A DNA stretch of 64,000 bases from Leeuwenhoekiella palythoae (lineage in GTDB: Bacteria; Bacteroidota; Bacteroidia; Flavobacteriales; Flavobacteriaceae): positions 372,001 through 436,000 of the forward strand of contig NZ_FQXT01000002.1 of NCBI RefSeq assembly GCF_900130045.1, in the 5' to 3' direction. This document shows positions 1 to 64,000 of the stretch, in pieces; the first letter of the stretch is position 1; each line of letters starts with the position of its first letter. The notes below the pieces were generated by a model. The model was not told the DNA's origin. It did not search any database and worked only from the letters and a program-made list of their open reading frames with translations. The position numbers and the translations under genes were made by a program.

Positions 1-559
1 AGAAATTGCCGCAACATTGGCATTTTCGGCATTGCAGAATAATGATAAAATCGGGCTCATTTTATTTTCTGATGGGATCGAATTGTACATTCCGCCTAAA
101 AAAGGTAAGTCGCACGTACTGCGCATCATTCGCGAACTTTTAGAATTCAAACCGAAAAGTAAAAAGACCGATGTGGCACAGGCTTTGAAATTCCTTTCTG
201 GAGTGATGAAGAAAAAAGCCATTGTCTTTGTGCTTTCAGATTTTATTGCAGACGACTATCAGGACACAATGAAGATCGCCGCCAAGCGTCACGATATTAC
301 AGGCATACGTATTTACGATCAGCGTGAGGAAGAAATTCCGAGTTTGGGAATTGTGCAGATGGAAGATGAAGAAACCGGGGAATTATTGCTAGTCAATACT
401 ACATCAAGAAAGGTGCGTAACAGTTACGCAAAATATTACCGCGATCGCGTGGCATATTATAAAGATAGTTTTACAAGAAGCGGTGCCGGAGTAATCGATG
501 TGCGTACCGATGAAAGCTATGTCAAAAAATTACTAGGTTATTTTAAACGAAGAGGATAA
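1..559 (+). CDS. DUF58 domain protein of the Bat locus, 3' part
   Basis: The open frame enters from the left edge (reading from base 2 in frame), so only the C-terminal ~185 residues are present. The segment has the vWA-like DUF58 fold: a run reading LILFSDGIELYIPPKKG near the start, then VFVLSDF about residue 70 of the visible part. DUF58 proteins sit between the MoxR AAA+ ATPase and the BatA/B vWA proteins in Bacteroidota and are thought to act in MoxR-assisted assembly or stress tolerance at the membrane. The next gene begins 7 bases after the stop, in the same operon. Start codon and N-terminus lie outside the window. Family assignment is firm, the precise role is not known. Confidence 0.85.
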   Translation, partial: EIAATLAFSALQNNDKIGLILFSDGIELYIPPKKGKSHVLRIIRELLEFKPKSKKTDVAQALKFLSGVMKKKAIVFVLSDFIADDYQDTMKIAAKRHDITGIRIYDQREEEIPSLGIVQMEDEETGELLLVNTTSRKVRNSYAKYYRDRVAYYKDSFTRSGAGVIDVRTDESYVKKLLGYFKRRG

Positions 560-566
560 CACAACA

Positions 567-2252
567 ATGAACAGTAACCTTAATAATCATATTCCTAAAT
601 CAAGTTTTTATAACATAAGAGCGTTTGCTTTCGCAATGATTATTGCTTTTTTAACCACATTGAATGTGCAAGCGCAGCAGGTTAAAGGAGCGGTTGACAC
701 CACGTCAATTCGTATTGGTGAGCAAATCACCTATGAATTTCAAGTAGAAGCAGATTCTACAGATTTGGTGCTGTTTCCTGAAGGGCAAACCTTTCAGCCT
801 TTAGAAATGATCGAAGCCTACCAGGTTGACACTTCCTACGCCGGTGCAAAAATGAACTTGATCAAACGCTACGGCCTAACCCAGTTTGATAGTGGTTCGT
901 ACACGATTCCACGGCAATTGGTGTCTATCAATCAACAACCTTTTTATACAGATTCGGTAGCGATTGAAGTAAACAATGTAGTCATCGACACGACCAAACA
1001 AGGCCTTTACGATATTAAAGATATTGTGGCTGTAGAGCGCGCAACCAGTAAATTCTGGGAGTATTTACTGTACTTTTTATTGCTTGCTGCAGTAATAGGT
1101 GGATTCCTGTTTTTTATCATTCGACGTAGTCGTAAAAAAGCAGCAGCAGAACAAAAGCTTCCGCCGTTTGAGCAGGCACTATTTTCTTTAAAGCAACTTG
1201 ACGAAGAGTACAAAGAACCGGCGCGCGGCATTGATGAGCGTGACGCGACTAAAGCATATTACTCAAAACTTACTGATATTGTAAGAAGGTATCTTGATGA
1301 AGAGGTTTATGACCGTTCTATGGAAAGTACTTCTTCAGAATTGATCGAGCGTTTAATGCTCGAAAAAGAGGAAGGTAAAATTGATTTGAGCAAAGAAACC
1401 ATTCTTAAGCTAGACCAAATCTTAAAACGTGCCGACCTTACCAAGTTCGCTCGTACTTCTCCTGGAGCGGGTCAGGCTGAAGCAGACCGTATTGTAGCTG
1501 AAGAGATCGTAAAAGAGACTAAAGAAGCGATTCCACCACCTACGGAAGAAGAATTGATGCGTGATGCAGCTTACCGTGAAGCCTTAGCAAAACGTCGCAA
1601 GCGTAAGCTCATTTTGACTTCGATCATTGGGGTTTTCGGGATTTTAGTGATCGCCACCGGAATTTTGATTGCCACCAAAGGTTTTGATTTTGTAAAAGAT
1701 AATTTCATCGGGCATCCTTCAAAAGATTTGCTTGAAAGCGATTGGGTGCGCAGTGAATACGGGTATCCGCCGGTAATCATCAGTACTCCTAGAGTTTTAG
1801 AGCGTAATGAGATCGCATTGCCAGATTCGCTCAAGCAACAGATGGATATGAGCACCTTTACCTACGGAAGCTTGATCGACGACTTTTATGTGGTGGTGAA
1901 TAATACCCGTTTTGGCGGAAAGAATGAAGCCAATTTAGAAGCTTCGGCGCAAGGATTTATTAGTACGATTGAAGCCAACGGCGCTAAAAACCTGATCGTA
2001 AAAACCGAAAAGTACACCACACCAGAAGGAACCGAAGGTTTACGCGTTTACGGAACAGGAGATTTCCCAGAAACCTTGAACAAAGACGAATTCAGTAAAG
2101 GAGAATATGAGATGCTTCTATTTACGGCGCCCGGGGTTTTACAGCAAATTTTAGTAGCCCATCGTGAAGATGACACCTATGCAAAAGAGATGAGCGCGCG
2201 CATTATAAATTCAGTAGAACTTCAAAAAACTGTACCTACCGATGTTAAGTAA
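567..2252 (+). CDS. Bat-locus membrane protein with BatD-like ectodomain
   Basis: 561 residues. Residues 1-37 are a signal peptide ending in VQAQ. A beta-rich periplasmic domain resembling the first Ig-like unit of BatD follows. Transmembrane helix 1 is near residues 163-187 and is followed by Arg/Lys. A charged cytoplasmic stretch rich in Glu and Lys (residues ~190-340) recalls DUF4381 proteins. Helix 2 is near 346-366 and leads to a C-terminal periplasmic domain of about 190 residues. It lies between the DUF58 gene and batA and overlaps batA by 11 bases, so it is translated as part of the Bat operon. Family-level name is uncertain; its position suggests it anchors or links the vWA proteins. 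I infer function only from context. Confidence 0.75.
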   Translation: MNSNLNNHIPKSSFYNIRAFAFAMIIAFLTTLNVQAQQVKGAVDTTSIRIGEQITYEFQVEADSTDLVLFPEGQTFQPLEMIEAYQVDTSYAGAKMNLIKRYGLTQFDSGSYTIPRQLVSINQQPFYTDSVAIEVNNVVIDTTKQGLYDIKDIVAVERATSKFWEYLLYFLLLAAVIGGFLFFIIRRSRKKAAAEQKLPPFEQALFSLKQLDEEYKEPARGIDERDATKAYYSKLTDIVRRYLDEEVYDRSMESTSSELIERLMLEKEEGKIDLSKETILKLDQILKRADLTKFARTSPGAGQAEADRIVAEEIVKETKEAIPPPTEEELMRDAAYREALAKRRKRKLILTSIIGVFGILVIATGILIATKGFDFVKDNFIGHPSKDLLESDWVRSEYGYPPVIISTPRVLERNEIALPDSLKQQMDMSTFTYGSLIDDFYVVVNNTRFGGKNEANLEASAQGFISTIEANGAKNLIVKTEKYTTPEGTEGLRVYGTGDFPETLNKDEFSKGEYEMLLFTAPGVLQQILVAHREDDTYAKEMSARIINSVELQKTVPTDVK

Positions 2253-3246
2253 TTTTGAATTTCAAAGTCCTGAATTTTTCTGGTTGTTTCTCCTACTTCC
2301 GGTAGTTGCTGTGTGGTATTTCTTTAAACGAAATAAAATTACAGCTCAGGTAAAACTTTCAAGTTTAAAGGGTTTTAAAGCAGGCAGTGGTTTGCTTGCA
2401 AAATTTCGACCTGTTTTATTCGTTTTACGTCTTTTAGCATTAGCCTGTTTGATTACAGCTTTGGCAAGACCACGCAATGTTGATGTTTCTACGCGAACAA
2501 ACACCACTCGTGGAATTGACATTGTGATCGCCATTGATGTTTCGGCGAGTATGTTGGCGCGTGATTTAAAGCCTAACCGTCTGGAAGCACTTAAAGAGGT
2601 GGCTTCGCAGTTTATTGCAGATCGTCCCAGTGACCGAATCGGTCTGGTAGAATATGCGGGAGAGAGTTACACGAGAACGCCCATTACCAGCGATAAAAGT
2701 ATTGTGTTGAGTTCGCTCAATGATATTGAGTACAACAGTATTATTGAAGGCGGTACCGCAATAGGAATGGGATTGGCGACTTCGGTGAACCGTTTAAAAG
2801 ACAGTAAGGCAAAAAGCAAGGTGATCATTTTGATGACTGATGGTGTGAATAACGCCGGATTTATAGAGCCCACTACCGCAAGTGAACTGGCTCAGGAATT
2901 TGGAATCAAAGTTTACACGATAGGCCTGGGAACTAATGGGACAGCGCTTTCTCCTGTTGCTTTACGCCCTGACGGAAGTTTTCAATACGGAAGTATTCCT
3001 GTTGAGATTGATGAAACCTTACTGCAAGAGATCGCAGACAAAACCGGCGGGCTCTATTTTAGAGCGACCGATAATGAGTCTTTAGAGGAGATTTATGCCG
3101 AGATCAACAAGCTTGAAAAAACAGATGTTGAAGAGTTTAAGTATACCAATTATGAGGAGAAATTCAGACCGCTGGTTATTCTGGCAGGTTTGCTTTTGTT
3201 GTTTGAATTGCTGTTGAGGTATACGGTGTTTAGAAGTTTTGTTTAA
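2242..3246 (+). CDS. batA: BatA, vWA-domain aerotolerance protein
   Basis: 334 residues. Two N-terminal hydrophobic helices (about 7-25 and 55-75) precede a von Willebrand factor A domain, and a third helix lies at 305-325. The MIDAS metal site is intact: Asp99-x-Ser101-x-Ser103, and Asp200 in TDGVNN. The product should expose its vWA domain and pair with BatB. Bat proteins were named for Bacteroides aerotolerance; the biochemical role is still unsettled. The ATG lies 11 bases inside the upstream gene, an overlap that indicates translational coupling. Thirty bases separate it from batB. Length and domain order fit the family. Confidence 0.93.
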   Translation: MLSNFEFQSPEFFWLFLLLPVVAVWYFFKRNKITAQVKLSSLKGFKAGSGLLAKFRPVLFVLRLLALACLITALARPRNVDVSTRTNTTRGIDIVIAIDVSASMLARDLKPNRLEALKEVASQFIADRPSDRIGLVEYAGESYTRTPITSDKSIVLSSLNDIEYNSIIEGGTAIGMGLATSVNRLKDSKAKSKVIILMTDGVNNAGFIEPTTASELAQEFGIKVYTIGLGTNGTALSPVALRPDGSFQYGSIPVEIDETLLQEIADKTGGLYFRATDNESLEEIYAEINKLEKTDVEEFKYTNYEEKFRPLVILAGLLLLFELLLRYTVFRSFV

Positions 3247-3276
3247 AATATAGATTGAATACTAAATAGTTAATTT

Positions 3277-4326
3277 GTGTATTTACTAGAAGAAAAAATA
3301 TGGTTTTGGGCGTTGCTGGCAATTCCGGTGGTGGTACTGCTTTACTTTGCAGTCACCCTTTGGAAACGCAGCGCGCAAAAGCGCTTTGTGACCAACCGTG
3401 AATTGCTGGAGAAATTAACGCCGCAGCGTTCGGTGTTTAAACCAGTGTTGAAGCTAATTGTTTTATGTCTCGCCTTGGCCTGTATGGCCGTGGCTTTGGT
3501 AAATCCAAAGATCGGTACCAAATTAGAAACGGTAAAGCGGGAAGGTGTTGATGTGGTTTTTGCGGTTGATGTTTCTAAAAGTATGGATGCTGAAGATATC
3601 GCACCCAGCCGAATCGATAAAGCAAAACAGCTGGTAACGCAGATCATTAACAATTTGGGCAGCGACCGTGTGGGAATTATTGCTTATGCCGGAAGCGCTT
3701 ATCCGCAGTTGCCCATCACTACAGATTACAGCAGCGCAAAAATGTTCCTTAATTCGATGAATACAGATATGTTGTCGAGCCAGGGAACAGCCATCAGAGA
3801 TGCGATCGAGTTGGCAAAAACCTATTACAATGATGAGGAGCAAACAAACAGAGTTTTAGTAATTATCTCTGATGGGGAAGATCACGCGGGGGAGGTGGCT
3901 TCTATTGCAGAATCGGCTACTGAGCAAGGCATTCGCATTTTTACCATTGGTGTAGGTTCAGAAACGGGTGATCGTATTCCTATTAAAAGAAATGGCGTTG
4001 TTCAGTCGTATAAAAAGGATCAGAATGGGGAGACGGTGATCACTAAGCTTGATCCGGCAACGCTTCAGGAGATCGCGGCCGAGGCTGATGGGGAATACAT
4101 CAACGGGAACAGTACGCAAGAAGTGGTTGACAAAATGGCTTCCGCTTTAAATCAAATGGATAAAAAAGAATTTGAAGCCAAGCAATTTGCAGATTTTAAA
4201 GACCAGTTTCAGTGGTTTGTTGCTGCGGCACTATTCTTGCTAATTATAGATGTGTTCTTACTGGAGCGTAAAACCGCTTGGGTGAGAAAACTGAATCTAT
4301 TCAATGAAAATAAGTCTAAATCTTAA
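3277..4326 (+). CDS. batB: BatB, vWA-domain aerotolerance protein
   Basis: 349 residues from a GTG start, chosen because the product then begins MYLLEEKIWFW, the usual opening of this family, and no in-frame ATG lies nearby. Helices near 10-27 and 57-75 are followed by a vWA domain with a complete MIDAS (Asp98-x-Ser100-x-Ser102, then ISDGED), and a C-terminal helix near 308-327. It is paralogous to BatA just upstream, and the two are expected to act together in the membrane. The next gene, batC, starts 9 bases after the stop. The weak GTG start may lower BatB output relative to BatA; that is inference. Confidence 0.93.
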   Translation: MYLLEEKIWFWALLAIPVVVLLYFAVTLWKRSAQKRFVTNRELLEKLTPQRSVFKPVLKLIVLCLALACMAVALVNPKIGTKLETVKREGVDVVFAVDVSKSMDAEDIAPSRIDKAKQLVTQIINNLGSDRVGIIAYAGSAYPQLPITTDYSSAKMFLNSMNTDMLSSQGTAIRDAIELAKTYYNDEEQTNRVLVIISDGEDHAGEVASIAESATEQGIRIFTIGVGSETGDRIPIKRNGVVQSYKKDQNGETVITKLDPATLQEIAAEADGEYINGNSTQEVVDKMASALNQMDKKEFEAKQFADFKDQFQWFVAAALFLLIIDVFLLERKTAWVRKLNLFNENKSKS

Positions 4327-4334
4327 TCTTTTTA

Positions 4335-5195
4335 ATGATGAAGAATTTTATAAATAATCTTTTGAGCTTGACCTTTATTTTGGTCACTGGTGTGGTATTT
4401 GCGCAAAGCGAAAAACCTGATCCGGCTATTTTAGAAGCGCAGGATTTTGTGGCAGAAGCTAACGATGAGTTTGCTTCAAACGAGTTTGCAGCGGCAGAAT
4501 CTGCCTACCGAAAAGCAGTTGCTAAAGATCCTGCTAATACGGCGGCCAAATACAATATGGGGAATAACTACTACCGAAACAAAAAATATGGAGAGGGGAT
4601 GAATCGCTATATTCAGGCGGCTGAGGTAGCACAAACAAAGGCTGAAAAACATAAGGCGTTTCATAATCTGGGTAATGCCTTTTATCAGCAAAAGGATTTT
4701 AAAAAAGCCGTTGAAGCTTATAAAAATGCGTTGCGCAATGATCCTACCGATGAAGAAACGCGGTATAATCTGGCACTTGCTAAAAAGGAAGAAGAGAAAA
4801 ACGGCGGTGGCGGCGGTGATGATGAGAATCAGGATCAGAACCAAGACCAGAATGAAGATCAAAAAGATCAGGATGGTGAAGGTGATGACAAAGAAAGCGA
4901 CGATGGTAAGCCTAAGGATCAAGACGATCAAGGTGATGAAAAGAAAGATCAGGGCGATCAGAATAAAGACGATAAAGGCAAGCCCGAAGATAAAGATGGA
5001 GATCAAAAAGATCAGGGTAAAGATGGCGATAAAGAGAAGCAACAACAACAGCCGCAGCCTGGTCAGGGCCAACTATCTCCTCAGCAAGTAAAGAGTTTGC
5101 TTGAAGCGATGAAAAACGAAGAGAATAAAGTTCAGGATAAAATTAATGCTCAAAAGGTTAAAGGAGCAAAAGTAAAAACAGATAAAGATTGGTAA
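4335..5195 (+). CDS. batC: BatC, TPR protein with acidic low-complexity tail
   Basis: 286 residues. A signal peptide (1-23, ending VFAQ) leads to two or three TPR units (about residues 40-150, with NMGNNYY and NLGNAFYQQKDF signatures). A Gln/Asp/Lys-rich low-complexity stretch (about 155-240) and a conserved C-terminus ending in KVKTDKDW follow. TPRs normally bind partner proteins, so this is likely a periplasmic scaffold for the BatA/B vWA proteins. Two adjacent ATG codons (4335 and 4338) are possible starts. The repetitive codons GAT/AAA/CAG create long open frames on both strands that are not genes. It sits between batB and batD with short gaps. Confidence 0.9.
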   Translation: MMKNFINNLLSLTFILVTGVVFAQSEKPDPAILEAQDFVAEANDEFASNEFAAAESAYRKAVAKDPANTAAKYNMGNNYYRNKKYGEGMNRYIQAAEVAQTKAEKHKAFHNLGNAFYQQKDFKKAVEAYKNALRNDPTDEETRYNLALAKKEEEKNGGGGGDDENQDQNQDQNEDQKDQDGEGDDKESDDGKPKDQDDQGDEKKDQGDQNKDDKGKPEDKDGDQKDQGKDGDKEKQQQQPQPGQGQLSPQQVKSLLEAMKNEENKVQDKINAQKVKGAKVKTDKDW

Positions 5196-5223
5196 TTTAA
5201 GCCAGTAAAAAGCAGAAGTTATA

Positions 5224-6972
5224 ATGAAGATGAAGCTAAAATTTTTGCTGATTGTTTTATTTGCCGGATTCAGTGCGTGGTCTCAGGTAGAATTTGACGC
5301 TGTCGTTAGTAAGCAACGACTAGGAGTCAATGAACGTTTACGTGTTGATTTTGAAATGAATCAAGACGGAGACAATTTTAGGCCGCCCAGTTTTCAAGGT
5401 TTTACGGTAGTTGGTGGTCCTAACCAATCCATCAGTAAGCAGTGGATTAACGGTAAGGCGAGTTTCTCTAAAACCTTCTCTTACTTTCTTCAGCCTAATG
5501 CTACAGGTACTTTAAAAATCGGTCAGGCAGAAATTGAGATCGACGGAACAGTGTATAAAACGATTCCTATAGAAATCACCGTGACCGGTGCGGTCGAAAA
5601 ACCCAAAGACCCTAATGATCCTGTTGCTGCTGCAGAAGATAATGTTCATCTGGTCGCTGAAGTTTCTAAGAATGATCCTTATCTGAACGAAGCGTTTACC
5701 GTGGTGTACAAGCTGTATGTAAGTCGGGAAACCGCTGTAAATGGCTGGAACGAACTCGACGCACCTAAGTTTGCAGATTTCTGGAGTCAGAGTATAGACG
5801 AGAAGCAATTTAAAGTGTATGACGGCTCCTATGACGGTAAGCCCTATCGGTATGTGATCTTAAGAAGAACGCTGCTTTATCCGCAAAAAACGGGAGAACT
5901 TACCATTGAGCCTCTAGCGTTAAATATCAATGTGGAAGCACCAACCAATCGCAGAGATATTTTTGGAATGCGCATCACAAGACCGGCAAAAATTACGGTT
6001 ACGGCGCCAACCCGCAAAGTAAACGTAAAAGCCTTACCGGAAGATGGGAAGCCCGAAAGTTTTACAGGAGCTGTAGGTAATTTTGATTTTGAAGTCACAG
6101 CGAGTAAAACAACATTAGATGCTCAAGAAGCTTTAGACCTTACTTTGACTGCAAAAGGAAATGGGAATCTAAAACTCTTTACGCTTCCGAAGCCTAAATT
6201 GCCTAGTGCACTTGAAGTTTATGAGCCAGAAAACGAGCAAGATGTTCGTGTTTCGCTTAATGGTATGGCAGGTTCTAACAATGCACGTTATACGATTGTT
6301 CCACAACAAAAGGGAAGCTATCCTATTCCGCCTATTCGCTTTTCTTATTTTGATCCTGCGACAGAACAGTATAAAACGTTGAGTAGCGACGAGATCGTGA
6401 TTGATGTAGAAAATGGTCCTGCAACTCTAGCGACTTCAGATAAGGCTGATAAAATCCCTGTGGAAGAAACCAAACAATTTGCCTACATCAAATCTGATGC
6501 AAAGCTAAAGTCGATGAACCAAGACCGGTTTTTTGGTTCCACTACATTCTGGAGTTTACTGGCGACACCAGTGGTGTTGATTCCGTTAGCGATTTTATTC
6601 GGGCGTAAACGCAGAGCTTATCAAAATGATGTGAAAGGAAATCGCTTACGCAAGGCCGATAAGTTGGCCCGAAAATACTTAGGCGATGCCAAAAAGAGTT
6701 TGGGCGATCAAACCGCATTCTATTTAGCCTTAGAAAAGTGTTTACATAATTATTTAAAAGCACGGTTGAATATTCAGACGAGCGAAATGAGCAAAGAACG
6801 CATCAGCCAGTTGCTTCAGGATCGTGGTGTAACCGTAGAAACTACTGCGGCATTCTTGAAGCTTTTAGAAAGCTGCGAATTTGCGCGCTACACACCTTCA
6901 AGCAGTGACGCAATGCAACACGATTATGAGCAGGCGTCGCGTGTAATTTCAGAAATAGATAAACAGTTATGA
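5224..6972 (+). CDS. batD: BatD, aerotolerance membrane protein
   Basis: 582 residues. The signal peptide (1-20) ends in WSQ. Several Ig-like beta domains fill residues 21-430, matching the BatD 'oxygen tolerance' family. One transmembrane helix is near residues 440-460 and is followed by a basic stop-transfer segment (GRKRRAY). The C-terminal ~110 residues are cytoplasmic and helical. BatD is thought to present its Ig domains in the periplasm next to the vWA proteins. The stop overlaps the batE start in an ATGA junction (4 bases), so both are co-translated. Full length for the family, nothing missing. Confidence 0.92.
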   Translation: MKMKLKFLLIVLFAGFSAWSQVEFDAVVSKQRLGVNERLRVDFEMNQDGDNFRPPSFQGFTVVGGPNQSISKQWINGKASFSKTFSYFLQPNATGTLKIGQAEIEIDGTVYKTIPIEITVTGAVEKPKDPNDPVAAAEDNVHLVAEVSKNDPYLNEAFTVVYKLYVSRETAVNGWNELDAPKFADFWSQSIDEKQFKVYDGSYDGKPYRYVILRRTLLYPQKTGELTIEPLALNINVEAPTNRRDIFGMRITRPAKITVTAPTRKVNVKALPEDGKPESFTGAVGNFDFEVTASKTTLDAQEALDLTLTAKGNGNLKLFTLPKPKLPSALEVYEPENEQDVRVSLNGMAGSNNARYTIVPQQKGSYPIPPIRFSYFDPATEQYKTLSSDEIVIDVENGPATLATSDKADKIPVEETKQFAYIKSDAKLKSMNQDRFFGSTTFWSLLATPVVLIPLAILFGRKRRAYQNDVKGNRLRKADKLARKYLGDAKKSLGDQTAFYLALEKCLHNYLKARLNIQTSEMSKERISQLLQDRGVTVETTAAFLKLLESCEFARYTPSSSDAMQHDYEQASRVISEIDKQL

Positions 6973-7742
6973 AAACAATGATAAGATCAAGCTATCGTTT
7001 TGTAGTTCTTGTGCTGTTTATGGCCGCGTTGAGCTTAAATGCACAAACGCCGCAACAGCTTTTTGAAACCGGAAACTCGCAGTATGCTCAAAATAATTTT
7101 GAGGAAGCTATCAAGAATTATGAGAAAGTTCTTGACGCCGGTTACGAGTCGGCGGCTGTGTATTATAATTTGGCTAATGCCAATTATAAACTAAATCGTA
7201 TTGCACCAAGCGTTTATAATTATGAGAAGGCTCTTGAATTGAAGCCTAATGATAAAGAGATCAAAAACAATCTGGAGTTTGCTCAAAATATGACCATTGA
7301 TGCTATTACGCCTTTGCCTGAAAACACCTTTAAAAGGTGGTGGAATCAATTGCTCAACATGTTCTCGCTAGACGGATGGGCGATCGTTACGGTGGTGTGT
7401 CTGCTCCTTTTTGCCGTTAGTTTAATCATTTATTACTTCGGAAAAACCACAACTTTAAAACGCGGTTTTTTTACTATGGCTTTTGTGGCTTTGGGATTTG
7501 GATTATTGAGTCTTACTTTGGCATTTCAGGCGCAATCCAATGAAAATAACAAGCAGTTTGCTATTGTTTTTTCAGCAGAAGCTGAAATTAAAAGTGAGCC
7601 TTCAATGGCAAGCGAAGAAGCTTTTGTCTTACACGAAGGTACCAAAGTCCGCGTGCTGGAGACCGAAGGTGATTGGCAAATGATTCGACTGGCAGACGGT
7701 AAAGAAGGTTGGATTCCTACTACAGATATTAAAATTTTATAA
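6969..7742 (+). CDS. batE: BatE, TPR and SH3 protein
   Basis: 257 residues. Signal peptide 1-25 (LNAQ), two TPR-like units (about 27-105, YNLANANYKLNR), two hydrophobic helices (about 135-155 and 165-187), and a C-terminal bacterial SH3 domain (about 198-257) with the GDWQMIRLADGKEGWIP pattern. SH3b domains often bind peptidoglycan or peptides. It starts inside the last codons of batD (ATGA overlap) and is the last gene of the operon; the next gene is 221 bases away. Role is inferred from operon membership. Confidence 0.9.
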   Translation: MKTMIRSSYRFVVLVLFMAALSLNAQTPQQLFETGNSQYAQNNFEEAIKNYEKVLDAGYESAAVYYNLANANYKLNRIAPSVYNYEKALELKPNDKEIKNNLEFAQNMTIDAITPLPENTFKRWWNQLLNMFSLDGWAIVTVVCLLLFAVSLIIYYFGKTTTLKRGFFTMAFVALGFGLLSLTLAFQAQSNENNKQFAIVFSAEAEIKSEPSMASEEAFVLHEGTKVRVLETEGDWQMIRLADGKEGWIPTTDIKIL

Positions 7743-7963
7743 ATATTATAAACTCGCTTTATTCTCCGGGAACGAACAAGAGGTAGTTTTACCACTCAAG
7801 CAACTTCATGAACCATTTAGATATTCAAATTGGCTTTTTTAGCTTGAGAGCTACTTAATTTCTATTTTTAGCGTCTCTTTAATATAGGAAGACACAAGTA
7901 ATGCTTAGTTTCACTAATTTTAGGATTGCATTAGCTTGATTTTTAACTAAAAACCAAAGATAG
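7743..7963. other. Intergenic region between the Bat operon and carbonic anhydrase
   Basis: 221 bases, AT-rich, with no open frame I would support and no strong hairpin terminator. It should hold the end of the Bat transcript and the promoter of the carbonic anhydrase gene, but I find no clear TAnnTTTG box. Confidence 0.4.
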
Positions 7964-8593
7964 ATGGATATTAAGAAGATATTTGAGAACAACAAAGAGT
8001 GGGTTCAAGAGCGGTTAAGCGCAGAGCCTGAATATTTTAAAAAATTATCACAGGGTCAATCGCCAAAAATTCTTTATATAGGTTGTAGTGATAGCCGTGT
8101 TTCTTCTGAAGAATTGATGGGTGTAGGTCCCGGAGATGTGTTTGTACACCGTAATATTGCCAATATGGTACCTAATACAGACCTTAATTCTATGTCTGTT
8201 ATTAATTATGCGGTTGAGCATCTTGAAGTGGAACATGTGGTAGTTTGTGGTCACTATTATTGTGGTGGTGTTAAAGCTGCGATGCAATCTTCAGATTTGG
8301 GACTTTTAAATCCTTGGTTGAGAAATATTCGTGACGTTTATAGAATACATAAGGAAGAGTTAAGTCTAATTGAGGATGAAGACGAGCGTTATAAGAAATT
8401 TGTAGAGCTAAACGTTCAAGAGCAGTGTGTGAATGTTATTAAAACTGCTGATGTACAAAAGGCAATACGTAAACGTAATCTCAGCGTGCACGGGTGGGTT
8501 TTTGATATACATTCAGGAAAGCTTATTGATCTCAAAATAGACTTTGATGCAATCTTAGAAAATATCATGGAAATTTACAGGTTAGATGATTAG
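7964..8593 (+). CDS. can: Beta-class carbonic anhydrase
   Basis: 209 residues, interconverting CO2 and bicarbonate in the cytoplasm. The zinc and catalytic residues of the beta class are all visible: Cys41, the Asp43-Ser-Arg45 dyad in GCSDSRVS, and His97-x-x-Cys100 in CGHYYCGG. Length is normal for bacterial Can/CynT enzymes and there is no signal peptide. It is a stand-alone gene ended by a strong bidirectional hairpin. It supplies bicarbonate for carboxylations and pH balance. I cannot separate Can from CynT by sequence alone, but there is no cyanase gene nearby, so Can is the better name. Confidence 0.95.
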   Translation: MDIKKIFENNKEWVQERLSAEPEYFKKLSQGQSPKILYIGCSDSRVSSEELMGVGPGDVFVHRNIANMVPNTDLNSMSVINYAVEHLEVEHVVVCGHYYCGGVKAAMQSSDLGLLNPWLRNIRDVYRIHKEELSLIEDEDERYKKFVELNVQEQCVNVIKTADVQKAIRKRNLSVHGWVFDIHSGKLIDLKIDFDAILENIMEIYRLDD

Positions 8594-8614
8594 CAATGAG
8601 TTTGTTAACGCATA

Positions 8615-8645
8615 AAAATAGCGCTGCATTGCAGCGCTATTTTAT
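8615..8645. terminator. Bidirectional terminator between can and cvpA
   Basis: A perfect 13-bp stem (8615-8627 pairing with 8631-8643) with a 3-base loop. It has A's on the left and T's on the right, so it can end transcripts from both convergent genes. Confidence 0.85.
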
Positions 8646-8677
8646 TTTAAATCCCAAGCATTTTTTAGAGATCCATT

Positions 8678-9220
8678 TTAAACAGATTGTAACTCAATTT
8701 TGCTTTTATCAGTGTCTTCATTCTCTCGAAACTCTTTTACCTCTTCTAATATACTTGGTAAAACTGCAGGAGCGATAGGTTTGATCAGGCTGTATAGAAT
8801 TGAAGATTCTCGTGTTTCCTCATCAATAAGATTAAGACTACTGGTCATTGCAGCTAAAAACATCAGAATCACGCTCAGGATAAAAGCAGATTTTAAAAGA
8901 CCGAATGCTGCGCCTAGAATTCGGTTTACGATGCCCAGCATCGCTAAAGAAGCGGCTTTGGTTAGAATTCTTCCGGCTAGCGTAATGACCAAAACAATAA
9001 TGATAAAGGTCACCGCAAATGCTGCGAGGTTAATCGCCTGAATACTCCAATCTACCTTTTCGGTTAAAAAATCTACCGCATAATAGGAGAAGTGGATGGC
9101 ACCATAAATTCCTAAAATCAAAGCGATCAAAGAGGCCACTTCAATGAGTAGTCCGTTTTTAAGTCCTTTAAAAAGACCTAAAAGAAGTAAAATTCCGATT
9201 ATAATGTCCAGATAATTCAT
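8678..9220 (-). CDS. cvpA: CvpA family inner membrane protein
   Basis: 180 residues with four predicted hydrophobic helices (about 5-22, 26-47, 62-85, 101-125) and a charged C-terminal tail. This is the CvpA / colicin V production fold (opening MNYLDIIIGILLLLGLFKG). Members are small membrane proteins with roles in envelope integrity; the old colicin name refers to E. coli only. It is convergent with can and divergent from the small gene at 9313, with only about 90 bases between starts for both promoters. Function here is known only at family level. Confidence 0.88.
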   Translation of the reverse strand: MNYLDIIIGILLLLGLFKGLKNGLLIEVASLIALILGIYGAIHFSYYAVDFLTEKVDWSIQAINLAAFAVTFIIIVLVITLAGRILTKAASLAMLGIVNRILGAAFGLLKSAFILSVILMFLAAMTSSLNLIDEETRESSILYSLIKPIAPAVLPSILEEVKEFRENEDTDKSKIELQSV

Positions 9221-9300
9221 TGGTTAAAGATACTATTTAGGGCTAAATAATCTTTTTAGGAGTTGGCTTTATGTTAGTACAGGTATTGTTTGATCTTGAT

Positions 9301-9308
9301 TATATTTG
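9301..9308 (+). promoter_or_regulatory. TAnnTTTG -7 box abutting a start codon
   Basis: TATATTTG fits the Bacteroidota primary sigma -7 consensus. The ATG at 9313 is only 5 bases further, so transcription should begin at or beside the start codon, giving a leaderless or nearly leaderless mRNA. Confidence 0.5.
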
Positions 9309-9312
9309 CGCC

Positions 9313-9669
9313 ATGGCTAGAGACGAACAACTTAAAGAACGCTGGGAGCAGGTGGTAAGCAAACTATCTGCACGTTTTGCTGATGGTGAGGTCTTAGATC
9401 TCGACGCAATTATTTATCTGATAGGAGTGCAAGAATTGGGCAAGCCAGATAAGCGCTTTAAAAAAGATGATAAGATCAATTTGATGCATATTGCAATTTG
9501 CAGACTTTTAGAACCTTTTGGGTATTATCGTTTTGATTATCAGGATGAAGACGGCTGGCCGCACTATGAAATAATTGAGCCATTACCCGCCTTAAAAGCT
9601 GGTGAGCAATCTTTGCTCATGAAAGAGGCCATCGTACAGTATTTTCTAGAGAAAGAACTCGTTCAATAA
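9313..9669 (+). CDS. Conserved small protein of unknown function
   Basis: 118 residues if started at ATG 9313 (MARDEQLKERW). An upstream in-frame ATG at 9271 is possible but would read through a good TATATTTG promoter box, so I prefer the inner start. The product is soluble, mixed alpha/beta and acidic. It has no signal peptide or membrane helix. Notable segments are DLDAIIYLIGVQELG and a tyrosine/aspartate-rich middle (GYYRFDYQDEDGWPHYE). I do not recognise a named domain. It sits upstream of a membrane-hydrolase gene on the same strand, 23 bases away, so the two are probably co-transcribed. Confidence 0.7.
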   Translation: MARDEQLKERWEQVVSKLSARFADGEVLDLDAIIYLIGVQELGKPDKRFKKDDKINLMHIAICRLLEPFGYYRFDYQDEDGWPHYEIIEPLPALKAGEQSLLMKEAIVQYFLEKELVQ

Positions 9670-9692
9670 ACTTTTTTTGCGGTTTTAAGGCT

Positions 9693-10388
9693 ATGTTGCT
9701 AAGCATTTTACAAGAGCTGTTCCCTAATGATACGGGACCTATTTACAAAGAAACCATAGCCGGGCGCTTTCCGGTGGAGCCGTTTAATACCTACAGCAAT
9801 CTTATTTTTTTGTTTATCGTGGTTTATTTTGGGATCAAAATTTACCGCAAGCCTAAAAAACAATGGTTTTTAATGATCGCCTTGCCGTTCATTTTTATTG
9901 GCTACGTGGGCGGAACGCTCTATCACGGGTTGCGCAACGAAGAAGCTTGGCTTTTGCTGGATTGGGTTCCTATTCGCGGACTGAGCTTTGCAGCTTTGCT
10001 TTATTTCATTTTTAAATGGCAAGACACCTGGGGCAAACGCTTGATTTTTGTTTTAAGCATAGGCTTGGCATTTATAGGCTTAAGATATTTACCGTTGCCT
10101 AAGCAATTAGAACATAGCATCGGGTATTTGATCAGTGCATTAAGCATTCTAATCCCAATTTTGGGCTACCTCATAAAAACCAAATGGCGCTATGCAAAAT
10201 CGGCTTTAACCGCTTTTGTGATTTTTGGTTTTGCCGTTTTGTTTAGAGTGCTGGACAACCGTCTGGATTTTGAGTTCTTCTGGATGGGAACGCACTGGCT
10301 CTGGCATATTTTTGGCGGAACCGCTGTATTTTTTATTCTGCAATATATTTACAGGGACAACAAAGCCCAAGCCGCCGATATTTCATAA
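9693..10388 (+). CDS. CREST/ceramidase-like integral membrane hydrolase
   Basis: 231 residues with seven or so hydrophobic helices. Three spaced motifs match the CREST superfamily of membrane metal hydrolases (alkaline ceramidase, PAQR receptors, Per1). These are an E-x-x-N-x-x-S element in EPFNTYSN near residue 30, a GGTLYHG element near 72, and the paired histidines HWLWH near 203. In that superfamily these side chains hold a zinc ion used for amide hydrolysis of lipids. The substrate here is unknown. Sphingolipid or N-acyl amino lipid turnover is plausible in Bacteroidota but is inference. It follows the small gene at 9313 by 23 bases. Confidence 0.65.
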   Translation: MLLSILQELFPNDTGPIYKETIAGRFPVEPFNTYSNLIFLFIVVYFGIKIYRKPKKQWFLMIALPFIFIGYVGGTLYHGLRNEEAWLLLDWVPIRGLSFAALLYFIFKWQDTWGKRLIFVLSIGLAFIGLRYLPLPKQLEHSIGYLISALSILIPILGYLIKTKWRYAKSALTAFVIFGFAVLFRVLDNRLDFEFFWMGTHWLWHIFGGTAVFFILQYIYRDNKAQAADIS

Positions 10389-10393
10389 ATTTG
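10386..10393 (+). promoter_or_regulatory. Candidate -7 box for pheS
   Basis: TAAATTTG matches TAnnTTTG and straddles the stop codon of the preceding gene (stop ends 10388). It would give a leader of about 100 bases before the pheS ATG at 10503. No recognised riboswitch or T-box element is visible in that leader. Confidence 0.4.
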
Positions 10394-10502
10394 TGCCTCT
10401 GATACACTGGTCATTTTTTTTGAAGAATGTCAGTTGCTCAGGGAAATTTTGATAAGGCCGGTGGGCAGCATACAATAACCCAAAAGGGATTCAATTAGCA
10501 TT

Positions 10503-11519
10503 ATGTTAGATAAAATTAAGGAGCTTATTAGCGAAGCTGAAGCATTTACGGCGAGTTCGCTTGATGAAGTAGAAGCTTTTAGAATTAAATTTTTAGGAAA
10601 AAAAGGACTTTTCAATCAGTATTTTTCTGAATTTAAGAACATTCCTAACGAGCAAAAGAAAGCTTTTGGTCAAACGATGAACCAATTAAAAACTACGGTT
10701 CAGGATAAGATTGACACCTTAAAATCGGGTCTGGAATCGGCTGAAGAGCAAAGTGTTTACGGCGATCTTACACGTCCCGGAGATGCGATCACTTTAGGTT
10801 CACGCCACCCCATTTCTATTGTCAAGAATCAGATCATTGATATTTTTTCCAGAATAGGTTTTGATGTTTCAGAAGGACCGGAAATTGAAGATGACTGGCA
10901 CAATTTCACCGCATTAAACCTCCCGGAACATCACCCGGCGCGTGATATGCAGGATACGTTTTTCATTCAGACTAATCCTGATGTCTTATTGCGTACGCAT
11001 ACTTCATCTGTACAAGTGCGTTATATGGAAGCAAACAAGCCACCCATACGCACCATTTCTCCTGGTAGAGTTTTTCGTAATGAGGCGATTTCAGCGCGTT
11101 CTCACTGCTTTTTTCATCAGGTTGAAGGTTTGTACATCGACAAAGATGTTTCGTTTGCAGACCTTAAGCAAACGCTTCAGCATTTTACCACAGAAATGTT
11201 TGGGAAGAGTAAAATTCGGTTAAGACCTTCTTACTTCCCGTTTACTGAGCCTAGTGCCGAAGTAGATGTGTATTGGGGCTTGGAGACCGAAACCGATTAT
11301 AGAATGACCAAAGGAACCGGTTGGTTAGAGATTATGGGCTGCGGGATGGTAGACCCTAATGTGCTTGAAAACTGTGGTATTGACTCTAAAGAATACAGCG
11401 GTTTTGCCTTTGGTATGGGTATTGACCGTATCGCCTTATTATTACATCAAATCTCAGATATTCGTCTGTTAAGTGAAAATGACTTACGCTTCTTAAATCA
11501 GTTTAAAAGCGCTTTATAA
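10503..11519 (+). CDS. pheS: Phenylalanyl-tRNA synthetase alpha subunit
   Basis: 338 residues, full length. It has the N-terminal coiled-coil tRNA-binding arm (about 1-90) and the class II catalytic core: motif 2 around [21 protein letters not shown] and motif 3 in [13 protein letters not shown] near residue 305. It charges tRNA-Phe as an alpha2-beta2 enzyme. The beta subunit gene (pheT) is not next to it in this window, which is common in Bacteroidota. Twelve bases after the stop comes a 55-codon membrane peptide gene. Confidence 0.97.
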
Positions 11520-11531
11520 TCCATCTAGGCT

Positions 11532-11699
11532 ATGAAAAAATATGTAGTTATCGCCGTACTTCTAATCGCTCTTGCGCTTGTCGCGTATCTTACGTTTGTG
11601 ATCGCAGCGATTAAGATCATCATTGGTAGTATTTTCTTAGGAATTATGGCGATCGCTATTCTTGCGCTTTGGATTATGTGGAAGGTTAACGACGACTAA
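11532..11699 (+). CDS. Small two-helix membrane protein (55 aa)
   Basis: A short gene easily missed. The ATG at 11532 lies 12 bases after pheS and the TAA ends at 11699, 2 bases before the next gene. The 55-residue product opens MKKYVVIAVLLIALALVAYL, has two hydrophobic helices (about 4-26 and 29-50) and ends in the charged tail WKVNDD. The tight packing between pheS and the 11702 gene supports a real coding sequence in one transcript. I do not recognise the family and assign no function. Confidence 0.65.
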   Translation: MKKYVVIAVLLIALALVAYLTFVIAAIKIIIGSIFLGIMAIAILALWIMWKVNDD

Positions 11700-11701
11700 T
11701 C

Positions 11702-12097
11702 ATGAAAAAAGACATCATAATACCTGAAGTTGAAGGGGTGTACGTCGCAGCGGTAAAAGAGTTTAATGAAACACATCGCACCAATGACTGGAATGCATAT
11801 CTCATTAATGATACCGGCGAACCTCTAGAAATGGTTTTGATCGTATCTAAAGGCTATAGCGCTAAACAGACGACCAGCCAAATGCGACACAAGTTGCAGA
11901 CCTTACCGGCAAAAGCATTTGCCAAGATCGAGTTTATTGAAGATAGCGTACTTAAACTTACTAATGAGTTTGCGGTAACCTTTTTTAAAAACGGAAAACT
12001 CTTTGACAAGAAGTTCATTTTTCCGGCAAATAGTATTCAAGATAGCAAGGCGGGACCTTTGCCTTCTATGCTTAAAGAAGGCGTTCTAGCCGAATGA
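11702..12097 (+). CDS. Conserved hypothetical cytoplasmic protein
   Basis: 131 residues, soluble, without signal peptide. The N-terminus reads MKKDIIIPEVEGVYVAAVKE. The middle (YLINDTGEPLEMVLIVSKGY) looks like a beta-sandwich strand pattern. I know proteins like this as uncharacterised Flavobacteriia proteins and cannot name a domain. It is last in the run pheS - small membrane peptide - this gene, with 2 bases between it and the peptide gene, and it meets gpsA tail to tail with only one base between the stops. Confidence 0.7.
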   Translation: MKKDIIIPEVEGVYVAAVKEFNETHRTNDWNAYLINDTGEPLEMVLIVSKGYSAKQTTSQMRHKLQTLPAKAFAKIEFIEDSVLKLTNEFAVTFFKNGKLFDKKFIFPANSIQDSKAGPLPSMLKEGVLAE

Positions 12098-12098
12098 T

Positions 12099-13088
12099 TT
12101 AAGTAAGTTTTTCGGTTAATTTTTTAAAGGTACTTTTGGGATCTTTCCCTTTGTAAAGCACGTTATAAACAGCATTTATTATCGGGGTTTTGGCGCCCAA
12201 CTCCTGATTGATCTTAAAAGCACTTTCGGCAGCATAATAACCTTCAGCAACCATACTCATTTCCATCTGAGCACTTTTAACGGTATATCCTTTACCAATC
12301 ATATTTCCAAACATTCTATTTCGGCTAAATACAGAATAGCCCGTAACGAGCAAATCTCCTAAATACGCCGAATCATTGATGTTTCGCTTCATTTTATGCA
12401 CTTTCTTGATGAACTTTTTCATCTCTCTAATGGCATTGCTCATTAGCACGCTCTGAAAGTTATCACCGTAACCCAAGCCGTGAGCAATTCCGGCGGCTAT
12501 GGCGTAGATATTTTTAAGCATTGCGGCGTATTCTGTACCTATGGTGTCGTCGCTTATCGTGGTATTGATATACCAACTTTTAAGGTGATCTGCGACTACC
12601 TGGGCGTGTTGCTCGTCTGCACAAGCGATGGTAAGGTAGGATAGTCGTTCTAAAGCGACTTCCTCGGCGTGACAAGGACCGGTGATCACTCCGATATTTT
12701 CAAATGGAATATCATATTTATGGTGAAAATGCGCTCCAACGATCTGACCGGTTTCCGGTACGATCCCTTTTATGGCCGAAAAAATGATCTTACCCTTAAA
12801 ACTTGCGGTCACTTTTTCAAGCTCCTTTCCTACAAAAGCAGAAGGCACGGCAAAAATGAGGTAATCTGCATAGGCGATGATTTCGTTGATGTCATTACTC
12901 AGTTTTAAATGAGCAGTATCAAACTCTACAGCGCTTAGATAATTGGGGTTATGTTTTTCTTTTTTTAGATGTTCTAAAGCATATACACTGCGCATATACC
13001 AGCCTACTTCTTCTAAGTTTTCAGTAAGCATTTTTACGATCGCAGTTGCCCAGCTTCCGCCGCCGATAACACCAAATTTTAAAGACAT
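12099..13088 (-). CDS. gpsA: NAD(P)H-dependent glycerol-3-phosphate dehydrogenase
   Basis: 329 residues. The Rossmann loop GVIGGGSWATAIVKML opens the protein. The catalytic lysine sits in the conserved EYAAMLKNIYAIAAGIAHGLGYGDN region (about residue 190), and AVPSAFV is the expected NAD-contact loop near 85. It reduces dihydroxyacetone phosphate to sn-glycerol 3-phosphate, the backbone for phospholipids, in the cytoplasm. Transcribed alone; promoter must lie in the 305-base gap upstream. Confidence 0.96.
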   Translation of the reverse strand: MSLKFGVIGGGSWATAIVKMLTENLEEVGWYMRSVYALEHLKKEKHNPNYLSAVEFDTAHLKLSNDINEIIAYADYLIFAVPSAFVGKELEKVTASFKGKIIFSAIKGIVPETGQIVGAHFHHKYDIPFENIGVITGPCHAEEVALERLSYLTIACADEQHAQVVADHLKSWYINTTISDDTIGTEYAAMLKNIYAIAAGIAHGLGYGDNFQSVLMSNAIREMKKFIKKVHKMKRNINDSAYLGDLLVTGYSVFSRNRMFGNMIGKGYTVKSAQMEMSMVAEGYYAAESAFKINQELGAKTPIINAVYNVLYKGKDPKSTFKKLTEKLT

Positions 13089-13393
13089 ATTATTTTATTT
13101 TTCTGTAGGTACAGAATTATTTTTCAATTTATGAAGGCATTTGTAAAGCCTTATAAAACCTCAGTTTTAGGGCTGTTTTGCCTCTTTCAAAGATACTCAT
13201 TTTAGAAGGCTCGTAAAATGCTGAAAGTCACTTTAGTATTTTTTTGGCACGCGGTTTGGATATGTTAAAATGCAATTCTACAGCTCTGACGTCACCGCTA
13301 AGAATTTTAATTGACATCGCTCAAAGACATTTTTCCGAGGGCTGTTTAATCTGAATGTATTCAGAACATATTCATCTTTAAAACCGAACGATT
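13089..13393. other. 305-base divergent intergenic region
   Basis: Divergent promoters of gpsA (minus) and the lipoprotein gene at 13394 (plus) must lie here. The only recognisable element is a near-consensus sigma-54 site at 13244-13260. A 30-codon open frame at 13262 is not supported by composition or spacing. I see no RNA gene or repeat copy. Confidence 0.4.
13244..13260 (+). promoter_or_regulatory. Possible sigma-54 promoter
   Basis: TTGGCACGCGGTTTGGA fits the sigma-54 pattern TGGCACG-N4-TTG with the -24 element perfect and GG in place of GC at -12. It would start transcription about 13271, giving a leader of roughly 120 bases to the gene at 13394. No sigma-54 activator gene is in the window. 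Confidence 0.3.
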
Positions 13394-14314
13394 ATGAGAA
13401 CGATAAAATTACTTAGTGCCTATTTTTTAATGCTTGCCGTATTTACCTCGTGCTACACTGATGTATTTATCGAGGACGATCTTGCAACACCTGTGGCGCC
13501 GCTATCTTCAGTGCTAGCGGATTATGAGTTGTGGTATGTAGATATTGATCAAACACAAGGCAATGGGAGCATCCCTTTTATGGATAAGGCCTTTACCTTT
13601 TCTTTCCTCAACGGAACCGTAATGGCTAATAATAACCTCGCCGGAATTGGCGATCAGGGCAGTGGTTTTGGTATCGAGGTGGGCTATTATGATGTTTTTG
13701 ACTACGATCTAGACATAAGTCACGATATTGATGGTTTCTATTCATTTGAGGTTTCCCTGCTTTCTAATAATGCGATCGAACTGTATAATCGATATACTAA
13801 TACGTCGTATGTCTTGATAGGTTATCAACGAAGCAATTTTGATTATGATCGCTTGTTTTATGACAACATTCATTTTTTCTTGCAGGAATATGCAGTTTGG
13901 GAAAAGGTTCATACCAGCCTAAGTGGAACCTCTAATGCGTTTGATGCAGAAAATTACCTGCAGTTCTTACCGGCAAATTCAGGCCTATATTTTAGAAGTT
14001 CGCAAGATCCTAGAGGTAGCTCAACTACTAATTTATATTGGGATTATAGCGGGATTTATGAAGTGAATAATGTCGTTAACAATGCCTATTTAAAAACATT
14101 GACATTAGATTATGACTATTTTGCTAACGAGTATTTTGAACTTTCTATACTTGATGATGCGACTATAGCGCTTTATCATCCTGCTTCAGGGAGTGAGTAT
14201 CGTTTTAGAGGTCGTGGGTATATTCAATACAAAACGCCTTCAGAAGGAAAGAGCAGATTAAAGCAAAGCGAGATCGAACAAAATATTAAGGCGATCAAAG
14301 CGTTAGCCTTATAA
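13394..14314 (+). CDS. Flavobacterial lipoprotein of unknown function
   Basis: 306 residues. The N-terminus is a lipoprotein signal with lipobox FTSC (Cys20). The mature part is rich in Tyr, Asp and Asn and predicted all-beta. The phrase ELWYVDI after the acidic linker (about residue 47) starts the folded part. No catalytic motif is evident. Acidic residues after the acylated cysteine (TDVFIEDD) suggest export to the outer surface by the Bacteroidota lipoprotein export signal; this is inference. It is a single-gene unit followed by a clear terminator. Confidence 0.75.
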   Translation: MRTIKLLSAYFLMLAVFTSCYTDVFIEDDLATPVAPLSSVLADYELWYVDIDQTQGNGSIPFMDKAFTFSFLNGTVMANNNLAGIGDQGSGFGIEVGYYDVFDYDLDISHDIDGFYSFEVSLLSNNAIELYNRYTNTSYVLIGYQRSNFDYDRLFYDNIHFFLQEYAVWEKVHTSLSGTSNAFDAENYLQFLPANSGLYFRSSQDPRGSSTTNLYWDYSGIYEVNNVVNNAYLKTLTLDYDYFANEYFELSILDDATIALYHPASGSEYRFRGRGYIQYKTPSEGKSRLKQSEIEQNIKAIKALAL

Positions 14315-14345
14315 GCAATAAATATTTTTTGGTTGGTTAGTTGAG

Positions 14346-14380
14346 ATCGCCCCGTTGAGTTATTCGCGGGGCGATTTTTT
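14346..14380 (+). terminator. Rho-independent terminator of the 13394 lipoprotein gene
   Basis: A 9-bp GC-rich stem (ATCGCCCCG at 14346-14354 with CGGGGCGAT at 14367-14375), a 12-base loop, and a run of T's. Confidence 0.85.
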
Positions 14381-14505
14381 GGGCGTTGCTTAATGGTAGT
14401 CACTGCAAAAACATTCACATAGTTTTAAAGTCCAATACATAAAGGGTTAAATAGGTATTTTGTAAATTGAATCTTTAAAACTAAGACTAACTTAAGAATA
14501 AAAAC

Positions 14506-15000
14506 ATGGGATTATTTTCATTTATTAAAAATGCCGGAGCAAAAATAGGTATTGGTAAAAGCACTGCCGAAGAAGCTGCCGAAAAGAAAGCTGAGGCTGC
14601 TGCAGCCGCTGCTGCTGCAACCAAAAAGGCAGAAGCTTCGCTTAAAGAAACTGTTGCAGATTTAGGTCTTGAAGTTGAAGGGCTAGATATTAAGATTGAC
14701 GGAGAAACCGCAACGGTAACCGGTAAAGCAAAAGATCAGGCAACTAAAGAAAAGGTAGTACTTGTTGTAGGTAATGTAGACGGAATCGCTCAAGTTGATG
14801 ATCAAATGAGTGTAGAGCATAAAGAGCCTGAGGCACAGTTTCACACCGTAGTTTCTGGTGATACACTTAGTAAAATCGCTAAAAAGTTCTACGGAAACGC
14901 TATGAAATACCCTGTGATTTTTGAAGCAAACAAACCAATGCTAAAAGATCCAGACAAGATCTATCCGGGGCAAATGCTTAGAATTCCAAATTTGGATTAA
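14506..15000 (+). CDS. kbp: Kbp-like BON-LysM protein
   Basis: 164 residues: an N-terminal MGLFSFIKNAGAKIG helix, an Ala/Lys/Glu coiled stretch (18-45), a BON domain (about 48-105), and a LysM domain (about 112-163) ending in the conserved PDKIYPGQMLRIP. The order and both ends match E. coli Kbp (YgaU), a cytoplasmic K+-binding protein needed at high potassium. There is no signal peptide, consistent with Kbp rather than a cell-wall hydrolase. The Ala-rich insert is longer than in E. coli. Mono-cistronic, followed by a perfect terminator. Confidence 0.88.
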   Translation: MGLFSFIKNAGAKIGIGKSTAEEAAEKKAEAAAAAAAATKKAEASLKETVADLGLEVEGLDIKIDGETATVTGKAKDQATKEKVVLVVGNVDGIAQVDDQMSVEHKEPEAQFHTVVSGDTLSKIAKKFYGNAMKYPVIFEANKPMLKDPDKIYPGQMLRIPNLD

Positions 15001-15015
15001 GCATTATACGATCTC

Positions 15016-15053
15016 AAAAAAAAGGGCTTCAATATTACTGAAGCCCTTTTTTT
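15016..15053. terminator. Bidirectional terminator between kbp and nadD
   Basis: Eight A's, an 8-bp stem (GGGCTTCA / TGAAGCCC), a 7-base loop, and seven T's. It serves both convergent genes. Confidence 0.9.
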
Positions 15054-15104
15054 ATGTGTGCCATCGTAGAGAACAAAACCCACGAAGTAATTTTTTTGAT
15101 GTGG

Positions 15105-15683
15105 TTATCTGTAAAAATTCATTTGATCTATATAAATCCATACCGAATGTGGTAGTAGCGGGCGGCAGTTTTTACCGGCTTTGATCGCTTTGCGTATGGC
15201 AGTTGAAGATATCTCTACCACAGGTGCATCAACCACGTGCACGTTAGGGTGAGCAAGCAACTCAGGTTTAGTCTCTTGTTCCCCTATACGAGGATATACA
15301 TAGATCTCGTGACGTTCTAAAATAACCTCGTAGTTTTTCCACTTGTGCAAGGTGCGCAAATTATCTTCTCCCATAATCAAGCAAAACTCATGCTGGGGGT
15401 ATTTTTCTTGCAGATGTGCAAGTGTATTTGAAGTATAATTGGGTTGGGGTAGATTAAATTCTATTGTGCTTGCTTCAATCTTTGGATATTCTTCAACAGC
15501 TTCAAGAACCAACTGATACCGGTGATTATTATCAAGTAATGTCTTTTTTTTCTTAAACGGGTTGTGCGGCGTAATGACCATCCAGATCTTGTCAAGATCG
15601 CTATATTCAGCAAAGTGATTTGCGATAATCAAGTGCCCTATATGCACCGGATTGAATGTGCCAAAATAAAGCCCGATTTTCAT
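15105..15683 (-). CDS. nadD: Nicotinate-nucleotide adenylyltransferase
   Basis: 192 residues. The nucleotidyltransferase signature GTFNPVHIGHL lies at residues 8-18, and the second motif ISSTAIRKAI near 158. It adenylylates nicotinate mononucleotide in NAD synthesis. It is the last of three genes (yicC-gmk-nadD) on the minus strand, starting one base after the gmk stop. Length and motifs are normal. Confidence 0.96.
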   Translation of the reverse strand: MKIGLYFGTFNPVHIGHLIIANHFAEYSDLDKIWMVITPHNPFKKKKTLLDNNHRYQLVLEAVEEYPKIEASTIEFNLPQPNYTSNTLAHLQEKYPQHEFCLIMGEDNLRTLHKWKNYEVILERHEIYVYPRIGEQETKPELLAHPNVHVVDAPVVEISSTAIRKAIKAGKNCRPLLPHSVWIYIDQMNFYR

Positions 15684-15684
15684 A

Positions 15685-16260
15685 TTACGCGTTGATGTGC
15701 TTGGTTACAAGTTCGTAAGCTTCAGCAAGCGCAGTATCCAGATCATTATTTTCTATGATATAATCAAACTGCGGAGCGGTAGCAAGTTCAATACTGGCCT
15801 TGGCAACACGCATATTGATACGGTCTTCACTTTCGGTTTTACGCTTTTTTAATCTGATCTTTAATTCTTCGATACTCGGTGGTTTTACAAAAACAGCTAA
15901 GGTACGCTCAGGATACAGCTTTTTGATGTCTAAACCGCCCACAACATCAATGTCAAAAATAACGTGCTTACCTTCTTTCCAGATGCGCTCTACTTCGCTT
16001 TTTAAGGTTCCGTAGAAATTGTCGCGATAGACTTCTTCCCATTCCAAAAATTCATCTTCCTTGATGCGACGTTTGAATTCTTTAAGCGAAAGAAAATAAT
16101 AATCAACGCCGTCTTTTTCAGTAGGTCTGGGCTCGCGAGAAGCCGCCGAAATACTAAACTCTAGATTAAGTTCTTTTTTCTCCAGAAGCCATCTTACGAT
16201 AGTAGTTTTGCCACTTCCGCTAGGTGCAGAAAAAACGATGAGTTTACCCGTATCAGCCAT
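15685..16260 (-). CDS. gmk: Guanylate kinase
   Basis: 191 residues. The P-loop APSGSGKTT is at 11-19. The GMP-binding region SREPRPTEKDGVDYYF and lid residues (RLKKRKTESEDRINMR) are present. It phosphorylates GMP to GDP. It is co-transcribed between yicC and nadD with one-base gaps, so the three are a tight operon. Confidence 0.97.
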   Translation of the reverse strand: MADTGKLIVFSAPSGSGKTTIVRWLLEKKELNLEFSISAASREPRPTEKDGVDYYFLSLKEFKRRIKEDEFLEWEEVYRDNFYGTLKSEVERIWKEGKHVIFDIDVVGGLDIKKLYPERTLAVFVKPPSIEELKIRLKKRKTESEDRINMRVAKASIELATAPQFDYIIENNDLDTALAEAYELVTKHINA

Positions 16261-16261
16261 T

Positions 16262-17122
16262 TTAAAGTACGTTTAAAAGTTGTTCTTTGATCTTCTCCAG
16301 TTCGTCTTTCATACGCACAACAACCTGTTGCATAGGTGCATAATTAGATTTTGAACCTATAGTGTTGATCTCACGTCCCATTTCCTGACTGATAAAAGCC
16401 AGTTTTTTACCATTAGAATCAGCAGAATCCAGAGATTTTTGAAAGTATTTTAGGTGATTGCTAAGACGTACTTTTTCTTCGGTGATGTCGTATTTCTCTA
16501 AGTAGTAGGTGAGTTCTTGTTCAAAACGATTCTCATCAACTTCTGTCTTTAGATCGCTCACCGCTTTGGTTAGACGCTGGCGTACACCGGTCATCCGTTC
16601 CGGATCTAGAGTGATCACTTCATCAAGATTAGTCGCGATGTTTTTTATGCGTAATTCAAAGTCTTTTTTAAGCGCCTTGCCTTCGTCTACACGATAGGTG
16701 TCAATAGCGTTGAGCGCTTCTTCTACACCAGCAAGAATAGATTTATACTCCTCGTCATCAATCTCATCGCGTTCGGTTTTAAGCGCATCAGGAAGGCGGG
16801 TAGCGATTTTTAGCAATTCGATATCAGCTGCATCTGGAGTAACCTCACGCAGTTGTTTCATATATTGTTTAACCACATCTGCATTGATCGAGCTGCTGGT
16901 TTCTTCGCCATTAAGCTCAACATAAAGACTAAAGTCTATTTTACCACGCTCGAGTCTCTGAGCAACCAAGTTGCGTAGCTCCAGTTCTTTCTCTCTGTAA
17001 AAAGAAGGAATCCTCGCGTTTAGATCTTGATTTTTACTGTTAAGAGACTTAATCTCGATCGTTATTTTTTTTGTGGGCAATTGGGTCACCGATTTCCCAA
17101 AGCCAGTCATAGATTTAATCAT
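16262..17122 (-). CDS. yicC: YicC family endoribonuclease
   Basis: 286 residues, opening MIKSMTGFGK, which is the hallmark start of YicC proteins. The conserved C-terminal block EMGREINTIGSKSNYAPMQQVVVRMKDELEKIKEQ is complete. E. coli YicC is an RNase that helps degrade small RNAs. The pairing yicC-gmk is widespread in bacteria. First gene of the yicC-gmk-nadD operon; no promoter box recognised in the 125-base gap. Confidence 0.93.
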   Translation of the reverse strand: MIKSMTGFGKSVTQLPTKKITIEIKSLNSKNQDLNARIPSFYREKELELRNLVAQRLERGKIDFSLYVELNGEETSSSINADVVKQYMKQLREVTPDAADIELLKIATRLPDALKTERDEIDDEEYKSILAGVEEALNAIDTYRVDEGKALKKDFELRIKNIATNLDEVITLDPERMTGVRQRLTKAVSDLKTEVDENRFEQELTYYLEKYDITEEKVRLSNHLKYFQKSLDSADSNGKKLAFISQEMGREINTIGSKSNYAPMQQVVVRMKDELEKIKEQLLNVL

Positions 17123-17197
17123 GCACTTAATTTAAAACGGCAAAGATAGGAAAACCTATTGGGTTGCTCGTGAGGTGTAAGTTTATCCTACAAAAAT

Positions 17198-17225
17198 AAA
17201 ACCCGTAAGCAGGCTTACGGGTTTT
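17198..17225 (-). terminator. Terminator at the end of the sugar-oxidation minus arm
   Basis: Perfect 13-bp inverted repeat (17198-17210 with 17213-17225), read on the minus strand as a GC stem followed by TTTTATTTTT. It lies 22 bases after the stop of the DUF1080 gene. Confidence 0.85.
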
Positions 17226-17247
17226 CAATTCGTTTAGGGAGCATAGC

Positions 17248-18051
17248 CTACAGCTTGCGCACCCAAATATTTCTAAAGCTCACCGGGTTTCCGTGATCTT
17301 GAAGTTTGATAGGGCCTTCACCGTGCGCCGGATTTTTCGGTTTTCCTATGTATTCGGTAGTACCTTGAATTTCGGTATTATCTTGTACTAGCACTCCGTT
17401 GTGCAAAACCGTTACTGTAGCCGCTTTGGTTTTGTTTCCATCTGCGTCAAATTCCGGCTGATGATAGATGATATCATAAGCTTGCCATTGTTCGGTAGGT
17501 TTAGTTGCATTGACTAACGGAATACTTTGCTTGTAAATCGCAGTTGCTTGTCCGTTTGAATAGGTTCGGTTTTCAAAGCTATTCAATACCTGAACTTCGT
17601 ATAAACCTTGCAAGAAAATACCGCTGTTTCCGCGGCCTTGACCTTCACCCTCTACAACTTGCGGCGCTTGCCACTCAACGTGCAATTGCATATCGCCAAA
17701 ACTTTCTTTGGTCTGAATATCTCCTGTGCCGCCCACAACGGTCATAGAACCGTCTTTATTGATCTGCCAAGGCGCATTAACCACAGAATCTTTTGTGCTT
17801 TCCCAAGCATCCAGATTTTCTCCATTAAAAAGAACCACAGCATCAGAGGGTACGTTATTTTCATCAAAAGAAACCACCTCAGGTTCCGGTTCCCAAACTT
17901 CGGTAGCTTCAGGATCTGTGATAGGAGCTTCTTCTTCTACGGCAGTAGTATCTTCAACCGGTGCAGTGGTTTCTTCGCTTTTCTTTTCTGAAGTATCGCA
18001 AGAAAAAAGCAAACCAGCTGCTACAAACGGAACTATAAATTTTTTATTCAT
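17248..18051 (-). CDS. DUF1080 lipoprotein (3-keto-glycoside-cleaving family)
   Basis: 267 residues. Lipoprotein signal with lipobox LFSC (Cys18), an acidic Glu/Thr/Val linker (20-65), then a DUF1080 / 3-keto-disaccharide hydrolase beta-sandwich: VVLFNGENLDAWE, NSGIFLQGLYEVQVLNSF and the closing IKLQDHGNPVSFRNIWVRKL. The family is known to act on glycosides oxidised at C3. The protein should be tethered in the periplasm or at the outer membrane. It is paralogous to the gene just upstream (2-base gap), so the two may split substrate types. Last gene of the minus arm, followed by a strong terminator. Confidence 0.88.
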   Translation of the reverse strand: MNKKFIVPFVAAGLLFSCDTSEKKSEETTAPVEDTTAVEEEAPITDPEATEVWEPEPEVVSFDENNVPSDAVVLFNGENLDAWESTKDSVVNAPWQINKDGSMTVVGGTGDIQTKESFGDMQLHVEWQAPQVVEGEGQGRGNSGIFLQGLYEVQVLNSFENRTYSNGQATAIYKQSIPLVNATKPTEQWQAYDIIYHQPEFDADGNKTKAATVTVLHNGVLVQDNTEIQGTTEYIGKPKNPAHGEGPIKLQDHGNPVSFRNIWVRKL

Positions 18052-18053
18052 AA

Positions 18054-18800
18054 TTAGAGTTTTTTAATTTTTATGTTTTTAAAGGAAACTTGATGTCCGT
18101 GATCCTGTAATGCGATAAGACCGGTGTCTGTTTTAGCGAAAGCTTCCCAGCTGGCAAACTTTGAATTTGACACTAAATCCTCCCATCCTTCTCCTTTTAC
18201 AGGAAAGGTCACGACTTCTTCACCATTCAGTACAATAATGCCTTGATTAGTATTGTAATCAATAGTGATCTCGTAGCTGTTCCATTCTCCCGCAGGATTT
18301 ACAATACCTTCTGGAGCACCTATCATATCATATAAAGCGCCTGATCTATGGCTTGGTCCAGCTTTAGTGTCCGGGTGACGCTCGTCATCTAGAATCTGAA
18401 TTTCAGGTCCGGTAGCGTAGGGCTCGTGGTATTTTGGGTCTTCTTCTACAGCCCACATAATTCCGCTGTTTCCACCTTCAGAGATCATCCAATCCATTTT
18501 TAAAACAAAGCTGGTGTAGGCTTCATTAGTAACAAGATTTTCAGACCCATCTCTGTTTTCCGCAGGAGTAAATACAAGGGCATCATCAACAATTTCCCAT
18601 TGCGTGGGAGCTTCGCCGTTGTAGGCATGCCATTTGTCAAGATTAGTCCCGTCAAAAAGCACTTCCCATTCGCCATCTTCAGGCTGGGTTGTTTCGGTGG
18701 TAGCTACTGCTACTTCTTCAGTTTTTGCCTCTTGAGCTTTTTCTTTACACGAGGTAAAAAACGCCATAGCAAGGGCTACCGACAGTATTAATTGTTTCAT
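18054..18800 (-). CDS. DUF1080 lipoprotein, second copy
   Basis: 248 residues. Lipobox FTSC (Cys18), a Glu/Thr linker, and a DUF1080 domain from about residue 45: WEVLFDGTNLDKWHAYNGE, the central GGNSGIMWAVEED, and the terminal IALQDHGHQVSFKNIKIKKL. The domain matches the downstream paralogue at the ends but differs through the middle, which carries an extra segment (EIQILDDERHPDTKAGP). Expected role: periplasmic cleavage of 3-keto-glycosides. It follows the TIM-barrel gene by 10 bases in the same transcript. Confidence 0.88.
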   Translation of the reverse strand: MKQLILSVALAMAFFTSCKEKAQEAKTEEVAVATTETTQPEDGEWEVLFDGTNLDKWHAYNGEAPTQWEIVDDALVFTPAENRDGSENLVTNEAYTSFVLKMDWMISEGGNSGIMWAVEEDPKYHEPYATGPEIQILDDERHPDTKAGPSHRSGALYDMIGAPEGIVNPAGEWNSYEITIDYNTNQGIIVLNGEEVVTFPVKGEGWEDLVSNSKFASWEAFAKTDTGLIALQDHGHQVSFKNIKIKKL

Positions 18801-18810
18801 TGTTTGTGGT

Positions 18811-19863
18811 TTAAAGTCCTAAAATTCGTTTTAATTTGGCTTCATCGGTCTTTGCTCCTGCAAAATCATCAAATGCCTTTTCTGTAGCTTCAATGATGTG
18901 ACTAGCGATAAAAGGTGCGCCTTCGCGTGCTCCTTGCTCCGGAGATTTTATACAACATTCCCATTCCATCACCGCCCAGACATCGCAGCTATATTCGGTG
19001 AGTTTAGTAAAAATGGTTTTAAAATCTATTTGCCCATCACCAAGGGAACGATAGCGGCCTGCGCGATCTCGCCAATCACCATAGCCTCCAAATGCGCCCT
19101 TTTTTCCGGTAGGATTAAATTCTGAATCCTTAACGTGGAACATTTTTATAAACTCGTGGTAGTTGTCTATATACTCGATGTAGTCTAATTGCTGAAGCAC
19201 AAAATGACTGGGGTCGTAAAGAATATTAACACGTTTGTGATTTCCGGTAGCTTCCAGAAAACGTTCAAAAGTTACCCCGTCATGAATATCTTCTCCCGGA
19301 TGCACTTCATAGCATACATCAACCCCTTGCTCGTCAAAAGTATTTAAAATAGGAGTCCATCTATTTGCTAACTCTTTAAAGCCCATTTCTACCAATCCCG
19401 GCGGGCGTTGTGGCCACGGGTGAAAGGTATGCCAAAGTAAAGAACCGCTAAAGGTACCGTGCACGTCAATCCCTAAATTTCTGCTGGCTTTTGCAGCACT
19501 CATCAACTGATCAACCGCCCAAGCCTGACGCTTTTTAGGATTGTTCTTGTAATCGTCAGGTGCGAAGTTGTCAAACATCTCATCATAAGCAGGATGCACG
19601 GCAACCAGTTGCCCTTGCAGATGCGTAGAAAGTTCGGTTATTTCTAGGCCGTAGCTTTGCACTTTTCCTTTTAATTCATCGCAATAGGTCTTGCTTTCTG
19701 CAGCTTTTTTCAGATCGATCAAGCGACCTTCCCAAGTGGGTATTTGAATGCCCTTGTAGCCTAGATCACTTGCCCATTTACATAACCCATCAAGCGAATT
19801 GAAAGGTTCTTTATCATCCATAAATTGTGCAAGAAAGACAGCGGGGCCTTTAATGGTTTTCAT
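18811..19863 (-). CDS. Sugar phosphate isomerase/epimerase (TIM barrel)
   Basis: 350 residues with no signal peptide, so cytoplasmic. It is an AP-endonuclease-2 / xylose-isomerase-like barrel. Likely metal ligands are the Glu in CYEVHPGED, the Asp/His of NILYDPSHFVLQQ, the His of KMFHVKDSEF, and the Glu in AVMEWECC. Members epimerise, isomerise or dehydrate keto sugars. Placed between the Gfo/Idh dehydrogenase and the DUF1080 genes, it probably handles a 3-keto sugar released by them; the exact reaction cannot be read from sequence. A hairpin separates it from the gene before. Confidence 0.85.
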   Translation of the reverse strand: MKTIKGPAVFLAQFMDDKEPFNSLDGLCKWASDLGYKGIQIPTWEGRLIDLKKAAESKTYCDELKGKVQSYGLEITELSTHLQGQLVAVHPAYDEMFDNFAPDDYKNNPKKRQAWAVDQLMSAAKASRNLGIDVHGTFSGSLLWHTFHPWPQRPPGLVEMGFKELANRWTPILNTFDEQGVDVCYEVHPGEDIHDGVTFERFLEATGNHKRVNILYDPSHFVLQQLDYIEYIDNYHEFIKMFHVKDSEFNPTGKKGAFGGYGDWRDRAGRYRSLGDGQIDFKTIFTKLTEYSCDVWAVMEWECCIKSPEQGAREGAPFIASHIIEATEKAFDDFAGAKTDEAKLKRILGL

Positions 19864-19882
19864 AGTAGTTGATTTATTTTAT

Positions 19883-19916
19883 AAAAAATCAAGCGCCTCC
19901 TAAGAGACGCTTTTTT
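19883..19916 (-). terminator. Hairpin inside the minus-arm operon
   Basis: On the minus strand AAGCG-t-CTC ... GAG-g-CGCTT forms a stem with one mismatch, followed by GATTTTTT. It lies between the Gfo/Idh stop and the TIM-barrel start, so it could lower expression of the three distal genes rather than end the operon. Confidence 0.55.
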
Positions 19917-19920
19917 AAGA

Positions 19921-21072
19921 TTATTCTTTTAGACTTACCCAAGCCGAATTGTTGTCATTTGACGCCACAGCAGCATAGATAAATTGCATTCCTCTTAACC
20001 CGTCATCAATTGTCGGGAAATCGGGTCGCTCGCTAATTGCTGCTCCATCTTTAACCGATAGCACTTCTTTTGCAAAGCTTCGGTAAATGGTTGCAAAACC
20101 TTCTAAGTAGCCTTCAGGGTGCCCCGGAGGAACACGCGTATATTCTGTAGAAGCTTCATATGTGCCATTTCCACCAGGTGTGTAAATCTGTTTTGGTTTA
20201 TCGAGCCAGTATGCGGTAAGTTCGTTAGGATTTTCTTGTCCCCAAGCGATGCTTCCTTTGGTTCCATAAACGCGGATGGCTAAGTTGTTCTCTTCTCCTG
20301 TTGCGATTTGCGAAATGCTCAAGGTTCCTTTAGCATTATCCTCTAGACGCAAAAGAATATTACCATCATCATCTAGCACGCGACCGGCACCAAAACTGGT
20401 AAGATCTGCCGCAAGTTCTACGATTTTCTTTCCGGTGATGTATTCGGTTAAGTTTTCTGCGTGGGTGCCAATGTCGCCAAGCGCACCGCCTATACCAGAT
20501 TTGCTAGGATCTACACGCCAAGAAGCTCCTTTATGCTCGGTTTCTTCAACAGCGGTTGACATCCAACCTTGTAGGTATTGTACAACAACCTTTCTAATAT
20601 CGCCAAGCTCTCCGTTCTGGATCATCAAACGCGCTTGCTTTACCATTGGGTAACCGGTGTAATTATGGGTAAGCGCAAACACTTTTCCACTTTGCTTAAC
20701 TACTTTTTGTAGGTCAAACGCTTCCTCAAGACTAAGTGTTACAGGTTTATCACAAATCACGTGAAAGCCGTGCTCTAAAGCCATTTTTGCCGGTGGAAAA
20801 TGCATATGATTTGGCGTTACGATTGACACAAAATCCATACGCTCGTCTTCAGGAAGTTCGGCTTCCTTTTCGATCATTTCTTCAAAACTTTTATATGCGC
20901 GCTCAGGAGCAACACCTAAAGCTTCGGCAGATTTTAGACTGCGCTCTGCGTTGCTGCTAAAAGCACCACAAACTAAATCTACCATTCCATCTATTCGGCT
21001 GGCACGTCTGTGTACATCGCCTATAAAAGAGCCTTGGCCGCCACCGACCATTCCCATTTTTAATTTTTTCAT
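19921..21072 (-). CDS. Gfo/Idh/MocA family oxidoreductase
   Basis: 383 residues from ATG 21072 (MKKLKMGMVGGGQGS). A longer open frame to 21183 exists but overlaps the upstream gene and adds a cysteine-rich tail without family likeness, so I reject it. It has an N-terminal Rossmann fold with GGGQGSFIG. The family CDKP motif (HVICDKPVTLSLEEA, about residue 105) is present, and GIGGALGDIGTHAENL holds the usual D-x-x-x-H near 205. No Tat or Sec signal, so cytoplasmic. Such enzymes use tightly bound or free NAD(P) to oxidise or reduce sugars, often at C3. Two bases separate it from the MFS gene. Confidence 0.92.
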   Translation of the reverse strand: MKKLKMGMVGGGQGSFIGDVHRRASRIDGMVDLVCGAFSSNAERSLKSAEALGVAPERAYKSFEEMIEKEAELPEDERMDFVSIVTPNHMHFPPAKMALEHGFHVICDKPVTLSLEEAFDLQKVVKQSGKVFALTHNYTGYPMVKQARLMIQNGELGDIRKVVVQYLQGWMSTAVEETEHKGASWRVDPSKSGIGGALGDIGTHAENLTEYITGKKIVELAADLTSFGAGRVLDDDGNILLRLEDNAKGTLSISQIATGEENNLAIRVYGTKGSIAWGQENPNELTAYWLDKPKQIYTPGGNGTYEASTEYTRVPPGHPEGYLEGFATIYRSFAKEVLSVKDGAAISERPDFPTIDDGLRGMQFIYAAVASNDNNSAWVSLKE

Positions 21073-21074
21073 CG

Positions 21075-22304
21075 TTATACTTTTTCGCCTTTGTATTCTA
21101 TTTTTTCGTTTTTGAATGCGATCAGGAAGAACACAAATACCGCAGCAGCAAAGGCCGCAGGATACAACCAAATGGTCTTCCAATCGTGAGTTTCTCCCAC
21201 AAGATAATTATCTGTGATTTGGCCTGCAACCCAAAATCCTATTAACATTCCTACCCCGTAAGTGGCTAATGTTATAAGTCCCTGAGCAGCACTCTTGTTG
21301 CTCGATCCTGCTTTTGAATCGGTGTAAATTTGTCCCGAAACAAAGAAGAAATCATAACAAACGCCGTGAAGGGCGATACCGATTAGAAGCATAAAGGAAA
21401 GTTCGTCTGCGTTTCCGAATGCAAAGAGGACATAACGAATAACCCAAGCCAACATCCCAAAAAGCAATGTTTTTTTGATACCGAAGCGTAACAGGAAAAC
21501 TGGAATTAAAAGCATAAACAATACTTCGGAAATTTGCCCGATAGATTGTTTAAGGGTTGGGTTTTCCATTTGCAATTCGGTTAAAAAAGGATTGGTGTTT
21601 TGATAATAAAACGCTAATGGAATACAGATCAAGATCGAAGAAATAAAGAAGATCAAGAAGTTTTTATTCTTTAGCATCGTAACCGAACTCAACCCTGTTT
21701 TTTCAAGAATTGATTGATTTTCGTCAGATTTAATAGGTGGTGTTTTAGGTAATAAAAAGCTGAAAACTCCTAAAAATGCTGAAGCAATAGCGGTCATTGT
21801 AAAGGTGTTGCTCAATAAACCTTCTTGAATTCCGCTTTGCGAATCCCAACCTAAAAGGCTGATGATGAATCCGGCAACAATCCAACCTATGGTTCCAAAA
21901 ACACGAATCCATCCAAAATCTTTTGATGGGTTGTTCATTTGTCTAAAAGCAACCGAGTTTACTAAGGCCAAGGTTGGCATATAAGCGATCATATACCCCA
22001 AAACATACGGATAGAACACTGCAAAATCTGTAGTCTGACTCATTTGATACATTAAAAATGCACCCACGAGATGCAGCACGCCTAAGATGCGTTCTGCATT
22101 AAAAAATTTATCGGCAATAAGCCCAATGATAAAGGGTGCAATGATTGCTCCCCAAGATTGGGTTGAGAATGCCATTGCGCTTTGTGCGCCGGAGGCCTCT
22201 AAATTGTTTCCTAAAAATGTTCCCAGGGTTACAAACCAGCCTCCCCAAATAAAGAATTCGAGGAACATCATTAGTGATAATTGAAATCGAACAAGTGGTT
22301 TCAT
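21075..22304 (-). CDS. MFS sugar/nucleoside:H+ symporter (NupG-like)
   Basis: 409 residues with twelve hydrophobic helices. The opening KPLVRFQLSLMMFLEFFIWGGWFVTLGTFL and the Gly/Pro-rich loops match the NHS (NupG/XapB) branch of the major facilitator superfamily. In Bacteroidota such carriers commonly sit next to Gfo/Idh and epimerase genes and are then more likely to carry sugars than nucleosides; that is inference. It would bring periplasmic 3-keto or free sugars into the cell. Flanked by the Gfo/Idh gene (2 bases) and the lipoprotein TIM-barrel gene (16 bases). Confidence 0.88.
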   Translation of the reverse strand: MKPLVRFQLSLMMFLEFFIWGGWFVTLGTFLGNNLEASGAQSAMAFSTQSWGAIIAPFIIGLIADKFFNAERILGVLHLVGAFLMYQMSQTTDFAVFYPYVLGYMIAYMPTLALVNSVAFRQMNNPSKDFGWIRVFGTIGWIVAGFIISLLGWDSQSGIQEGLLSNTFTMTAIASAFLGVFSFLLPKTPPIKSDENQSILEKTGLSSVTMLKNKNFLIFFISSILICIPLAFYYQNTNPFLTELQMENPTLKQSIGQISEVLFMLLIPVFLLRFGIKKTLLFGMLAWVIRYVLFAFGNADELSFMLLIGIALHGVCYDFFFVSGQIYTDSKAGSSNKSAAQGLITLATYGVGMLIGFWVAGQITDNYLVGETHDWKTIWLYPAAFAAAVFVFFLIAFKNEKIEYKGEKV

Positions 22305-22320
22305 GTATGGTATTTTGAGA

Positions 22321-23298
22321 TTATTTTAAATTTTGAGCGGTATTGATCAAAAGCTCTTTAGTGAGCATAATGCCTTCTTCTGGTGTGTGGTTTTCGCCTT
22401 CATATTCTACACCTATAAAATCGGTGTATCCGGCATCTTTTACTGTCTGAAGAATTTTAGTAAAATCCATTGAGGTTTCTTCACCAGCTTCATTAAAGTC
22501 GTAGGTCTTGGCGCTTACGGCAAGTGCTTTTGGCATCAACTCTGCGATACCTTTGTATTTGTCATACTCTTTAACACATGGAGCTCCCCACATTTCGCCG
22601 TTTTCGCGTTCTAGGCAAAAGTTACCAAAGTCGGGCAGCGTACCGCAATTGTCCATATCAATCGCATTGATCACTTCCATCAGTAAAGCAGCATCAGACG
22701 AATAGCCTCCGTGATTTTCTACGGTAACTTCTATGTTCTGTGACGCACCGTACTCAGCAAGTTTTTTGAGTCCGTCTATTGCGCTGTTTTTCCAAATTTC
22801 ACGGTCGGGGGAGCCTATGAGGTTAACACGAATGGCGTGACAGCCTAAGTATTTTGCGGCATCCACCCATTTTTTGTGGTCTTCAACAGCTTGATCGCGT
22901 TCAGATTCACTTTCGGCGGCAAGGTTTCCTTCACCATCAACCATGATAAGAACGTTTTCTACTTCAAACTCGGCGCTTTTAGCTTTTAACTTAGGAAGAA
23001 TAGAATCTAGTGCAACTTGATCGTTGTCGTAAGTTTCCATCATTGGGGTATACAGCTGACTTACGTACTCAATCCCTTCAAAACCCATTTCGTGTGCTTT
23101 TTCGGCAAAATCCAAAGGGTTCATTTCGCCATTTCTTATGGCTTCGTTGAGTGACCATTGCGCCAGTGAAATTTTAAAAAATGGCTGTTTTTGGGCTACT
23201 ACAACGCTTTCATTAGAATTTTTTTCAGTTTTTTTTTCGCTTTTACACGAGAAGACAGCTACTGCAAAAAGAGCTGTCAATGCGAGTTTAACGTTCAT
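22321..23298 (-). CDS. Lipoprotein sugar isomerase/epimerase (TIM barrel)
   Basis: 325 residues. Lipoprotein signal with lipobox VFSC (Cys18) and a Lys/Glu/Ser linker, then an AP-endonuclease-2-like barrel starting ISLAQWSLNEAIRNGEMNPL. Likely metal ligands include the Glu of TVENHGGYSSD, the Asp of TLPDFGNFC, and the Glu of FIGVEYEGE. An exported member of this usually cytoplasmic fold implies a keto-sugar reaction in the periplasm. First gene of the minus arm; it diverges from the GMC gene across a 167-base control region. Confidence 0.85.
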   Translation of the reverse strand: MNVKLALTALFAVAVFSCKSEKKTEKNSNESVVVAQKQPFFKISLAQWSLNEAIRNGEMNPLDFAEKAHEMGFEGIEYVSQLYTPMMETYDNDQVALDSILPKLKAKSAEFEVENVLIMVDGEGNLAAESESERDQAVEDHKKWVDAAKYLGCHAIRVNLIGSPDREIWKNSAIDGLKKLAEYGASQNIEVTVENHGGYSSDAALLMEVINAIDMDNCGTLPDFGNFCLERENGEMWGAPCVKEYDKYKGIAELMPKALAVSAKTYDFNEAGEETSMDFTKILQTVKDAGYTDFIGVEYEGENHTPEEGIMLTKELLINTAQNLK

Positions 23299-23416
23299 TG
23301 AATAAGCAATTTAGGTTGTTGTTGGTGGGTTGAAAAACCTGCTTAACCCCCGATAAATATATAAGTTCTCTAAATTATACTTTTTTTGGTTTATCTAAAA
23401 AATAACTTAAAATTTA

Positions 23417-23424
23417 TATATTTG
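23417..23424 (+). promoter_or_regulatory. -7 box for the GMC operon
   Basis: TATATTTG fits TAnnTTTG. It lies 42 bases before the GTG start at 23466, in the divergent region shared with the minus arm. I see no operator repeat that could bind a regulator. Confidence 0.5.
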
Positions 23425-23465
23425 ATAGCATAGGCTAGATTATATTATTAAAAACTAAATAAAAA

Positions 23466-25175
23466 GTGAGTAGTATTAAACCTGAAGAGATGTACGATGC
23501 CATCGTGGTAGGTACAGGAATTAGTGGTGGCTGGGCTGCCAAAGAATTATGCGAAAACGGTCTGAAGACACTTGTTCTTGAACGTGGTCGTATGGTAAAA
23601 CATATTGAAGATTATCCCACCATGAATATGGATCCTTGGGATTTTAAATTCAAAGGACAGCCAACCAAAGAAGAAGAGGCTAAACAGTTTAAGCAAGCCC
23701 GTACAGGGTATACTACAAACAAGGCGCATAGTCACTTCTTTGTAAACGACTTAGAGCACCCTTATAACGAGACCAAGCGTTTTGACTGGATGCGTGGGTA
23801 TCACGTGGGGGGTCGTTCAATTATGTGGGGTCGTCAGAGTTATCGTTTAAGCGATATTGATTTTGAAGCCAATAAAAAAGAAGGTATTGCCGTAGATTGG
23901 CCGGTACGTTACAAAGATATTTCACCTTGGTATGATAAGGTTGAAGAATATATAGGAGTGAGTGGTGAAAACCTTGGATTGCCACAACTTCCTGATGGTA
24001 ATTTTGGACCGCCAATGGAGCTTAACTGTGTTGAAGAGCACCTTAAGAAGAACATGGCGCAAAATTATAAAGATCGTCTTTTAACCATTGGTCGTACAGC
24101 GCACATCACCTATACAGATAAGACTTTTGAAGGGCGTTCTGCGTGTCAATATAGAAACCGTTGTATGCGTGGGTGTCCGTTTGGGGCTTATTTTAGCTCT
24201 AACTCATCTACATTACCTGCTGCAGAACGTACAGGAAATATGACGTTGAGACCTTTTAGTATTGTGAGTGAAGTAATCTATGATGACAACACAAAACTTG
24301 CTACGGGAGTAAAAGTAATTGATGCCGAAACTAAAGAAGAAATGATCTTCAATTCAAAGGTTGTTTTCTTATGTGCATCTGCAATTGCTTCGGCTTCTAT
24401 CTTAATGCAATCTAAGTCAGACCGTTTTCCTAACGGATTAGGAAATGATAGTGGCGAATTAGGTCACAATATTATGGACCATCACTTTAATGTAGGTGCT
24501 TCAGCAAAATTTGACGGTTTTGAAGACCAATATTATAAAGGTCGTCGCGCAAATGGATTGTATATACCTCGTTTTAGAAACGTAGGCGGTGATTCTGACC
24601 AAAAGAACTTTAAGCGTGGTTATGGTTACCAAGGTGGTGCAAGCCGCGGTGATTGGACCGAAGCGATCTCTGAAATGAAATATGGTGAAGATCTTAAGAA
24701 AGCGATCTCTGAACCTGGAGGTTGGACGATTGGAATCAATGCCTTTGGAGAATGTCTTCCGTATCACGAAAATAAAATGACCCTTGACTATGATAAATTA
24801 GACAAATGGGGATTGCCTACTATTACATTTGATGCTGAGTGGAAAGAGAACGAGTGGGAAATGCGTAAAGATATGAAGCAGCAGGCAGCAGAAATGCTTA
24901 CCAATGCCGGCTTTAAAGATGTGCAAACCTATGATAATCCAGGAGCTCCGGGTCTAGGTATTCACGAGATGGGAACTGCTCGTATGGGACGTGATCCTAA
25001 AACATCTGTACTTAACGGAAACAATCAAGTACATACGGTGCCTAACGTTTATGTAACAGATGGATCATTTATGACTTCTGCAAGTTGTGTGAACCCGTCA
25101 CTAACCTATATGGCATTTACGGCGCGCGCAGCAAACCACGCAGCAGAACAATTTAAAAACGGAAAATTCGCTTAA
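23466..25175 (+). CDS. GMC oxidoreductase, catalytic subunit with iron-sulfur cysteines
   Basis: 569 residues from a GTG start, the only start that keeps the flavin loop (VVGTGISGGWAAKELCENGL, about 15-34) with a short lead. FAD-binding GMC fold; the active-site pair is His500 and Asn543 (IHEMGTARMG and CVNPSLT). Cys227, Cys233 and Cys237 have the +6/+4 spacing that holds a [3Fe-4S] cluster in FAD-dependent glucose dehydrogenase, so electrons likely leave to a protein acceptor. There is no signal peptide; export probably rides on the Tat small subunit encoded 2 bases downstream. By family and neighbours it is a sugar or glycoside 3-dehydrogenase. Confidence 0.9.
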   Translation: MSSIKPEEMYDAIVVGTGISGGWAAKELCENGLKTLVLERGRMVKHIEDYPTMNMDPWDFKFKGQPTKEEEAKQFKQARTGYTTNKAHSHFFVNDLEHPYNETKRFDWMRGYHVGGRSIMWGRQSYRLSDIDFEANKKEGIAVDWPVRYKDISPWYDKVEEYIGVSGENLGLPQLPDGNFGPPMELNCVEEHLKKNMAQNYKDRLLTIGRTAHITYTDKTFEGRSACQYRNRCMRGCPFGAYFSSNSSTLPAAERTGNMTLRPFSIVSEVIYDDNTKLATGVKVIDAETKEEMIFNSKVVFLCASAIASASILMQSKSDRFPNGLGNDSGELGHNIMDHHFNVGASAKFDGFEDQYYKGRRANGLYIPRFRNVGGDSDQKNFKRGYGYQGGASRGDWTEAISEMKYGEDLKKAISEPGGWTIGINAFGECLPYHENKMTLDYDKLDKWGLPTITFDAEWKENEWEMRKDMKQQAAEMLTNAGFKDVQTYDNPGAPGLGIHEMGTARMGRDPKTSVLNGNNQVHTVPNVYVTDGSFMTSASCVNPSLTYMAFTARAANHAAEQFKNGKFA

Positions 25176-25177
25176 TT

Positions 25178-25816
25178 ATGAAAAGGAGACAGGTATTAAA
25201 AAATTTAGGTCTGGGTGCTGGTTATGTGATAGCGGCTCCGGCGGTATTTAATATTTTACAGAGCTGTAAAAGCGAACCAAAAAGCGATTGGGAGCCGGTT
25301 TTTATGAATGCGGCTAATGGGTATGCATTAACTCAAGTACTTGATGTGATTCTACCAAAAACCGATACTCCGGGAGCTTCAGAATTGAATATTGCTCAAT
25401 TTATTGATAGTTACATGGATGAGGTTGCTGGAGATAAACAACGTGAAGAGTTTAAAGCAGGTGCTAATGCTTTTGCATTAAGCTTTAAAGAGAACTTTGA
25501 TAAAGAACTCGAAGATGGTGATGCCGAAGATTTTGAGCAGGCAGTTGCTAAGTACCTTGGTGCAGATGAAGAAACGCGTAATGGATATTTAAAGCGTATT
25601 TCTGAAACGCAAGATCCCGAAGCGCCAGAGGCTGATTTTGATGCGCATGCAGGTTCATATGCTTACCTGAATGCAGTAAGAGATTTAGGAATCTGGGCTT
25701 GGAAAAACAGTGAAGCTGTAGGGGAAAACGTACTTTGGTATGATCCAATTCCAGGTGCGTATCTCGGCTGTATCTCTACGGAAGAAGCCGGCGGTGGAAA
25801 AACGATGTCACTCTAA
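25178..25816 (+). CDS. Gluconate 2-dehydrogenase subunit 3-like, Tat lipoprotein
   Basis: 212 residues. Twin-arginine start MKRRQVLKNLGLGAG, then a lipobox ILQSC (Cys30), so it is a Tat substrate that becomes a lipoprotein. The rest is helical and matches the gluconate 2-dehydrogenase small-subunit family (LTQVLDVILPKTDTPGASEL, near residue 48). In related dehydrogenases this subunit escorts the signal-less GMC subunit through Tat and holds it at the membrane. It starts 2 bases after the GMC stop, and its TAA overlaps the next ATG by one base (TAATG). The pair is a defined two-subunit enzyme. Confidence 0.9.
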   Translation: MKRRQVLKNLGLGAGYVIAAPAVFNILQSCKSEPKSDWEPVFMNAANGYALTQVLDVILPKTDTPGASELNIAQFIDSYMDEVAGDKQREEFKAGANAFALSFKENFDKELEDGDAEDFEQAVAKYLGADEETRNGYLKRISETQDPEAPEADFDAHAGSYAYLNAVRDLGIWAWKNSEAVGENVLWYDPIPGAYLGCISTEEAGGGKTMSL

Positions 25817-26742
25817 TGAAAAGAAGAAGTTTTATACAAAAAGGAGCCCTAAGTGGTTCCTTTTTGGCTTTAGGAGGGCCCGAACTATTTGCGATGCAAC
25901 ATAGGCTTGCCGCTATGCCTAAACATCACTTCAACTTAAACTATGCTCCACATTTGGGTATGTTTAAGAATCTGGCAGGCGATGATCCTATAGCTCAAAT
26001 TAATTTTATGGCAGATCAGGGCTTTACCGCATTTGAAGATAACGAAATGCGCAACAGGCCGGTTGATATGCAAAATAAAATAGGTGCTGCATTACAAAAG
26101 CATTCTATGCAAATGGGCGTGTTTGTAGCGCACAAGATCTATTGGACCGCCCCAAATCTCACCAGCGGTAAACAAGATCTAAGAGCAGAATTCTTAGCCG
26201 ATATTGAAGCATCAATTGAAGTTGCTAAGCGGGTAAATGCGAAATGGATGACCGTTGTGCCGGGTTACGTTGATATGACTCAGGATATCAATTACCAAAC
26301 CGCACACGTGGTAGAAAGTCTAAGGCAAGCTTCGGCTTTGTTAGAACCACACGGTCTAACTATGGTTTTAGAGCCGCTTAACTTTTTTAATCATCCCGGT
26401 TTATTTTTGAAAGAAAGTCCGCAGGCGTATCAAATTTGTAAAGCAGTTGACAGTCCTGCTTGTAAAATATTATTTGATGTGTATCATCAGCAAATTCAGG
26501 AAGGAAACCTGATTCCTAATATTGATGCGTGTTGGGAGGAAATCGGCTATTTTCAGATGGGAGACAACCCGGGGAGAAAAGAGCCTACAACTGGTGAGAT
26601 CAATTACAAAAACATTTTTAAGCACATACATAAAAAAGGTTTTAAAGGAGTCTTAGGGATGGAGCACGGCAATTCAATGCCTGGTCCAAAAGGAGAGCAG
26701 GCGGTGATTGATGCTTATGTGAGTTGCGACGATTTCCTTTAG
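25816..26742 (+). CDS. Tat-exported hydroxypyruvate-isomerase-like protein
   Basis: 308 residues. Tat signal MKRRSFIQKGALSGS with a hydrophobic core and likely cleavage near residue 27 (LFAMQ). The mature part is a hydroxypyruvate isomerase-like TIM barrel: MVLEPLNFFNHPG and ILFDVYHQQIQEGNL carry the expected Glu and Asp/His metal ligands, and GVLGMEHGNSMPG the final Glu. It is translationally coupled to the small subunit (TAATG). An exported isomerase directly after a periplasmic sugar oxidase suggests it works on the oxidised sugar; substrate unknown. The stop is followed one base later by the remnant of the convergent ASCH gene. Confidence 0.85.
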   Translation: MKRRSFIQKGALSGSFLALGGPELFAMQHRLAAMPKHHFNLNYAPHLGMFKNLAGDDPIAQINFMADQGFTAFEDNEMRNRPVDMQNKIGAALQKHSMQMGVFVAHKIYWTAPNLTSGKQDLRAEFLADIEASIEVAKRVNAKWMTVVPGYVDMTQDINYQTAHVVESLRQASALLEPHGLTMVLEPLNFFNHPGLFLKESPQAYQICKAVDSPACKILFDVYHQQIQEGNLIPNIDACWEEIGYFQMGDNPGRKEPTTGEINYKNIFKHIHKKGFKGVLGMEHGNSMPGPKGEQAVIDAYVSCDDFL

Positions 26743-26743
26743 A

Positions 26744-27211
26744 TCAGGGATAGAGCGTTACAAACTGTTCACATACAATAGGCATTTCCTCATCAAATGA
26801 GTCGGGTGAATTTTGCATTTCCCGAGTGTAAAACGCTTGGTGAACTTTTTTCTAATAGGCTAGAGAACCATCACCTTCCCCTTCAATCTTGGAAAATTCT
26901 GAGGTTACTTGATTAAAAGGAACCAGATCGATTTGTGTGGTTTTAATTACCGCAACTGCGTTTCCGTCCCAATCGGTAACAATGTTGAGATCATTTATTT
27001 CAGGAAGAGATTCCTTATGGGTTTCAAACCACCACAGCGAAGTAGCCGTGGCTTGTTTGATTCTTTTCAATACTAAATGGGCACAAGTATTTGCATCCTT
27101 TTCATTATCGCAGAAGTAAAAGGAAGGCGGAATATTATTGTCGCGATACTCAGGATGTTCATTGGTAAATGCGTCCCAGAGCTTTTTAATTGAAGATTGA
27201 ATCTTACCCAT
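26744..27211 (-). pseudogene. ASCH-domain (YhfF-like) gene broken by one TAG
   Basis: The frame from ATG 27211 gives 119 residues ending ...EGEGDGSLAY and then TAG (26852-26854). Read past it, the same frame continues for 35 more codons (KKVHQAFYTREMQNSPDS... to VCEQFVTLYP) and ends with TGA at 26744-26746. The continuation is the normal C-terminus of YhfF-type ASCH proteins, in which Tyr-Trp precedes the basic/His helix, so TAG probably replaces TGG. The intact family member would be about 155 residues and is an RNA-binding PUA-like fold. One substitution (or a sequencing error) separates it from an open gene. Whether the 119-residue product works is doubtful, because the last strand and helix are lost. 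Confidence 0.8.
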
Positions 27212-27224
27212 AAATTCTAAAGAT

Positions 27225-27252
27225 AAAAGGCTTCCGGAAACGGAAGCCTTTT
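27225..27252 (-). terminator. Terminator of the trehalase gene
   Basis: Perfect 12-bp stem (27225-27236 with 27241-27252) closing a GAAA/TTTC loop, with T's on the minus strand. It starts 3 bases after the trehalase stop and 13 bases before the ASCH remnant. Confidence 0.85.
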
Positions 27253-27255
27253 AGA

Positions 27256-28851
27256 TTATTTCTTCAAGTCAAGATAGACTCCGTTAGTCCACCCGAAGCC
27301 ATCTTGAGTAGGATATTCTCCACCTCCGGCGACGAGGGTGGTATCGATCACATTGTATTTTTCCAGCATTTTACCGGTGCGTTTATAAACGCGGTCATTG
27401 AGGTGTAACCAGCGGCTGGTAATCTCATTAGCAAGATCGTTCAATCCGTAGGTTTGCAGTCCTCTAATCGCTAACCATTGATGTGGAGGCCAGCCATTAG
27501 GGCTGTCCCATTGTTGCTTGTTATTGATCAGCGAGGTGACTAAACCGCCCGGCTTAAGAAACTGACTTTCTAAAGTTGTAGCAACGTGTTCTGCTTGCTG
27601 CGGAGAGGCTACTTTAAAATATAAAGGGTAGACCATCGCCAAAGAAAGTATCGGCGACAGGGCTTCGGCTTTTAAGTCATAGTCAGTGTACGTTTGTTGC
27701 GTTGCATCCCATAACCACTTGTCAATGGCGTCTTTGCGGGAAGCCGCAGCTTTCACCATTTGCTCAGCGCCTTCTACATCGTCTGCATACCGGCGCACTT
27801 TGGCCAAAGTTTGCTCTAAGTTATACATCAGCGCATTCAAATCTACCGGAACAATTTGCGTGGTTTGTATCGTGCTTATCTTGTTAGGATCTGCAAACCA
27901 TCTGCTGCTAAAATCCCAACCGCTTTCACAAGCCGCAGCTATGTTGAGGTAAACTTCGTGGGCGTCGCGATCAGCTTCTTGAGCAGTGGTAATGTCTTCA
28001 AAATAACTTTCTGCACGCGGTGTTTGCGTATTACTAAAATAACGGTTCAAAACGTGACCGTCGGGCATTTTTACAACGCGCGCTTCGGTTTCAGAAGGGT
28101 TAATACTTTGTGCGCCTTTCATCCAGAATGCATACTCCTTTTCTAGAACATCGTGGTATTTTAGATAGACGCTTTTTTCCTCTTTGATCTCTGCCAAAAG
28201 ATTTACCATTTCTGCAAAAAACGGCGGCTGCGAGCGCCCTAAATAATAGGTGCGATTTCCGTTGGGGATAAAGCCAATGGTATTGATCTGATAGGCAAAA
28301 TTGTCAAGAATATTTTCGATGAGATCAATTTCTCCGGCTTCTTTGAGCCCTAATAAAATAAAATAACTATCCCAATAATACACCTCTTGAAACCTTCCGC
28401 CGGGAACGATATATGCATTAGGTAAAGCGATTCTTGAGCCGTTTTCAACACTATCTGCGTCACGCTTTAGATATGACCACAATGCGTTAATATGCTCTTC
28501 GGTAGTACGGGTAGTGTCTGCTTCAAAACCTGAGGTTGGCGTGACCGGTAATGTGAAATGTTCTAAAACAAAAGCCTCCAGATCAAAATCTGGCTGCTCT
28601 TTTTGCTCTTGATACTTCTCAAGAATTTTCTCTGAAGGAATTTTGGGTTCACAGTCCACAAAAGTTTTTCCATCTGCAAAAACGTGATTGGTTTGTACAG
28701 CGACCAGAAGTTCACCATAGCGGTCAATGGGGTTGAGGTCTTTATCTGGAAATTGTGTTGTGGATACCGCGGTATCTTGCTGCTCGTTTTTACAAGAAGA
28801 AACAAAAATCATTGCTAGGAGGACGAATATTTTAGAATAAGATTTAACCAT
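27256..28851 (-). CDS. treA: Lipoprotein alpha,alpha-trehalase (GH37)
   Basis: 531 residues from ATG 28851 (MVKSYSKIFVLLAMIFVSSC). This start makes a good lipoprotein signal with lipobox VSSC; the in-frame ATG at 28890 only adds a non-signal stretch. Both trehalase signatures are present: PGGRFQEVYYWDSYF (near residue 160) and QQWDSPNGWPPHQW (near 455). It splits trehalose into two glucoses, probably in the periplasm or at the outer membrane. It stands next to the sugar-oxidation locus but on its own transcript with a terminator, so a link to that pathway is only suggestive. Confidence 0.92.
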   Translation of the reverse strand: MVKSYSKIFVLLAMIFVSSCKNEQQDTAVSTTQFPDKDLNPIDRYGELLVAVQTNHVFADGKTFVDCEPKIPSEKILEKYQEQKEQPDFDLEAFVLEHFTLPVTPTSGFEADTTRTTEEHINALWSYLKRDADSVENGSRIALPNAYIVPGGRFQEVYYWDSYFILLGLKEAGEIDLIENILDNFAYQINTIGFIPNGNRTYYLGRSQPPFFAEMVNLLAEIKEEKSVYLKYHDVLEKEYAFWMKGAQSINPSETEARVVKMPDGHVLNRYFSNTQTPRAESYFEDITTAQEADRDAHEVYLNIAAACESGWDFSSRWFADPNKISTIQTTQIVPVDLNALMYNLEQTLAKVRRYADDVEGAEQMVKAAASRKDAIDKWLWDATQQTYTDYDLKAEALSPILSLAMVYPLYFKVASPQQAEHVATTLESQFLKPGGLVTSLINNKQQWDSPNGWPPHQWLAIRGLQTYGLNDLANEITSRWLHLNDRVYKRTGKMLEKYNVIDTTLVAGGGEYPTQDGFGWTNGVYLDLKK

Positions 28852-28873
28852 AACATTTACTCGATTTTCGAGG

Positions 28874-28975
28874 TTTATTGGCGCTGCCAAAAAGTTTAAA
28901 AGTCAGAGGCTTGCCTTAAAATTGAAAATTTATTTCTACCGAATGTCTCAAGGGTTTGCTCTGGGGTAGTTTACT
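28874..28975. repeat. Dispersed intergenic repeat, copy R1
   Basis: Starts TTTATTGGCGCTGCCAA and ends CTGGGGTAGTTTACT. It shares its first 17 bases exactly and its last ~35 bases closely with copy R2 (31803-31917). It lies just 5' of the trehalase gene. A palindrome CTCGATTTTCGAG (28860-28872) abuts it. Confidence 0.75.
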
Positions 28976-29004
28976 GCTCTAAGGCATTTTACTAAATAAG
29001 CTAA

Positions 29005-29048
29005 AAGCGCCCAAAAAATTATCTGAATCGATAAGTTTTTGGGCGCTT
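29005..29048. other. Long imperfect hairpin between azurin and trehalase genes
   Basis: AAGCGCCCAAAAA at 29005-29017 pairs with TTTTTGGGCGCTT at 29036-29048, and inside it TTATC pairs with GATAA. This gives about 18 pairs with one mismatch and a 6-base loop. No T-run follows on the minus strand, so it may stabilise the azurin mRNA end rather than terminate. Confidence 0.5.
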
Positions 29049-29051
29049 AAA

Positions 29052-29107
29052 TTATTGGCATCGCTAAAAGGTTTTAATCCTCGCAGCTTGCCATAAGGTT
29101 CTTTACT
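29052..29107. repeat. Dispersed intergenic repeat, short copy R4
   Basis: Opens TTATTGGCATCGCTAAAAGG, almost identical to copy R3, and closes with a GGTTCTTTACT end like R1/R2. About half the length of the others, so probably internally deleted. Confidence 0.55.
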
Positions 29108-29117
29108 GAGAATCGGG

Positions 29118-29630
29118 TTATTCTACGATGAATTTACCTTTCATTACACTATAATGCCCTGGGAAGCTACAGATAAAGTCATACGTTCCTGGTGCCGGTG
29201 GGTCGAACTCAATTGTGTCAGACTGGCCACCGCCAAGCATTTTAGTATGTACGATTACCGCGTCTGTATCTTGAGGAATATATGCATTATCTCGTGCTGC
29301 TGAAGCTTTAGCGCCAAAAGCAGGAATTTCGGTTCCTTGGGTTAAAAGCACAAAATTATGCCCCATAACTTCCACGGCTTGTTTACCGGTGTGGCGCAAG
29401 GTTAGTTTTACCTTTTTGCCGGCAGGAACGCGAATTTCATTTTTATCAAATTGCATCATATCTGTTGCAAGAAGTACTACTTCAGTAACATTCTCATCAG
29501 ATTTTTTTGAAGTTGAAGAAGAATTGGAACCTATTTTAACCGTCTCTTTTTCTTCTTTCTTTTTATCGTCTCCGCAGTTTACTAATATTAGCGAAAGCGC
29601 AAAAAGAAGTGTGATTTTTAAAGTTTTCAT
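29118..29630 (-). CDS. Azurin-like cupredoxin lipoprotein
   Basis: 170 residues. Lipobox LVNC (Cys19), a Lys/Glu/Ser linker (20-48), then an azurin domain. The type 1 copper ligands are all visible: His91 in MGHNFVL, Cys154, His159 and Met163 in CSFPGHYSVMKG, with the azurin spacing C-x4-H-x3-M. It should be a membrane-tethered periplasmic electron carrier. It sits about 2.4 kb beyond the GMC dehydrogenase operon, which needs an acceptor and has no cytochrome gene beside it. That makes it a candidate partner, though azurins also serve oxidases and nitrite reductase. Single-gene unit. Confidence 0.92.
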   Translation of the reverse strand: MKTLKITLLFALSLILVNCGDDKKKEEKETVKIGSNSSSTSKKSDENVTEVVLLATDMMQFDKNEIRVPAGKKVKLTLRHTGKQAVEVMGHNFVLLTQGTEIPAFGAKASAARDNAYIPQDTDAVIVHTKMLGGGQSDTIEFDPPAPGTYDFICSFPGHYSVMKGKFIVE

Positions 29631-29699
29631 TAGAAATTGTTTAGATAAATGCTAATATACACAAGTTCTACCCGCACTGCAACAGTATTTTTGGGCTTT

Positions 29700-30668
29700 T
29701 TAGTCTAAATACTTTTGAAAAAACTGCAAGGTGCGATGTTCACAATAGGTATGCTCTTGATTTTCAATAAATCCTACGTGACCGCCAAACGCGGGGGTTT
29801 CTAAAAAAAGGAGTTCGCTTTGAGAAGCTTCTTCAGTAGGGTAGCATTTTTCGTTTAAAAATGAATCGTCTAAAGCATTGATTAGCAAAGTAGGAACTTC
29901 AATTTGTGGTAAAAATTGCCGACTGCTACTTTTAGTATAATAATCAAGCGCATCTGTAAAGCCATTAGCCGGAGCGGTGTATAGTTCGTCAAAAAGCATC
30001 AAGGATTTGATTTTACGATGATTTTCTTTGCTTAATTCGTTAGGAAAAACCTTCAGTTTAGCTTGATATTTCTTTCTAAGATCTTTTAAGAAAGACCAGC
30101 GATACACCCAGTTTTTTCGTTGTTCTAAGGCACCTAAAGAATCATACAAATCTACCGGAGTTGATACTGCAACCGCAGCAGTAATACAGCCCGGACGATT
30201 TCGGTTTTCGCCTAAATATTTCAGAATTAGATTTCCGCCAAGGCTAAATCCGCACAGAAAGAGTTGGTGGTATTTTTGTTTAGTAAGAATGTAATTAACA
30301 ACATCACTAAGATCTTCAGAAGCGCCCGAATGGTACGAGCGTATTTTAGAGTTGTCTTCCCCGCTGCAACCTCGTAGGTTGATGGATGCGCAGTCAAAGC
30401 CGTTGGAATTGAGAATGCGGGCTGTACCCTGCATATAAGGTCGTTTTGCGTGACCTTCTAAACCGTGAACGATGATCGCAATTTTTTGAGTAGATCGCTC
30501 TGGCGCAAAACTAAAATCGATATCCAGAAAGTCGCCATCACTCAAAGCGATGCGTTCGCGTTCATAAGTTAAGCCTCTGATCTTTCTGATTTTTGCAGCG
30601 TAAATGGTGTTAAAATGACCATTGGTAAAAGGAACTCTTGGCTTGTATGACGAAGCGATTATAGGCAT
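29700..30668 (-). CDS. YheT-family alpha/beta hydrolase
   Basis: 322 residues, cytoplasmic. The opening PRVPFTNGHFNTIYA and the VHGLEGHAKRPYMQ oxyanion segment are diagnostic of the YheT/EMB8 family. The nucleophile is the Ser of GFSLGGN (about residue 148), the acid is likely the Asp in NALDDSFL, and the base is the His in GGHVGFIE. These enzymes hydrolyse esters of uncertain nature. The ATG overlaps the bestrophin stop by one base, so they are co-translated. Confidence 0.9.
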   Translation of the reverse strand: MPIIASSYKPRVPFTNGHFNTIYAAKIRKIRGLTYERERIALSDGDFLDIDFSFAPERSTQKIAIIVHGLEGHAKRPYMQGTARILNSNGFDCASINLRGCSGEDNSKIRSYHSGASEDLSDVVNYILTKQKYHQLFLCGFSLGGNLILKYLGENRNRPGCITAAVAVSTPVDLYDSLGALEQRKNWVYRWSFLKDLRKKYQAKLKVFPNELSKENHRKIKSLMLFDELYTAPANGFTDALDYYTKSSSRQFLPQIEVPTLLINALDDSFLNEKCYPTEEASQSELLFLETPAFGGHVGFIENQEHTYCEHRTLQFFQKYLD

Positions 30669-31690
30669 TAGTATAAAATATCGTCTTTAGGTTCTATTCC
30701 TGCGGGTAGATCTTCTTCATCCAGCATATCGCGCAAATCAATTTCTATGGTACGGCAAAGCGCAGTCATAGGTACGTCATTTGCTTTTCCTTCAAAAGGG
30801 TCTTCACTAGCATCGCCTACATATTCCATCGTGGTGAAAATCCACATGATCAGAATTGTAAACGGGATCATTTGTAAAAACATAATAGAAATTTGCTGTG
30901 ATGGATGCACAGTATCTGTCACGTGATTTTCAAAAATATTGAGCAAGCCTAAAGGCAGCAACAACACAAATATCCATGTAAATACTTTTGAGAAATACCC
31001 GTATTGTCTGGGGAACGGAGTGTTTTTGATGCGTTCACACATACCTTGAAAGTCATAGAATTTGGCTAAAGCTTCTTGCAATTGCATCTCTTGGAAACCA
31101 TCTATCACACCGTCTTTGCGTAAGCGTTGTACGATCAAACCCTGATTTTTAATAAGGTGTGTTGCGGGATTTACCCTTTTTTTAATTTCATCGTATTCCT
31201 CGTGACCTACAAATTGATAGGCTTGATTGCTCTCAATATTACGCTCGTTATGACGGTCAAATAGCCGTTCTACATACCGGCCTTCTTGTAACGTCCAAGA
31301 TCTGGGCTGTCTTAGTTGTACGCGTAGCGCATTAAGCCAGGCGATATGCCTATAGATCAGATCGCGTTTGATTTCCTTTTCGGCTTCTGCGTCATCTAAT
31401 TTTATAAGGCTCAGCGTACGAATTCCCCAAGTACGACTCCAGTTAACGATCATTCCCCAAATTTTTCGGCCTTCCCAAAAACGATCGTAACTCTGACTGT
31501 TTTTAAAACCCAAATAAAAAGAAACCGCAATACCAATCACGGTAAGAGGTTCAAACGGGATGTCTATATCTTCAAAGCCTAAATCGTGGTATGCATAAAA
31601 TATAACCAGAGAATAAATGAGGAAGAAGATCAGGTTGCGCCAGGTTAGACGTATGATGAGTTTCCAGCTTATATTCCTTTTAATCAGCAT
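30668..31690 (-). CDS. Bestrophin family anion channel
   Basis: 340 residues. Opening MLIKRNISWKLIIRLTWRNLIFF, then the conserved GIAVSFYLGFKNSQSYDRFWEGRKIWG, which is the bestrophin neck and pore helix region. Four membrane segments (about 14-32, 42-62, 245-265, 275-297) agree with bacterial bestrophins, which form pentameric anion or cation channels. A proton, chloride or bicarbonate role is not decidable here. First gene of a two-gene unit with the YheT hydrolase. Confidence 0.9.
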   Translation of the reverse strand: MLIKRNISWKLIIRLTWRNLIFFLIYSLVIFYAYHDLGFEDIDIPFEPLTVIGIAVSFYLGFKNSQSYDRFWEGRKIWGMIVNWSRTWGIRTLSLIKLDDAEAEKEIKRDLIYRHIAWLNALRVQLRQPRSWTLQEGRYVERLFDRHNERNIESNQAYQFVGHEEYDEIKKRVNPATHLIKNQGLIVQRLRKDGVIDGFQEMQLQEALAKFYDFQGMCERIKNTPFPRQYGYFSKVFTWIFVLLLPLGLLNIFENHVTDTVHPSQQISIMFLQMIPFTILIMWIFTTMEYVGDASEDPFEGKANDVPMTALCRTIEIDLRDMLDEEDLPAGIEPKDDILY

Positions 31691-31787
31691 AAAGTTCTAT
31701 TTGAGATTTAAAGATAAATGTAAACAAGAGAACAGCTCATCGTATTAAGGGAATTTTAAAATATTATGCGCGCATAAGGCTTTTAGG

Positions 31788-31795
31788 TATCTTTG
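31788..31795 (+). promoter_or_regulatory. Candidate -7 box ahead of repeat copy R2
   Basis: TATCTTTG matches TAnnTTTG. The predicted start, about 31802, coincides with the first base of repeat R2, so the repeat would be the 5' untranslated region of the thioesterase gene. Confidence 0.35.
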
Positions 31796-31802
31796 CTCAA
31801 AA

Positions 31803-31917
31803 TTTATTGGCGCTGCCAAGGAATTGATTATGCAGTCCCAAAAACTATCGGGATGCCTCGAAATTGAAATTTTGTTTTCAACTAATGCCTCACGAGTTTG
31901 CCCTGAGGTAGTTTACT
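31803..31917. repeat. Dispersed intergenic repeat, copy R2
   Basis: 115 bases opening TTTATTGGCGCTGCCAA and closing CTGAGGTAGTTTACT. With R1 it shares ATTGAAA-TTT in the middle and AATGNCTCANGNGTTTG near the end. It lies between the bestrophin and thioesterase genes, ending 10 bases before the thioesterase ATG. Confidence 0.75.
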
Positions 31918-31926
31918 TTTAAAACT

Positions 31927-32403
31927 ATGTATACTAAAGAATTTGAGATACGCTGGAGTGATATAGATGCAAATAGACATTTAGCGAATAGTGCTTACAT
32001 CAACTTTATGAGTCATACGCGTATGGCTTTTTTGATGGAAAATGGTTTTGGGCAGCGGGAGATGGCCAAGCACAATATTGGCCCGGTGGTGTTTTATGAG
32101 CATATGTATTATTTTAAGGAAGTTTTTGCCGGAAATCCGGTAAAGGTGACGCTTCAATTAAAAGGACTTTCTGAAGACGGGATGTATTTTGAATTCATAC
32201 ATAATTTTTATGATCATAAAGGGCGAAATTTTGCCAGTTGCGAAATGATGGGCGCCTGGATCGATCTTAAAGAACGCAAACTTATTGGTCTGCCGGAAGC
32301 CTTGTTTGTTAATCTTTCCTCCCTAAGTAAAACCGAAAATTTTAAAGTACTTACCAAAGAAGATACACGTAAGTTTGGCAAGAAACCTAAGGATTTAGCT
32401 TAG
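31927..32403 (+). CDS. Acyl-CoA thioesterase, 4HBT hot-dog fold
   Basis: 158 residues. The catalytic Asp region RWSDIDANRHLANSAYINFMSHTR (about 9-32) is typical of 4-hydroxybenzoyl-CoA thioesterase-like enzymes. Strand and helix pattern continue normally. It should release CoA from an acyl-CoA in the cytoplasm; substrate not predictable. Transcribed alone, preceded by repeat R2 in its leader, and overlapping the convergent EamA gene by 4 bases. Confidence 0.88.
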   Translation: MYTKEFEIRWSDIDANRHLANSAYINFMSHTRMAFLMENGFGQREMAKHNIGPVVFYEHMYYFKEVFAGNPVKVTLQLKGLSEDGMYFEFIHNFYDHKGRNFASCEMMGAWIDLKERKLIGLPEALFVNLSSLSKTENFKVLTKEDTRKFGKKPKDLA

Positions 32404-33290
32404 GCGGTTTTCTTTGTTCGGGTAGATAAATAGACTCCTAGAAAAATAAATGCTGCGGCACCTGCGCGAACCCAGCTTAAGTGGTCTGCACCTACAAGAA
32501 CTGCAAATAAGATCGCGATCACCGGTTGCAAATAAATAAAAGCGCCAATGGTTGAAGCTTTAAGCGTTTTGAGCGCGTACAGATTTAAAAGATAGGTAGA
32601 AAAAGTAGTGCCCACCACTACAAATACCATCACCCAAATAGCTTTTGCCGGTAGATTGAGCCAGTCTACAGCAGTGAACTCAGTAAGTGTAAAAGGGAGG
32701 TTTAAAAGCACTCCAATAAGAAACAGCCACTTCATCAACGTGATCGTGCTGTACTTGTTGCTAATAGGTTTTACCAGAATCAAATAAACGGCGTAAGTCG
32801 CGCCATTTACAAAAAACAACAGATTTCCTAGCGGAATATTAGGTGCATTGGGTTGTTCTGCAGCACCAAACAACACCAATACCAGCGCGCCAAACATCCC
32901 AATGAGGATCCCTATGATCTTAGTTAACCCGATACGCTCTTTTAAAAATAGCGCAGATAAAATGAGTAAAATCACCGGGCTTAACGTGATGATCACCGAG
33001 CTGTTGATGGGTGTAGAAAGGCTTAATCCTTTAAAAAAGGCCAGCATATTTACAAACATGCCAAATACTGCACAGCCCAAAAATCTCCAATAATCAGCAC
33101 GATCGATTTTTTCAGATTTGCTGAAGATACTCAGTAGCCAGAATAGCGCAGAGGCTCCTAAAACGCGTAGTAAAATAAATCCAAAAGCCCCAATGTACAC
33201 CGGCATCACCCCTTTAGCAAGTGTGTGGTTAATTCCGTAGATGGTGCTGGCTCCGGTAGCTGCAGCAAGTGCAAGTACGCGTTGGTTCAT
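32400..33290 (-). CDS. EamA/DMT family permease
   Basis: 296 residues, ten hydrophobic helices in two EamA repeats (about 5-138 and 150-292), the first closing with the usual GILIGMFGALVLVLFG segment. Members move metabolites or amino acids across the inner membrane. Substrate unknown. It lies 8 bases after the ArsC-like gene on the same strand, so probably co-transcribed. Confidence 0.9.
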   Translation of the reverse strand: MNQRVLALAAATGASTIYGINHTLAKGVMPVYIGAFGFILLRVLGASALFWLLSIFSKSEKIDRADYWRFLGCAVFGMFVNMLAFFKGLSLSTPINSSVIITLSPVILLILSALFLKERIGLTKIIGILIGMFGALVLVLFGAAEQPNAPNIPLGNLLFFVNGATYAVYLILVKPISNKYSTITLMKWLFLIGVLLNLPFTLTEFTAVDWLNLPAKAIWVMVFVVVGTTFSTYLLNLYALKTLKASTIGAFIYLQPVIAILFAVLVGADHLSWVRAGAAAFIFLGVYLSTRTKKTA

Positions 33291-33298
33291 AAATGGCT

Positions 33299-33652
33299 TT
33301 AAGGGTGAATAGCTTCTTTAGCGGCGGCAACCGTTTTTTTGCTGTTTCCTATAAAGATCTGATCGTTATTTACAATCACAGGACGCTTTAAAAATGTGTA
33401 ATGCTCCAGAATCAGTTCGGCATAGTTCCCTTCTTCTAGCTTTTCATTGTTTAGACCACGCTCGCGATAGAGTCTGGCGCGTTTGTTAAACAAAGCTTCA
33501 TAACTTTCGCTAAGGTTGTAAAGTTCGTCTAATTGCTCTTCGGTAATAGGATCAGTTTTTATATCCTGCTTGATGAACGCAGAAGGCAATTCGATCTCAT
33601 TCATAATGCGTGTGCAGGTGTCACAAGTAGAGAGGTAATATATTTTTTTCAA
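33299..33652 (-). CDS. ArsC/Spx-family thioredoxin-fold protein
   Basis: 117 residues. The N-terminal CDTC (Cys10, Cys13) in a thioredoxin fold and RPVIVNNDQIFIGNSK near the end identify the arsenate reductase / Spx family. The gene lacks other ars genes around it. The role may be oxidoreductase or regulator rather than arsenate detoxification. Leads the two-gene unit with the EamA permease. Confidence 0.85.
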   Translation of the reverse strand: MKKIYYLSTCDTCTRIMNEIELPSAFIKQDIKTDPITEEQLDELYNLSESYEALFNKRARLYRERGLNNEKLEEGNYAELILEHYTFLKRPVIVNNDQIFIGNSKKTVAAAKEAIHP

Positions 33653-33740
33653 AACTTATATTTTTAGTAATTGAGTAAATTTAGTGGTCTTGTTTACGCT
33701 TGCAAAGTAACCGCTTTTCGGTATAAAAAGGTATTTTTGA

Positions 33741-33786
33741 CTCGATAATCGAGATTAAATACTTCGAGACATAACTCGAGGTTATA
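33741..33786. other. TCGAG palindrome cluster upstream of dinB gene
   Basis: CTCGATAATCGAG (33741-33753) and ATAACTCGAGGTTAT (33771-33785) flank ATTAAATACTTCGAG. Bases 33749-33764 match 47306-47321 at 14 of 16 positions. It could be an operator or a small mobile palindrome. Confidence 0.4.
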
Positions 33787-33801
33787 GACTAAAAACTTTT
33801 C

Positions 33802-34278
33802 ATGGAAGCATCAATAGCGTATACCTTAAAAATCACATATAAAACACGTGTTATTCTCAAGAATTATCTGGAGACTATCGCATTAGAAGATCTGAATAAA
33901 ATCCCTAAAGGATACAACAATAATATTTTCTGGAACATTGCACATTTGGTCGCAACCCAACAGATTTTGGTTTATAAATTTTCAGAAGTGCCAGCTTTGG
34001 TTTCTGATGAAATCATCAATAAGTACCGAAAAGGAACAAAGCCCGAGGCAGATGCTACTCAGGCAGAAGTAGATGAGATCAAAACCTTACTTTTTAGCAC
34101 GCTAGAGCAAACTGAAGAAGACTATAAAGCCGGAAAGTTTAAAACCTATAACACCATCACCACCTCGATGGACAGTACACTTTCTAATGTTGATGAAGCA
34201 ATCGCTTACAACAACTTCCACGAAGGTATTCATTTAGGTTCTGTGCTGGCGTTGCGTCACGCTATAGGTCTAGTTTAA
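33802..34278 (+). CDS. DinB superfamily protein
   Basis: 158 residues, four-helix DinB-like fold. Metal-ligand positions are visible as His48 (FWNIAHLVATQQ), His148 (NNFHEGIHLGSV; the family uses H-x3-H) and nearby Glu/His. Such proteins are metal-dependent enzymes or thiol transferases of varied role. The 3' end overlaps the convergent DUF3298 gene by 17 bases. Confidence 0.85.
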   Translation: MEASIAYTLKITYKTRVILKNYLETIALEDLNKIPKGYNNNIFWNIAHLVATQQILVYKFSEVPALVSDEIINKYRKGTKPEADATQAEVDEIKTLLFSTLEQTEEDYKAGKFKTYNTITTSMDSTLSNVDEAIAYNNFHEGIHLGSVLALRHAIGLV

Positions 34279-35023
34279 GAAATTCTTGCACTTCGCTAAA
34301 CTTAAATCTTAAAATGGTTTGGCCGTCAGCGTAGGATGCAATTTCATACGGATTGTACACCAACACCATTTCGTTTTCAGTAAACCCAATGGTATTGGGT
34401 AATGCAAAAACGTCATTCTCAAAATAAAAGCCGGTGCTGTTGATGTTTTCTTCGGCACTTAGCTTTTTTTGATTTCTAAATTGGGTTTCAGCCAATTTTA
34501 AAAAGCCGGTGTAATCTTTAAATAAAGCCTCATTGTTCAGTGAGGTTTCAGCATCTTTATCAAAATTAAGATACGTGGTACTGCCGTATCCGTGCGCTCC
34601 TCCCCAATAAGTGTAATTTTCAAATTTTATACTCAACAATTGCGCACCGTTATAGCTTACTTGAGATGTGCTGTTAATCTCATATTCTGTACCGGCCTCG
34701 GGAAAATCACTTTTATATACGCGATAGCTAGAAATAAAATGCTCTAAAGCTTGATCTAGTGTTTTGATATCAGGCTCTTCTTCGGGAGCGATCACGAGGT
34801 TATTCAGCAATACCTGATCAACCGCATTGTTGATAGTGTCAGCAAAATGCTCACGACCAAAAACTTTGATCTTTTCGATTTCTATAATTGGGCATATACC
34901 GTCAGCGCAGTGGTCTAAAGTTTCTGCTTTTAAGGTTTCGGTTTTAAACGTTAATGGAGTCGTTCTCTTTTGGCAACTGCTGATACTAATTATTGTAAGC
35001 AGAAGCAATGCGATTTTTTTCAA
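34262..35023 (-). CDS. DUF3298/DUF4163 lipoprotein (RsiV-like)
   Basis: 253 residues. Lipobox ISSC (Cys17). The DUF4163 part includes the cysteine pair LDHCADGICPIIEIEKI (36-52), and DUF3298 carries the NYTYWGGAHGYG segment (about 138-150) and the terminal NEMVLVYNPYEIASYADG. The domain pair occurs in the anti-sigma factor RsiV and in many lone lipoproteins. There is no sigma factor gene nearby, so function is unknown. Periplasmic or surface location. Confidence 0.85.
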   Translation of the reverse strand: MKKIALLLLTIISISSCQKRTTPLTFKTETLKAETLDHCADGICPIIEIEKIKVFGREHFADTINNAVDQVLLNNLVIAPEEEPDIKTLDQALEHFISSYRVYKSDFPEAGTEYEINSTSQVSYNGAQLLSIKFENYTYWGGAHGYGSTTYLNFDKDAETSLNNEALFKDYTGFLKLAETQFRNQKKLSAEENINSTGFYFENDVFALPNTIGFTENEMVLVYNPYEIASYADGQTILRFKFSEVQEFLKLDL

Positions 35024-35129
35024 AGCAATTAGGGTTTCGTGTTAAACAAAGAATAAAGGTACACGCAATTTTGGGAATAGGTCTTTGGCTTCCTAACTTT
35101 ACTAAGACATTTAATGAAAGATTAAGAAA

Positions 35130-36272
35130 ATGAAATTCAATACTAAAACCATACACGGCGGTCAACACAATACAGATCCTGCTTACGGAAGCGTTATGCC
35201 GCCTATATACCAAACCTCTACTTATGCGCAATCTACTCCGGGCGGTCATAAAGGCTTTGAGTATTCGCGAAGCGGAAACCCTACGCGTAAAGCCCTTGAA
35301 GATGCACTGGCAAGTTTAGAGAATGGCAAATTCGGTTTGGCTTTTGGTTCTGGTCTTGCTGCTATAGACGCAGTTTTAAAATTGTTTAAACCGGGAGATG
35401 AGATCATTTCGACTAACGATCTTTATGGCGGATCATATCGCTTATTTACAAAGATCTTTGAAGATTTTGGTTTGAAGTTTCATTTTGTGAGTATGCAGGA
35501 CACTTCAGCAATTGAAGCTGTTATTTCAGAAAAAACAAAGATGATCTGGGTAGAGACGCCTACCAACCCAATGATGAATATCATCAATATCGAAGCGGTC
35601 GCTCAGGTAGCTAAAAAGCATAAAATTTTATTGGCGGTAGATAACACGTTTGCCACGCCTTACTTGCAACAACCTCTTGATCTGGGAGCTGATCTCGTGA
35701 TGCATAGCGTCACCAAATATTTAGGTGGTCATAGCGATCTTGTAATGGGAGGTTTAGTGGTCAACGATAAAGAGCTTGCAGATAAACTCTATTTCATTCA
35801 GAATGCAAGCGGTGCAGTTTGCGGACCTCAAGATAGTTTTCTTGCGCTTCGCGGAATCAAAACACTACACGTGCGTATGCAACGCCACTGTGAAAATGGT
35901 AAAGCGGTTGCGCATTATTTAAAGGAGCATCCTAAAGTAGATCAGGTTTATTGGCCGGGCTTTGAAAACCATCCCAACCACGAGATTGCAAAAAAGCAAA
36001 TGAAGGATTTTGGTGGAATGGTTTCATTTACCACAAAAAAAGATAGCCTTGATGGAGCTGTTGAGGTAGTTGAAAAGTTAAAAGTTTTCACCCTTGCCGA
36101 AAGTTTAGGTGGTGTAGAAAGTCTTGCCGGGCATCCCGCAAGTATGACACACGCGAGCATCCCTAAAGAAGAGCGCCAGAAGACAGGGATTAAAGATTCG
36201 CTTATTCGACTCAGTGTTGGTATCGAGGATATTGATGACTTGCTAGAAGATTTAAAACAAGCTTTAGGCTAA
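35130..36272 (+). CDS. metB: Cystathionine gamma-synthase
   Basis: 380 residues, cytoplasmic PLP enzyme of the Cys/Met class. The pyridoxal lysine is Lys196 in MHSVTKYLGGHSD. The family markers YEYSRSGNPTRKALE (written FEYSRSGNPTR here) and the C-terminal SLGGVESLAGHPASMTHASIP are present. It joins an activated homoserine with cysteine to cystathionine in methionine synthesis, but cystathionine gamma-lyase and O-acylhomoserine sulfhydrylase share these motifs. No met gene is adjacent to decide. Single-gene unit. Confidence 0.88.
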   Translation: MKFNTKTIHGGQHNTDPAYGSVMPPIYQTSTYAQSTPGGHKGFEYSRSGNPTRKALEDALASLENGKFGLAFGSGLAAIDAVLKLFKPGDEIISTNDLYGGSYRLFTKIFEDFGLKFHFVSMQDTSAIEAVISEKTKMIWVETPTNPMMNIINIEAVAQVAKKHKILLAVDNTFATPYLQQPLDLGADLVMHSVTKYLGGHSDLVMGGLVVNDKELADKLYFIQNASGAVCGPQDSFLALRGIKTLHVRMQRHCENGKAVAHYLKEHPKVDQVYWPGFENHPNHEIAKKQMKDFGGMVSFTTKKDSLDGAVEVVEKLKVFTLAESLGGVESLAGHPASMTHASIPKEERQKTGIKDSLIRLSVGIEDIDDLLEDLKQALG

Positions 36273-36291
36273 TACTATTAGCTAGACGTTC

Positions 36292-37101
36292 TTAAAAATT
36301 AAGGTAATAAATATAGCCGATATTCAGCCATACGATAGAATCATCGTATTTGTTTGGAGGGTAAAACTCGGGATCAGGATTTAAGCCGTCAACCCAATTG
36401 GAGTAGTATTTATGGTATCTCAATTCAAGATTAAGGTCACTTAAAACCGTTAGTTTGTATCTAATTCCTACGCTTCCGGTTAATGCCCAGGTGTTTCCAG
36501 AAGCGTCGCTGATGCCGCCAAGCTCTCCGCCGTCACCCACGAGAAAATCATCAAAATAGATATCCTCTGGTGTGGCTCCGGGTACATCTTGTGAGGATTC
36601 GTAGGAGGGGTTAAAGCCTACATAGTGAGCGCCTAAACTAATATACGGGGCTATTCTGAATCCGCCGGCTTGAAAATCCCTAATACTCAACGGAAAATAT
36701 TCTAGTTGCATACCCAGTTCAAACACAAGGGAACTTCCTGTATGGTCACGTAGATCACGACCTTCTTCGGTGTCTTTCTGAGACTCTATACCTTCGTGGG
36801 TAAATTTAGTATAATGCAAATCGGCTTCAGAGCGTAATTTGAAATGGTCGTTAAAATAGCGATCACGGGTATAACAGTTACAATCTGCGCGGTAAGAAAA
36901 GTTAAAATAATGCACGATACCAATACCCCAACCTTGATTGTTAATGTTGGTGTCTACGTTGTTTCTAAGCCCAAAATCTGATTGAAAAAGTAACGGTCCC
37001 GCAATTACACCAACTTCGTTAGAAAACGCAAGCTGTGCTTTACCTGCAAAAGGGATTGATAAGCAGATGATTAATACCGAAAATAGGATTTTGGTATTCA
37101 T
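36292..37101 (-). CDS. Flavobacterial outer-membrane beta-barrel protein
   Basis: 269 residues from ATG 37101 (MNTKILFSVLIICLSIPFAGKAQ), which gives a clean signal peptide; nine extra codons from 37128 would spoil it. The mature chain has alternating aromatic strands (SNEVGVIAGPLLFQSDFG; IGIVHYFNFSYRADCNCYTRD), with a conserved Cys-x-Cys-Y, and ends in an aromatic residue (YYLNF). That fits an eight- to twelve-stranded outer-membrane barrel. I know the type as a conserved Flavobacteriia family without assigned role. Convergent with metB. Confidence 0.8.
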   Translation of the reverse strand: MNTKILFSVLIICLSIPFAGKAQLAFSNEVGVIAGPLLFQSDFGLRNNVDTNINNQGWGIGIVHYFNFSYRADCNCYTRDRYFNDHFKLRSEADLHYTKFTHEGIESQKDTEEGRDLRDHTGSSLVFELGMQLEYFPLSIRDFQAGGFRIAPYISLGAHYVGFNPSYESSQDVPGATPEDIYFDDFLVGDGGELGGISDASGNTWALTGSVGIRYKLTVLSDLNLELRYHKYYSNWVDGLNPDPEFYPPNKYDDSIVWLNIGYIYYLNF

Positions 37102-37255
37102 TAGTTTTGGGGACTTATGGTGCAACAAATATAGTAAAATTGAGGTTTTAACCTAGAATTATGCCTGGGCTACTAATTTTATCATAAATGTCGTAAAAAC
37201 GAAATATCAATATTAAGAATATCTAAAAATAACATACCATTTTTTATTAATATCA

Positions 37256-37263
37256 TATATTTG
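37256..37263 (+). promoter_or_regulatory. -7 box for gdhA
   Basis: TATATTTG, full match to TAnnTTTG, with a predicted start about 37270 and a leader of about 40 bases before the ATG at 37310. Confidence 0.55.
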
Positions 37264-37309
37264 CATCGTTTTCGTATGTTAAAAATTATAAATTCAAAAA
37301 AATCATATA

Positions 37310-38653
37310 ATGACAGATAGCATTAAAAATTTTGTTGATTCTGTTGAGAAAGCTAATCCAAACGAGCCTGAATTCATTCAGGCAGTACAGGAAGTCGCAG
37401 AAACTGTTATTCCATTTATAGAAAATAATCCTAGATACCAAGGCAAAAAGCTTCTGGAGCGTATGGTTGAGCCTGAGCGCGCGATCTTGTTCAGAGTGCC
37501 TTGGGTTGATGATCAAGGAGAAACTCAGATTAATAAAGGATATCGTATTGAATTTAATTCGGCTATTGGACCTTACAAAGGTGGTTTGCGTTTTCATCCT
37601 TCGGTTAACTTGAGTATTCTTAAGTTTTTAGGTTTTGAGCAAGTCTTCAAAAACAGCCTTACCTCACTTCCTATGGGTGGTGGTAAAGGAGGTTCTGACT
37701 TCAATCCGCGAGGAAAAAGCGATGCTGAAGTGATGCGGTTTTGCCAAAGCTTTATGACAGAATTATATCGTCATATTGGTCCTAACACTGATGTGCCTGC
37801 TGGTGACATTGGAGTTGGTGGTCGTGAAATTGGTTACATGTTTGGCCAGTATAAGCGTATCAAGAACGAATTTACAGGAATTCTTACCGGAAAAGGATTG
37901 TCTTATGGTGGTTCTAAGATTCGTCCTGAAGCAACAGGTTATGGTAACGTGTATTTCACAAAATATATGTTGAATAATGTTGGCGAAAAGCTGGCGGGAA
38001 AAACCATCGTTATCTCAGGATCTGGTAACGTTGCGCAATACGCTGCAGAAAAAGCAACACAGCTTGATGCAAAAGTGGTGACGCTTTCTGACTCAGACGG
38101 ATTTATTTATGATGAGGCCGGTATTGATAAAGAGAAACTTGCTTTTGTAATGGAGCTCAAAAATGAGCGTCGCGGTCGTATTAAGGAATATATAGAGAAG
38201 TATCCTGAAGCAGAATTTCACGAGGGTAAAGCACCTTGGGGAATCAAGTGCGATATCGCATTGCCTTGTGCTACGCAAAACGAATTAGACAAAGAAGATG
38301 CTGAGCTGCTCGTTAAAAATGGCGTGATGGCTGTGGGAGAAGGTGCAAATATGCCTTGTACTCCAGATGCTGTTGCTGTGTTCCTAGAGAATAAAATTTT
38401 ATTCTCTCCGGGTAAAGCGTCTAATGCAGGTGGCGTAGCGACTTCAGGTCTTGAGATGTCTCAAAACAGTATGCGCTATAACTGGTCTGCCGAGCAAGTA
38501 GATAAAAAACTGCACGAGATTATGTACGATATTCACAACGCGTGTGTAGAGTATGGTAAGCAGGAAGATGGCTTTGTAGATTATGTAAAAGGAGCAAATA
38601 TCGCCGGTTTTGTTAAGGTTGCCGAAGCGATGCTTGCACAAGGAATTGTGTAA
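37310..38653 (+). CDS. gdhA: NADP-specific glutamate dehydrogenase
   Basis: 447 residues, the length of hexameric bacterial GdhA. The catalytic lysine region PMGGGKGGSDFNPRGKSD is at about 123-140, and the dinucleotide loop ISGSGNVAQYAAEKA near 238. It converts 2-oxoglutarate and ammonia to glutamate. NADP preference is inferred from close likeness to the biosynthetic type. It has a clear promoter box and a strong terminator, so it is monocistronic. Confidence 0.96.
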   Translation: MTDSIKNFVDSVEKANPNEPEFIQAVQEVAETVIPFIENNPRYQGKKLLERMVEPERAILFRVPWVDDQGETQINKGYRIEFNSAIGPYKGGLRFHPSVNLSILKFLGFEQVFKNSLTSLPMGGGKGGSDFNPRGKSDAEVMRFCQSFMTELYRHIGPNTDVPAGDIGVGGREIGYMFGQYKRIKNEFTGILTGKGLSYGGSKIRPEATGYGNVYFTKYMLNNVGEKLAGKTIVISGSGNVAQYAAEKATQLDAKVVTLSDSDGFIYDEAGIDKEKLAFVMELKNERRGRIKEYIEKYPEAEFHEGKAPWGIKCDIALPCATQNELDKEDAELLVKNGVMAVGEGANMPCTPDAVAVFLENKILFSPGKASNAGGVATSGLEMSQNSMRYNWSAEQVDKKLHEIMYDIHNACVEYGKQEDGFVDYVKGANIAGFVKVAEAMLAQGIV

Positions 38654-38684
38654 AGGTTGAAAATTATATAAAAGATTTAGCCAT

Positions 38685-38715
38685 AGGCTTCGGTGTACAA
38701 CCGAAGCCTTTTTTT
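38685..38715 (+). terminator. Terminator of gdhA
   Basis: Nine-bp stem AGGCTTCGG / CCGAAGCCT, 7-base loop, then T's; 32 bases past the stop. Confidence 0.9.
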
Positions 38716-38769
38716 ATAAACATACTGCACCTTATATTGTATTTTTAGCACAAGACTTGTGCGCTGTTT

Positions 38770-41043
38770 ATGTTTAAAAAGAATCCATACTTACTTCTCT
38801 TCCTACTAAATATATGCTGTGTATTTGCTCAGGAGTATTCAGAAGCATGGACGGCTTATTTTTCGTACAATCAGATTACCGCACTTGCAGAGGGTAATGA
38901 CAAGATCTTTGCAGCTGCGCAGAATTCAGTATTTAGTTACGATCTGAACACTAATGAAACACAGTTGTACAGCACTATTCAAGGGCTTTCGGGGGAAGCG
39001 ATTAGCGCTATACATTTCAGTGAAGCTACCGGCATTTTATTTGTGGGTTACACTTCGGGGCTTATAGATGTGGTGATGCCGGATGAAAGCGTTACCACTC
39101 TGGTCGCTATTCGGGACAAACCGGCGATTCTTCCTTCAGAAAAGATGATTAATAGTTTTGATGAACACAACAACACGCTGTACATCGCTACAGGTTTTGG
39201 GATTTCGCTATTTGATCTTTCGCGTTTAGAATTTGATGACTCGTATTTTATAGGAAATAACGGAGCCCGCCTAAACATCAAGCAAACTGCAATTTTAGAG
39301 GAGTACATTTATGCGGCCTCACCTAATGGAGGACTGCGACGTGCACTGAAAGCAGATGATAATTTAATTGATTTTCAAAATTGGGAAACCTTAGATCCTA
39401 CCGGTTGGGAAGGCATTCAAACTTTTGCCGAAGCGTTATGGGGTGTAAAAAGCGATCAAAGCTTGCAACGTTTTGACGGAGCCAACTTTAATACACAAAC
39501 CACGTTAGACCGGCTTCCGGTTTCTTTTTTAGCTTCAGAAGATGCGCTTACGATAAGTTTAGATAGTCAAATTCTGATCTATGATGCATCAGGGAATTTG
39601 ACGACAACAGTGGCTGCTCTTGCTGATTATCCTGGCAGCTATACTTCGGCATTTACTTCTCAAGGTCAAATCTATTTAGGCACTGACGCTAACGGTCTTT
39701 TAATTTCTTCAACCGCAAATACAACAGCAGCGCTTCAAGTGTTGCCCGATGGTCCGCTGCGCAATGATCCATTTAGTATTGAAGCCGCGCCGGGCCAACT
39801 TTGGGTGGCGTACGGAGATTATTCAGATACCTATAATCCATTTCCTTTAAAGCAGCGCGGACTGAGTCATTTTGTGGTAGATTCCGGTTGGTATAACCTT
39901 CCTTTTGAGTCGCTTTTGGAAACTAATAGTATCACTAACATTACCTATAATCCCGAGGACAATGCTCAGGTTTTTATGAGTTCGTTTAATGCCGGTCTCC
40001 TTGAAATTATAGAAGAAGTGCCACTGCAATTATATGATGAAACGAATAGTGGCTTGAGTGATATTCCTTTCGCACCAACTGATGTACGTATAAACGGAGC
40101 CGCTTTTGACCGTAATGGAACTTTATGGATGACTAATAGTTTGGTCGAAAATGCCCTAGCACGCAAAACCGGGAATCAAATTGATGGGATTTCCATAGCT
40201 TCAATTTTGCCCGACTTTGATGCGGTAAATGGTTATTCAGAATTGGTGATTGGTAGGTTAGGAAATATCTATTTTGGTTCTTCAAACCGGGGTCTTATTG
40301 GTTACGATCCAGATGCGAATAGCTTTAGGCTACTCAATGCCGAGCGATCTAATTTGCCGTCAGATAATGTGCAGTCGCTTGCGGTTGATAATAATGGCGC
40401 GTTATGGATTGGTACCAGCTTAGGACTTAGACGACTTTTTAGTCCGGCGCAGATGTTTGAAAATGCCGAAATTCAAACGCAACCCATCATCATTGAAGAA
40501 TCAGGAAGCACTGTAGAATTGCTTAACGACCAAGTTATTCGGGCCATTGCCGTTGACGGAAATAATAATAAGTGGGTGGGGACCGTATCTAGCGGTGTGT
40601 TTTACTTTAGCGCTAATGGTCAGGAAACCTTACAACAATTTAGTACAACAAATTCGCCACTTCCTTCAAATAATATTCAGGACATAAGCATTGATGAAGA
40701 ATCAGGAGAGGTGTTTTTTGCAACGCCTTTGGGCTTGGTTTCTTTTTCGGGAAGTGCGGTGGCTCCTAAAGAAACTCTAGAAAATGCTCGGGTTTTTCCT
40801 AACCCGGTGCGACCTTCATTTACCGGCAGTGTAACCATTGATGGTTTAACCGAAAACGCCAATGTGAAAATCACGGATTTAAACGGAAATTTAGTCTATG
40901 AAGAAGTCTCAGAAGGCGGAAGCATTCAATGGGATACAACCGCTTTTGGAAGATACCGCGTGGCTTCGGGTGTCTATTTTATATTGATCACCGCCGAAGA
41001 TGCTGTGGAAACTAAAATTGTCAAACTTATGATCATTCGCTGA
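38770..41043 (+). CDS. porZ: PorZ-like beta-propeller protein of type IX secretion
   Basis: 757 residues. Signal peptide 1-20 (VFAQ). Tandem two-component-regulator beta-propeller blades fill about 25-670 (repeats such as LAVDNNGALWIGTSLGLRRL and GTVSSGVFYF). A type-A sorting domain follows (about 675-757) with FPNPV, TDLNGNLV, and the final KLMIIR. Architecture and placement before recO fit PorZ, an outer-membrane-linked type IX component that helps attach secreted proteins to the surface. Its own tail would send it through that system. The TGA overlaps the recO ATG by one base. Confidence 0.85.
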   Translation: MFKKNPYLLLFLLNICCVFAQEYSEAWTAYFSYNQITALAEGNDKIFAAAQNSVFSYDLNTNETQLYSTIQGLSGEAISAIHFSEATGILFVGYTSGLIDVVMPDESVTTLVAIRDKPAILPSEKMINSFDEHNNTLYIATGFGISLFDLSRLEFDDSYFIGNNGARLNIKQTAILEEYIYAASPNGGLRRALKADDNLIDFQNWETLDPTGWEGIQTFAEALWGVKSDQSLQRFDGANFNTQTTLDRLPVSFLASEDALTISLDSQILIYDASGNLTTTVAALADYPGSYTSAFTSQGQIYLGTDANGLLISSTANTTAALQVLPDGPLRNDPFSIEAAPGQLWVAYGDYSDTYNPFPLKQRGLSHFVVDSGWYNLPFESLLETNSITNITYNPEDNAQVFMSSFNAGLLEIIEEVPLQLYDETNSGLSDIPFAPTDVRINGAAFDRNGTLWMTNSLVENALARKTGNQIDGISIASILPDFDAVNGYSELVIGRLGNIYFGSSNRGLIGYDPDANSFRLLNAERSNLPSDNVQSLAVDNNGALWIGTSLGLRRLFSPAQMFENAEIQTQPIIIEESGSTVELLNDQVIRAIAVDGNNNKWVGTVSSGVFYFSANGQETLQQFSTTNSPLPSNNIQDISIDEESGEVFFATPLGLVSFSGSAVAPKETLENARVFPNPVRPSFTGSVTIDGLTENANVKITDLNGNLVYEEVSEGGSIQWDTTAFGRYRVASGVYFILITAEDAVETKIVKLMIIR

Positions 41044-41759
41044 TGCTGGTAACTACAAAAGCCATAGTGATTTCGGCAATTAAGTACGGAGAAGCAGATC
41101 TTATTGTGCGCTGTTTTACGGAAGAAGCCGGACTCAAATCGTACATTCTGCGGCGTATATTAAAGTCAAAAAAAGGTAAACTGCGTACGGCGATGTTTCA
41201 GCCTGCAAGTCAGTTAGAGTTGGTAGCGGTGCATAAAGACAAAGGCACGCTTGAGAGTATCCGTGAGGCAAAAGTGACTCAGCCTTATCTAAGTTTACAT
41301 ACTGATGTTTTGAAGTCCAGTGTGGTGCTTTTTCTTTCAGAAATGCTGCGGAATGCTATTCAAGAGGAAGAAGAGAACCGAGCGCTCTATGCGTTTTTAG
41401 AACACGCATTTTTATGGTTCGATCTGCACGAACAAACAGCCAATTTTCATCTGTTGTTTCTGTTAGAGTTGACCAAATATTTAGGTTTTTATCCAGATAC
41501 TTCAGAGTTGCATCACGCACACTTCAACTTAGAAACCGGAATATTTGAACCGGTAGAGAGTTTTTACAGTATTTCCGAAGAAAATTTACATACGCTCAAA
41601 CAGCTCTTGGGTATAAATTTTGATGCACTTGCTACGGTAAAACTGAACCAAAAACGACGCGCAGACTTTGTAAATATGCTGCTCGCTTATTATGAATTAC
41701 ATTTACACGGCTTTAAAAAACCAAAGTCACTTGCGGTGCTAACCGCATTATTTAACTAA
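41043..41759 (+). CDS. recO: DNA repair protein RecO
   Basis: 238 residues. N-terminal OB fold (MLVTTKAIVISAIKYGEADLIVRCFTEEAG) and a helical C-terminal part as in RecO; the Cys4 zinc finger of some RecO proteins is absent. RecO loads RecA on SSB-coated single strands with RecR. Translationally coupled to porZ (TGATG). Confidence 0.92.
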   Translation: MLVTTKAIVISAIKYGEADLIVRCFTEEAGLKSYILRRILKSKKGKLRTAMFQPASQLELVAVHKDKGTLESIREAKVTQPYLSLHTDVLKSSVVLFLSEMLRNAIQEEEENRALYAFLEHAFLWFDLHEQTANFHLLFLLELTKYLGFYPDTSELHHAHFNLETGIFEPVESFYSISEENLHTLKQLLGINFDALATVKLNQKRRADFVNMLLAYYELHLHGFKKPKSLAVLTALFN

Positions 41760-41767
41760 CCACATTT

Positions 41768-44173
41768 ATGAGATTACCCCTTACTTTGTTGCTTTTTTGT
41801 GTTTTTTCGTTGACCCTTCACGCCCAAACGATCAAACTGCTGGATAAAGACACCCAAGCGCCGGTAGCCAATGCCGCGCTCTATAATACCTCAAAGGCAA
41901 CCTATGTGGTAAGTGATGAAGAAGGAAATGCAGATGTATCGGCCTTCACAAAATCTGAAACTATTTTTATCACGCACGTCTCCCACATCACCTTAAAAAC
42001 CACAAAGGCGGCGATCGTTGCTGAAGGTAATGTGGTCTATCTGGATGATAATGAGAACCAACTTAACGAGGTGGTGCTTTCGGTGTCAAAATTTGAGCAG
42101 GAGTCTAAGGATATCGCTCAAAAAATAGTAAGTCTGGATGCTGAAGATGTTGAACTTAAAAATCCGCAAACAGCGGCAGACTTTCTAAGTCAGAGTGGGC
42201 AGGTTTTTGTTCAAAAGAGTCAGTTGGGTGGCGGTAGCCCTATGATACGTGGTTTTTCAACAAATCGATTGTTGTTGACGGTAGATGGTGTGCGTATGAA
42301 TACGGCGATTTTTAGATCAGGAAACCTTCAGAATGTGATCAATATCGATCCTTTTACCATTGATCAAACCGAAGTTATTTTAGGTCCGGGATCTGTGGTG
42401 TATGGTAGTGACGCGGTTGGCGGTGTGATGAATTTTTATACTAAAAAACCGGCCTTTTCTTTTGAAGAAGGTACTGCATTTTCAGGAATGGCGCTTACTC
42501 GATATGCTACAGCAAATAACGAAAAAACCGGTCACATCGACTTCAATATTGGTGCTAAGAAGTGGGCGTTTTTAACCAGCGTAAGCTATTCTGATTTTGA
42601 CGATCTGCGTATGGGAAGTCATGGCCCTGAAGATTATTTACGGCCCGAATATGTGGTGACACAAAACAGTGTGGATACGGTGGTAGAAAATGACGATCCC
42701 AATGTGCAAACGCCTACAGGTTTTGATATGATCAACCTTACTCAAAAAGTGCGCTATATGCCCAACAGTATTTGGGATTTTAATCTTGGGTTGCATTATA
42801 GCAATACGTCAGACTACGCGCGTTACGATAGGCTTACACGAACCAGAAACGGGCAGCTGCGCTCTGCAGAATGGTACTACGGCCCGCAATTGTGGTTTAT
42901 GGGAAATCTTCAAATCGATAAAAAAGGAAACGGCGATTTTTATGACGATGCTAAGCTTACTGCGGCAATTCAATATTTTGAAGAAAGTAGAAACGATCGT
43001 GATTTTGGAGCAACTACTTTATATACCACGCAAGAGCAGGTGAACGCCTATTCTTTAGATCTTGATTTTACTAAGAAAATGGGCTCAAATCAGTTGTTTT
43101 ATGGGTTGGAATATGTGTATAACAAAATTGGTTCCTACGGAAAGCAAACCGATATCAACACCGGCGACCAGGCAGCAACTGCAACCCGCTATCCTGATGA
43201 TTCCAGCTGGCAATCACTGGCAGCCTATTTAAGTGGACAGTTCAATTTGGCTGAAAGTTTAACCTTGCAAACCGGCGTGCGGTACAATCATATATTGATC
43301 GATGCGACTTTTGATGATAACTTTTATGATTTTCCGTTTGAAAAGGCAGATGTAAGCTTCGGAAATTTCACCGGAAACGCCGGCTTGAATTGGCAAACGG
43401 CAGAAAATTTCAATCTTAAACTGAATCTGGGCACAGCCTTTAGAGCGCCTAATATTGATGATATCGGGAAAATCTTTGACAGCGAACCCGGGTCTGTGGT
43501 GGTGCCTAATCCCGATCTTAAAGCAGAATATGCATATAATGCCGAGTTGGGTGCCGCGTGGCGTATTGATGAAAAGTTACGTCTGGATGTGGCAACCTAT
43601 TACACGCATTTGAACAATGCACTTGTGCGTCGTGATTTTAGTCTAAACGGGGAGACAACCGTAGATTATCAAGGCGAGCCGAGTAATGTACAGGCAATTC
43701 AAAATGCTGCAAGTGCTGAGGTGTATGGCGTTGAAGCCGGTTTAGAATATTTATTTACCAAAAACATTAAACTCACCTCTCAGGTCACAGTTACTGAAGG
43801 AAGTCAGGAAGAAGATGATGGCAGCGATGCGCCGTTGAGACACGCTGCACCACTCTTTGGAAATACGCACCTGATTTACCGTATGAAGCGCTGGAAGTTT
43901 GACGCTTCTGCAGAATATAATGGGCAATTTGATTATGACGAACTCGCCCCATCGCAACAGGGTAACGCTTATTTGTACGCGCTGGATGCCGATGGTAATC
44001 CCTACTCACCGCGCTGGTACACTTTGAATGTATACAGTGAATACCAGATCGCTCAAAACTGGAAAGCGACCGCCGCCTTAGAAAACATCACAGATCAGCG
44101 CTACCGCCCCTATTCTTCAGGGATTTCAGCACCGGGACGTAATTTAATTATGGCGTTGAAGTATACGTTTTAA
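41768..44173 (+). CDS. TonB-dependent outer-membrane receptor
   Basis: 801 residues. Signal peptide 1-19 (LHAQ), a short carboxypeptidase-regulatory-like domain (about 20-95), a plug (about 105-235, with MIRGFSTNRLLLTVDGVRMN and GPGSVVYGSDAVGGVMNFYTKK), and a 22-strand barrel ending in the aromatic ALKYTF. The plug resembles heme/hemoglobin and siderophore receptors more than SusC. No SusD partner is adjacent, which argues against glycan uptake. Starts 9 bases after recO, so it may share that transcript, and precedes a small lipoprotein gene by 21 bases. Confidence 0.92.
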   Translation: MRLPLTLLLFCVFSLTLHAQTIKLLDKDTQAPVANAALYNTSKATYVVSDEEGNADVSAFTKSETIFITHVSHITLKTTKAAIVAEGNVVYLDDNENQLNEVVLSVSKFEQESKDIAQKIVSLDAEDVELKNPQTAADFLSQSGQVFVQKSQLGGGSPMIRGFSTNRLLLTVDGVRMNTAIFRSGNLQNVINIDPFTIDQTEVILGPGSVVYGSDAVGGVMNFYTKKPAFSFEEGTAFSGMALTRYATANNEKTGHIDFNIGAKKWAFLTSVSYSDFDDLRMGSHGPEDYLRPEYVVTQNSVDTVVENDDPNVQTPTGFDMINLTQKVRYMPNSIWDFNLGLHYSNTSDYARYDRLTRTRNGQLRSAEWYYGPQLWFMGNLQIDKKGNGDFYDDAKLTAAIQYFEESRNDRDFGATTLYTTQEQVNAYSLDLDFTKKMGSNQLFYGLEYVYNKIGSYGKQTDINTGDQAATATRYPDDSSWQSLAAYLSGQFNLAESLTLQTGVRYNHILIDATFDDNFYDFPFEKADVSFGNFTGNAGLNWQTAENFNLKLNLGTAFRAPNIDDIGKIFDSEPGSVVVPNPDLKAEYAYNAELGAAWRIDEKLRLDVATYYTHLNNALVRRDFSLNGETTVDYQGEPSNVQAIQNAASAEVYGVEAGLEYLFTKNIKLTSQVTVTEGSQEEDDGSDAPLRHAAPLFGNTHLIYRMKRWKFDASAEYNGQFDYDELAPSQQGNAYLYALDADGNPYSPRWYTLNVYSEYQIAQNWKATAALENITDQRYRPYSSGISAPGRNLIMALKYTF

Positions 44174-44194
44174 TAGTTAAGAAATCTAAAGAAG

Positions 44195-44575
44195 ATGAAA
44201 CATTTATTTTTTGTTGTGTTTTTTTTGGTTTTTGCAGGTTGTGAGATTTCAAATGAAAGAAAAATAGTAAGTAAAGAGACTGCTATAAATTCTGAAATAA
44301 AAAATGAAGAATCATTTAACCGAGGCTTTATAAAATTAAATAAACAGTATTATATTTCTCAAAACACAAAGTCCATTTCAAATGATGAGCTTATTCAGTT
44401 GGGAGATATAGAACCGCCATATTCGCTTATTAAAAACAGGGGTAACGATACGCTAATCGTTATTAAAAAAAGCGATACACTATTTTTTAAGTTGATCGAT
44501 TATTCCAAAGACAATCAATACGATCCTACATTTAAAGATTTGATAAGAAGCCTATTTGGTGATTCAATCCAGTAG
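44195..44575 (+). CDS. Small lipoprotein of unknown function
   Basis: 126 residues. Lipobox FAGC (Cys16). The mature part is Lys/Asn/Ser-rich with the string NRGNDTLIVIKKSDTLFFKLIDYSKDN. No motif recognised. Noticeably more AT-rich than the flanking genes, which could mean recent arrival. It sits 21 bases after the TonB receptor, so it may belong to its transcript, and is tail-to-tail with the 848-residue fusion. Confidence 0.65.
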   Translation: MKHLFFVVFFLVFAGCEISNERKIVSKETAINSEIKNEESFNRGFIKLNKQYYISQNTKSISNDELIQLGDIEPPYSLIKNRGNDTLIVIKKSDTLFFKLIDYSKDNQYDPTFKDLIRSLFGDSIQ

Positions 44576-44584
44576 TAATACTTT

Positions 44585-47131
44585 CTAAACTGGTTTTTGC
44601 AATGCCTGCTTGATCACCTCACTCCAGATCGCATAACCTTTTTTGTTGAGGTGCAAGCCGTCTGACATATAGAGTTCGGGGTTGGGTTTGTCGTCTAGCG
44701 AGATCATTTGTGAGAACACGTTGATGAATTGCGCATCCAAGCCTGTGATCACATATTCTGAAAGCAGTTCGTTAAGCTCCATAAATTGCGGGATGAGATG
44801 CGCGCGTTCCACACTGGGTTTTAAGCTGATGACCGCCAGGGGAACTTTAGGGTATTTTGTTTTAACCGCTTTGATAAGCTCTTTAAAGTCGGCTAAAACT
44901 TCAAGTGGCGTGCGGCCTTGTGTAATGTCGTTTTCACCGGCATATAGAACAAGCTTCGACGGATTCACATCTTGAAAGATTTCCTCAAAATAGTGCAAAC
45001 ACCAAGCATACGTAGAGCCACCAAATCCCAAGTTTAAAGTGTGCATGGGTGCAAGATCTTCTTGCATATGCACCCACAACCGCACCGAAGAACTGCCGTA
45101 GAAAACGTACAAATCTTCTTGATTTTTCAGTTTTTCAACACGACGACGCAGGCGTTTGATCTCGTTGGCCCACATTACCGGTGGTTCTTCTTCCGGCACC
45201 GCCGAAAAATTACTGGTCATCAACCTTTTTACTTTTTCGCGAGCTTCGGCCACATAGTCTGCATACTTTTTTTGATAATCTTCTACAAAAGCTTTGACCA
45301 AAACAGGATCATTTTTAGCCACGTGATCACTCATTTTAAAAGGCTTCAGGATGTTGCAGTAAAACAAGGTGTCGTTGATGCGTTTATCAAAATTCACCAA
45401 AACGATCGGGACGATGAGCGGTTCGGTTTTGAGATTTAGAGCGAGGTTAAAGGCGCCTGTTTTAAAAGCTCCGGGAGATTCTTCAGAAGTGTATGAAGTG
45501 CCTTCCGGACTGATGATGAGATTCTTTTTGTTTTTTAAAAATTCGCTCGCCGCCGTATAAAAAATACTTCGGTTGCTGGTTTTAGCAGCGGCTTCCGGTA
45601 GTTCAGATTCTTTGGTGTACACATTGATGTAGCCTAGATTTTCATAATAATTTTGATGTCCGTATTCCTGACCTTGAGCGATGCGCACCGTGCGTATGCC
45701 GGGCTCACCGTATTTATCATCAAGCAAAACGCTGATAAAGTGCGAGTCTAAAGTGATCTGAAATTGATTATTCAGCGTATAAAATGGATGATTCAACAAG
45801 TGGTTGTAAATAAAAATATGCCCGGAATCCTCAGGTAGATTCTCTAAACCTTCCACGTGCACCATAACCTGTTTTAGCGTTTCGCGTGTGGCTTGCGCAC
45901 AAGCTTTGCGTTTGTATTGCGGACTGGTTTCAGGATTTTTTTCGGCGACCGCCTCATAAATATTGCGCAACGCATTTTTAAACTGATGTTCACGCCGATC
46001 GTGTTTTAAAAACTCGAGACTCAGCGATGCGATGTGTCGCTCTAAGCTTGAGCCTTGCGTTACTAAATTTTGTAAGGTTTCATACGCAAACGCTTTGGTG
46101 GTTTGATCTTTCAACAAATGAAATACCGAATGCAATCCCGAATTCACGGTAAGCCGCGAGCGGTTATTTTCGATCAGTTGATATACGGCATCAATGCTGT
46201 GTTTGCCTAAGAGCGAAGTATACCTAATGAACGCCGCATTAATTTGATTGCCTATGAGCCAAATGAGGCGGTGGTAAAAGCGTTTTTTGAGTCGGTCATC
46301 TTCTTCCAGAAGCTGGTGTAAATCCAGATGATTGATAAAGTATACCGCTGTTTTTTCAGTGGTGATGGCATTGCAAATATCAGGAAGATTGAGCAGGGAA
46401 GACCAGCCAAAAATAAATCCCGAATTAGAGATACTACGCTGACTGATATCTACTTTACCTTCTATGCGCTTGATGGCCACTTCGCCGTGAATCAAGATGT
46501 ACAAACCCTCTGAAGCGTTGTCTTGCGCATAAATGATTTCGTTAGGCTCATAATCGCGGCGTTGCGCAAGTTTGGCGAGTTTACCTAAATGCAGTTCAGA
46601 AAACTGATCAAGAAACGGGGAGCGCCGCATCAATTGAACGATCTCAGATTTCTCGATAGATGCATTTACATAATAATGTTCGTCTTTCGGGATTTGAAAA
46701 TTACGTGGTTGTAAAAGCGAAGCCTGTTTGCACAAGGCATTTTTGAGCAAGTGATAATTGTTTTGACCAATAGTGAGAAGCAAGCTGTTAACTTGAGGAA
46801 TATCGGCTTTAAAATCCTTTAAAGGCACTTTATAAAAACGCGCCTGATCACTGGCAATTTTTGCGCTGAAGGTATAACGTTCAGGAGTGAAAAATCCATT
46901 CCAACCTAGAGTGGTAAAAGGAATTTCGCAATGCGCTACTTGTATTTCTTGTTGCGGATTTTGTTGTTGCGTATAAAAATCCAGATTCCCGTCAATGAGC
47001 CAGAAAAGATGCTTTACTTTTTTATGAATCGTACAAAGCGTATCGCCTTTATGGTGTGTAACGAGTTGGCCGGTAGGCAGAATTTCTTGTAAAAGATCTA
47101 GCGAAATTTTAGGAGCGGTGAGCGTTTTCAA
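44585..47131 (-). CDS. Fusion: cNMP-binding domains, PlsC-like acyltransferase, SGNH hydrolase
   Basis: 848 residues. Region 1-140 is a Crp-like sensory domain, 165-300 a better cyclic-nucleotide-binding domain (IIYAQDNASEGLYILIHGEVAIKR). Region 420-620 is a PlsC-type acyltransferase, keeping motif III as SPEGTSYT but with YNHLLNHP where H-x4-D is expected, so the catalytic Asp is replaced. Region 675-848 is an SGNH/GDSL esterase with the Ser of YGSSSVRLW, Gly of GFGGST, Asn of GENDI and Asp/His of DGLHLNKKGY. No signal peptide or membrane helix. It looks like a lipid-remodelling enzyme switched by a small ligand; the role is inference. A missing H-x4-D residue means acyl transfer may be lost or use other residues. 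Confidence 0.82.
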   Translation of the reverse strand: MKTLTAPKISLDLLQEILPTGQLVTHHKGDTLCTIHKKVKHLFWLIDGNLDFYTQQQNPQQEIQVAHCEIPFTTLGWNGFFTPERYTFSAKIASDQARFYKVPLKDFKADIPQVNSLLLTIGQNNYHLLKNALCKQASLLQPRNFQIPKDEHYYVNASIEKSEIVQLMRRSPFLDQFSELHLGKLAKLAQRRDYEPNEIIYAQDNASEGLYILIHGEVAIKRIEGKVDISQRSISNSGFIFGWSSLLNLPDICNAITTEKTAVYFINHLDLHQLLEEDDRLKKRFYHRLIWLIGNQINAAFIRYTSLLGKHSIDAVYQLIENNRSRLTVNSGLHSVFHLLKDQTTKAFAYETLQNLVTQGSSLERHIASLSLEFLKHDRREHQFKNALRNIYEAVAEKNPETSPQYKRKACAQATRETLKQVMVHVEGLENLPEDSGHIFIYNHLLNHPFYTLNNQFQITLDSHFISVLLDDKYGEPGIRTVRIAQGQEYGHQNYYENLGYINVYTKESELPEAAAKTSNRSIFYTAASEFLKNKKNLIISPEGTSYTSEESPGAFKTGAFNLALNLKTEPLIVPIVLVNFDKRINDTLFYCNILKPFKMSDHVAKNDPVLVKAFVEDYQKKYADYVAEAREKVKRLMTSNFSAVPEEEPPVMWANEIKRLRRRVEKLKNQEDLYVFYGSSSVRLWVHMQEDLAPMHTLNLGFGGSTYAWCLHYFEEIFQDVNPSKLVLYAGENDITQGRTPLEVLADFKELIKAVKTKYPKVPLAVISLKPSVERAHLIPQFMELNELLSEYVITGLDAQFINVFSQMISLDDKPNPELYMSDGLHLNKKGYAIWSEVIKQALQKPV

Positions 47132-47418
47132 AAGGCATCGGGTTTTAAGTCTTTACAAATTATCGCATTATGCTTAAAAACCGATCGCAGTTGTACGTTC
47201 TCGCAGCATTTTTATGAATTTGTAAATTTTAGATATCTAGAATTTTTATTTTGATAAATACCGCGATACCTTCCATATAAATACAAGAAATCGTCGCTTG
47301 TGAAGTCGAGATTGAATATTTTAGATCGCGATTATTTTACGCGACAAATGAGGTCGAATAGCGTGAGGTTTGCCTCATTTTTTTTTAACTAAATGCTCTC
47401 AGGGATCTGACTCTTTCT
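47132..47418. other. 287-base divergent intergenic region
   Basis: Holds the promoters of the fusion gene (minus) and the serine hydrolase gene (plus). It contains a TCGAG-related element (47306-47321, like 33749-33764) and a small hairpin followed by nine T's (47364-47386). No RNA gene recognised. Confidence 0.45.
47364..47386 (+). terminator. Terminator-like hairpin in the leader of the serine hydrolase gene
   Basis: TGAGG, loop TTTG, CCTCA, then nine T's. It is a plus-strand terminator shape but has no plus-strand gene in front. It lies 33 bases before the next ATG, so it may attenuate that gene or end a small RNA. Confidence 0.45.
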
Positions 47419-48717
47419 ATGAATACGTTTACGACTTTTATGCTGTTGTGTTTTACGCTTGGAGCCCTGGCTCAAAATCGAACTTTTACAGCGCCTTTAG
47501 ATACTCAACCGGTCACAAATGCAGCTATTGACGCTCGGGTAGATTCGATTATGATACAGGCGATCGAAGCAAAGGCGTTTCCCGGAGCAACACTTTTGGT
47601 TGCACAAAGCGGAAACATCATTTTTAATAAAACTTATGGATTTCATACCTATGATAGTGTTCAAAAGGTAGCGCCAGGCGATCTCTACGATTTGGCTTCG
47701 GTTACTAAAGTTACCGCCGCCTTACCCGCGATTATGAAACTGATTGATGAAGGAAAACTTGATCTAGATGAGAAATTCAGCACCTATTGGAAACCTTGGA
47801 AACGCCGAAAGGATAAGCGGGATTTAACGCTAAGAGAAATACTGGCACATCAAGCCGGTTTGGAACCGTATATTGTTTTTTTGAATGATGTTTTGAAAGA
47901 AGATGGAAGCTTCAAGCGCCGTTTTGTGCGTTCGGAAAAATCCCGAAGATTTTCTGTAGAAACCTATAACGGACTTTTTCTTAACAAGCGTTTTGTGCGT
48001 AAAATGTATAGAAAGATCAATCGCTCTGAAGTTTCCGAAGAAAAAAAATATAAATACTCAGGCTTAACCTTTTTGCTCTATCCGCAAATTGTGGAAAACC
48101 TTACCGGCATTCCCTACGAGCAGTATGTACAGGAAAATTTTTATACTCCGCTAGGTGCAAAAAACCTAATGTTTAATCCTGAAAAGCATCACTTTCCTGA
48201 ATCACGTATCATTCCCACCGAAGAAGATTCGGTTTACCGAAAGGCTTATGTTAAAGGCTGGGTACACGATGAAAATGCAAGTCTGTTAGGTGGTGTGTCA
48301 GGAAATGCCGGGCTGTTTGCCACCGCAGAAGATCTGGCAAAATTGATGCAGATGTATGTAAATATGGGTGTTTATAACAACAAAAGATATATTTCTGAAG
48401 CGACATTGAAAGAATTTACTCGGGTGCAATATCCTGAGAATGATAACCGTCGCGGTCTAGGTTTTGACAAGCCCTATCTCAATAATGCTGAAAATGCCCT
48501 GCCGGATTCATACCCTAATCCAGAGGTGAGCGCATCTAGTTTTGGTCACAGCGGTTTTACAGGAACTTTCGTTTGGGCAGATCCCGAGCACGAATTGGTT
48601 TTTGTTTTTCTGTCAAATCGGGTGTATCCCACACGCACGCATACGGCCATTTATGATCTTAATGTACGGCCACGATTGATGCACGTTTTTTACCAAGAGT
48701 TGCAATTAACCAAGTAG
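47419..48717 (+). CDS. Serine hydrolase, beta-lactamase class C fold
   Basis: 432 residues. Signal peptide 1-18 (ALAQ). The SxxK motif is Ser-Val-Thr-Lys in DLASVTKVTAALPA (about residue 94), and the Tyr motif is YKYSGLTF (about 214). GHSGFTGT is the third motif. Such periplasmic esterases or peptidases act on cell-wall peptides or esters; often they are not lactamases. The substrate is unknown. It stands alone before ileS. Confidence 0.9.
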   Translation: MNTFTTFMLLCFTLGALAQNRTFTAPLDTQPVTNAAIDARVDSIMIQAIEAKAFPGATLLVAQSGNIIFNKTYGFHTYDSVQKVAPGDLYDLASVTKVTAALPAIMKLIDEGKLDLDEKFSTYWKPWKRRKDKRDLTLREILAHQAGLEPYIVFLNDVLKEDGSFKRRFVRSEKSRRFSVETYNGLFLNKRFVRKMYRKINRSEVSEEKKYKYSGLTFLLYPQIVENLTGIPYEQYVQENFYTPLGAKNLMFNPEKHHFPESRIIPTEEDSVYRKAYVKGWVHDENASLLGGVSGNAGLFATAEDLAKLMQMYVNMGVYNNKRYISEATLKEFTRVQYPENDNRRGLGFDKPYLNNAENALPDSYPNPEVSASSFGHSGFTGTFVWADPEHELVFVFLSNRVYPTRTHTAIYDLNVRPRLMHVFYQELQLTK

Positions 48718-48784
48718 GATGAAGTCTGAAATTATGGCTATGTTAAGGCATTCTTTTTAAAGGTTTTTTCTAATCTAAATTCCG

Positions 48785-48792
48785 TAATTTTG
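48785..48792 (+). promoter_or_regulatory. -7 box for ileS
   Basis: TAATTTTG matches TAnnTTTG, with a predicted start near 48799 and a leader of about 18 bases to the ATG at 48817. Confidence 0.45.
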
Positions 48793-48816
48793 CACACTTA
48801 TTAGAAAACGCATATC

Positions 48817-51800
48817 ATGAGCACAAAGTTCCCTGAATATAAAGGACTTGACCTGCCTAAAGTAGCTGAAGAAATTTTAGCCTATTGGAAGGAAAACGAC
48901 ATATTTGAAAAAAGTATTTCTACGCGTGAAGGCAATGAACCTTATATCTTTTTTGAAGGTCCGCCATCTGCAAACGGAATGCCTGGTATTCACCATGTTA
49001 TGGCGCGTGCGATCAAGGATATTTTTTGCCGTTTTCAAACCCAAAAAGGAAAGCAGGTAAAACGTAAGGCCGGTTGGGATACTCACGGACTTCCGGTAGA
49101 ACTTGGTGTGGAGAAAGAATTGGGTATTACCAAAGAAGATATCGGGAACAAGATCAGCGTTTCAGAATACAACGAAGCCTGTAAAAATGCGGTAATGCGT
49201 TACACCGATGTGTGGAACAACCTTACCGAGCAGATGGGATATTGGGTAGATATGGAAGATCCCTATATCACCTACAAGCCAAAATACATGGAAACGGTAT
49301 GGTGGCTGCTTAAGAATATTTATAACCAAGGCCTTATTTACAAAGGCTACACGATACAGCCGTATTCACCAAAAGCCGGTACCGGTTTAAGTTCGCACGA
49401 ACTCAATCAACCCGGGACGTATCAGGATGTTACGGATACTACGGTAACCGCGCAGTTTAAAGTGGTTGAGGATGAAACCTATAAAGCTTCTCCGCTTGCT
49501 GCTTTTGACGGAACAAAATATTTGATGGCCTGGACGACCACTCCGTGGACCTTGCCTTCAAACACGGCATTGACGGTTGGTAAGAAAATAGACTATGTTT
49601 TAGTAAAAACCTTCAACCAATATACGTTTGAGCCTATTCAGGTGGTGATCGCGAAAGCTTTGGTTGGAAAGCAGTTTACCAAGAAATTCTTTGCTGCAGA
49701 AAGTGAAGGAGATTTTGGAAACTTCAGTGAAGCAGATAAGAAGATTCCTTATCAAATCCTTTCTGAATTTAAAGGAAGCGAATTATTAGAATTACGATAT
49801 GAACCGGTGATCGATTATGTACAGCCGCACGACAATCCGCAGGATGCGTATCGCGTGATCGCAGGAGACTTCGTAACTACCGAAGACGGTACGGGTATCG
49901 TTCATACCTCACCAACCTTTGGTGCAGATGATGCGATGGTGGCTAAACAAGCCGAACCTCAAATTCCGCCGATGTTGGTTAAAGATGAGAACGGTAATTT
50001 GGTGCCGCTTGTTGACTTGCAAGGGCGTTTCCGTCCTGAACTGAAAGAGTTTGGTGGTAAGTATGTGAAAAACGAGTATTACGATGAAGGAGAAGCACCT
50101 GAGAAGAGTGTAGATGTTGAAATCGCGATCAAACTCAAAGAAGAAAATAAAGCTTTTAAGGTTGAAAAGTATGTACACAGTTATCCAAACTGCTGGCGTA
50201 CCGATAAACCTATTTTATACTATCCTTTAGATTCCTGGTTCATCAAAGTAACCGATGTGCGTGACCGTATGCACGAGTTGAATCTAGGCATCAACTGGAA
50301 ACCAAAAGCAACCGGTGAAGGCCGTTTTGGTAACTGGTTAGCCAATGCCAACGATTGGAATTTATCGCGTTCGCGTTATTGGGGGATTCCATTACCAATC
50401 TGGAGAACTGAGGATGGTAAAGAAGAAATCATCATTGGTTCGGTTTCCGAACTAAAAGAAAAAATAGCAGAAGCTGTTGAAGCCGGTGTCATGGACAGCG
50501 ATCCATTTGCTGATTTTGTGCCGGGTGATATGAGCGAAGCCAATTATGACTTGATCGACCTGCATAAAAATGTGGTTGATGAGATCAAACTGGTTTCGCC
50601 AAGCGGTAAACCAATGCGTCGTGAAGCAGATTTGATTGACGTGTGGTTTGATAGCGGAAGTATGCCGTATGCGCAATGGCACTACCCTTTTGAGAATAAA
50701 GAAATGGTTGAAGAAACCTGGCGTAAAGCCGACTTTATCGCAGAAGGAGTTGACCAGACCCGCGGTTGGTTCTATACGCTGCACGCCATCGCAACGATGA
50801 CTTTTGACGATGTTGCGTATAAAAACGTAGTTTCAAACGGACTCGTTTTAGACAAGAACGGTCAGAAGATGTCTAAGCGTTTGGGTAATGCGGTAGATCC
50901 GTTTACGACGCTGAATACTTTTGGGCCTGATGCGACGCGTTGGTATATGATCAGTAACGCAAATCCTTGGGATAACCTTAAGTTTGATCTAGACGGAATC
51001 ACAGAGATTCAGCGTAAGTTCTTCGGAACCTTGTATAACACGTATTCGTTCTTCTCGCTGTATGCGAATCTGGATAATTTCACCTATGCGGAAGCTGATA
51101 TAGAATGGAAAGACAGACCGGAAATCGACCGCTGGATTCTTTCAGAATTACACACGTTGATCGCGCAGGTAGAGAAGTTTTATTCAGAATACGAGCCTAC
51201 TAAAGCTACACGTGCAATTTCAGACTTCGTTCAAGAAAATCTAAGTAACTGGTTTGTGCGTTTAAGTCGTCGCCGTTACTGGAAAGGCGAGTATGCACAC
51301 GATAAGATTTCGGCGTATCAAACCCTATATCAATGTCTGGTAACTGTTGCAAAGTTGGGAGCTCCTGTAGCGCCATTCTTTATGGATCGTTTGTATAAGG
51401 ACCTGAATGGATTAACCAACAAGGAAGCTGCAGAAAGCGTACACCTTTCAGATTTCCCTGAAAGCAATACCGCGTTTATAGATACGACTTTAGAACATAA
51501 AATGCAGAAAGCACAAACGATCTCATCGTTAACGCTTTCGCTTCGCGCTAAAGAAAAAATAAAAGTACGTCAGCCGTTGCAGCGTATTATGATTCCGGTG
51601 CTTGATGAAGCGCAACGCGAGGAAATTATTGCGGTACAAGATTTGATCAAATCAGAAGTAAACGTCAAAGAGATCGAGTTGATCGATGACGCCTCAGGTA
51701 TTTTGGTCAAAAATATCAAACCGAACTTTAAAGTGCTGGGGCCGCGTTTTGGTCGAGATATGAAAGTGGTGGCAAACGCTATAAACGCGATGAGCGCTCA

Positions 51801-52227
51801 AGACATCTCAACAATTGAAAATGAGGGCGAAATCACTGTGGACATTAATGGAAAAAGTGTTACTTTGGCGCCCGAAGACGTAGAAATCACTTCACAAGAT
51901 ATTGAGGGGTGGTTAGTTGCAAGCAGCGGCTCACTCACCGTTGCCTTAGACGTTACTTTGACAGACGAATTGAAAAAAGAAGGTATCGCAAGAGAATTAG
52001 TAAACAGAATTCAGAATTTGAGAAAAGATTCAGGATTTGAGGTTACTGATAAAATTGAAGTACAATTACAACGTGACGGTAAGGTCGAGCAAGCCGTTAA
52101 CGACAACTTAGAATATATTAAAAGGGAAACGCTCACCGCAAAACTCGACGTTGCAGAGCAAGTTACTAACGGTATAGCCATAGCATTTGATGATGTAGAA
52201 ACAAAGCTGGCTATAAAAAAACAGTAA
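48817..52227 (+). CDS. ileS: Isoleucyl-tRNA synthetase
   Basis: 1136 residues, about 200 longer than E. coli IleS. The class I HIGH equivalent is GPPSANGMPGIHHVMAR (about 48-64), and the KMSKS loop appears as QKMSKRLGN (about 690). The editing insert (about 200-420) contains AWTTTPWTLPSNTAL. The long C-terminus lacks the zinc-finger of the short type, which places it with the eukaryote-like IleS2 group; members of that group are often mupirocin-tolerant. It charges tRNA-Ile. Followed 6 bases later by the dksA-like gene. Confidence 0.95.
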   Translation: MSTKFPEYKGLDLPKVAEEILAYWKENDIFEKSISTREGNEPYIFFEGPPSANGMPGIHHVMARAIKDIFCRFQTQKGKQVKRKAGWDTHGLPVELGVEKELGITKEDIGNKISVSEYNEACKNAVMRYTDVWNNLTEQMGYWVDMEDPYITYKPKYMETVWWLLKNIYNQGLIYKGYTIQPYSPKAGTGLSSHELNQPGTYQDVTDTTVTAQFKVVEDETYKASPLAAFDGTKYLMAWTTTPWTLPSNTALTVGKKIDYVLVKTFNQYTFEPIQVVIAKALVGKQFTKKFFAAESEGDFGNFSEADKKIPYQILSEFKGSELLELRYEPVIDYVQPHDNPQDAYRVIAGDFVTTEDGTGIVHTSPTFGADDAMVAKQAEPQIPPMLVKDENGNLVPLVDLQGRFRPELKEFGGKYVKNEYYDEGEAPEKSVDVEIAIKLKEENKAFKVEKYVHSYPNCWRTDKPILYYPLDSWFIKVTDVRDRMHELNLGINWKPKATGEGRFGNWLANANDWNLSRSRYWGIPLPIWRTEDGKEEIIIGSVSELKEKIAEAVEAGVMDSDPFADFVPGDMSEANYDLIDLHKNVVDEIKLVSPSGKPMRREADLIDVWFDSGSMPYAQWHYPFENKEMVEETWRKADFIAEGVDQTRGWFYTLHAIATMTFDDVAYKNVVSNGLVLDKNGQKMSKRLGNAVDPFTTLNTFGPDATRWYMISNANPWDNLKFDLDGITEIQRKFFGTLYNTYSFFSLYANLDNFTYAEADIEWKDRPEIDRWILSELHTLIAQVEKFYSEYEPTKATRAISDFVQENLSNWFVRLSRRRYWKGEYAHDKISAYQTLYQCLVTVAKLGAPVAPFFMDRLYKDLNGLTNKEAAESVHLSDFPESNTAFIDTTLEHKMQKAQTISSLTLSLRAKEKIKVRQPLQRIMIPVLDEAQREEIIAVQDLIKSEVNVKEIELIDDASGILVKNIKPNFKVLGPRFGRDMKVVANAINAMSAQDISTIENEGEITVDINGKSVTLAPEDVEITSQDIEGWLVASSGSLTVALDVTLTDELKKEGIARELVNRIQNLRKDSGFEVTDKIEVQLQRDGKVEQAVNDNLEYIKRETLTAKLDVAEQVTNGIAIAFDDVETKLAIKKQ

Positions 52228-52233
52228 ACAACA

Positions 52234-52617
52234 ATGGCGACAGACACTAAAGAACGTTACAGCGATGCAGAATTAGAAGAATTTCGCGTGATCATTCAGC
52301 AGAAAATAGATAAGGCTCAAAATGATCTTGACCTTATTAAAAGTGCTTATATGAATGATGGTAATAACGGTACTGATGATACTTCACCTACTTTTAAAGC
52401 TTTTGAAGAAGGTAGTGAGACTATGAGTAAAGAAGCAAATTCTGCGCTCGCCATCCGTCAAGAAAAATTTATACGTGACTTAAAGAACGCATTAAACCGC
52501 ATACAGAACAAAACTTATGGTATTTGCCGCGTTACCGGTAAACTTATCAATAAGGAGCGTTTAAAGCTAGTTCCTCACGCTACATTGAGCATTGAGGCAA
52601 AGAACATGCAGAAATAA
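52234..52617 (+). CDS. DksA/TraR family protein without zinc cysteines
   Basis: 127 residues. An acidic coiled coil (about 10-70) leads to the DksA C-terminal fold, YGICRVTGKLINKERLKLVPHATLSIEAK. Only the first of four zinc cysteines is left (Cys92); the others are Thr, Leu and Ser. This is the usual Bacteroidota form, so it should fold without zinc. DksA binds RNA polymerase and works with ppGpp. It lies between ileS and the terminator, so it shares the ileS transcript. Confidence 0.88.
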   Translation: MATDTKERYSDAELEEFRVIIQQKIDKAQNDLDLIKSAYMNDGNNGTDDTSPTFKAFEEGSETMSKEANSALAIRQEKFIRDLKNALNRIQNKTYGICRVTGKLINKERLKLVPHATLSIEAKNMQK

Positions 52618-52637
52618 GACACGTCATCATTGTTTAC

Positions 52638-52670
52638 AAAAACGCTTCAGTAGAATCTGGAGCGTTTTTT
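52638..52670 (+). terminator. Terminator after the ileS-dksA unit
   Basis: Eight-bp stem CGCTTCAG / CTGGAGCG (one G-T pair) with a 6-base loop and six T's. Confidence 0.8.
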
Positions 52671-52684
52671 GTTTATAGCGCCTT

Positions 52685-53317
52685 ATGAGATCTATTAATC
52701 ACATTACCTTATTTTTTGCTTTGCTTGCTTGCTTGAATTCCGCTTTTGCGCAAAAGAAGATGGTATTGACGGAGCCTGCGGAACATCTCAAAGGTATTTT
52801 TATAGAGTCTGATCAAATTTTTCAGATCTATGTGAAAGCTACAAATTCTGACCAACTGGTTATCAGCACAGAGGTTGAGGGAGAAACTTTTGAAACCCTT
52901 GAGATCGACACTTCGCTTCAAAATGATCTGTTATACATCACCACCGGAAGATCGGTAGGCTTTAAAGCGTTTGATGATAAGTTGGCGGCGCACAAGGTCT
53001 TGTCAGTTGTTTTGCATATAGAATTACCGGCGAATAAAGAATTGTGGGTAAATTCATCGTTGGCTTCGGTTGAAGCGCAAGGCGCATTTTCTTATCTGAA
53101 TTTAAACCTTTCCGGCGGAAGGGTTAACCTTTTAGATTTTACCGGAAGCGGAGTGGTTAACACGCTTCGAGGGGCCATTGACGTAGAGACGAGAACTACT
53201 AAAATAGAAGCTTCAAGCCGCAACGGAAGCCTTCACGTAGCGACAAGCCCTGTGTCGCTTTACAAACTCACTTTAAAAAGTGTTGACGGAAGTATAAGCG
53301 TCACCCAATCTGAATAA
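52685..53317 (+). CDS. Exported beta-helix-like protein (DUF4097 type)
   Basis: 210 residues. Signal peptide 1-22 (AFAQ). The rest is a run of short beta strands with repeated hydrophobic-Ser/Asn patterns (LNLSGGRVNLLDFTGSGVVNTLRG; SRNGSLHVATS), like a right-handed beta-solenoid seen in DUF4097 proteins. Function unknown. It precedes lspA by 33 bases, so the two may be cotranscribed. Confidence 0.7.
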   Translation: MRSINHITLFFALLACLNSAFAQKKMVLTEPAEHLKGIFIESDQIFQIYVKATNSDQLVISTEVEGETFETLEIDTSLQNDLLYITTGRSVGFKAFDDKLAAHKVLSVVLHIELPANKELWVNSSLASVEAQGAFSYLNLNLSGGRVNLLDFTGSGVVNTLRGAIDVETRTTKIEASSRNGSLHVATSPVSLYKLTLKSVDGSISVTQSE

Positions 53318-53350
53318 ATTAAGTATTTTTACCGCTCTTAAATACAGCAC

Positions 53351-53956
53351 ATGTCATTAAAAAAGGCCGTAGGCATTATCGTTCTTATTCTTCTTATAGA
53401 CCAGATTAGTAAGATTTACATAAAAACGCATTTTCAGTTACAGGAGCAAATTGTAGTTTTTGATTGGTTCAGAATTCTTTTTGTTGAAAATGAAGGAATG
53501 GCCTGGGGTGCTAAAATTCCCGGAAACTACGGTAAGATAATATTGACGCTTTTTAGAATTGGGATTCTTCCGCTTATAGGTTATTGGCTTTACGACAGCG
53601 TCAAGAAAAATGGTTCGCGCATTCTTATCGTGGGGATCGCACTCATTTTTGCGGGTGCCTTTGGTAACATTATCGACTCTATTTTCTACGGGGTGATTTT
53701 TGACAGCAGTGCTGGCCAGCTGGCAACCTTTTTGCCTGAAGATGGTGGGTATGCGAACGTATTTTACGGTCGCGTGGTAGATATGCTTTATTTCCCTATT
53801 TGGGAGGGTTACCTGCCCGAATGGCTTCCTATCTGGGGCGGAGATTACTTTACCTTCTTTAATGCTGTATTTAATATTGCAGATATGGCGATCAGTACAG
53901 GAGTAGGTTTACTGCTGGTTTTTAACAAGCGCGCTTTTGCGAAAGACAAAGCTTAA
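53351..53956 (+). CDS. lspA: Lipoprotein signal peptidase
   Basis: 201 residues, longer than E. coli LspA (164) because of a periplasmic insert (about 118-145). Four membrane helices; catalytic aspartates in GRVVDMLYFPI (Asp139) and FNIADMAIS (Asp177). It cuts the lipoprotein signal peptide after diacylglyceryl transfer in the inner membrane. The many lipoproteins in this window are its substrates. Last gene of the 52685 unit, convergent with the kinase gene. Confidence 0.95.
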   Translation: MSLKKAVGIIVLILLIDQISKIYIKTHFQLQEQIVVFDWFRILFVENEGMAWGAKIPGNYGKIILTLFRIGILPLIGYWLYDSVKKNGSRILIVGIALIFAGAFGNIIDSIFYGVIFDSSAGQLATFLPEDGGYANVFYGRVVDMLYFPIWEGYLPEWLPIWGGDYFTFFNAVFNIADMAISTGVGLLLVFNKRAFAKDKA

Positions 53957-53962
53957 CCGGCG

Positions 53963-55102
53963 TTATAAGGTGATAATAAATTTGGTTCCGTATCCTAATT
54001 TACTCGTTACCTCAATCTTACCGCCTAACGCTTCAATCTCATTTTTGACGATGAATAAACCAACAGACTGGCTGTTCTCATTATTGTCTGAACTGCGTGT
54101 CATATGAAAGAGTTGGTCTTTGTTTCGATCTAAATCGTAGCCTTTGCCGTTATCCTCAATGATCAGAGACAGTTTCTTCTTATTTTCTAAACAGTAGGCT
54201 TTTATTTCAGGCTTACGCGCAGGACTTTTATTGATGATTCCGTTTTTGATAAGCGTAAATAAGATATTATCTAAAAAAGAAGGATTGTATTCAATGGTAG
54301 GAACTTCAGAAAAATCACAGTATAAATAGGCTTCTTCTTGTTCTATAAGCGTGCGTAATTTAGTTTTAGCCCGCTCAAAAGCTTCTTCTAGATTGATAGC
54401 TTCTAAAGGCTGCGCTGCCCTATTTTGTATGGAAACCACCTCTTTTAAGCGTGCGACTGTACCGTTGAGACTTTCAGCAATTTCCTTATAATTATTAAAA
54501 AGCTCTTTTTGATCCTGAGGTAGTTTTGTCACATCAACTAACTGACTTGTTAGTTCTAGGTTGTTTACATGCGATTTGATGTTGTGCGAAACATAATCTG
54601 CAAAAGTGAATAAGCGCGAATTGTTGGCTTCCACAGTCTCGATGGCTTTTTCAAGCATCAATTCGCGTTCTTTTTCTTTGTCAACATTAACAACAACGCC
54701 TCTTAGTCCTATGACTTTACCTTTTTTATCTTGTATAGGTTTAGAAATGGCGTGTGCCCAAAACGTCTTGTTAGTGTACGTCACCATTTTGATCACTTTA
54801 TCAAAAGAGGGTGTTCCTGAAGATAATTGATTAAAACTGTTTACCACAACATCGTGATATTCCATGTCAAAAAAATGCAGCGTGTGTTTTAAAGAAGGTG
54901 TGTAATTCTCGGGTGTTTCCAGAATATTGCGCATTTGATCATCTATAAAACTCTTTTTGTTGATAAAGTCTATACGCCAACTTCCGGCACCTACCATTGC
55001 GGCAATTTGCTCATAAAAAAAGCTTTCTTCTTGATCTTTAGTGGTCGTAGTAGGCTTTTTATTCAGAAATGAAAAAAATCCGTTTTGAGATTTTTCAGAC
55101 AT
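53963..55102 (-). CDS. PAS-containing histidine kinase
   Basis: 379 residues without membrane helices. PAS fold (about 30-145, with the PAC-type tail TFWAHAISKPIQDKKGKVIGLRGVVV), a short helix, then a dimerisation helix with the phosphoacceptor His (TFADYVSHNIKSHVNNL, His173). An ATPase domain follows (about 260-379) with N, G1 and G2 motifs (ILFTLIKNGI, IIEDNGKGYDL, QSVGLFIVKNEIEALGG). The protein is a soluble sensor. No response regulator gene is adjacent; the ligand is unknown. Confidence 0.9.
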   Translation of the reverse strand: MSEKSQNGFFSFLNKKPTTTTKDQEESFFYEQIAAMVGAGSWRIDFINKKSFIDDQMRNILETPENYTPSLKHTLHFFDMEYHDVVVNSFNQLSSGTPSFDKVIKMVTYTNKTFWAHAISKPIQDKKGKVIGLRGVVVNVDKEKERELMLEKAIETVEANNSRLFTFADYVSHNIKSHVNNLELTSQLVDVTKLPQDQKELFNNYKEIAESLNGTVARLKEVVSIQNRAAQPLEAINLEEAFERAKTKLRTLIEQEEAYLYCDFSEVPTIEYNPSFLDNILFTLIKNGIINKSPARKPEIKAYCLENKKKLSLIIEDNGKGYDLDRNKDQLFHMTRSSDNNENSQSVGLFIVKNEIEALGGKIEVTSKLGYGTKFIITL

Positions 55103-55158
55103 GCGCTAAGTATTTTTTGAAATGGGAGGCTGAATATAGTAAAAAAAATGCTGTGACG

Positions 55159-55719
55159 TTAAAACCTGTAGGTTTTGTTGGGTGTAACACAGTGTGTTAG
55201 CGGAATATCGTAGCCTGAAAATTCTAATGCATCTTCCGCCTCAAAAAAGGAAAGTCCGATTTTTAAACAATCGGGTTTGCAGGAAGCTAAAAACCTATCG
55301 TAAAAACCTTTTCCATACCCCAATCTATTCCCTTGTTTATCAAAAGCCAGTAGCGGAATAAAAACTACATCTAGTTGTTGCGGCTGCACTTCAAAACCAT
55401 TTTGGGGCTCGGGAATTCCCCAGCTATTGATCTTGAGCGTCGTGTTATCGGTAAGTAAAAAATGCTGCATCGTCGACGCTTCAAAATCACTTTTTGAAAC
55501 CACAATATTCTTGTCTTTACCGTTGAGTATGTTGAGAAGATATTCGGTATTGATCTCCTTTAATTTTTCAATAGTGAGAAACACGTGATAGGTTTCAAAA
55601 CCCCAAATATCCATCTGAAGCAGTTTATTTGCAATAGCCAGGCTTTTTTCATCACAAGCCACAGGCGTTAAAGCTTCTCGCAGTTGTTTGTATTTAGCCC
55701 GAAGTTCTTTTTTTTCCAT
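55159..55719 (-). CDS. fau: 5-formyltetrahydrofolate cyclo-ligase
   Basis: 186 residues. The phosphate loop LGYGKGFYDRFL and the N-terminal KKELRAKYKQLRE helix are diagnostic. It converts 5-formyl-THF to 5,10-methenyl-THF with ATP. The stop of the deacylase gene upstream is 1 base before it, so it is the last gene of a four-gene minus-strand run (protease, RimK, deacylase, this). Confidence 0.93.
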   Translation of the reverse strand: MEKKELRAKYKQLREALTPVACDEKSLAIANKLLQMDIWGFETYHVFLTIEKLKEINTEYLLNILNGKDKNIVVSKSDFEASTMQHFLLTDNTTLKINSWGIPEPQNGFEVQPQQLDVVFIPLLAFDKQGNRLGYGKGFYDRFLASCKPDCLKIGLSFFEAEDALEFSGYDIPLTHCVTPNKTYRF

Positions 55720-55720
55720 A

Positions 55721-56695
55721 TTAAACCAATTCGGTAGAGATATGAAAAATAGCGTCTCCTTGATATACTAAAGAAGCTTCGTTAGTATTGATGATGTAGC
55801 CGTCATTAGAAGCCTTCACTTTGTGTCTAAAAGTTCCGTATGGATCTGTAATCGTGGCAATAACTTCGTTTTTTTCTACAAAATCGCCACAAGTGCTTTT
55901 AAGGTGCAGCAAGCCGCTGTATTTAGCTCTAAGCCAAGAACTGCTTTTGATCGTGATAGAATCTTTACTCTGTTGTGGCGCTTCAAAATCTTTAGAAAGC
56001 ATTTTAAAATGACTAAGAATACGCATTACTCCGTGCACGCCGGCACGGGCAATATCTTTATCACTTATTTGAGATTTTCCACCCTCAAAAAGCAACACCG
56101 GAATATTCATTTTCTCGCAGGTAGAGCGATAGGATTTTGAAATGTTTTTAGAATAAACAATAAAAGGCGCCCCAAAGAGCTTAGCGTATTGCATTAATTC
56201 TTCTTTGTCAGGATCTACGCGTATTTGCGCAACATTAAATCTGCTTCCGCCACCCGTATGAAAATCCATACAAAAATCTGCTAGCGGCAAAATTTTATTG
56301 GTGAATTGATACGCAAACCTACTTGCTAAAGAACCATTTTGGGTTCCGGGAAAAACGCGATTTAGATCCCTGCCGTCAGGAAATGCGCGTTCCATATTGA
56401 GAAAACCAAAAACGTTGATTACCGGGATACAGATAATCGTTCCGCGTGCCGGTCTGTTTATTTTCTTTGAAATTACTTGTCGTACGATCTCTACTCCATT
56501 GATCTCATCGCCGTGAATTCCGGCGGTAATTAGAATACAAGGCCCCGGTTTTTTTGCGCGTTGAATGATGATAGGCACTTCAACCGAAGTAGTAGTGTAC
56601 AGCTTAGCCAGATTAAAATTTAGCGTGCGCCGTTGTCCCGGAGCGATTTTTTCGCCCAGAATGTGCAGCACATCATTGTCGTCAAAACCAGTCAT
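55721..56695 (-). CDS. Succinylglutamate desuccinylase/aspartoacylase-like deacylase
   Basis: 324 residues. Zinc peptidase M14 fold with the expected H-x2-E (TAGIHGDEINGVEIVRQ; His57, Glu60), the third ligand His in FCMDFHTGGGSRF, and the catalytic Glu likely in VLLFEGGKSQ. A C-terminal biotinyl-like beta domain follows (KASNDGYIINTNEASLVYQG). These enzymes free amino acids from N-acyl or amide-linked chains. Placed between rimK and the folate gene in one transcript, it may trim RimK-made glutamate tails. That is inference. Confidence 0.88.
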   Translation of the reverse strand: MTGFDDNDVLHILGEKIAPGQRRTLNFNLAKLYTTTSVEVPIIIQRAKKPGPCILITAGIHGDEINGVEIVRQVISKKINRPARGTIICIPVINVFGFLNMERAFPDGRDLNRVFPGTQNGSLASRFAYQFTNKILPLADFCMDFHTGGGSRFNVAQIRVDPDKEELMQYAKLFGAPFIVYSKNISKSYRSTCEKMNIPVLLFEGGKSQISDKDIARAGVHGVMRILSHFKMLSKDFEAPQQSKDSITIKSSSWLRAKYSGLLHLKSTCGDFVEKNEVIATITDPYGTFRHKVKASNDGYIINTNEASLVYQGDAIFHISTELV

Positions 56696-56699
56696 ACTA

Positions 56700-57572
56700 T
56701 TATACTCCGCGTTCTATATATCTAATAATGCTTTTAGCGATATCCTTTCCTGTAGCTTTCTCGATGCCTTCTAATCCCGGAGACGAATTGACCTCAAGAA
56801 TTAGAGGTCCGCGGGCACTTTGTAGCATATCAACGCCGGCAACGCCAAGTCCCATAGCTTTTGCTGCTTTGATCGCCGCGTTTTCTTCCTCATCAGAAAG
56901 TGTGATCACCTCGGCAGTACCGCCACGGTGAAGATTAGAGCGAAACTCGCCCTCTTTTCCCTGACGTTTCATTGCACCTACAACCTGTCCATCAATCACA
57001 AAAGCTCTGATGTCTGCACCTTTTGCTTCTTTGATGAATTCTTGCACGATCACCCGTGCTTGTAATCCATTAAAGGCTTCGATCACAGACTCTGCCGCGT
57101 TTTTAGTTTCTGCTAAAACCACACCCAGACCTTGCGTTCCTTCAAGTAATTTAATGATAAGAGGAGCGCCGCCTACGTGATCGATAATTTCAGCAACGTC
57201 ACGGCTATAGTTAGTAAAAACTGTTTTAGGCAAGCCCAAACGTGCACGGGATAATATTTGTAAACTGCGCAACTTGTCGCGACTGCGCACTAAAGCCTGA
57301 GATTCTGTCGTGGTAAAACAACCCATCATCTCAAACTGGCGTACCACAGCAGTACCGTAGTACGTTATAGATGCACCAATACGTGGGATGATCGCTTCGG
57401 TGTCAGAAAGATAGCGACCTTTATAGTATACTGAAGGTTTTTTCTTTTCGATAATTAAATCGCACTTCAGCGGGTCTATGACTTCTACATTATGCTTGCG
57501 CTTTTTTGCGGCCTCAATAAGGCGTGCGGTAGAATATAAACCAGAGTTTCTAGATAATATTTTTATGTTCAT
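56700..57572 (-). CDS. rimK: RimK, ATP-grasp glutamate ligase
   Basis: 290 residues. ATP-grasp core with the ATP loop in the segment from 139 ([14 protein letters not shown]) and metal ligands near [18 protein letters not shown] (about 265-282). The N-terminal [22 protein letters not shown] is typical of RimK. It adds glutamates to ribosomal protein S6 in E. coli. It overlaps the protease gene by 4 bases upstream and the deacylase is 4 bases downstream. Confidence 0.92.
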
Positions 57573-57994
57573 AGGGTTTGTTGAGCATGGGACACATCGG
57601 TCAGTTCTGTGTCTACGATAAATTTTTTGGTGAGAAATTTACGACCAATCAATACAGGAAAACGCATATCCTCACGAGAACTTAAGGTAAGTGATATTTT
57701 ATAAACTTTACCAAATAGTCGGATGTTGCTTTGCACCACATAACGATACTGAATCTCACCATTACTACTTTTAACGGCAGTGATGTCATAAGACTCAAAC
57801 TGCATTTCTTTCCCGTTGTATTCTGGATGTTTAGGGTCTAAAAACGTACAGCGTAATATGTTGTCTTCTTCGCGTATATGATTACAATGAATAGACGAAG
57901 TATAGGCACCGGTATCAATCTTAACATCAATATCTGATAATCCCAATGCAGGGAAATCTGCTCGGTCGGTTCGGCCTATGACAACTTTTTCCAT
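57569..57994 (-). CDS. RimB-like retropepsin-fold protease
   Basis: 141 residues from ATG 57994 ([21 protein letters not shown]); a slightly upstream ATG at 58003 adds three residues and is less typical. The catalytic motif is [11 protein letters not shown] (Asp28), and [18 protein letters not shown] closes the domain. It belongs to the ATP-dependent zinc protease / RimB family, which are aspartic-type retropepsin-like enzymes reported with RimK. It should cut or regulate poly-glutamate tails. First gene of the run, overlapping rimK by 4 bases. Confidence 0.88.
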
Positions 57995-58003
57995 ATACTG
58001 CAA

Positions 58004-58280
58004 TTTACTAAAAGCATATTTCTTTTTTTAAGGCTCCCATTTAAAACTAGGTTAAACAATGCGACATCGTGATAAGCGGCGGCCATTAAGGCGTAAATAT
58101 ACTATGTTATTGGCATCGCCAAAGGTTTAAATATTCTATCCTGAAAACTAGCGTGATGTCTTGAAATTAAAATGTGTCGCCATCAAACGTCTTATGGGCT
58201 TGTTATGAAAGGATTATCTGATGCTTGTCTCGGGTTCTGTAAAGGCAGGTTAATAAATTTTTTTAGCGCGCGATAAGCCG
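58004..58280. other. Intergenic region holding repeat R3 and the uvrC promoter
   Basis: Between the divergent protease gene and uvrC. It contains repeat R3 (58107-58219) and, at the right edge, the uvrC -7 box. I see no coding frame and no terminator. Confidence 0.5.
58107..58219. repeat. Dispersed intergenic repeat, copy R3
   Basis: Opens TTATTGGCATCGCCAAAGG (as in R4). Further in it follows R2: GAAAACTANCGNGATG, then TTGAAATTAAAATG, and AACGTCTTATGGGCTTG near the end. More diverged than R1/R2. Confidence 0.6.
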
Positions 58281-58288
58281 TAAATTTG
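58281..58288 (+). promoter_or_regulatory. -7 box abutting the uvrC start
   Basis: TAAATTTG (TAnnTTTG) ends 7 bases before the uvrC ATG (58295), so the predicted transcript begins at the start codon: a leaderless candidate like the one at 9301. Confidence 0.5.
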
Positions 58289-58294
58289 GTTGGT

Positions 58295-60100
58295 ATGGAA
58301 ACCCCTGAATTAGAAATACAACTTAAAACTTTACCCAACAGTCCCGGCGTTTATCAGTATTACGATAAAAAGGGGAAATTGTTATATGTGGGCAAAGCCA
58401 AAAACTTAAAAAAGCGTGTCTCCTCTTATTTCAATAAAAAGCACGACAATGCCCGCACCCATTTACTGGTAAAAAAGATTGCAAACATTAAGCATATTGT
58501 AGTTAACAGCGAGACCGATGCGCTTCTGCTGGAAAACAATATGATTAAAAATTATCAGCCGCGCTATAACGTGATGCTTAAGGATGATAAGAGTTATCCT
58601 TGGATTTGCATTAAAAATGAGCGGTTTCCCAGAGTGTTTCCTACCCGAAGATTAATAAAAGATGGCAGTGAATATTATGGTCCGTACACCAGTATGAAAA
58701 CCGTGCACACCTTGCTTGATCTTATAAAAGGCTTGTATCCACTGCGTACGTGTAATTATGATTTGTCTAAAGAAAAGATAGAATCAGGTAAATACAAAGT
58801 ATGTTTAGAATACCATTTAGGGAATTGTTTAGGGCCTTGCGAGGATAAAATTTCGGCGAAAACCTATCACGATAATATAGATGCGATTCGGGAGATCGTT
58901 AAGGGGAATTTTAAAGATTCGTTGCATCGCTTCAGATCACAAATGAAGGCGCATGCCGAAGCGATGGAGTTTGAAGATGCGCAACGCATTAAAGAAAAAA
59001 TCGAGGTGCTCGAGGGATATCAAGCCAAAAGCACCGTGGTAAATCCGTCGATCAATAATGTTGATGTTTTTAGTATCGTGTCTGATGAAGGCTACGGCTA
59101 TGTCAATTTTTTACAACTTTCGCACGGGGCGATCATTAGATCACACACTTTAGAACTCAAAAAGAAATTAGACGAGTCTGATGCAGAGTTGCTCGCCATT
59201 GGGATCATTGAGATTCGACAACGCTTCAACTCGCAATCTTCAGAAATTTATGTTCCGTTTGAACTTGATCTGGGAGATGGCATTCGGGTTACCGTGCCTA
59301 AGTTGGGAGACAAAAAACGCATTGTGGAACTCTCTGAACGCAATGCGAAATACTTCAGGATGGAGCGCTTCAAGCAAACTAAAATCGTTGATCCTGATCG
59401 TCACGTAAATCGCCTGATGGCACAGATGAAATCAGATTTGCGCCTTTCAGTAGAGCCACGCCACATAGAGTGTTTTGACAACTCAAACATTCAAGGAACC
59501 AATCCTGTTGCTGCTTGTGTGGTCTTTAAAGATGGGAAACCCAGCAAAAAAGATTATCGTAAGTTTAATATAAAAACTGTAACGGGAGCTAACGATTTTG
59601 CGTCTATGGAAGAGGTGGTTTTTAGAAGATACAGGCGCCTGCTTAATGAAGATGAACCGTTACCGCAATTGATTATTGTGGATGGAGGAAAAGGCCAATT
59701 GTCGTCTGGAGTTAAAGCTTTAGAGACCTTGGGCTTACGCGGAAAGATCGCAATTATTGGGATAGCAAAACGCTTAGAAGAATTGTTTTATCCTGGAGAT
59801 TCGATTCCGTTGTATTTAGATAAGAAGAGTGAAACGTTAAAAGTGATTCAGCAATTGCGTAATGAGGCGCATCGCTTTGGGATTACCTTTCATAGAAACA
59901 AACGCAGTAAAGCAGCAATTAACACCGAACTTGAAACCATTCCCGGAATTGGAGAAAAAACGGTGATAGAATTATTAAGACATTTTAGATCGGTAAGCAA
60001 AGTGAAAAAAGCTTCAGAAACCGCATTGAGCGAAGTTATAGGTCCGGCTAAAGCCAAAATCATCATTAAACATTATCAGCAAACCACAAATGAGAATTAA
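58295..60100 (+). CDS. uvrC: Excinuclease ABC subunit C
   Basis: 601 residues from ATG 58295 (METPELEIQLK). The 5' TTG alternative would overlap the promoter box. GIY-YIG nuclease (about 12-90, SPGVYQYYDKKGKLLYVGKAKNL), UVR helix (RIKEKIEVLEGYQ, about 205), RNase H-like nuclease (ECFDNSNIQGTNPVAACVVF, about 390), and tandem HhH (about 545-595, TIPGIGEKTVIELL). It makes both incisions in nucleotide-excision repair. The next ATG lies 11 bases inside its end. Confidence 0.96.
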   Translation: METPELEIQLKTLPNSPGVYQYYDKKGKLLYVGKAKNLKKRVSSYFNKKHDNARTHLLVKKIANIKHIVVNSETDALLLENNMIKNYQPRYNVMLKDDKSYPWICIKNERFPRVFPTRRLIKDGSEYYGPYTSMKTVHTLLDLIKGLYPLRTCNYDLSKEKIESGKYKVCLEYHLGNCLGPCEDKISAKTYHDNIDAIREIVKGNFKDSLHRFRSQMKAHAEAMEFEDAQRIKEKIEVLEGYQAKSTVVNPSINNVDVFSIVSDEGYGYVNFLQLSHGAIIRSHTLELKKKLDESDAELLAIGIIEIRQRFNSQSSEIYVPFELDLGDGIRVTVPKLGDKKRIVELSERNAKYFRMERFKQTKIVDPDRHVNRLMAQMKSDLRLSVEPRHIECFDNSNIQGTNPVAACVVFKDGKPSKKDYRKFNIKTVTGANDFASMEEVVFRRYRRLLNEDEPLPQLIIVDGGKGQLSSGVKALETLGLRGKIAIIGIAKRLEELFYPGDSIPLYLDKKSETLKVIQQLRNEAHRFGITFHRNKRSKAAINTELETIPGIGEKTVIELLRHFRSVSKVKKASETALSEVIGPAKAKIIIKHYQQTTNEN

Positions 60101-62354
60101 TTACAGTTTACTTTTATTAGTACTCGTGCATTGGGCAGTGATCGCTCAAGACAGCACGGCTGTAGATTTTTCAAAAATTCCGCAAGGTGAAGAATTAAAA
60201 GTTGGTCTTGTGCTTAGTGGCGGTGGCGCTAAAGGTTTGGCGCATATAGGCGTTTTAAAAGAAATTGAAGCCGCAGGTATTGAAATTGATTACATTGGTG
60301 GTACCAGTATGGGCGCTATCATTGGTGGTTTATACGCTTCAGGCTATAACGCGCATCAGTTAGATTCTATTTTTGAGTCGGTTGATTTTGAAAAACTCAT
60401 TCAGGATGATTTGCCACGAAGTGCACAGTCATTTTATGAGCGAGCAGATCGCGAGCGTTATGCGATCGCGCTTCCTTTTGAGCATTTTAAAGTCTCTTTT
60501 CCTTCGGCTTTATCTAAAGGTCAAAATATTTACAACCTGTTTACTAAACTCACGCATCACGTAAAAGAAACCGATGATTTTTCAGCGCTTGACATTCCGT
60601 TTTTTTGTGTGGCTACCGATGCCGAAAAAGGCCAGGCGATCATTCTGGATAAAGGCTGTTTGCCCGAAGCGATAACCGCCAGTGGGGCGCTTCCATCGTT
60701 ATTCAGTCCGGTGTTGCTTGATGATCGCGTGCTTATTGATGGTGGTGTGGTAAATAATTATCCGGTGGAAGAATTGCGCAAACGCGGCGCTAATTTTATC
60801 ATCGGTGTTGATGTACAAGATGGCTTACGTGGCAAGGACGAATTAAAAAGCGCACCTGAAATGCTTTTGCAGATCAATAACTATCGTACCATTGAAGCGA
60901 TGCGGGATAAAGTTGCACAAACTGATATTTACATAAAGCCCAATATTGAGGGCTACACGGTTGTTGATTTTGATCGCGGAGCGGAAATCATTAAAGGTGG
61001 TCAGGAAAAAGCCGAAGCTTATGATGATGCCTTTAGAAAGTTGGCAGCGCTTCAGCATGAAACCTATACAAAACCGGAGCTCAAACTCAATCAGCACGAT
61101 ACATTGCGTATTAAAAGCGTTGCGATCAACGGCAATGTGTACTATACCCGCTCGTATATTTTAGGAAAGCTAAAGATCAAAACGCCGGCAAAAATGACCT
61201 ATCAAGAACTTTTTGATGGGATTAATAATCTCGCGGCGACTAACAACTTTCAGCGTATAAATCACCGGTTAGAACAATATGATTCAGGCGAAAGCCATCT
61301 GATCATTAACCTTACTGAAAGTGAGACAACCACGTATGCAAAAGCGGGCATTCATTATGATGATATTTATAAAAGTGCAGCGCTGATCAATGTTACTAAA
61401 AAACGCTTGCTGTTTAAAAACGACATTGCTTCGTTTGATCTGGCTTTAGGAGATAATATTCGGTATAACTTTGATTACTATAGCGATAATGGATTTTATA
61501 TAGGTTTTGGTCTGCGCTCGCGTTATAACAGTTTTGAAAGCCGCGTAGATGCCCGTTTTGTTGAGGAAGTGAGCGATCTGCCACTGGAGAATTTCAACAG
61601 TTTGCAAATCGATTATACAGATTTTACTAATCAAGTCTATTTGCAAACTCTGTTTCAGAAACAATTTGCTTTAAGTCTGGGGCTCGAGCATAAATTTCTT
61701 AAAATAGATACCGAAAGTATTCGGGTTGATGAAGACAATGAGGGGAAGTTATACTTTGATAACAGTCATTATTATAGTACTTACGGCCAACTTCTGCTAG
61801 ATACATTTGATAATAAATACTTTCCTACTTCGGGATGGTATTTTAATGGAGATTTTCATTTGTATCTATTCTCCTCTGATTATAATGAGAATTTTGAAGA
61901 GTTTTCTATTGGCAAAGCCGAAGTAAAATATGCTAAAAAGTTGTTTCCTAAATTTTCTATGCAGCTTTCGGCTATGGGAGGATTTAAAATTGGTGCGACC
62001 GGAAATGGTACGCTTAACTTCGTTTTAGGCGGTTGGGGAAATGATTTTATCAATAACATCGTTCCGTTTTACGGTTACGAATTGATAAGCAGTAATGGCG
62101 ACGGACTCGTAAAATCTGAAATTACGTTTGACTATAATTTTTACCGAAAGAATCACCTCAACTTTGGGGCAAACTTTGCCAATCTTGAGAACGATCTTTT
62201 TACTACCGGAAACTGGCTTAGCGCTCCTGACTTTACAGGATATTATGTGGGGTATGGTCTGGAAACTATTGTAGGCCCTTTGCAAACTAAAATCTCGTAT
62301 TCTCCAGAGATCGAAGATGTATTCTGGAACTTCAGTTTAGGATTTTGGTTTTAA
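60090..62354 (+). CDS. Patatin-like phospholipase fused to an outer-membrane barrel
   Basis: 754 residues. Signal peptide 1-20 (VIAQ). Patatin domain (about 35-300): oxyanion loop GGGAKGLAHIGVL, nucleophile Ser73 in GTSMG, and Asp217 in DGGVVNNYP. A POTRA-like unit (about 330-400, DTLRIKSVAINGNVYYTRSY) precedes a BamA/TamA-type beta barrel to the C-terminus, which ends in Phe (NFSLGFWF). The layout matches PlpD-like type Vd proteins, but in Bacteroidota the patatin part often stays in the periplasm. It overlaps uvrC by 11 bases, so it is translated from the same mRNA. Lipid substrate unknown. Confidence 0.88.
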   Translation: MRINYSLLLLVLVHWAVIAQDSTAVDFSKIPQGEELKVGLVLSGGGAKGLAHIGVLKEIEAAGIEIDYIGGTSMGAIIGGLYASGYNAHQLDSIFESVDFEKLIQDDLPRSAQSFYERADRERYAIALPFEHFKVSFPSALSKGQNIYNLFTKLTHHVKETDDFSALDIPFFCVATDAEKGQAIILDKGCLPEAITASGALPSLFSPVLLDDRVLIDGGVVNNYPVEELRKRGANFIIGVDVQDGLRGKDELKSAPEMLLQINNYRTIEAMRDKVAQTDIYIKPNIEGYTVVDFDRGAEIIKGGQEKAEAYDDAFRKLAALQHETYTKPELKLNQHDTLRIKSVAINGNVYYTRSYILGKLKIKTPAKMTYQELFDGINNLAATNNFQRINHRLEQYDSGESHLIINLTESETTTYAKAGIHYDDIYKSAALINVTKKRLLFKNDIASFDLALGDNIRYNFDYYSDNGFYIGFGLRSRYNSFESRVDARFVEEVSDLPLENFNSLQIDYTDFTNQVYLQTLFQKQFALSLGLEHKFLKIDTESIRVDEDNEGKLYFDNSHYYSTYGQLLLDTFDNKYFPTSGWYFNGDFHLYLFSSDYNENFEEFSIGKAEVKYAKKLFPKFSMQLSAMGGFKIGATGNGTLNFVLGGWGNDFINNIVPFYGYELISSNGDGLVKSEITFDYNFYRKNHLNFGANFANLENDLFTTGNWLSAPDFTGYYVGYGLETIVGPLQTKISYSPEIEDVFWNFSLGFWF

Positions 62355-62465
62355 GAAAATATTAGTCTGTTTAGCTGTGTATTTTACGATATTTGTGAAA
62401 AACTATATCGTTTTCGAAGAATGATTCAAAAGATGTAGTTTCTAGAACTTTAAAATTGAAACGCT

Positions 62466-63626
62466 ATGCCTTTCTATCATCAATTAGGTAAAATTCCTCA
62501 TAAACGCCATACGCAGTTTAGAAAACCAGACGGGAGCTTGTATTACGAGCAGCTTTTTGGTACCATTGGTTTTGACGGAATGTACAGCAATATGTACCAC
62601 GAGCAGCGGCCTACACAAGTAAAAGAAATCAAAAGCAGCAAAAGCGTCAAACCTAAGGTAGCTAAGGCCAATCATATTCAGTCGTATCGCTTTAGAGGTT
62701 TTGAGATCAAGCCCGAAGCTGATTATTTAGACAGCCGTAAACCGGTTTTAACCAACAGCGATTGCACAATTATTTTAGCTGCGCCAAAGAGCAAAACGCA
62801 AGATTATTTTTATAAGAATAGTGATGCAGACGAACTGATTTTTGTGCATCGCGGCAGTGGTAAATTCCGCAGTCATCTGGGGAATCTTGATTTTAAATAT
62901 GGCGATTATCTGTTGATTCCGCGGGGAACTATTTACAAATTAGATTTTGATACTGAAGATAATAGGCTCTTTATCGTTGAATCTAGAAGACCCATTTACA
63001 CGCCTAAGCGCTACCGCAACTGGTTTGGTCAATTGCTGGAGCACTCCCCATTTTGTGAGCGCGATTTGCGCCGCCCGTACGAATTGGAAACTAACAACGA
63101 ATCGGGTGAATTTTTAATGAAAATCAAAAAGCAAGACGACCTTTTTGATATGGTGTACGCATCGCATCCCTTTGATGTGGTGGGTTATGACGGGTACAAT
63201 TATCCTTATGCGTTTTCTATTCACGATTTTGAACCCATTACGGGGCGCGTGCATCAACCACCACCGGTGCATCAAACTTTTGAGACTGATGCTTTTGTGG
63301 TGTGCAGCTTTTGTCCGCGTAAATACGATTATCATCCTCAGAGTATTCCGGCGCCATACAATCACAGCAACATCGACAGCGATGAGGTGTTGTACTACGT
63401 TGACGGTGATTTTATGAGCCGAAATGATATTGAAGCCGGGCATATTTCATTGCATCCGGCGGGCATCCCGCACGGGCCGCATCCGGGAGCTACAGAGCGC
63501 AGTATCGGCAAAACAGAAACCGAAGAACTCGCGGTTATGGTAGATACGTTTAAACCGCTGCAAATCTGTGAAGACGCGATGCCAATTGCAGATGAGACCT
63601 ACTATAAATCGTGGCTAGAGCATTAA
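62466..63626 (+). CDS. hmgA: Homogentisate 1,2-dioxygenase
   Basis: 386 residues, bacteria-length HmgA. Cupin core with iron-ligand region NIDSDEVLYYVDGDF and HPAGIPHGPHPG; the N-terminal PFYHQLGKIPHKRHTQFRKPDG is typical. It opens the ring of homogentisate to maleylacetoacetate in tyrosine breakdown. It is followed by hppD, the previous step, after 119 bases. Confidence 0.95.
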   Translation: MPFYHQLGKIPHKRHTQFRKPDGSLYYEQLFGTIGFDGMYSNMYHEQRPTQVKEIKSSKSVKPKVAKANHIQSYRFRGFEIKPEADYLDSRKPVLTNSDCTIILAAPKSKTQDYFYKNSDADELIFVHRGSGKFRSHLGNLDFKYGDYLLIPRGTIYKLDFDTEDNRLFIVESRRPIYTPKRYRNWFGQLLEHSPFCERDLRRPYELETNNESGEFLMKIKKQDDLFDMVYASHPFDVVGYDGYNYPYAFSIHDFEPITGRVHQPPPVHQTFETDAFVVCSFCPRKYDYHPQSIPAPYNHSNIDSDEVLYYVDGDFMSRNDIEAGHISLHPAGIPHGPHPGATERSIGKTETEELAVMVDTFKPLQICEDAMPIADETYYKSWLEH

Positions 63627-63649
63627 TTATTAAATGAGTATTAGAAGCT

Positions 63650-63735
63650 ATTTCCTGCTTTCCGCTGTATCTTTTTAATGCTTTCGCCTTTAGGCTCAAC
63701 CAGTAAAAAGGATGCCGCTGCAATCAGGGCTAAAA
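63650..63735. repeat. Hairpin-rich intergenic element between hmgA and hppD
   Basis: TCCTGCTTTCCGC begins and ATCAGGGCT ends the unit. CCTG pairs with CAGG, ATCTTTTTA pairs with TAAAAAGGAT, and GCCTTTAGGC forms the apex. Elements of this shape and edge sequence are dispersed in Flavobacteriia as I remember them; only one is in this window. Confidence 0.45.
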
Positions 63736-63745
63736 CATAAAAACA

Positions 63746-64000
63746 ATGAGTAAAGAATTGAAATCAGTCGATTACGGACTAGAAAAAATATTTGAAGGAG
63801 CGCAAGACTTTTTACCGCTTTTAGGAACCGATTATGTAGAATTCTATGTGGGCAATGCCAAGCAGGCAGCACATTTTTACAAGACGGCTTTTGGTTTTCA
63901 ATCTTTCGCCTACAGCGGTCTCGAGACCGGAAAAAAAGATCGCGTAAGCTATGTGCTCAAACAAGATAAAATAAGAATCGTTTTGACCTCTCCTTTAGGA
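63746..64000 (+). CDS. hppD: 4-hydroxyphenylpyruvate dioxygenase, 5' part
   Basis: The ATG at 63746 opens 85 codons to the window edge (MSKELKSVDYGLEKIFEGAQDF, then TDYVEFYVGNAKQAAHFYKTAFGF). This is the N-terminal vicinal-oxygen-chelate half of HppD. It turns 4-hydroxyphenylpyruvate into homogentisate, the substrate of HmgA upstream. The iron ligands lie beyond the window. The same strand and short gap make a tyrosine-degradation unit. Confidence 0.92.
   Translation, partial: MSKELKSVDYGLEKIFEGAQDFLPLLGTDYVEFYVGNAKQAAHFYKTAFGFQSFAYSGLETGKKDRVSYVLKQDKIRIVLTSPLG

Follow-up and report, generated by a model that had tools for sequence, protein, structure and literature searches.

We identified nine genes in two divergent arms within the window, a 64,000-nucleotide stretch of Leeuwenhoekiella palythoae DNA. 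The sequence check confirmed all ORF coordinates and strands, including the divergence of the arms from the intergenic region 23299..23465, and the Pfam families agreed with those of the first-pass annotation for 9/9 genes, all over the cut-off. The locus contains three barrels of the AP_endonuc_2 family (E 2e-35, 2.2e-25 and 8.6e-34). To assess export signals we relied on visual inspection and conservation. A bidirectional terminator-like hairpin was found past the end of the minus arm (17198..17225), and the region holds 24 terminator-like sites compared with 14.1 (sd 4.0) in shuffles. Scanning the window with a Bacteroidetes-type promoter consensus gave 0 matches against 2.9 expected, and sigma-70-like sites showed no excess over shuffles (21 vs 27.1). 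We found no regulator gene among the nine genes of the locus. The trehalase gene at 27256-28854 was rejected as a locus member, since it is present in only 5/66 related loci.

The plus arm starts with a GMC flavoprotein (23466..25175, plus strand), whose GTG start is uncertain, with an in-frame ATG at 23490. Both the N and C domains were matched in Pfam, and the protein matches the large subunits of FDH/GDH with E about 1e-33. Residues C227, C233, C237, H500 and N543 are each conserved in 97% or more of 74 sequences. We take H500 and N543 to be the catalytic positions, and the names of FDH mutants in the matches point likewise. At the three presumed Fe-S cysteine positions of FDH/GDH, the window protein has Cys, Gln (Q228) and Cys, and the conserved C237 is extra. 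No signal peptide of its own was seen by eye. The adjoining small subunit (25178..25816, plus strand) is of the gluconate-2-dehydrogenase subunit 3 type (Gluconate_2-dh3, PF13618, E 5.9e-19), and the sequence search found no PDB relative (best E 0.043). It looks like a Tat lipoprotein because it carries twin arginines and a lipobox-like Cys; R3, R4 and C30 are each conserved in 97% or more of 68 sequences. Judging from sequence, the two proteins form a probable glycoside 3-dehydrogenase of the LacA/GlycDH type, with the GMC protein as catalytic subunit and oxidation predicted at C3.

On the minus strand, two genes encode DUF1080 lipoproteins, for which PF06439 scored 146.6 and 162.9 bits (cut-off 26.8). 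DUF1080 b (17248..18051; PF06439, 3keto-disac_hyd, E 1.1e-42; lipobox FSC) is a probable periplasmic 3-keto-glycoside cleaving enzyme and has 51-58% identity to the DUF1080 proteins of Xanthomonas, Palleronia, Hymenobacter and Catenovulum loci. DUF1080 a (18054..18800, E 1.1e-47) matches DUF1080 structures in the PDB, among them 4jqt, 3h3l and 8rr2, and 97% or more of 68 sequences conserve its residues E133, Q135, D138, Q232, D233 and H234. The same arm encodes an MFS carrier (21075..22304, minus strand; Nuc_H_symport, PF03825, E 1.6e-116), a probable importer of a glycal or keto-sugar that shares 54-60% identity with the nucleoside permeases of the clusters in Xanthomonas sacchari and Hymenobacter. 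The cytosolic Gfo/Idh/MocA oxidoreductase is best read from the ATG (19921..21072, minus strand), because starting at the TTG gives a longer ORF that overlaps with the MFS gene. It matches 3v5n (E 1.3e-118), has 51% identity to the Gfo protein adjoining an AtHYD homologue in Rhizobium beringeri, and is by this homology a probable 3-keto-glucose reductase. The best Gfo identity is below 55% in 53/78 loci, so the Gfo of most relatives is rather different and the exact reaction may vary.

The cytosolic TIM barrel (18811..19863, minus strand) matches 8ro4 over its full length (residues 1-350, E 1.5e-168, 564 bits), and the title of this entry names AtHYD, the 2-hydroxy-3-keto-glucal hydratase of A. 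tumefaciens. The barrel has 58-69% identity to orthologues on five plasmids, and in the alignment it keeps the Glu, Asp, His and Glu positions of 8ro4. Residues E186, H188, D217, H243 and E300 are each conserved in 97% or more of 81 sequences and, going by the barrel family, presumably bind metal. This protein is probably a 2-hydroxy-3-keto-glucal hydratase and not an isomerase.

The second barrel is a lipoprotein (22321..23298, minus strand), in which the lipobox C18 and the residues E194, H196, D223 and E298 are invariant among 29 sequences; these four residues align to DgpC. Section 8 of PMC10628242 describes, for enzymes of the C-glycoside deglycosidase type, how Mn2+ is bound and which His is catalytic, and from it we took the residues expected of a beta-eliminase, namely a catalytic His two after a metal ligand, an Asp and a Glu. 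The window barrel has the corresponding Glu-x-His (E194-x-H196), Asp (D223) and Glu (E298). It has no beta7 metal-ligand His, with S262 in 29/29 sequences where DgpC has His, and for this reason we call it eliminase-like and not a member of OGE/CGE. Its closest match is the uncharacterised 4ovx, followed in the PDB by C-glycoside deglycosidases, whether by single sequence, profile or fold. Beyond 4ovx, the nearest folds to its AF2 model (mean pLDDT 90.7) were DgpB/C and DfgA/B, and epimerases gave similar TM-scores. The barrel shares its fold and the Glu-x-His, Asp and Glu positions with DgpB/C, DfgA/B and CGD, but differs from them in the Ser at beta7, in the lack of a second subunit gene among the window's nine genes, and in its lipoprotein signal (the word 'periplasm' does not occur in the main text of PMC10628242). 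AtOGE has His at 132 and 134, whereas the exported barrel has Glu-x-His; its structure 8BVK was not among the matches listed in the barrel sequence searches or the 50 fold matches for each of two models. The protein is a probable periplasmic 3-keto-glycoside beta-eliminase.

The third barrel (25816..26742, plus strand) appears to be an accessory, Tat-exported protein of the Hyi type with an isomerase/epimerase fold. It matches 3ngf (E 1.1e-21) and, below their cut-offs, models of the hydroxypyruvate isomerase type, and it is present in 23/66 loci. Of the three barrels, only this one looks like an isomerase or epimerase. The proposal of three isomerases was therefore rejected, as the hydratase and eliminase homologies fit the other two better. 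The same homologies make a quite different route improbable, in which a glycoside is oxidised at the surface, hydrolysed there by DUF1080 and isomerised by the barrels before a keto-sugar is imported and reduced inside. The full-length AtHYD homology of the cytosolic barrel and the eliminase-like character of the lipoprotein barrel argue against such a route, while the Hyi/epimerase-like Tat barrel agrees with it. DUF1080 bears the Pfam name 3-keto-disaccharide hydrolase, and section 10 of PMC9007349 proposes periplasmic hydrolysis of 3'-ketolactose; cleavage could therefore be hydrolytic, with a smaller role for the hydratase.

We then compared the locus with known systems. According to PMC9007349, lactose use by Caulobacter depends on lacABC, DUF1080, a transporter, a reductase and two 'epimerases'. 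Compared by description, the Caulobacter crescentus lac locus shares with the window a LacA-type dehydrogenase, DUF1080 (CCNA_01705/01698), a transporter, two barrels and a reductase, and oxidation is placed in the periplasm. The window likewise clusters dehydrogenase, DUF1080, transporter, barrels and reductase together; it differs in its third, Tat-exported barrel. In A. tumefaciens, the operon of GlycDH, OGE, HYD and Gfo was studied with purified enzymes, with GlycDH used together with a TAT partner from Rhizobium; in PMC10628242, elimination by OGE is shown and hydration by HYD is called preliminary. This operon has in common with the window the flavoenzyme, the AtHYD homologue and the Gfo reductase, along with the sequence of oxidation, elimination, hydration and reduction, and differs in that the window barrel has a lipoprotein signal and DUF1080 proteins are added. 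Both papers (PMC9007349, PMC10628242) thus support the first-pass assignment of the GMC/gluconate-2-DH3 pair, DUF1080, carrier and cytosolic Gfo to the described 3-keto-glycoside anatomy.

Nine plasmid regions were also inspected. Plasmids of Xanthomonas sacchari R1, Palleronia sp. LCG004 and Hymenobacter volaticus share GMC (56-58%), G2DH3, DUF1080 (51-58%), Gfo and the hydratase (58-69%) with the window; each also has a transporter and another two or three TIM barrels. They differ in an annotated c-type cytochrome (2/3), a LacI regulator (2/3) and, in Palleronia, an ABC transporter. The X. sacchari Gfo has only 32% identity to that of the window, the His-Asn-His barrels of the plasmids gave no BLAST match to the window lipoprotein barrel at 1e-3, and only 4 plasmid records matched this barrel. 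Partial sets, each without some locus genes, were found on plasmids of Catenovulum, Spirosoma and Haliscomenobacter. Regions of Phyllobacterium, Rhizobium and Azospirillum combine hydratase and Gfo genes with an ABC transporter, with no GMC in view. Three barrels had been regarded as an unusual depth for one locus, a view contradicted by the comparable three-barrel sets in Pseudomonadota (X. sacchari, Palleronia) and Hymenobacter, and by the described Caulobacter lac locus, which already has most parts.

Taken together, this data makes it likely that the locus encodes a two-compartment, non-hydrolytic pathway of glycoside degradation of the lacABC/GlycDH kind. The GMC protein would be exported with its Tat-lipoprotein partner into the periplasm and would oxidise C3 of the glycoside's sugar there, passing its electrons to a carrier in the periplasm that is probably the azurin discussed below. 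The 3-keto-glycoside would then be cleaved in the periplasm by beta-elimination, by the lipoprotein barrel and/or DUF1080, into 2-hydroxy-3-keto-glucal and the aglycone. This glycal would enter the cytosol through the MFS carrier, where the hydratase may convert it to 3-keto-glucose and the Gfo enzyme may reduce 3-keto-glucose to glucose. Gene content, homology, conserved residues and conserved clustering were established directly; we infer every reaction, the substrate, which intermediate is imported and what azurin does, and the compartments were assigned from signal motifs only. Enzymes of the same kinds might act on a non-glucose or non-glycoside substrate (inositol, an anhydrosugar or an algal glycoside), which we consider unlikely. 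Models of levoglucosan dehydrogenase and of IolE/IolG do match Gfo and the hydratase, though with scores far below cut-off in every case, and PMC10628242 describes GlycDH specificity as broad, but the full-length glucal hydratase match and the lac-type cluster anatomy argue against another substrate.

The genome scan confirmed at least 581 stretches related to the locus. The best 80 of these were kept, ranked by hydratase similarity and therefore close relatives, and the best named match of the hydratase among them was in Leeuwenhoekiella nanhaiensis (95% identity). Genes were counted with tblastn (1e-8) in those stretches of the 80 with a length of 19 kb or more, 66 in number. GMC and Gfo are present in 66/66 loci, at least one DUF1080 in 65/66, and the small subunit, lipoprotein barrel and MFS carrier each in 61/66. 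The divergent layout, with GMC and hydratase on opposite strands, recurs in 53/66. This gene arrangement is not due to chance. In three loci (L086, L089, L109), the lipoprotein barrel and MFS carrier were undetected, and GMC, small subunit, Gfo, hydratase and DUF1080 are present. At E up to 1e-200, 90/159 genomes have GMC or a paralogue close to it, and the non-hydrolytic glycoside pathway seems to be common in the family.

The locus had been called complete, but the electron acceptor was left out, and the best candidate lies beyond the nine genes. This is the azurin-like blue-copper lipoprotein at 29118..29630 (minus strand; PF00127, E 2.7e-17), which we propose as carrier for the dehydrogenase. 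Its H91, C154 and H159 are kept in at least 97% of 13 sequences, and with the Met seen by eye it has the His, Cys, His and Met of a copper site. The gene is convergent and lies outside the operon, and ASCH and trehalase genes separate it from the locus. LacB of the Caulobacter lac locus is a c-type cytochrome; the window arms differ from that locus in having azurin nearby instead of a cytochrome. No c-type cytochrome was found in the cluster among the Pfam calls of the scanned window genes. The genome itself also encodes a small c-type cytochrome, and its nearest PF00034 matches are outside the cluster.

It is a serious possibility, which we rate somewhat below even, that azurin is a mere syntenic neighbour serving general respiration and unlinked to the dehydrogenase. 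In our first locus count, azurin was present in 9/30 loci with YicC and 0/36 without it; YicC is thus near 9/9 azurin matches, and plain synteny was therefore favoured at first. The convergent orientation and the intervening ASCH and trehalase genes agree with this, as do azurins in genomes without the locus, and in three genomes (G013, G023, G030) a cytochrome adjoins the same alpha/beta-hydrolase gene with the locus elsewhere. However, our survey of 159 genomes found 26/39 azurins within 6.5 kb of GMC in genomes with both genes, where about 0.2 were expected. All 26 are convergent. Their chromosomal surroundings are of two kinds (12 and 13 of the 26 linked genomes), the second with YicC/GMK not in view. 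The genes of neither context flank azurin in 6/6 regions from five genomes without the hydratase, which also speaks against simple synteny. At the survey thresholds, GMC is absent from 10/48 azurin genomes and azurin from 52/90 GMC genomes.

In sister loci, the same slot is filled by a c-type cytochrome whose lipoprotein tether is similar. A cytochrome lies 20-32 bp upstream of GMC on the same strand in 8/14 Aquimarina loci with GMC, a further point against synteny alone; 38/61 loci with enough room have no carrier near the arm. These observations suggest that azurin accompanies the cluster and may serve as its electron carrier. Our more specific proposal, which falls just short of an even chance, is that flavobacterial loci use an exchangeable carrier, a lipoprotein tether with either azurin or monohaem cytochrome c in the same slot, as the dedicated acceptor of the GMC/Tat-lipoprotein dehydrogenase. 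The literature search found, among the matches listed, no report linking azurin to a glycoside 3-dehydrogenase. The new lead is thus the exchangeable carrier, and the locus itself is of a known kind.

The cluster is widespread and of a kind known from Caulobacter and Agrobacterium; it probably cuts the bond after first oxidising the sugar, in contrast to plain hydrolysis. Public records annotate the hydratase as a sugar phosphate isomerase/epimerase; naming it and the eliminase-like barrel corrects this annotation and makes the route testable. If azurin or the cytochrome is the acceptor, the missing redox step is filled and sugar cleavage is tied to the supply of copper or haem. A dedicated, exchangeable carrier would therefore wire glycoside cleavage directly to respiration, on copper or haem.

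The two arms of the locus diverge from 23299-23465. We confirmed the positions of all nine ORFs proposed by the first-pass annotation, and Pfam assigned the claimed families above cut-off. The plus arm encodes the GMC flavoprotein (23466..25175), its gluconate-2-DH3-type small subunit (25178..25816) and the Tat barrel (25816..26742). The minus arm encodes the lipoprotein barrel (22321..23298), an MFS carrier (21075..22304), a Gfo protein (19921-21072 from its best start, an ATG), the cytosolic barrel (18811..19863) and two DUF1080 proteins (17248..18051 and 18054..18800). A terminator-like hairpin (19891-19912, minus strand) lies between the Gfo and cytosolic barrel genes, within the presumed operon. 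The small subunit is probably a Tat lipoprotein, since it has twin arginines and a lipobox-like cysteine, each conserved across 97% or more of the 68 sequences compared. No signal was seen in the GMC sequence. In fructose and glucose dehydrogenases the catalytic subunit exits with the small subunit, and by analogy the GMC subunit probably leaves the cell in this way. Farther along the window, a Flavo-1 RNA was found at 63647-63735 (minus strand; 66.4 bits, gathering score 42).

The reading of this region as a 3-keto-glycoside locus stands; the isomerisation assigned to its barrels is not supported. The cytosolic barrel, the probable hydratase of the locus, matched 8ro4, titled AtHYD of A. tumefaciens, over residues 1-350 (E 1.5e-168). 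PMC10628242 describes AtHYD, on preliminary evidence, as a putative hydratase whose step follows that of the eliminase AtOGE. The lipoprotein barrel model (mean pLDDT 90.7) was nearest to 4ovx, then to the C-glycoside deglycosidases DgpB/C and DfgA/B, and single-sequence and profile searches ranked the matches in the same order. Tagatose epimerases gave similar TM-scores, so fold alone cannot decide its identity. In the profile alignment Glu194, His196, Asp223 and Glu298 are kept but Ser262 replaces the His of eliminases, and we therefore call this barrel eliminase-like. The Tat barrel model (mean pLDDT 81.8) was nearest to EC1530 and 3ngf, then to epimerases; the 3-keto-glucoside 4-epimerase YcjR ranked 23rd.

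The supposed rarity of such a depth of barrels in one locus was also not upheld. Plasmids of Xanthomonas sacchari, Palleronia and Hymenobacter volaticus share the GMC, small subunit, DUF1080, Gfo and transporter genes, and carry a hydratase 58-69% identical to that of the window plus two or three additional barrels. On every one of these plasmids, one or more of the additional barrels has a His-Asn-His set, which agrees with the AtOGE residue numbers in PMC10628242. The Caulobacter lac locus, as described in PMC9007349, has the same kinds of parts. Because these clusters are comparable, the number of barrels is ordinary.

To assess the spread of the locus, we scanned genome contigs with the cytosolic barrel and confirmed at least 581 stretches, of which the best 80 were kept; among these, the best named matches were Leeuwenhoekiella. 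Gene content was counted in the 66 of these 80 loci spanning at least 19 kb, excluding 14 shorter ones. GMC and Gfo were each present in 66/66, and the small subunit, lipoprotein barrel and MFS carrier each in 61/66. DUF1080 occurred at least once in 65 and at least twice in 30, and the Tat barrel in 23. GMC and hydratase lay on opposite strands in 53. Among 60 relatives, own genome included, 25 have the hydratase: own genome, 12/12 other congeners, 12/24 other family members and 0/23 genomes from other families of the order. Across L057-L136 the Gfo is of two kinds, with best identity to that of the window below 55% in 53/78 loci and at least 55% in 25/78; hydratase identity stays above 80%. 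Some relatives (Kriegella, others) have two or three GMC copies and an ASCH gene in the locus (L047, L104, L115, L120, L124).

Beyond the plus arm lies an azurin lipoprotein (29118..29630, minus strand), the proposed electron acceptor of the dehydrogenase. An apparent lipoprotein alpha,alpha-trehalase of TreF/TreA type (27256-28854, minus strand) sits in between; it is probably a lineage-level insertion, as only 5 of the same 66 loci have it. In 61 loci there was 1.5 kb or more of room to look for a carrier gene near the GMC arm. A small ORF no more than 4 kb from the arm encoded an azurin in 12 of them and a c-type cytochrome in 11 (23 together), and neither was seen in 38. Of the best 80 loci, 75 gave a GMC or small-subunit match. 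In these 75, the sequence up to 3.5 kb from either gene (722,750 bases) contains 24 such ORFs, while the remaining 797,950 bases contain none. After the lipobox, the tethers of 13/15 azurin ORFs (those of L045 and L073 are identical) scored best against one of 12 cytochrome tethers, above 358 other lipoprotein-like ORFs. This likeness is suggestive only, since the sequences are related and the tethers are rich in Lys and Glu.

Among 159 family genomes, azurin (E <=1e-30) was found in 48, this GMC (E <=1e-200, among the matches listed) in 90 and both in 38 (Fisher p 2e-4, treating genomes as independent despite relatedness). Those 38 genomes carry 39 azurin genes, and 26 of these lay within 6.5 kb of a GMC among the stronger matches listed. 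A uniform model, taking each genome as 3.5 Mb with 1.6 GMC genes, predicts about 0.23; azurin was convergent to GMC in all 27 cases within 20 kb. The other 12 were unlinked to the GMC matches listed; most of them sit on a different contig, and some linkages may thus be masked by draft assembly.

We read the contexts of the 26 linked azurins by eye, verifying neighbour names by Pfam with one example each. In 12, GMK/NadD/YicC follow the hydratase arm, or azurin is followed by a gene for an alpha/beta-hydrolase or EamA protein. In 13, azurin is followed by a gene for aldehyde dehydrogenase, threonine dehydratase or both, with GMK/YicC absent from the 20 kb viewed. One (G194) was left unassigned. 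None of these neighbours occurred in six azurin regions from five hydratase-free genomes, one of which has GMC elsewhere and one of which contributed two of its five azurin matches. Four loci of the first context (L086, L089, L095, L136) have a cytochrome in the azurin slot, and in 8/14 Aquimarina loci with GMC a cytochrome gene of the same orientation precedes the aligned GMC by 20-32 bp. Against a carrier role for these proteins, a cytochrome adjoins the alpha/beta-hydrolase in three genomes whose locus is elsewhere, relatives of that cytochrome are found in many genomes that lack the locus, and own genome has one small cytochrome in addition to its single PF00127 protein.

Own genome also has a second, different 3-keto-type cluster (L037, C8 680000-699999), with a third GMC and G2DH3, a tandem DUF1080 protein, GH92, a SusC/SusD-like pair and two Gfo proteins; in NCBIfam, both Gfo proteins match BT_2158_fam best, below cut-off. 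On contig C9, a 57% GMC paralogue (L038:9015-11290, minus strand) has its own G2DH3 subunit. Of 18 ORFs around it, 10 were scanned, and these include an MFS gene but no DUF1080, barrel or Gfo.

A 2024 Nature paper reportedly describes a gut version of the same chemistry. The window locus is a well-conserved case of an already known kind of pathway, and its new point is likely the exchangeable redox carrier.
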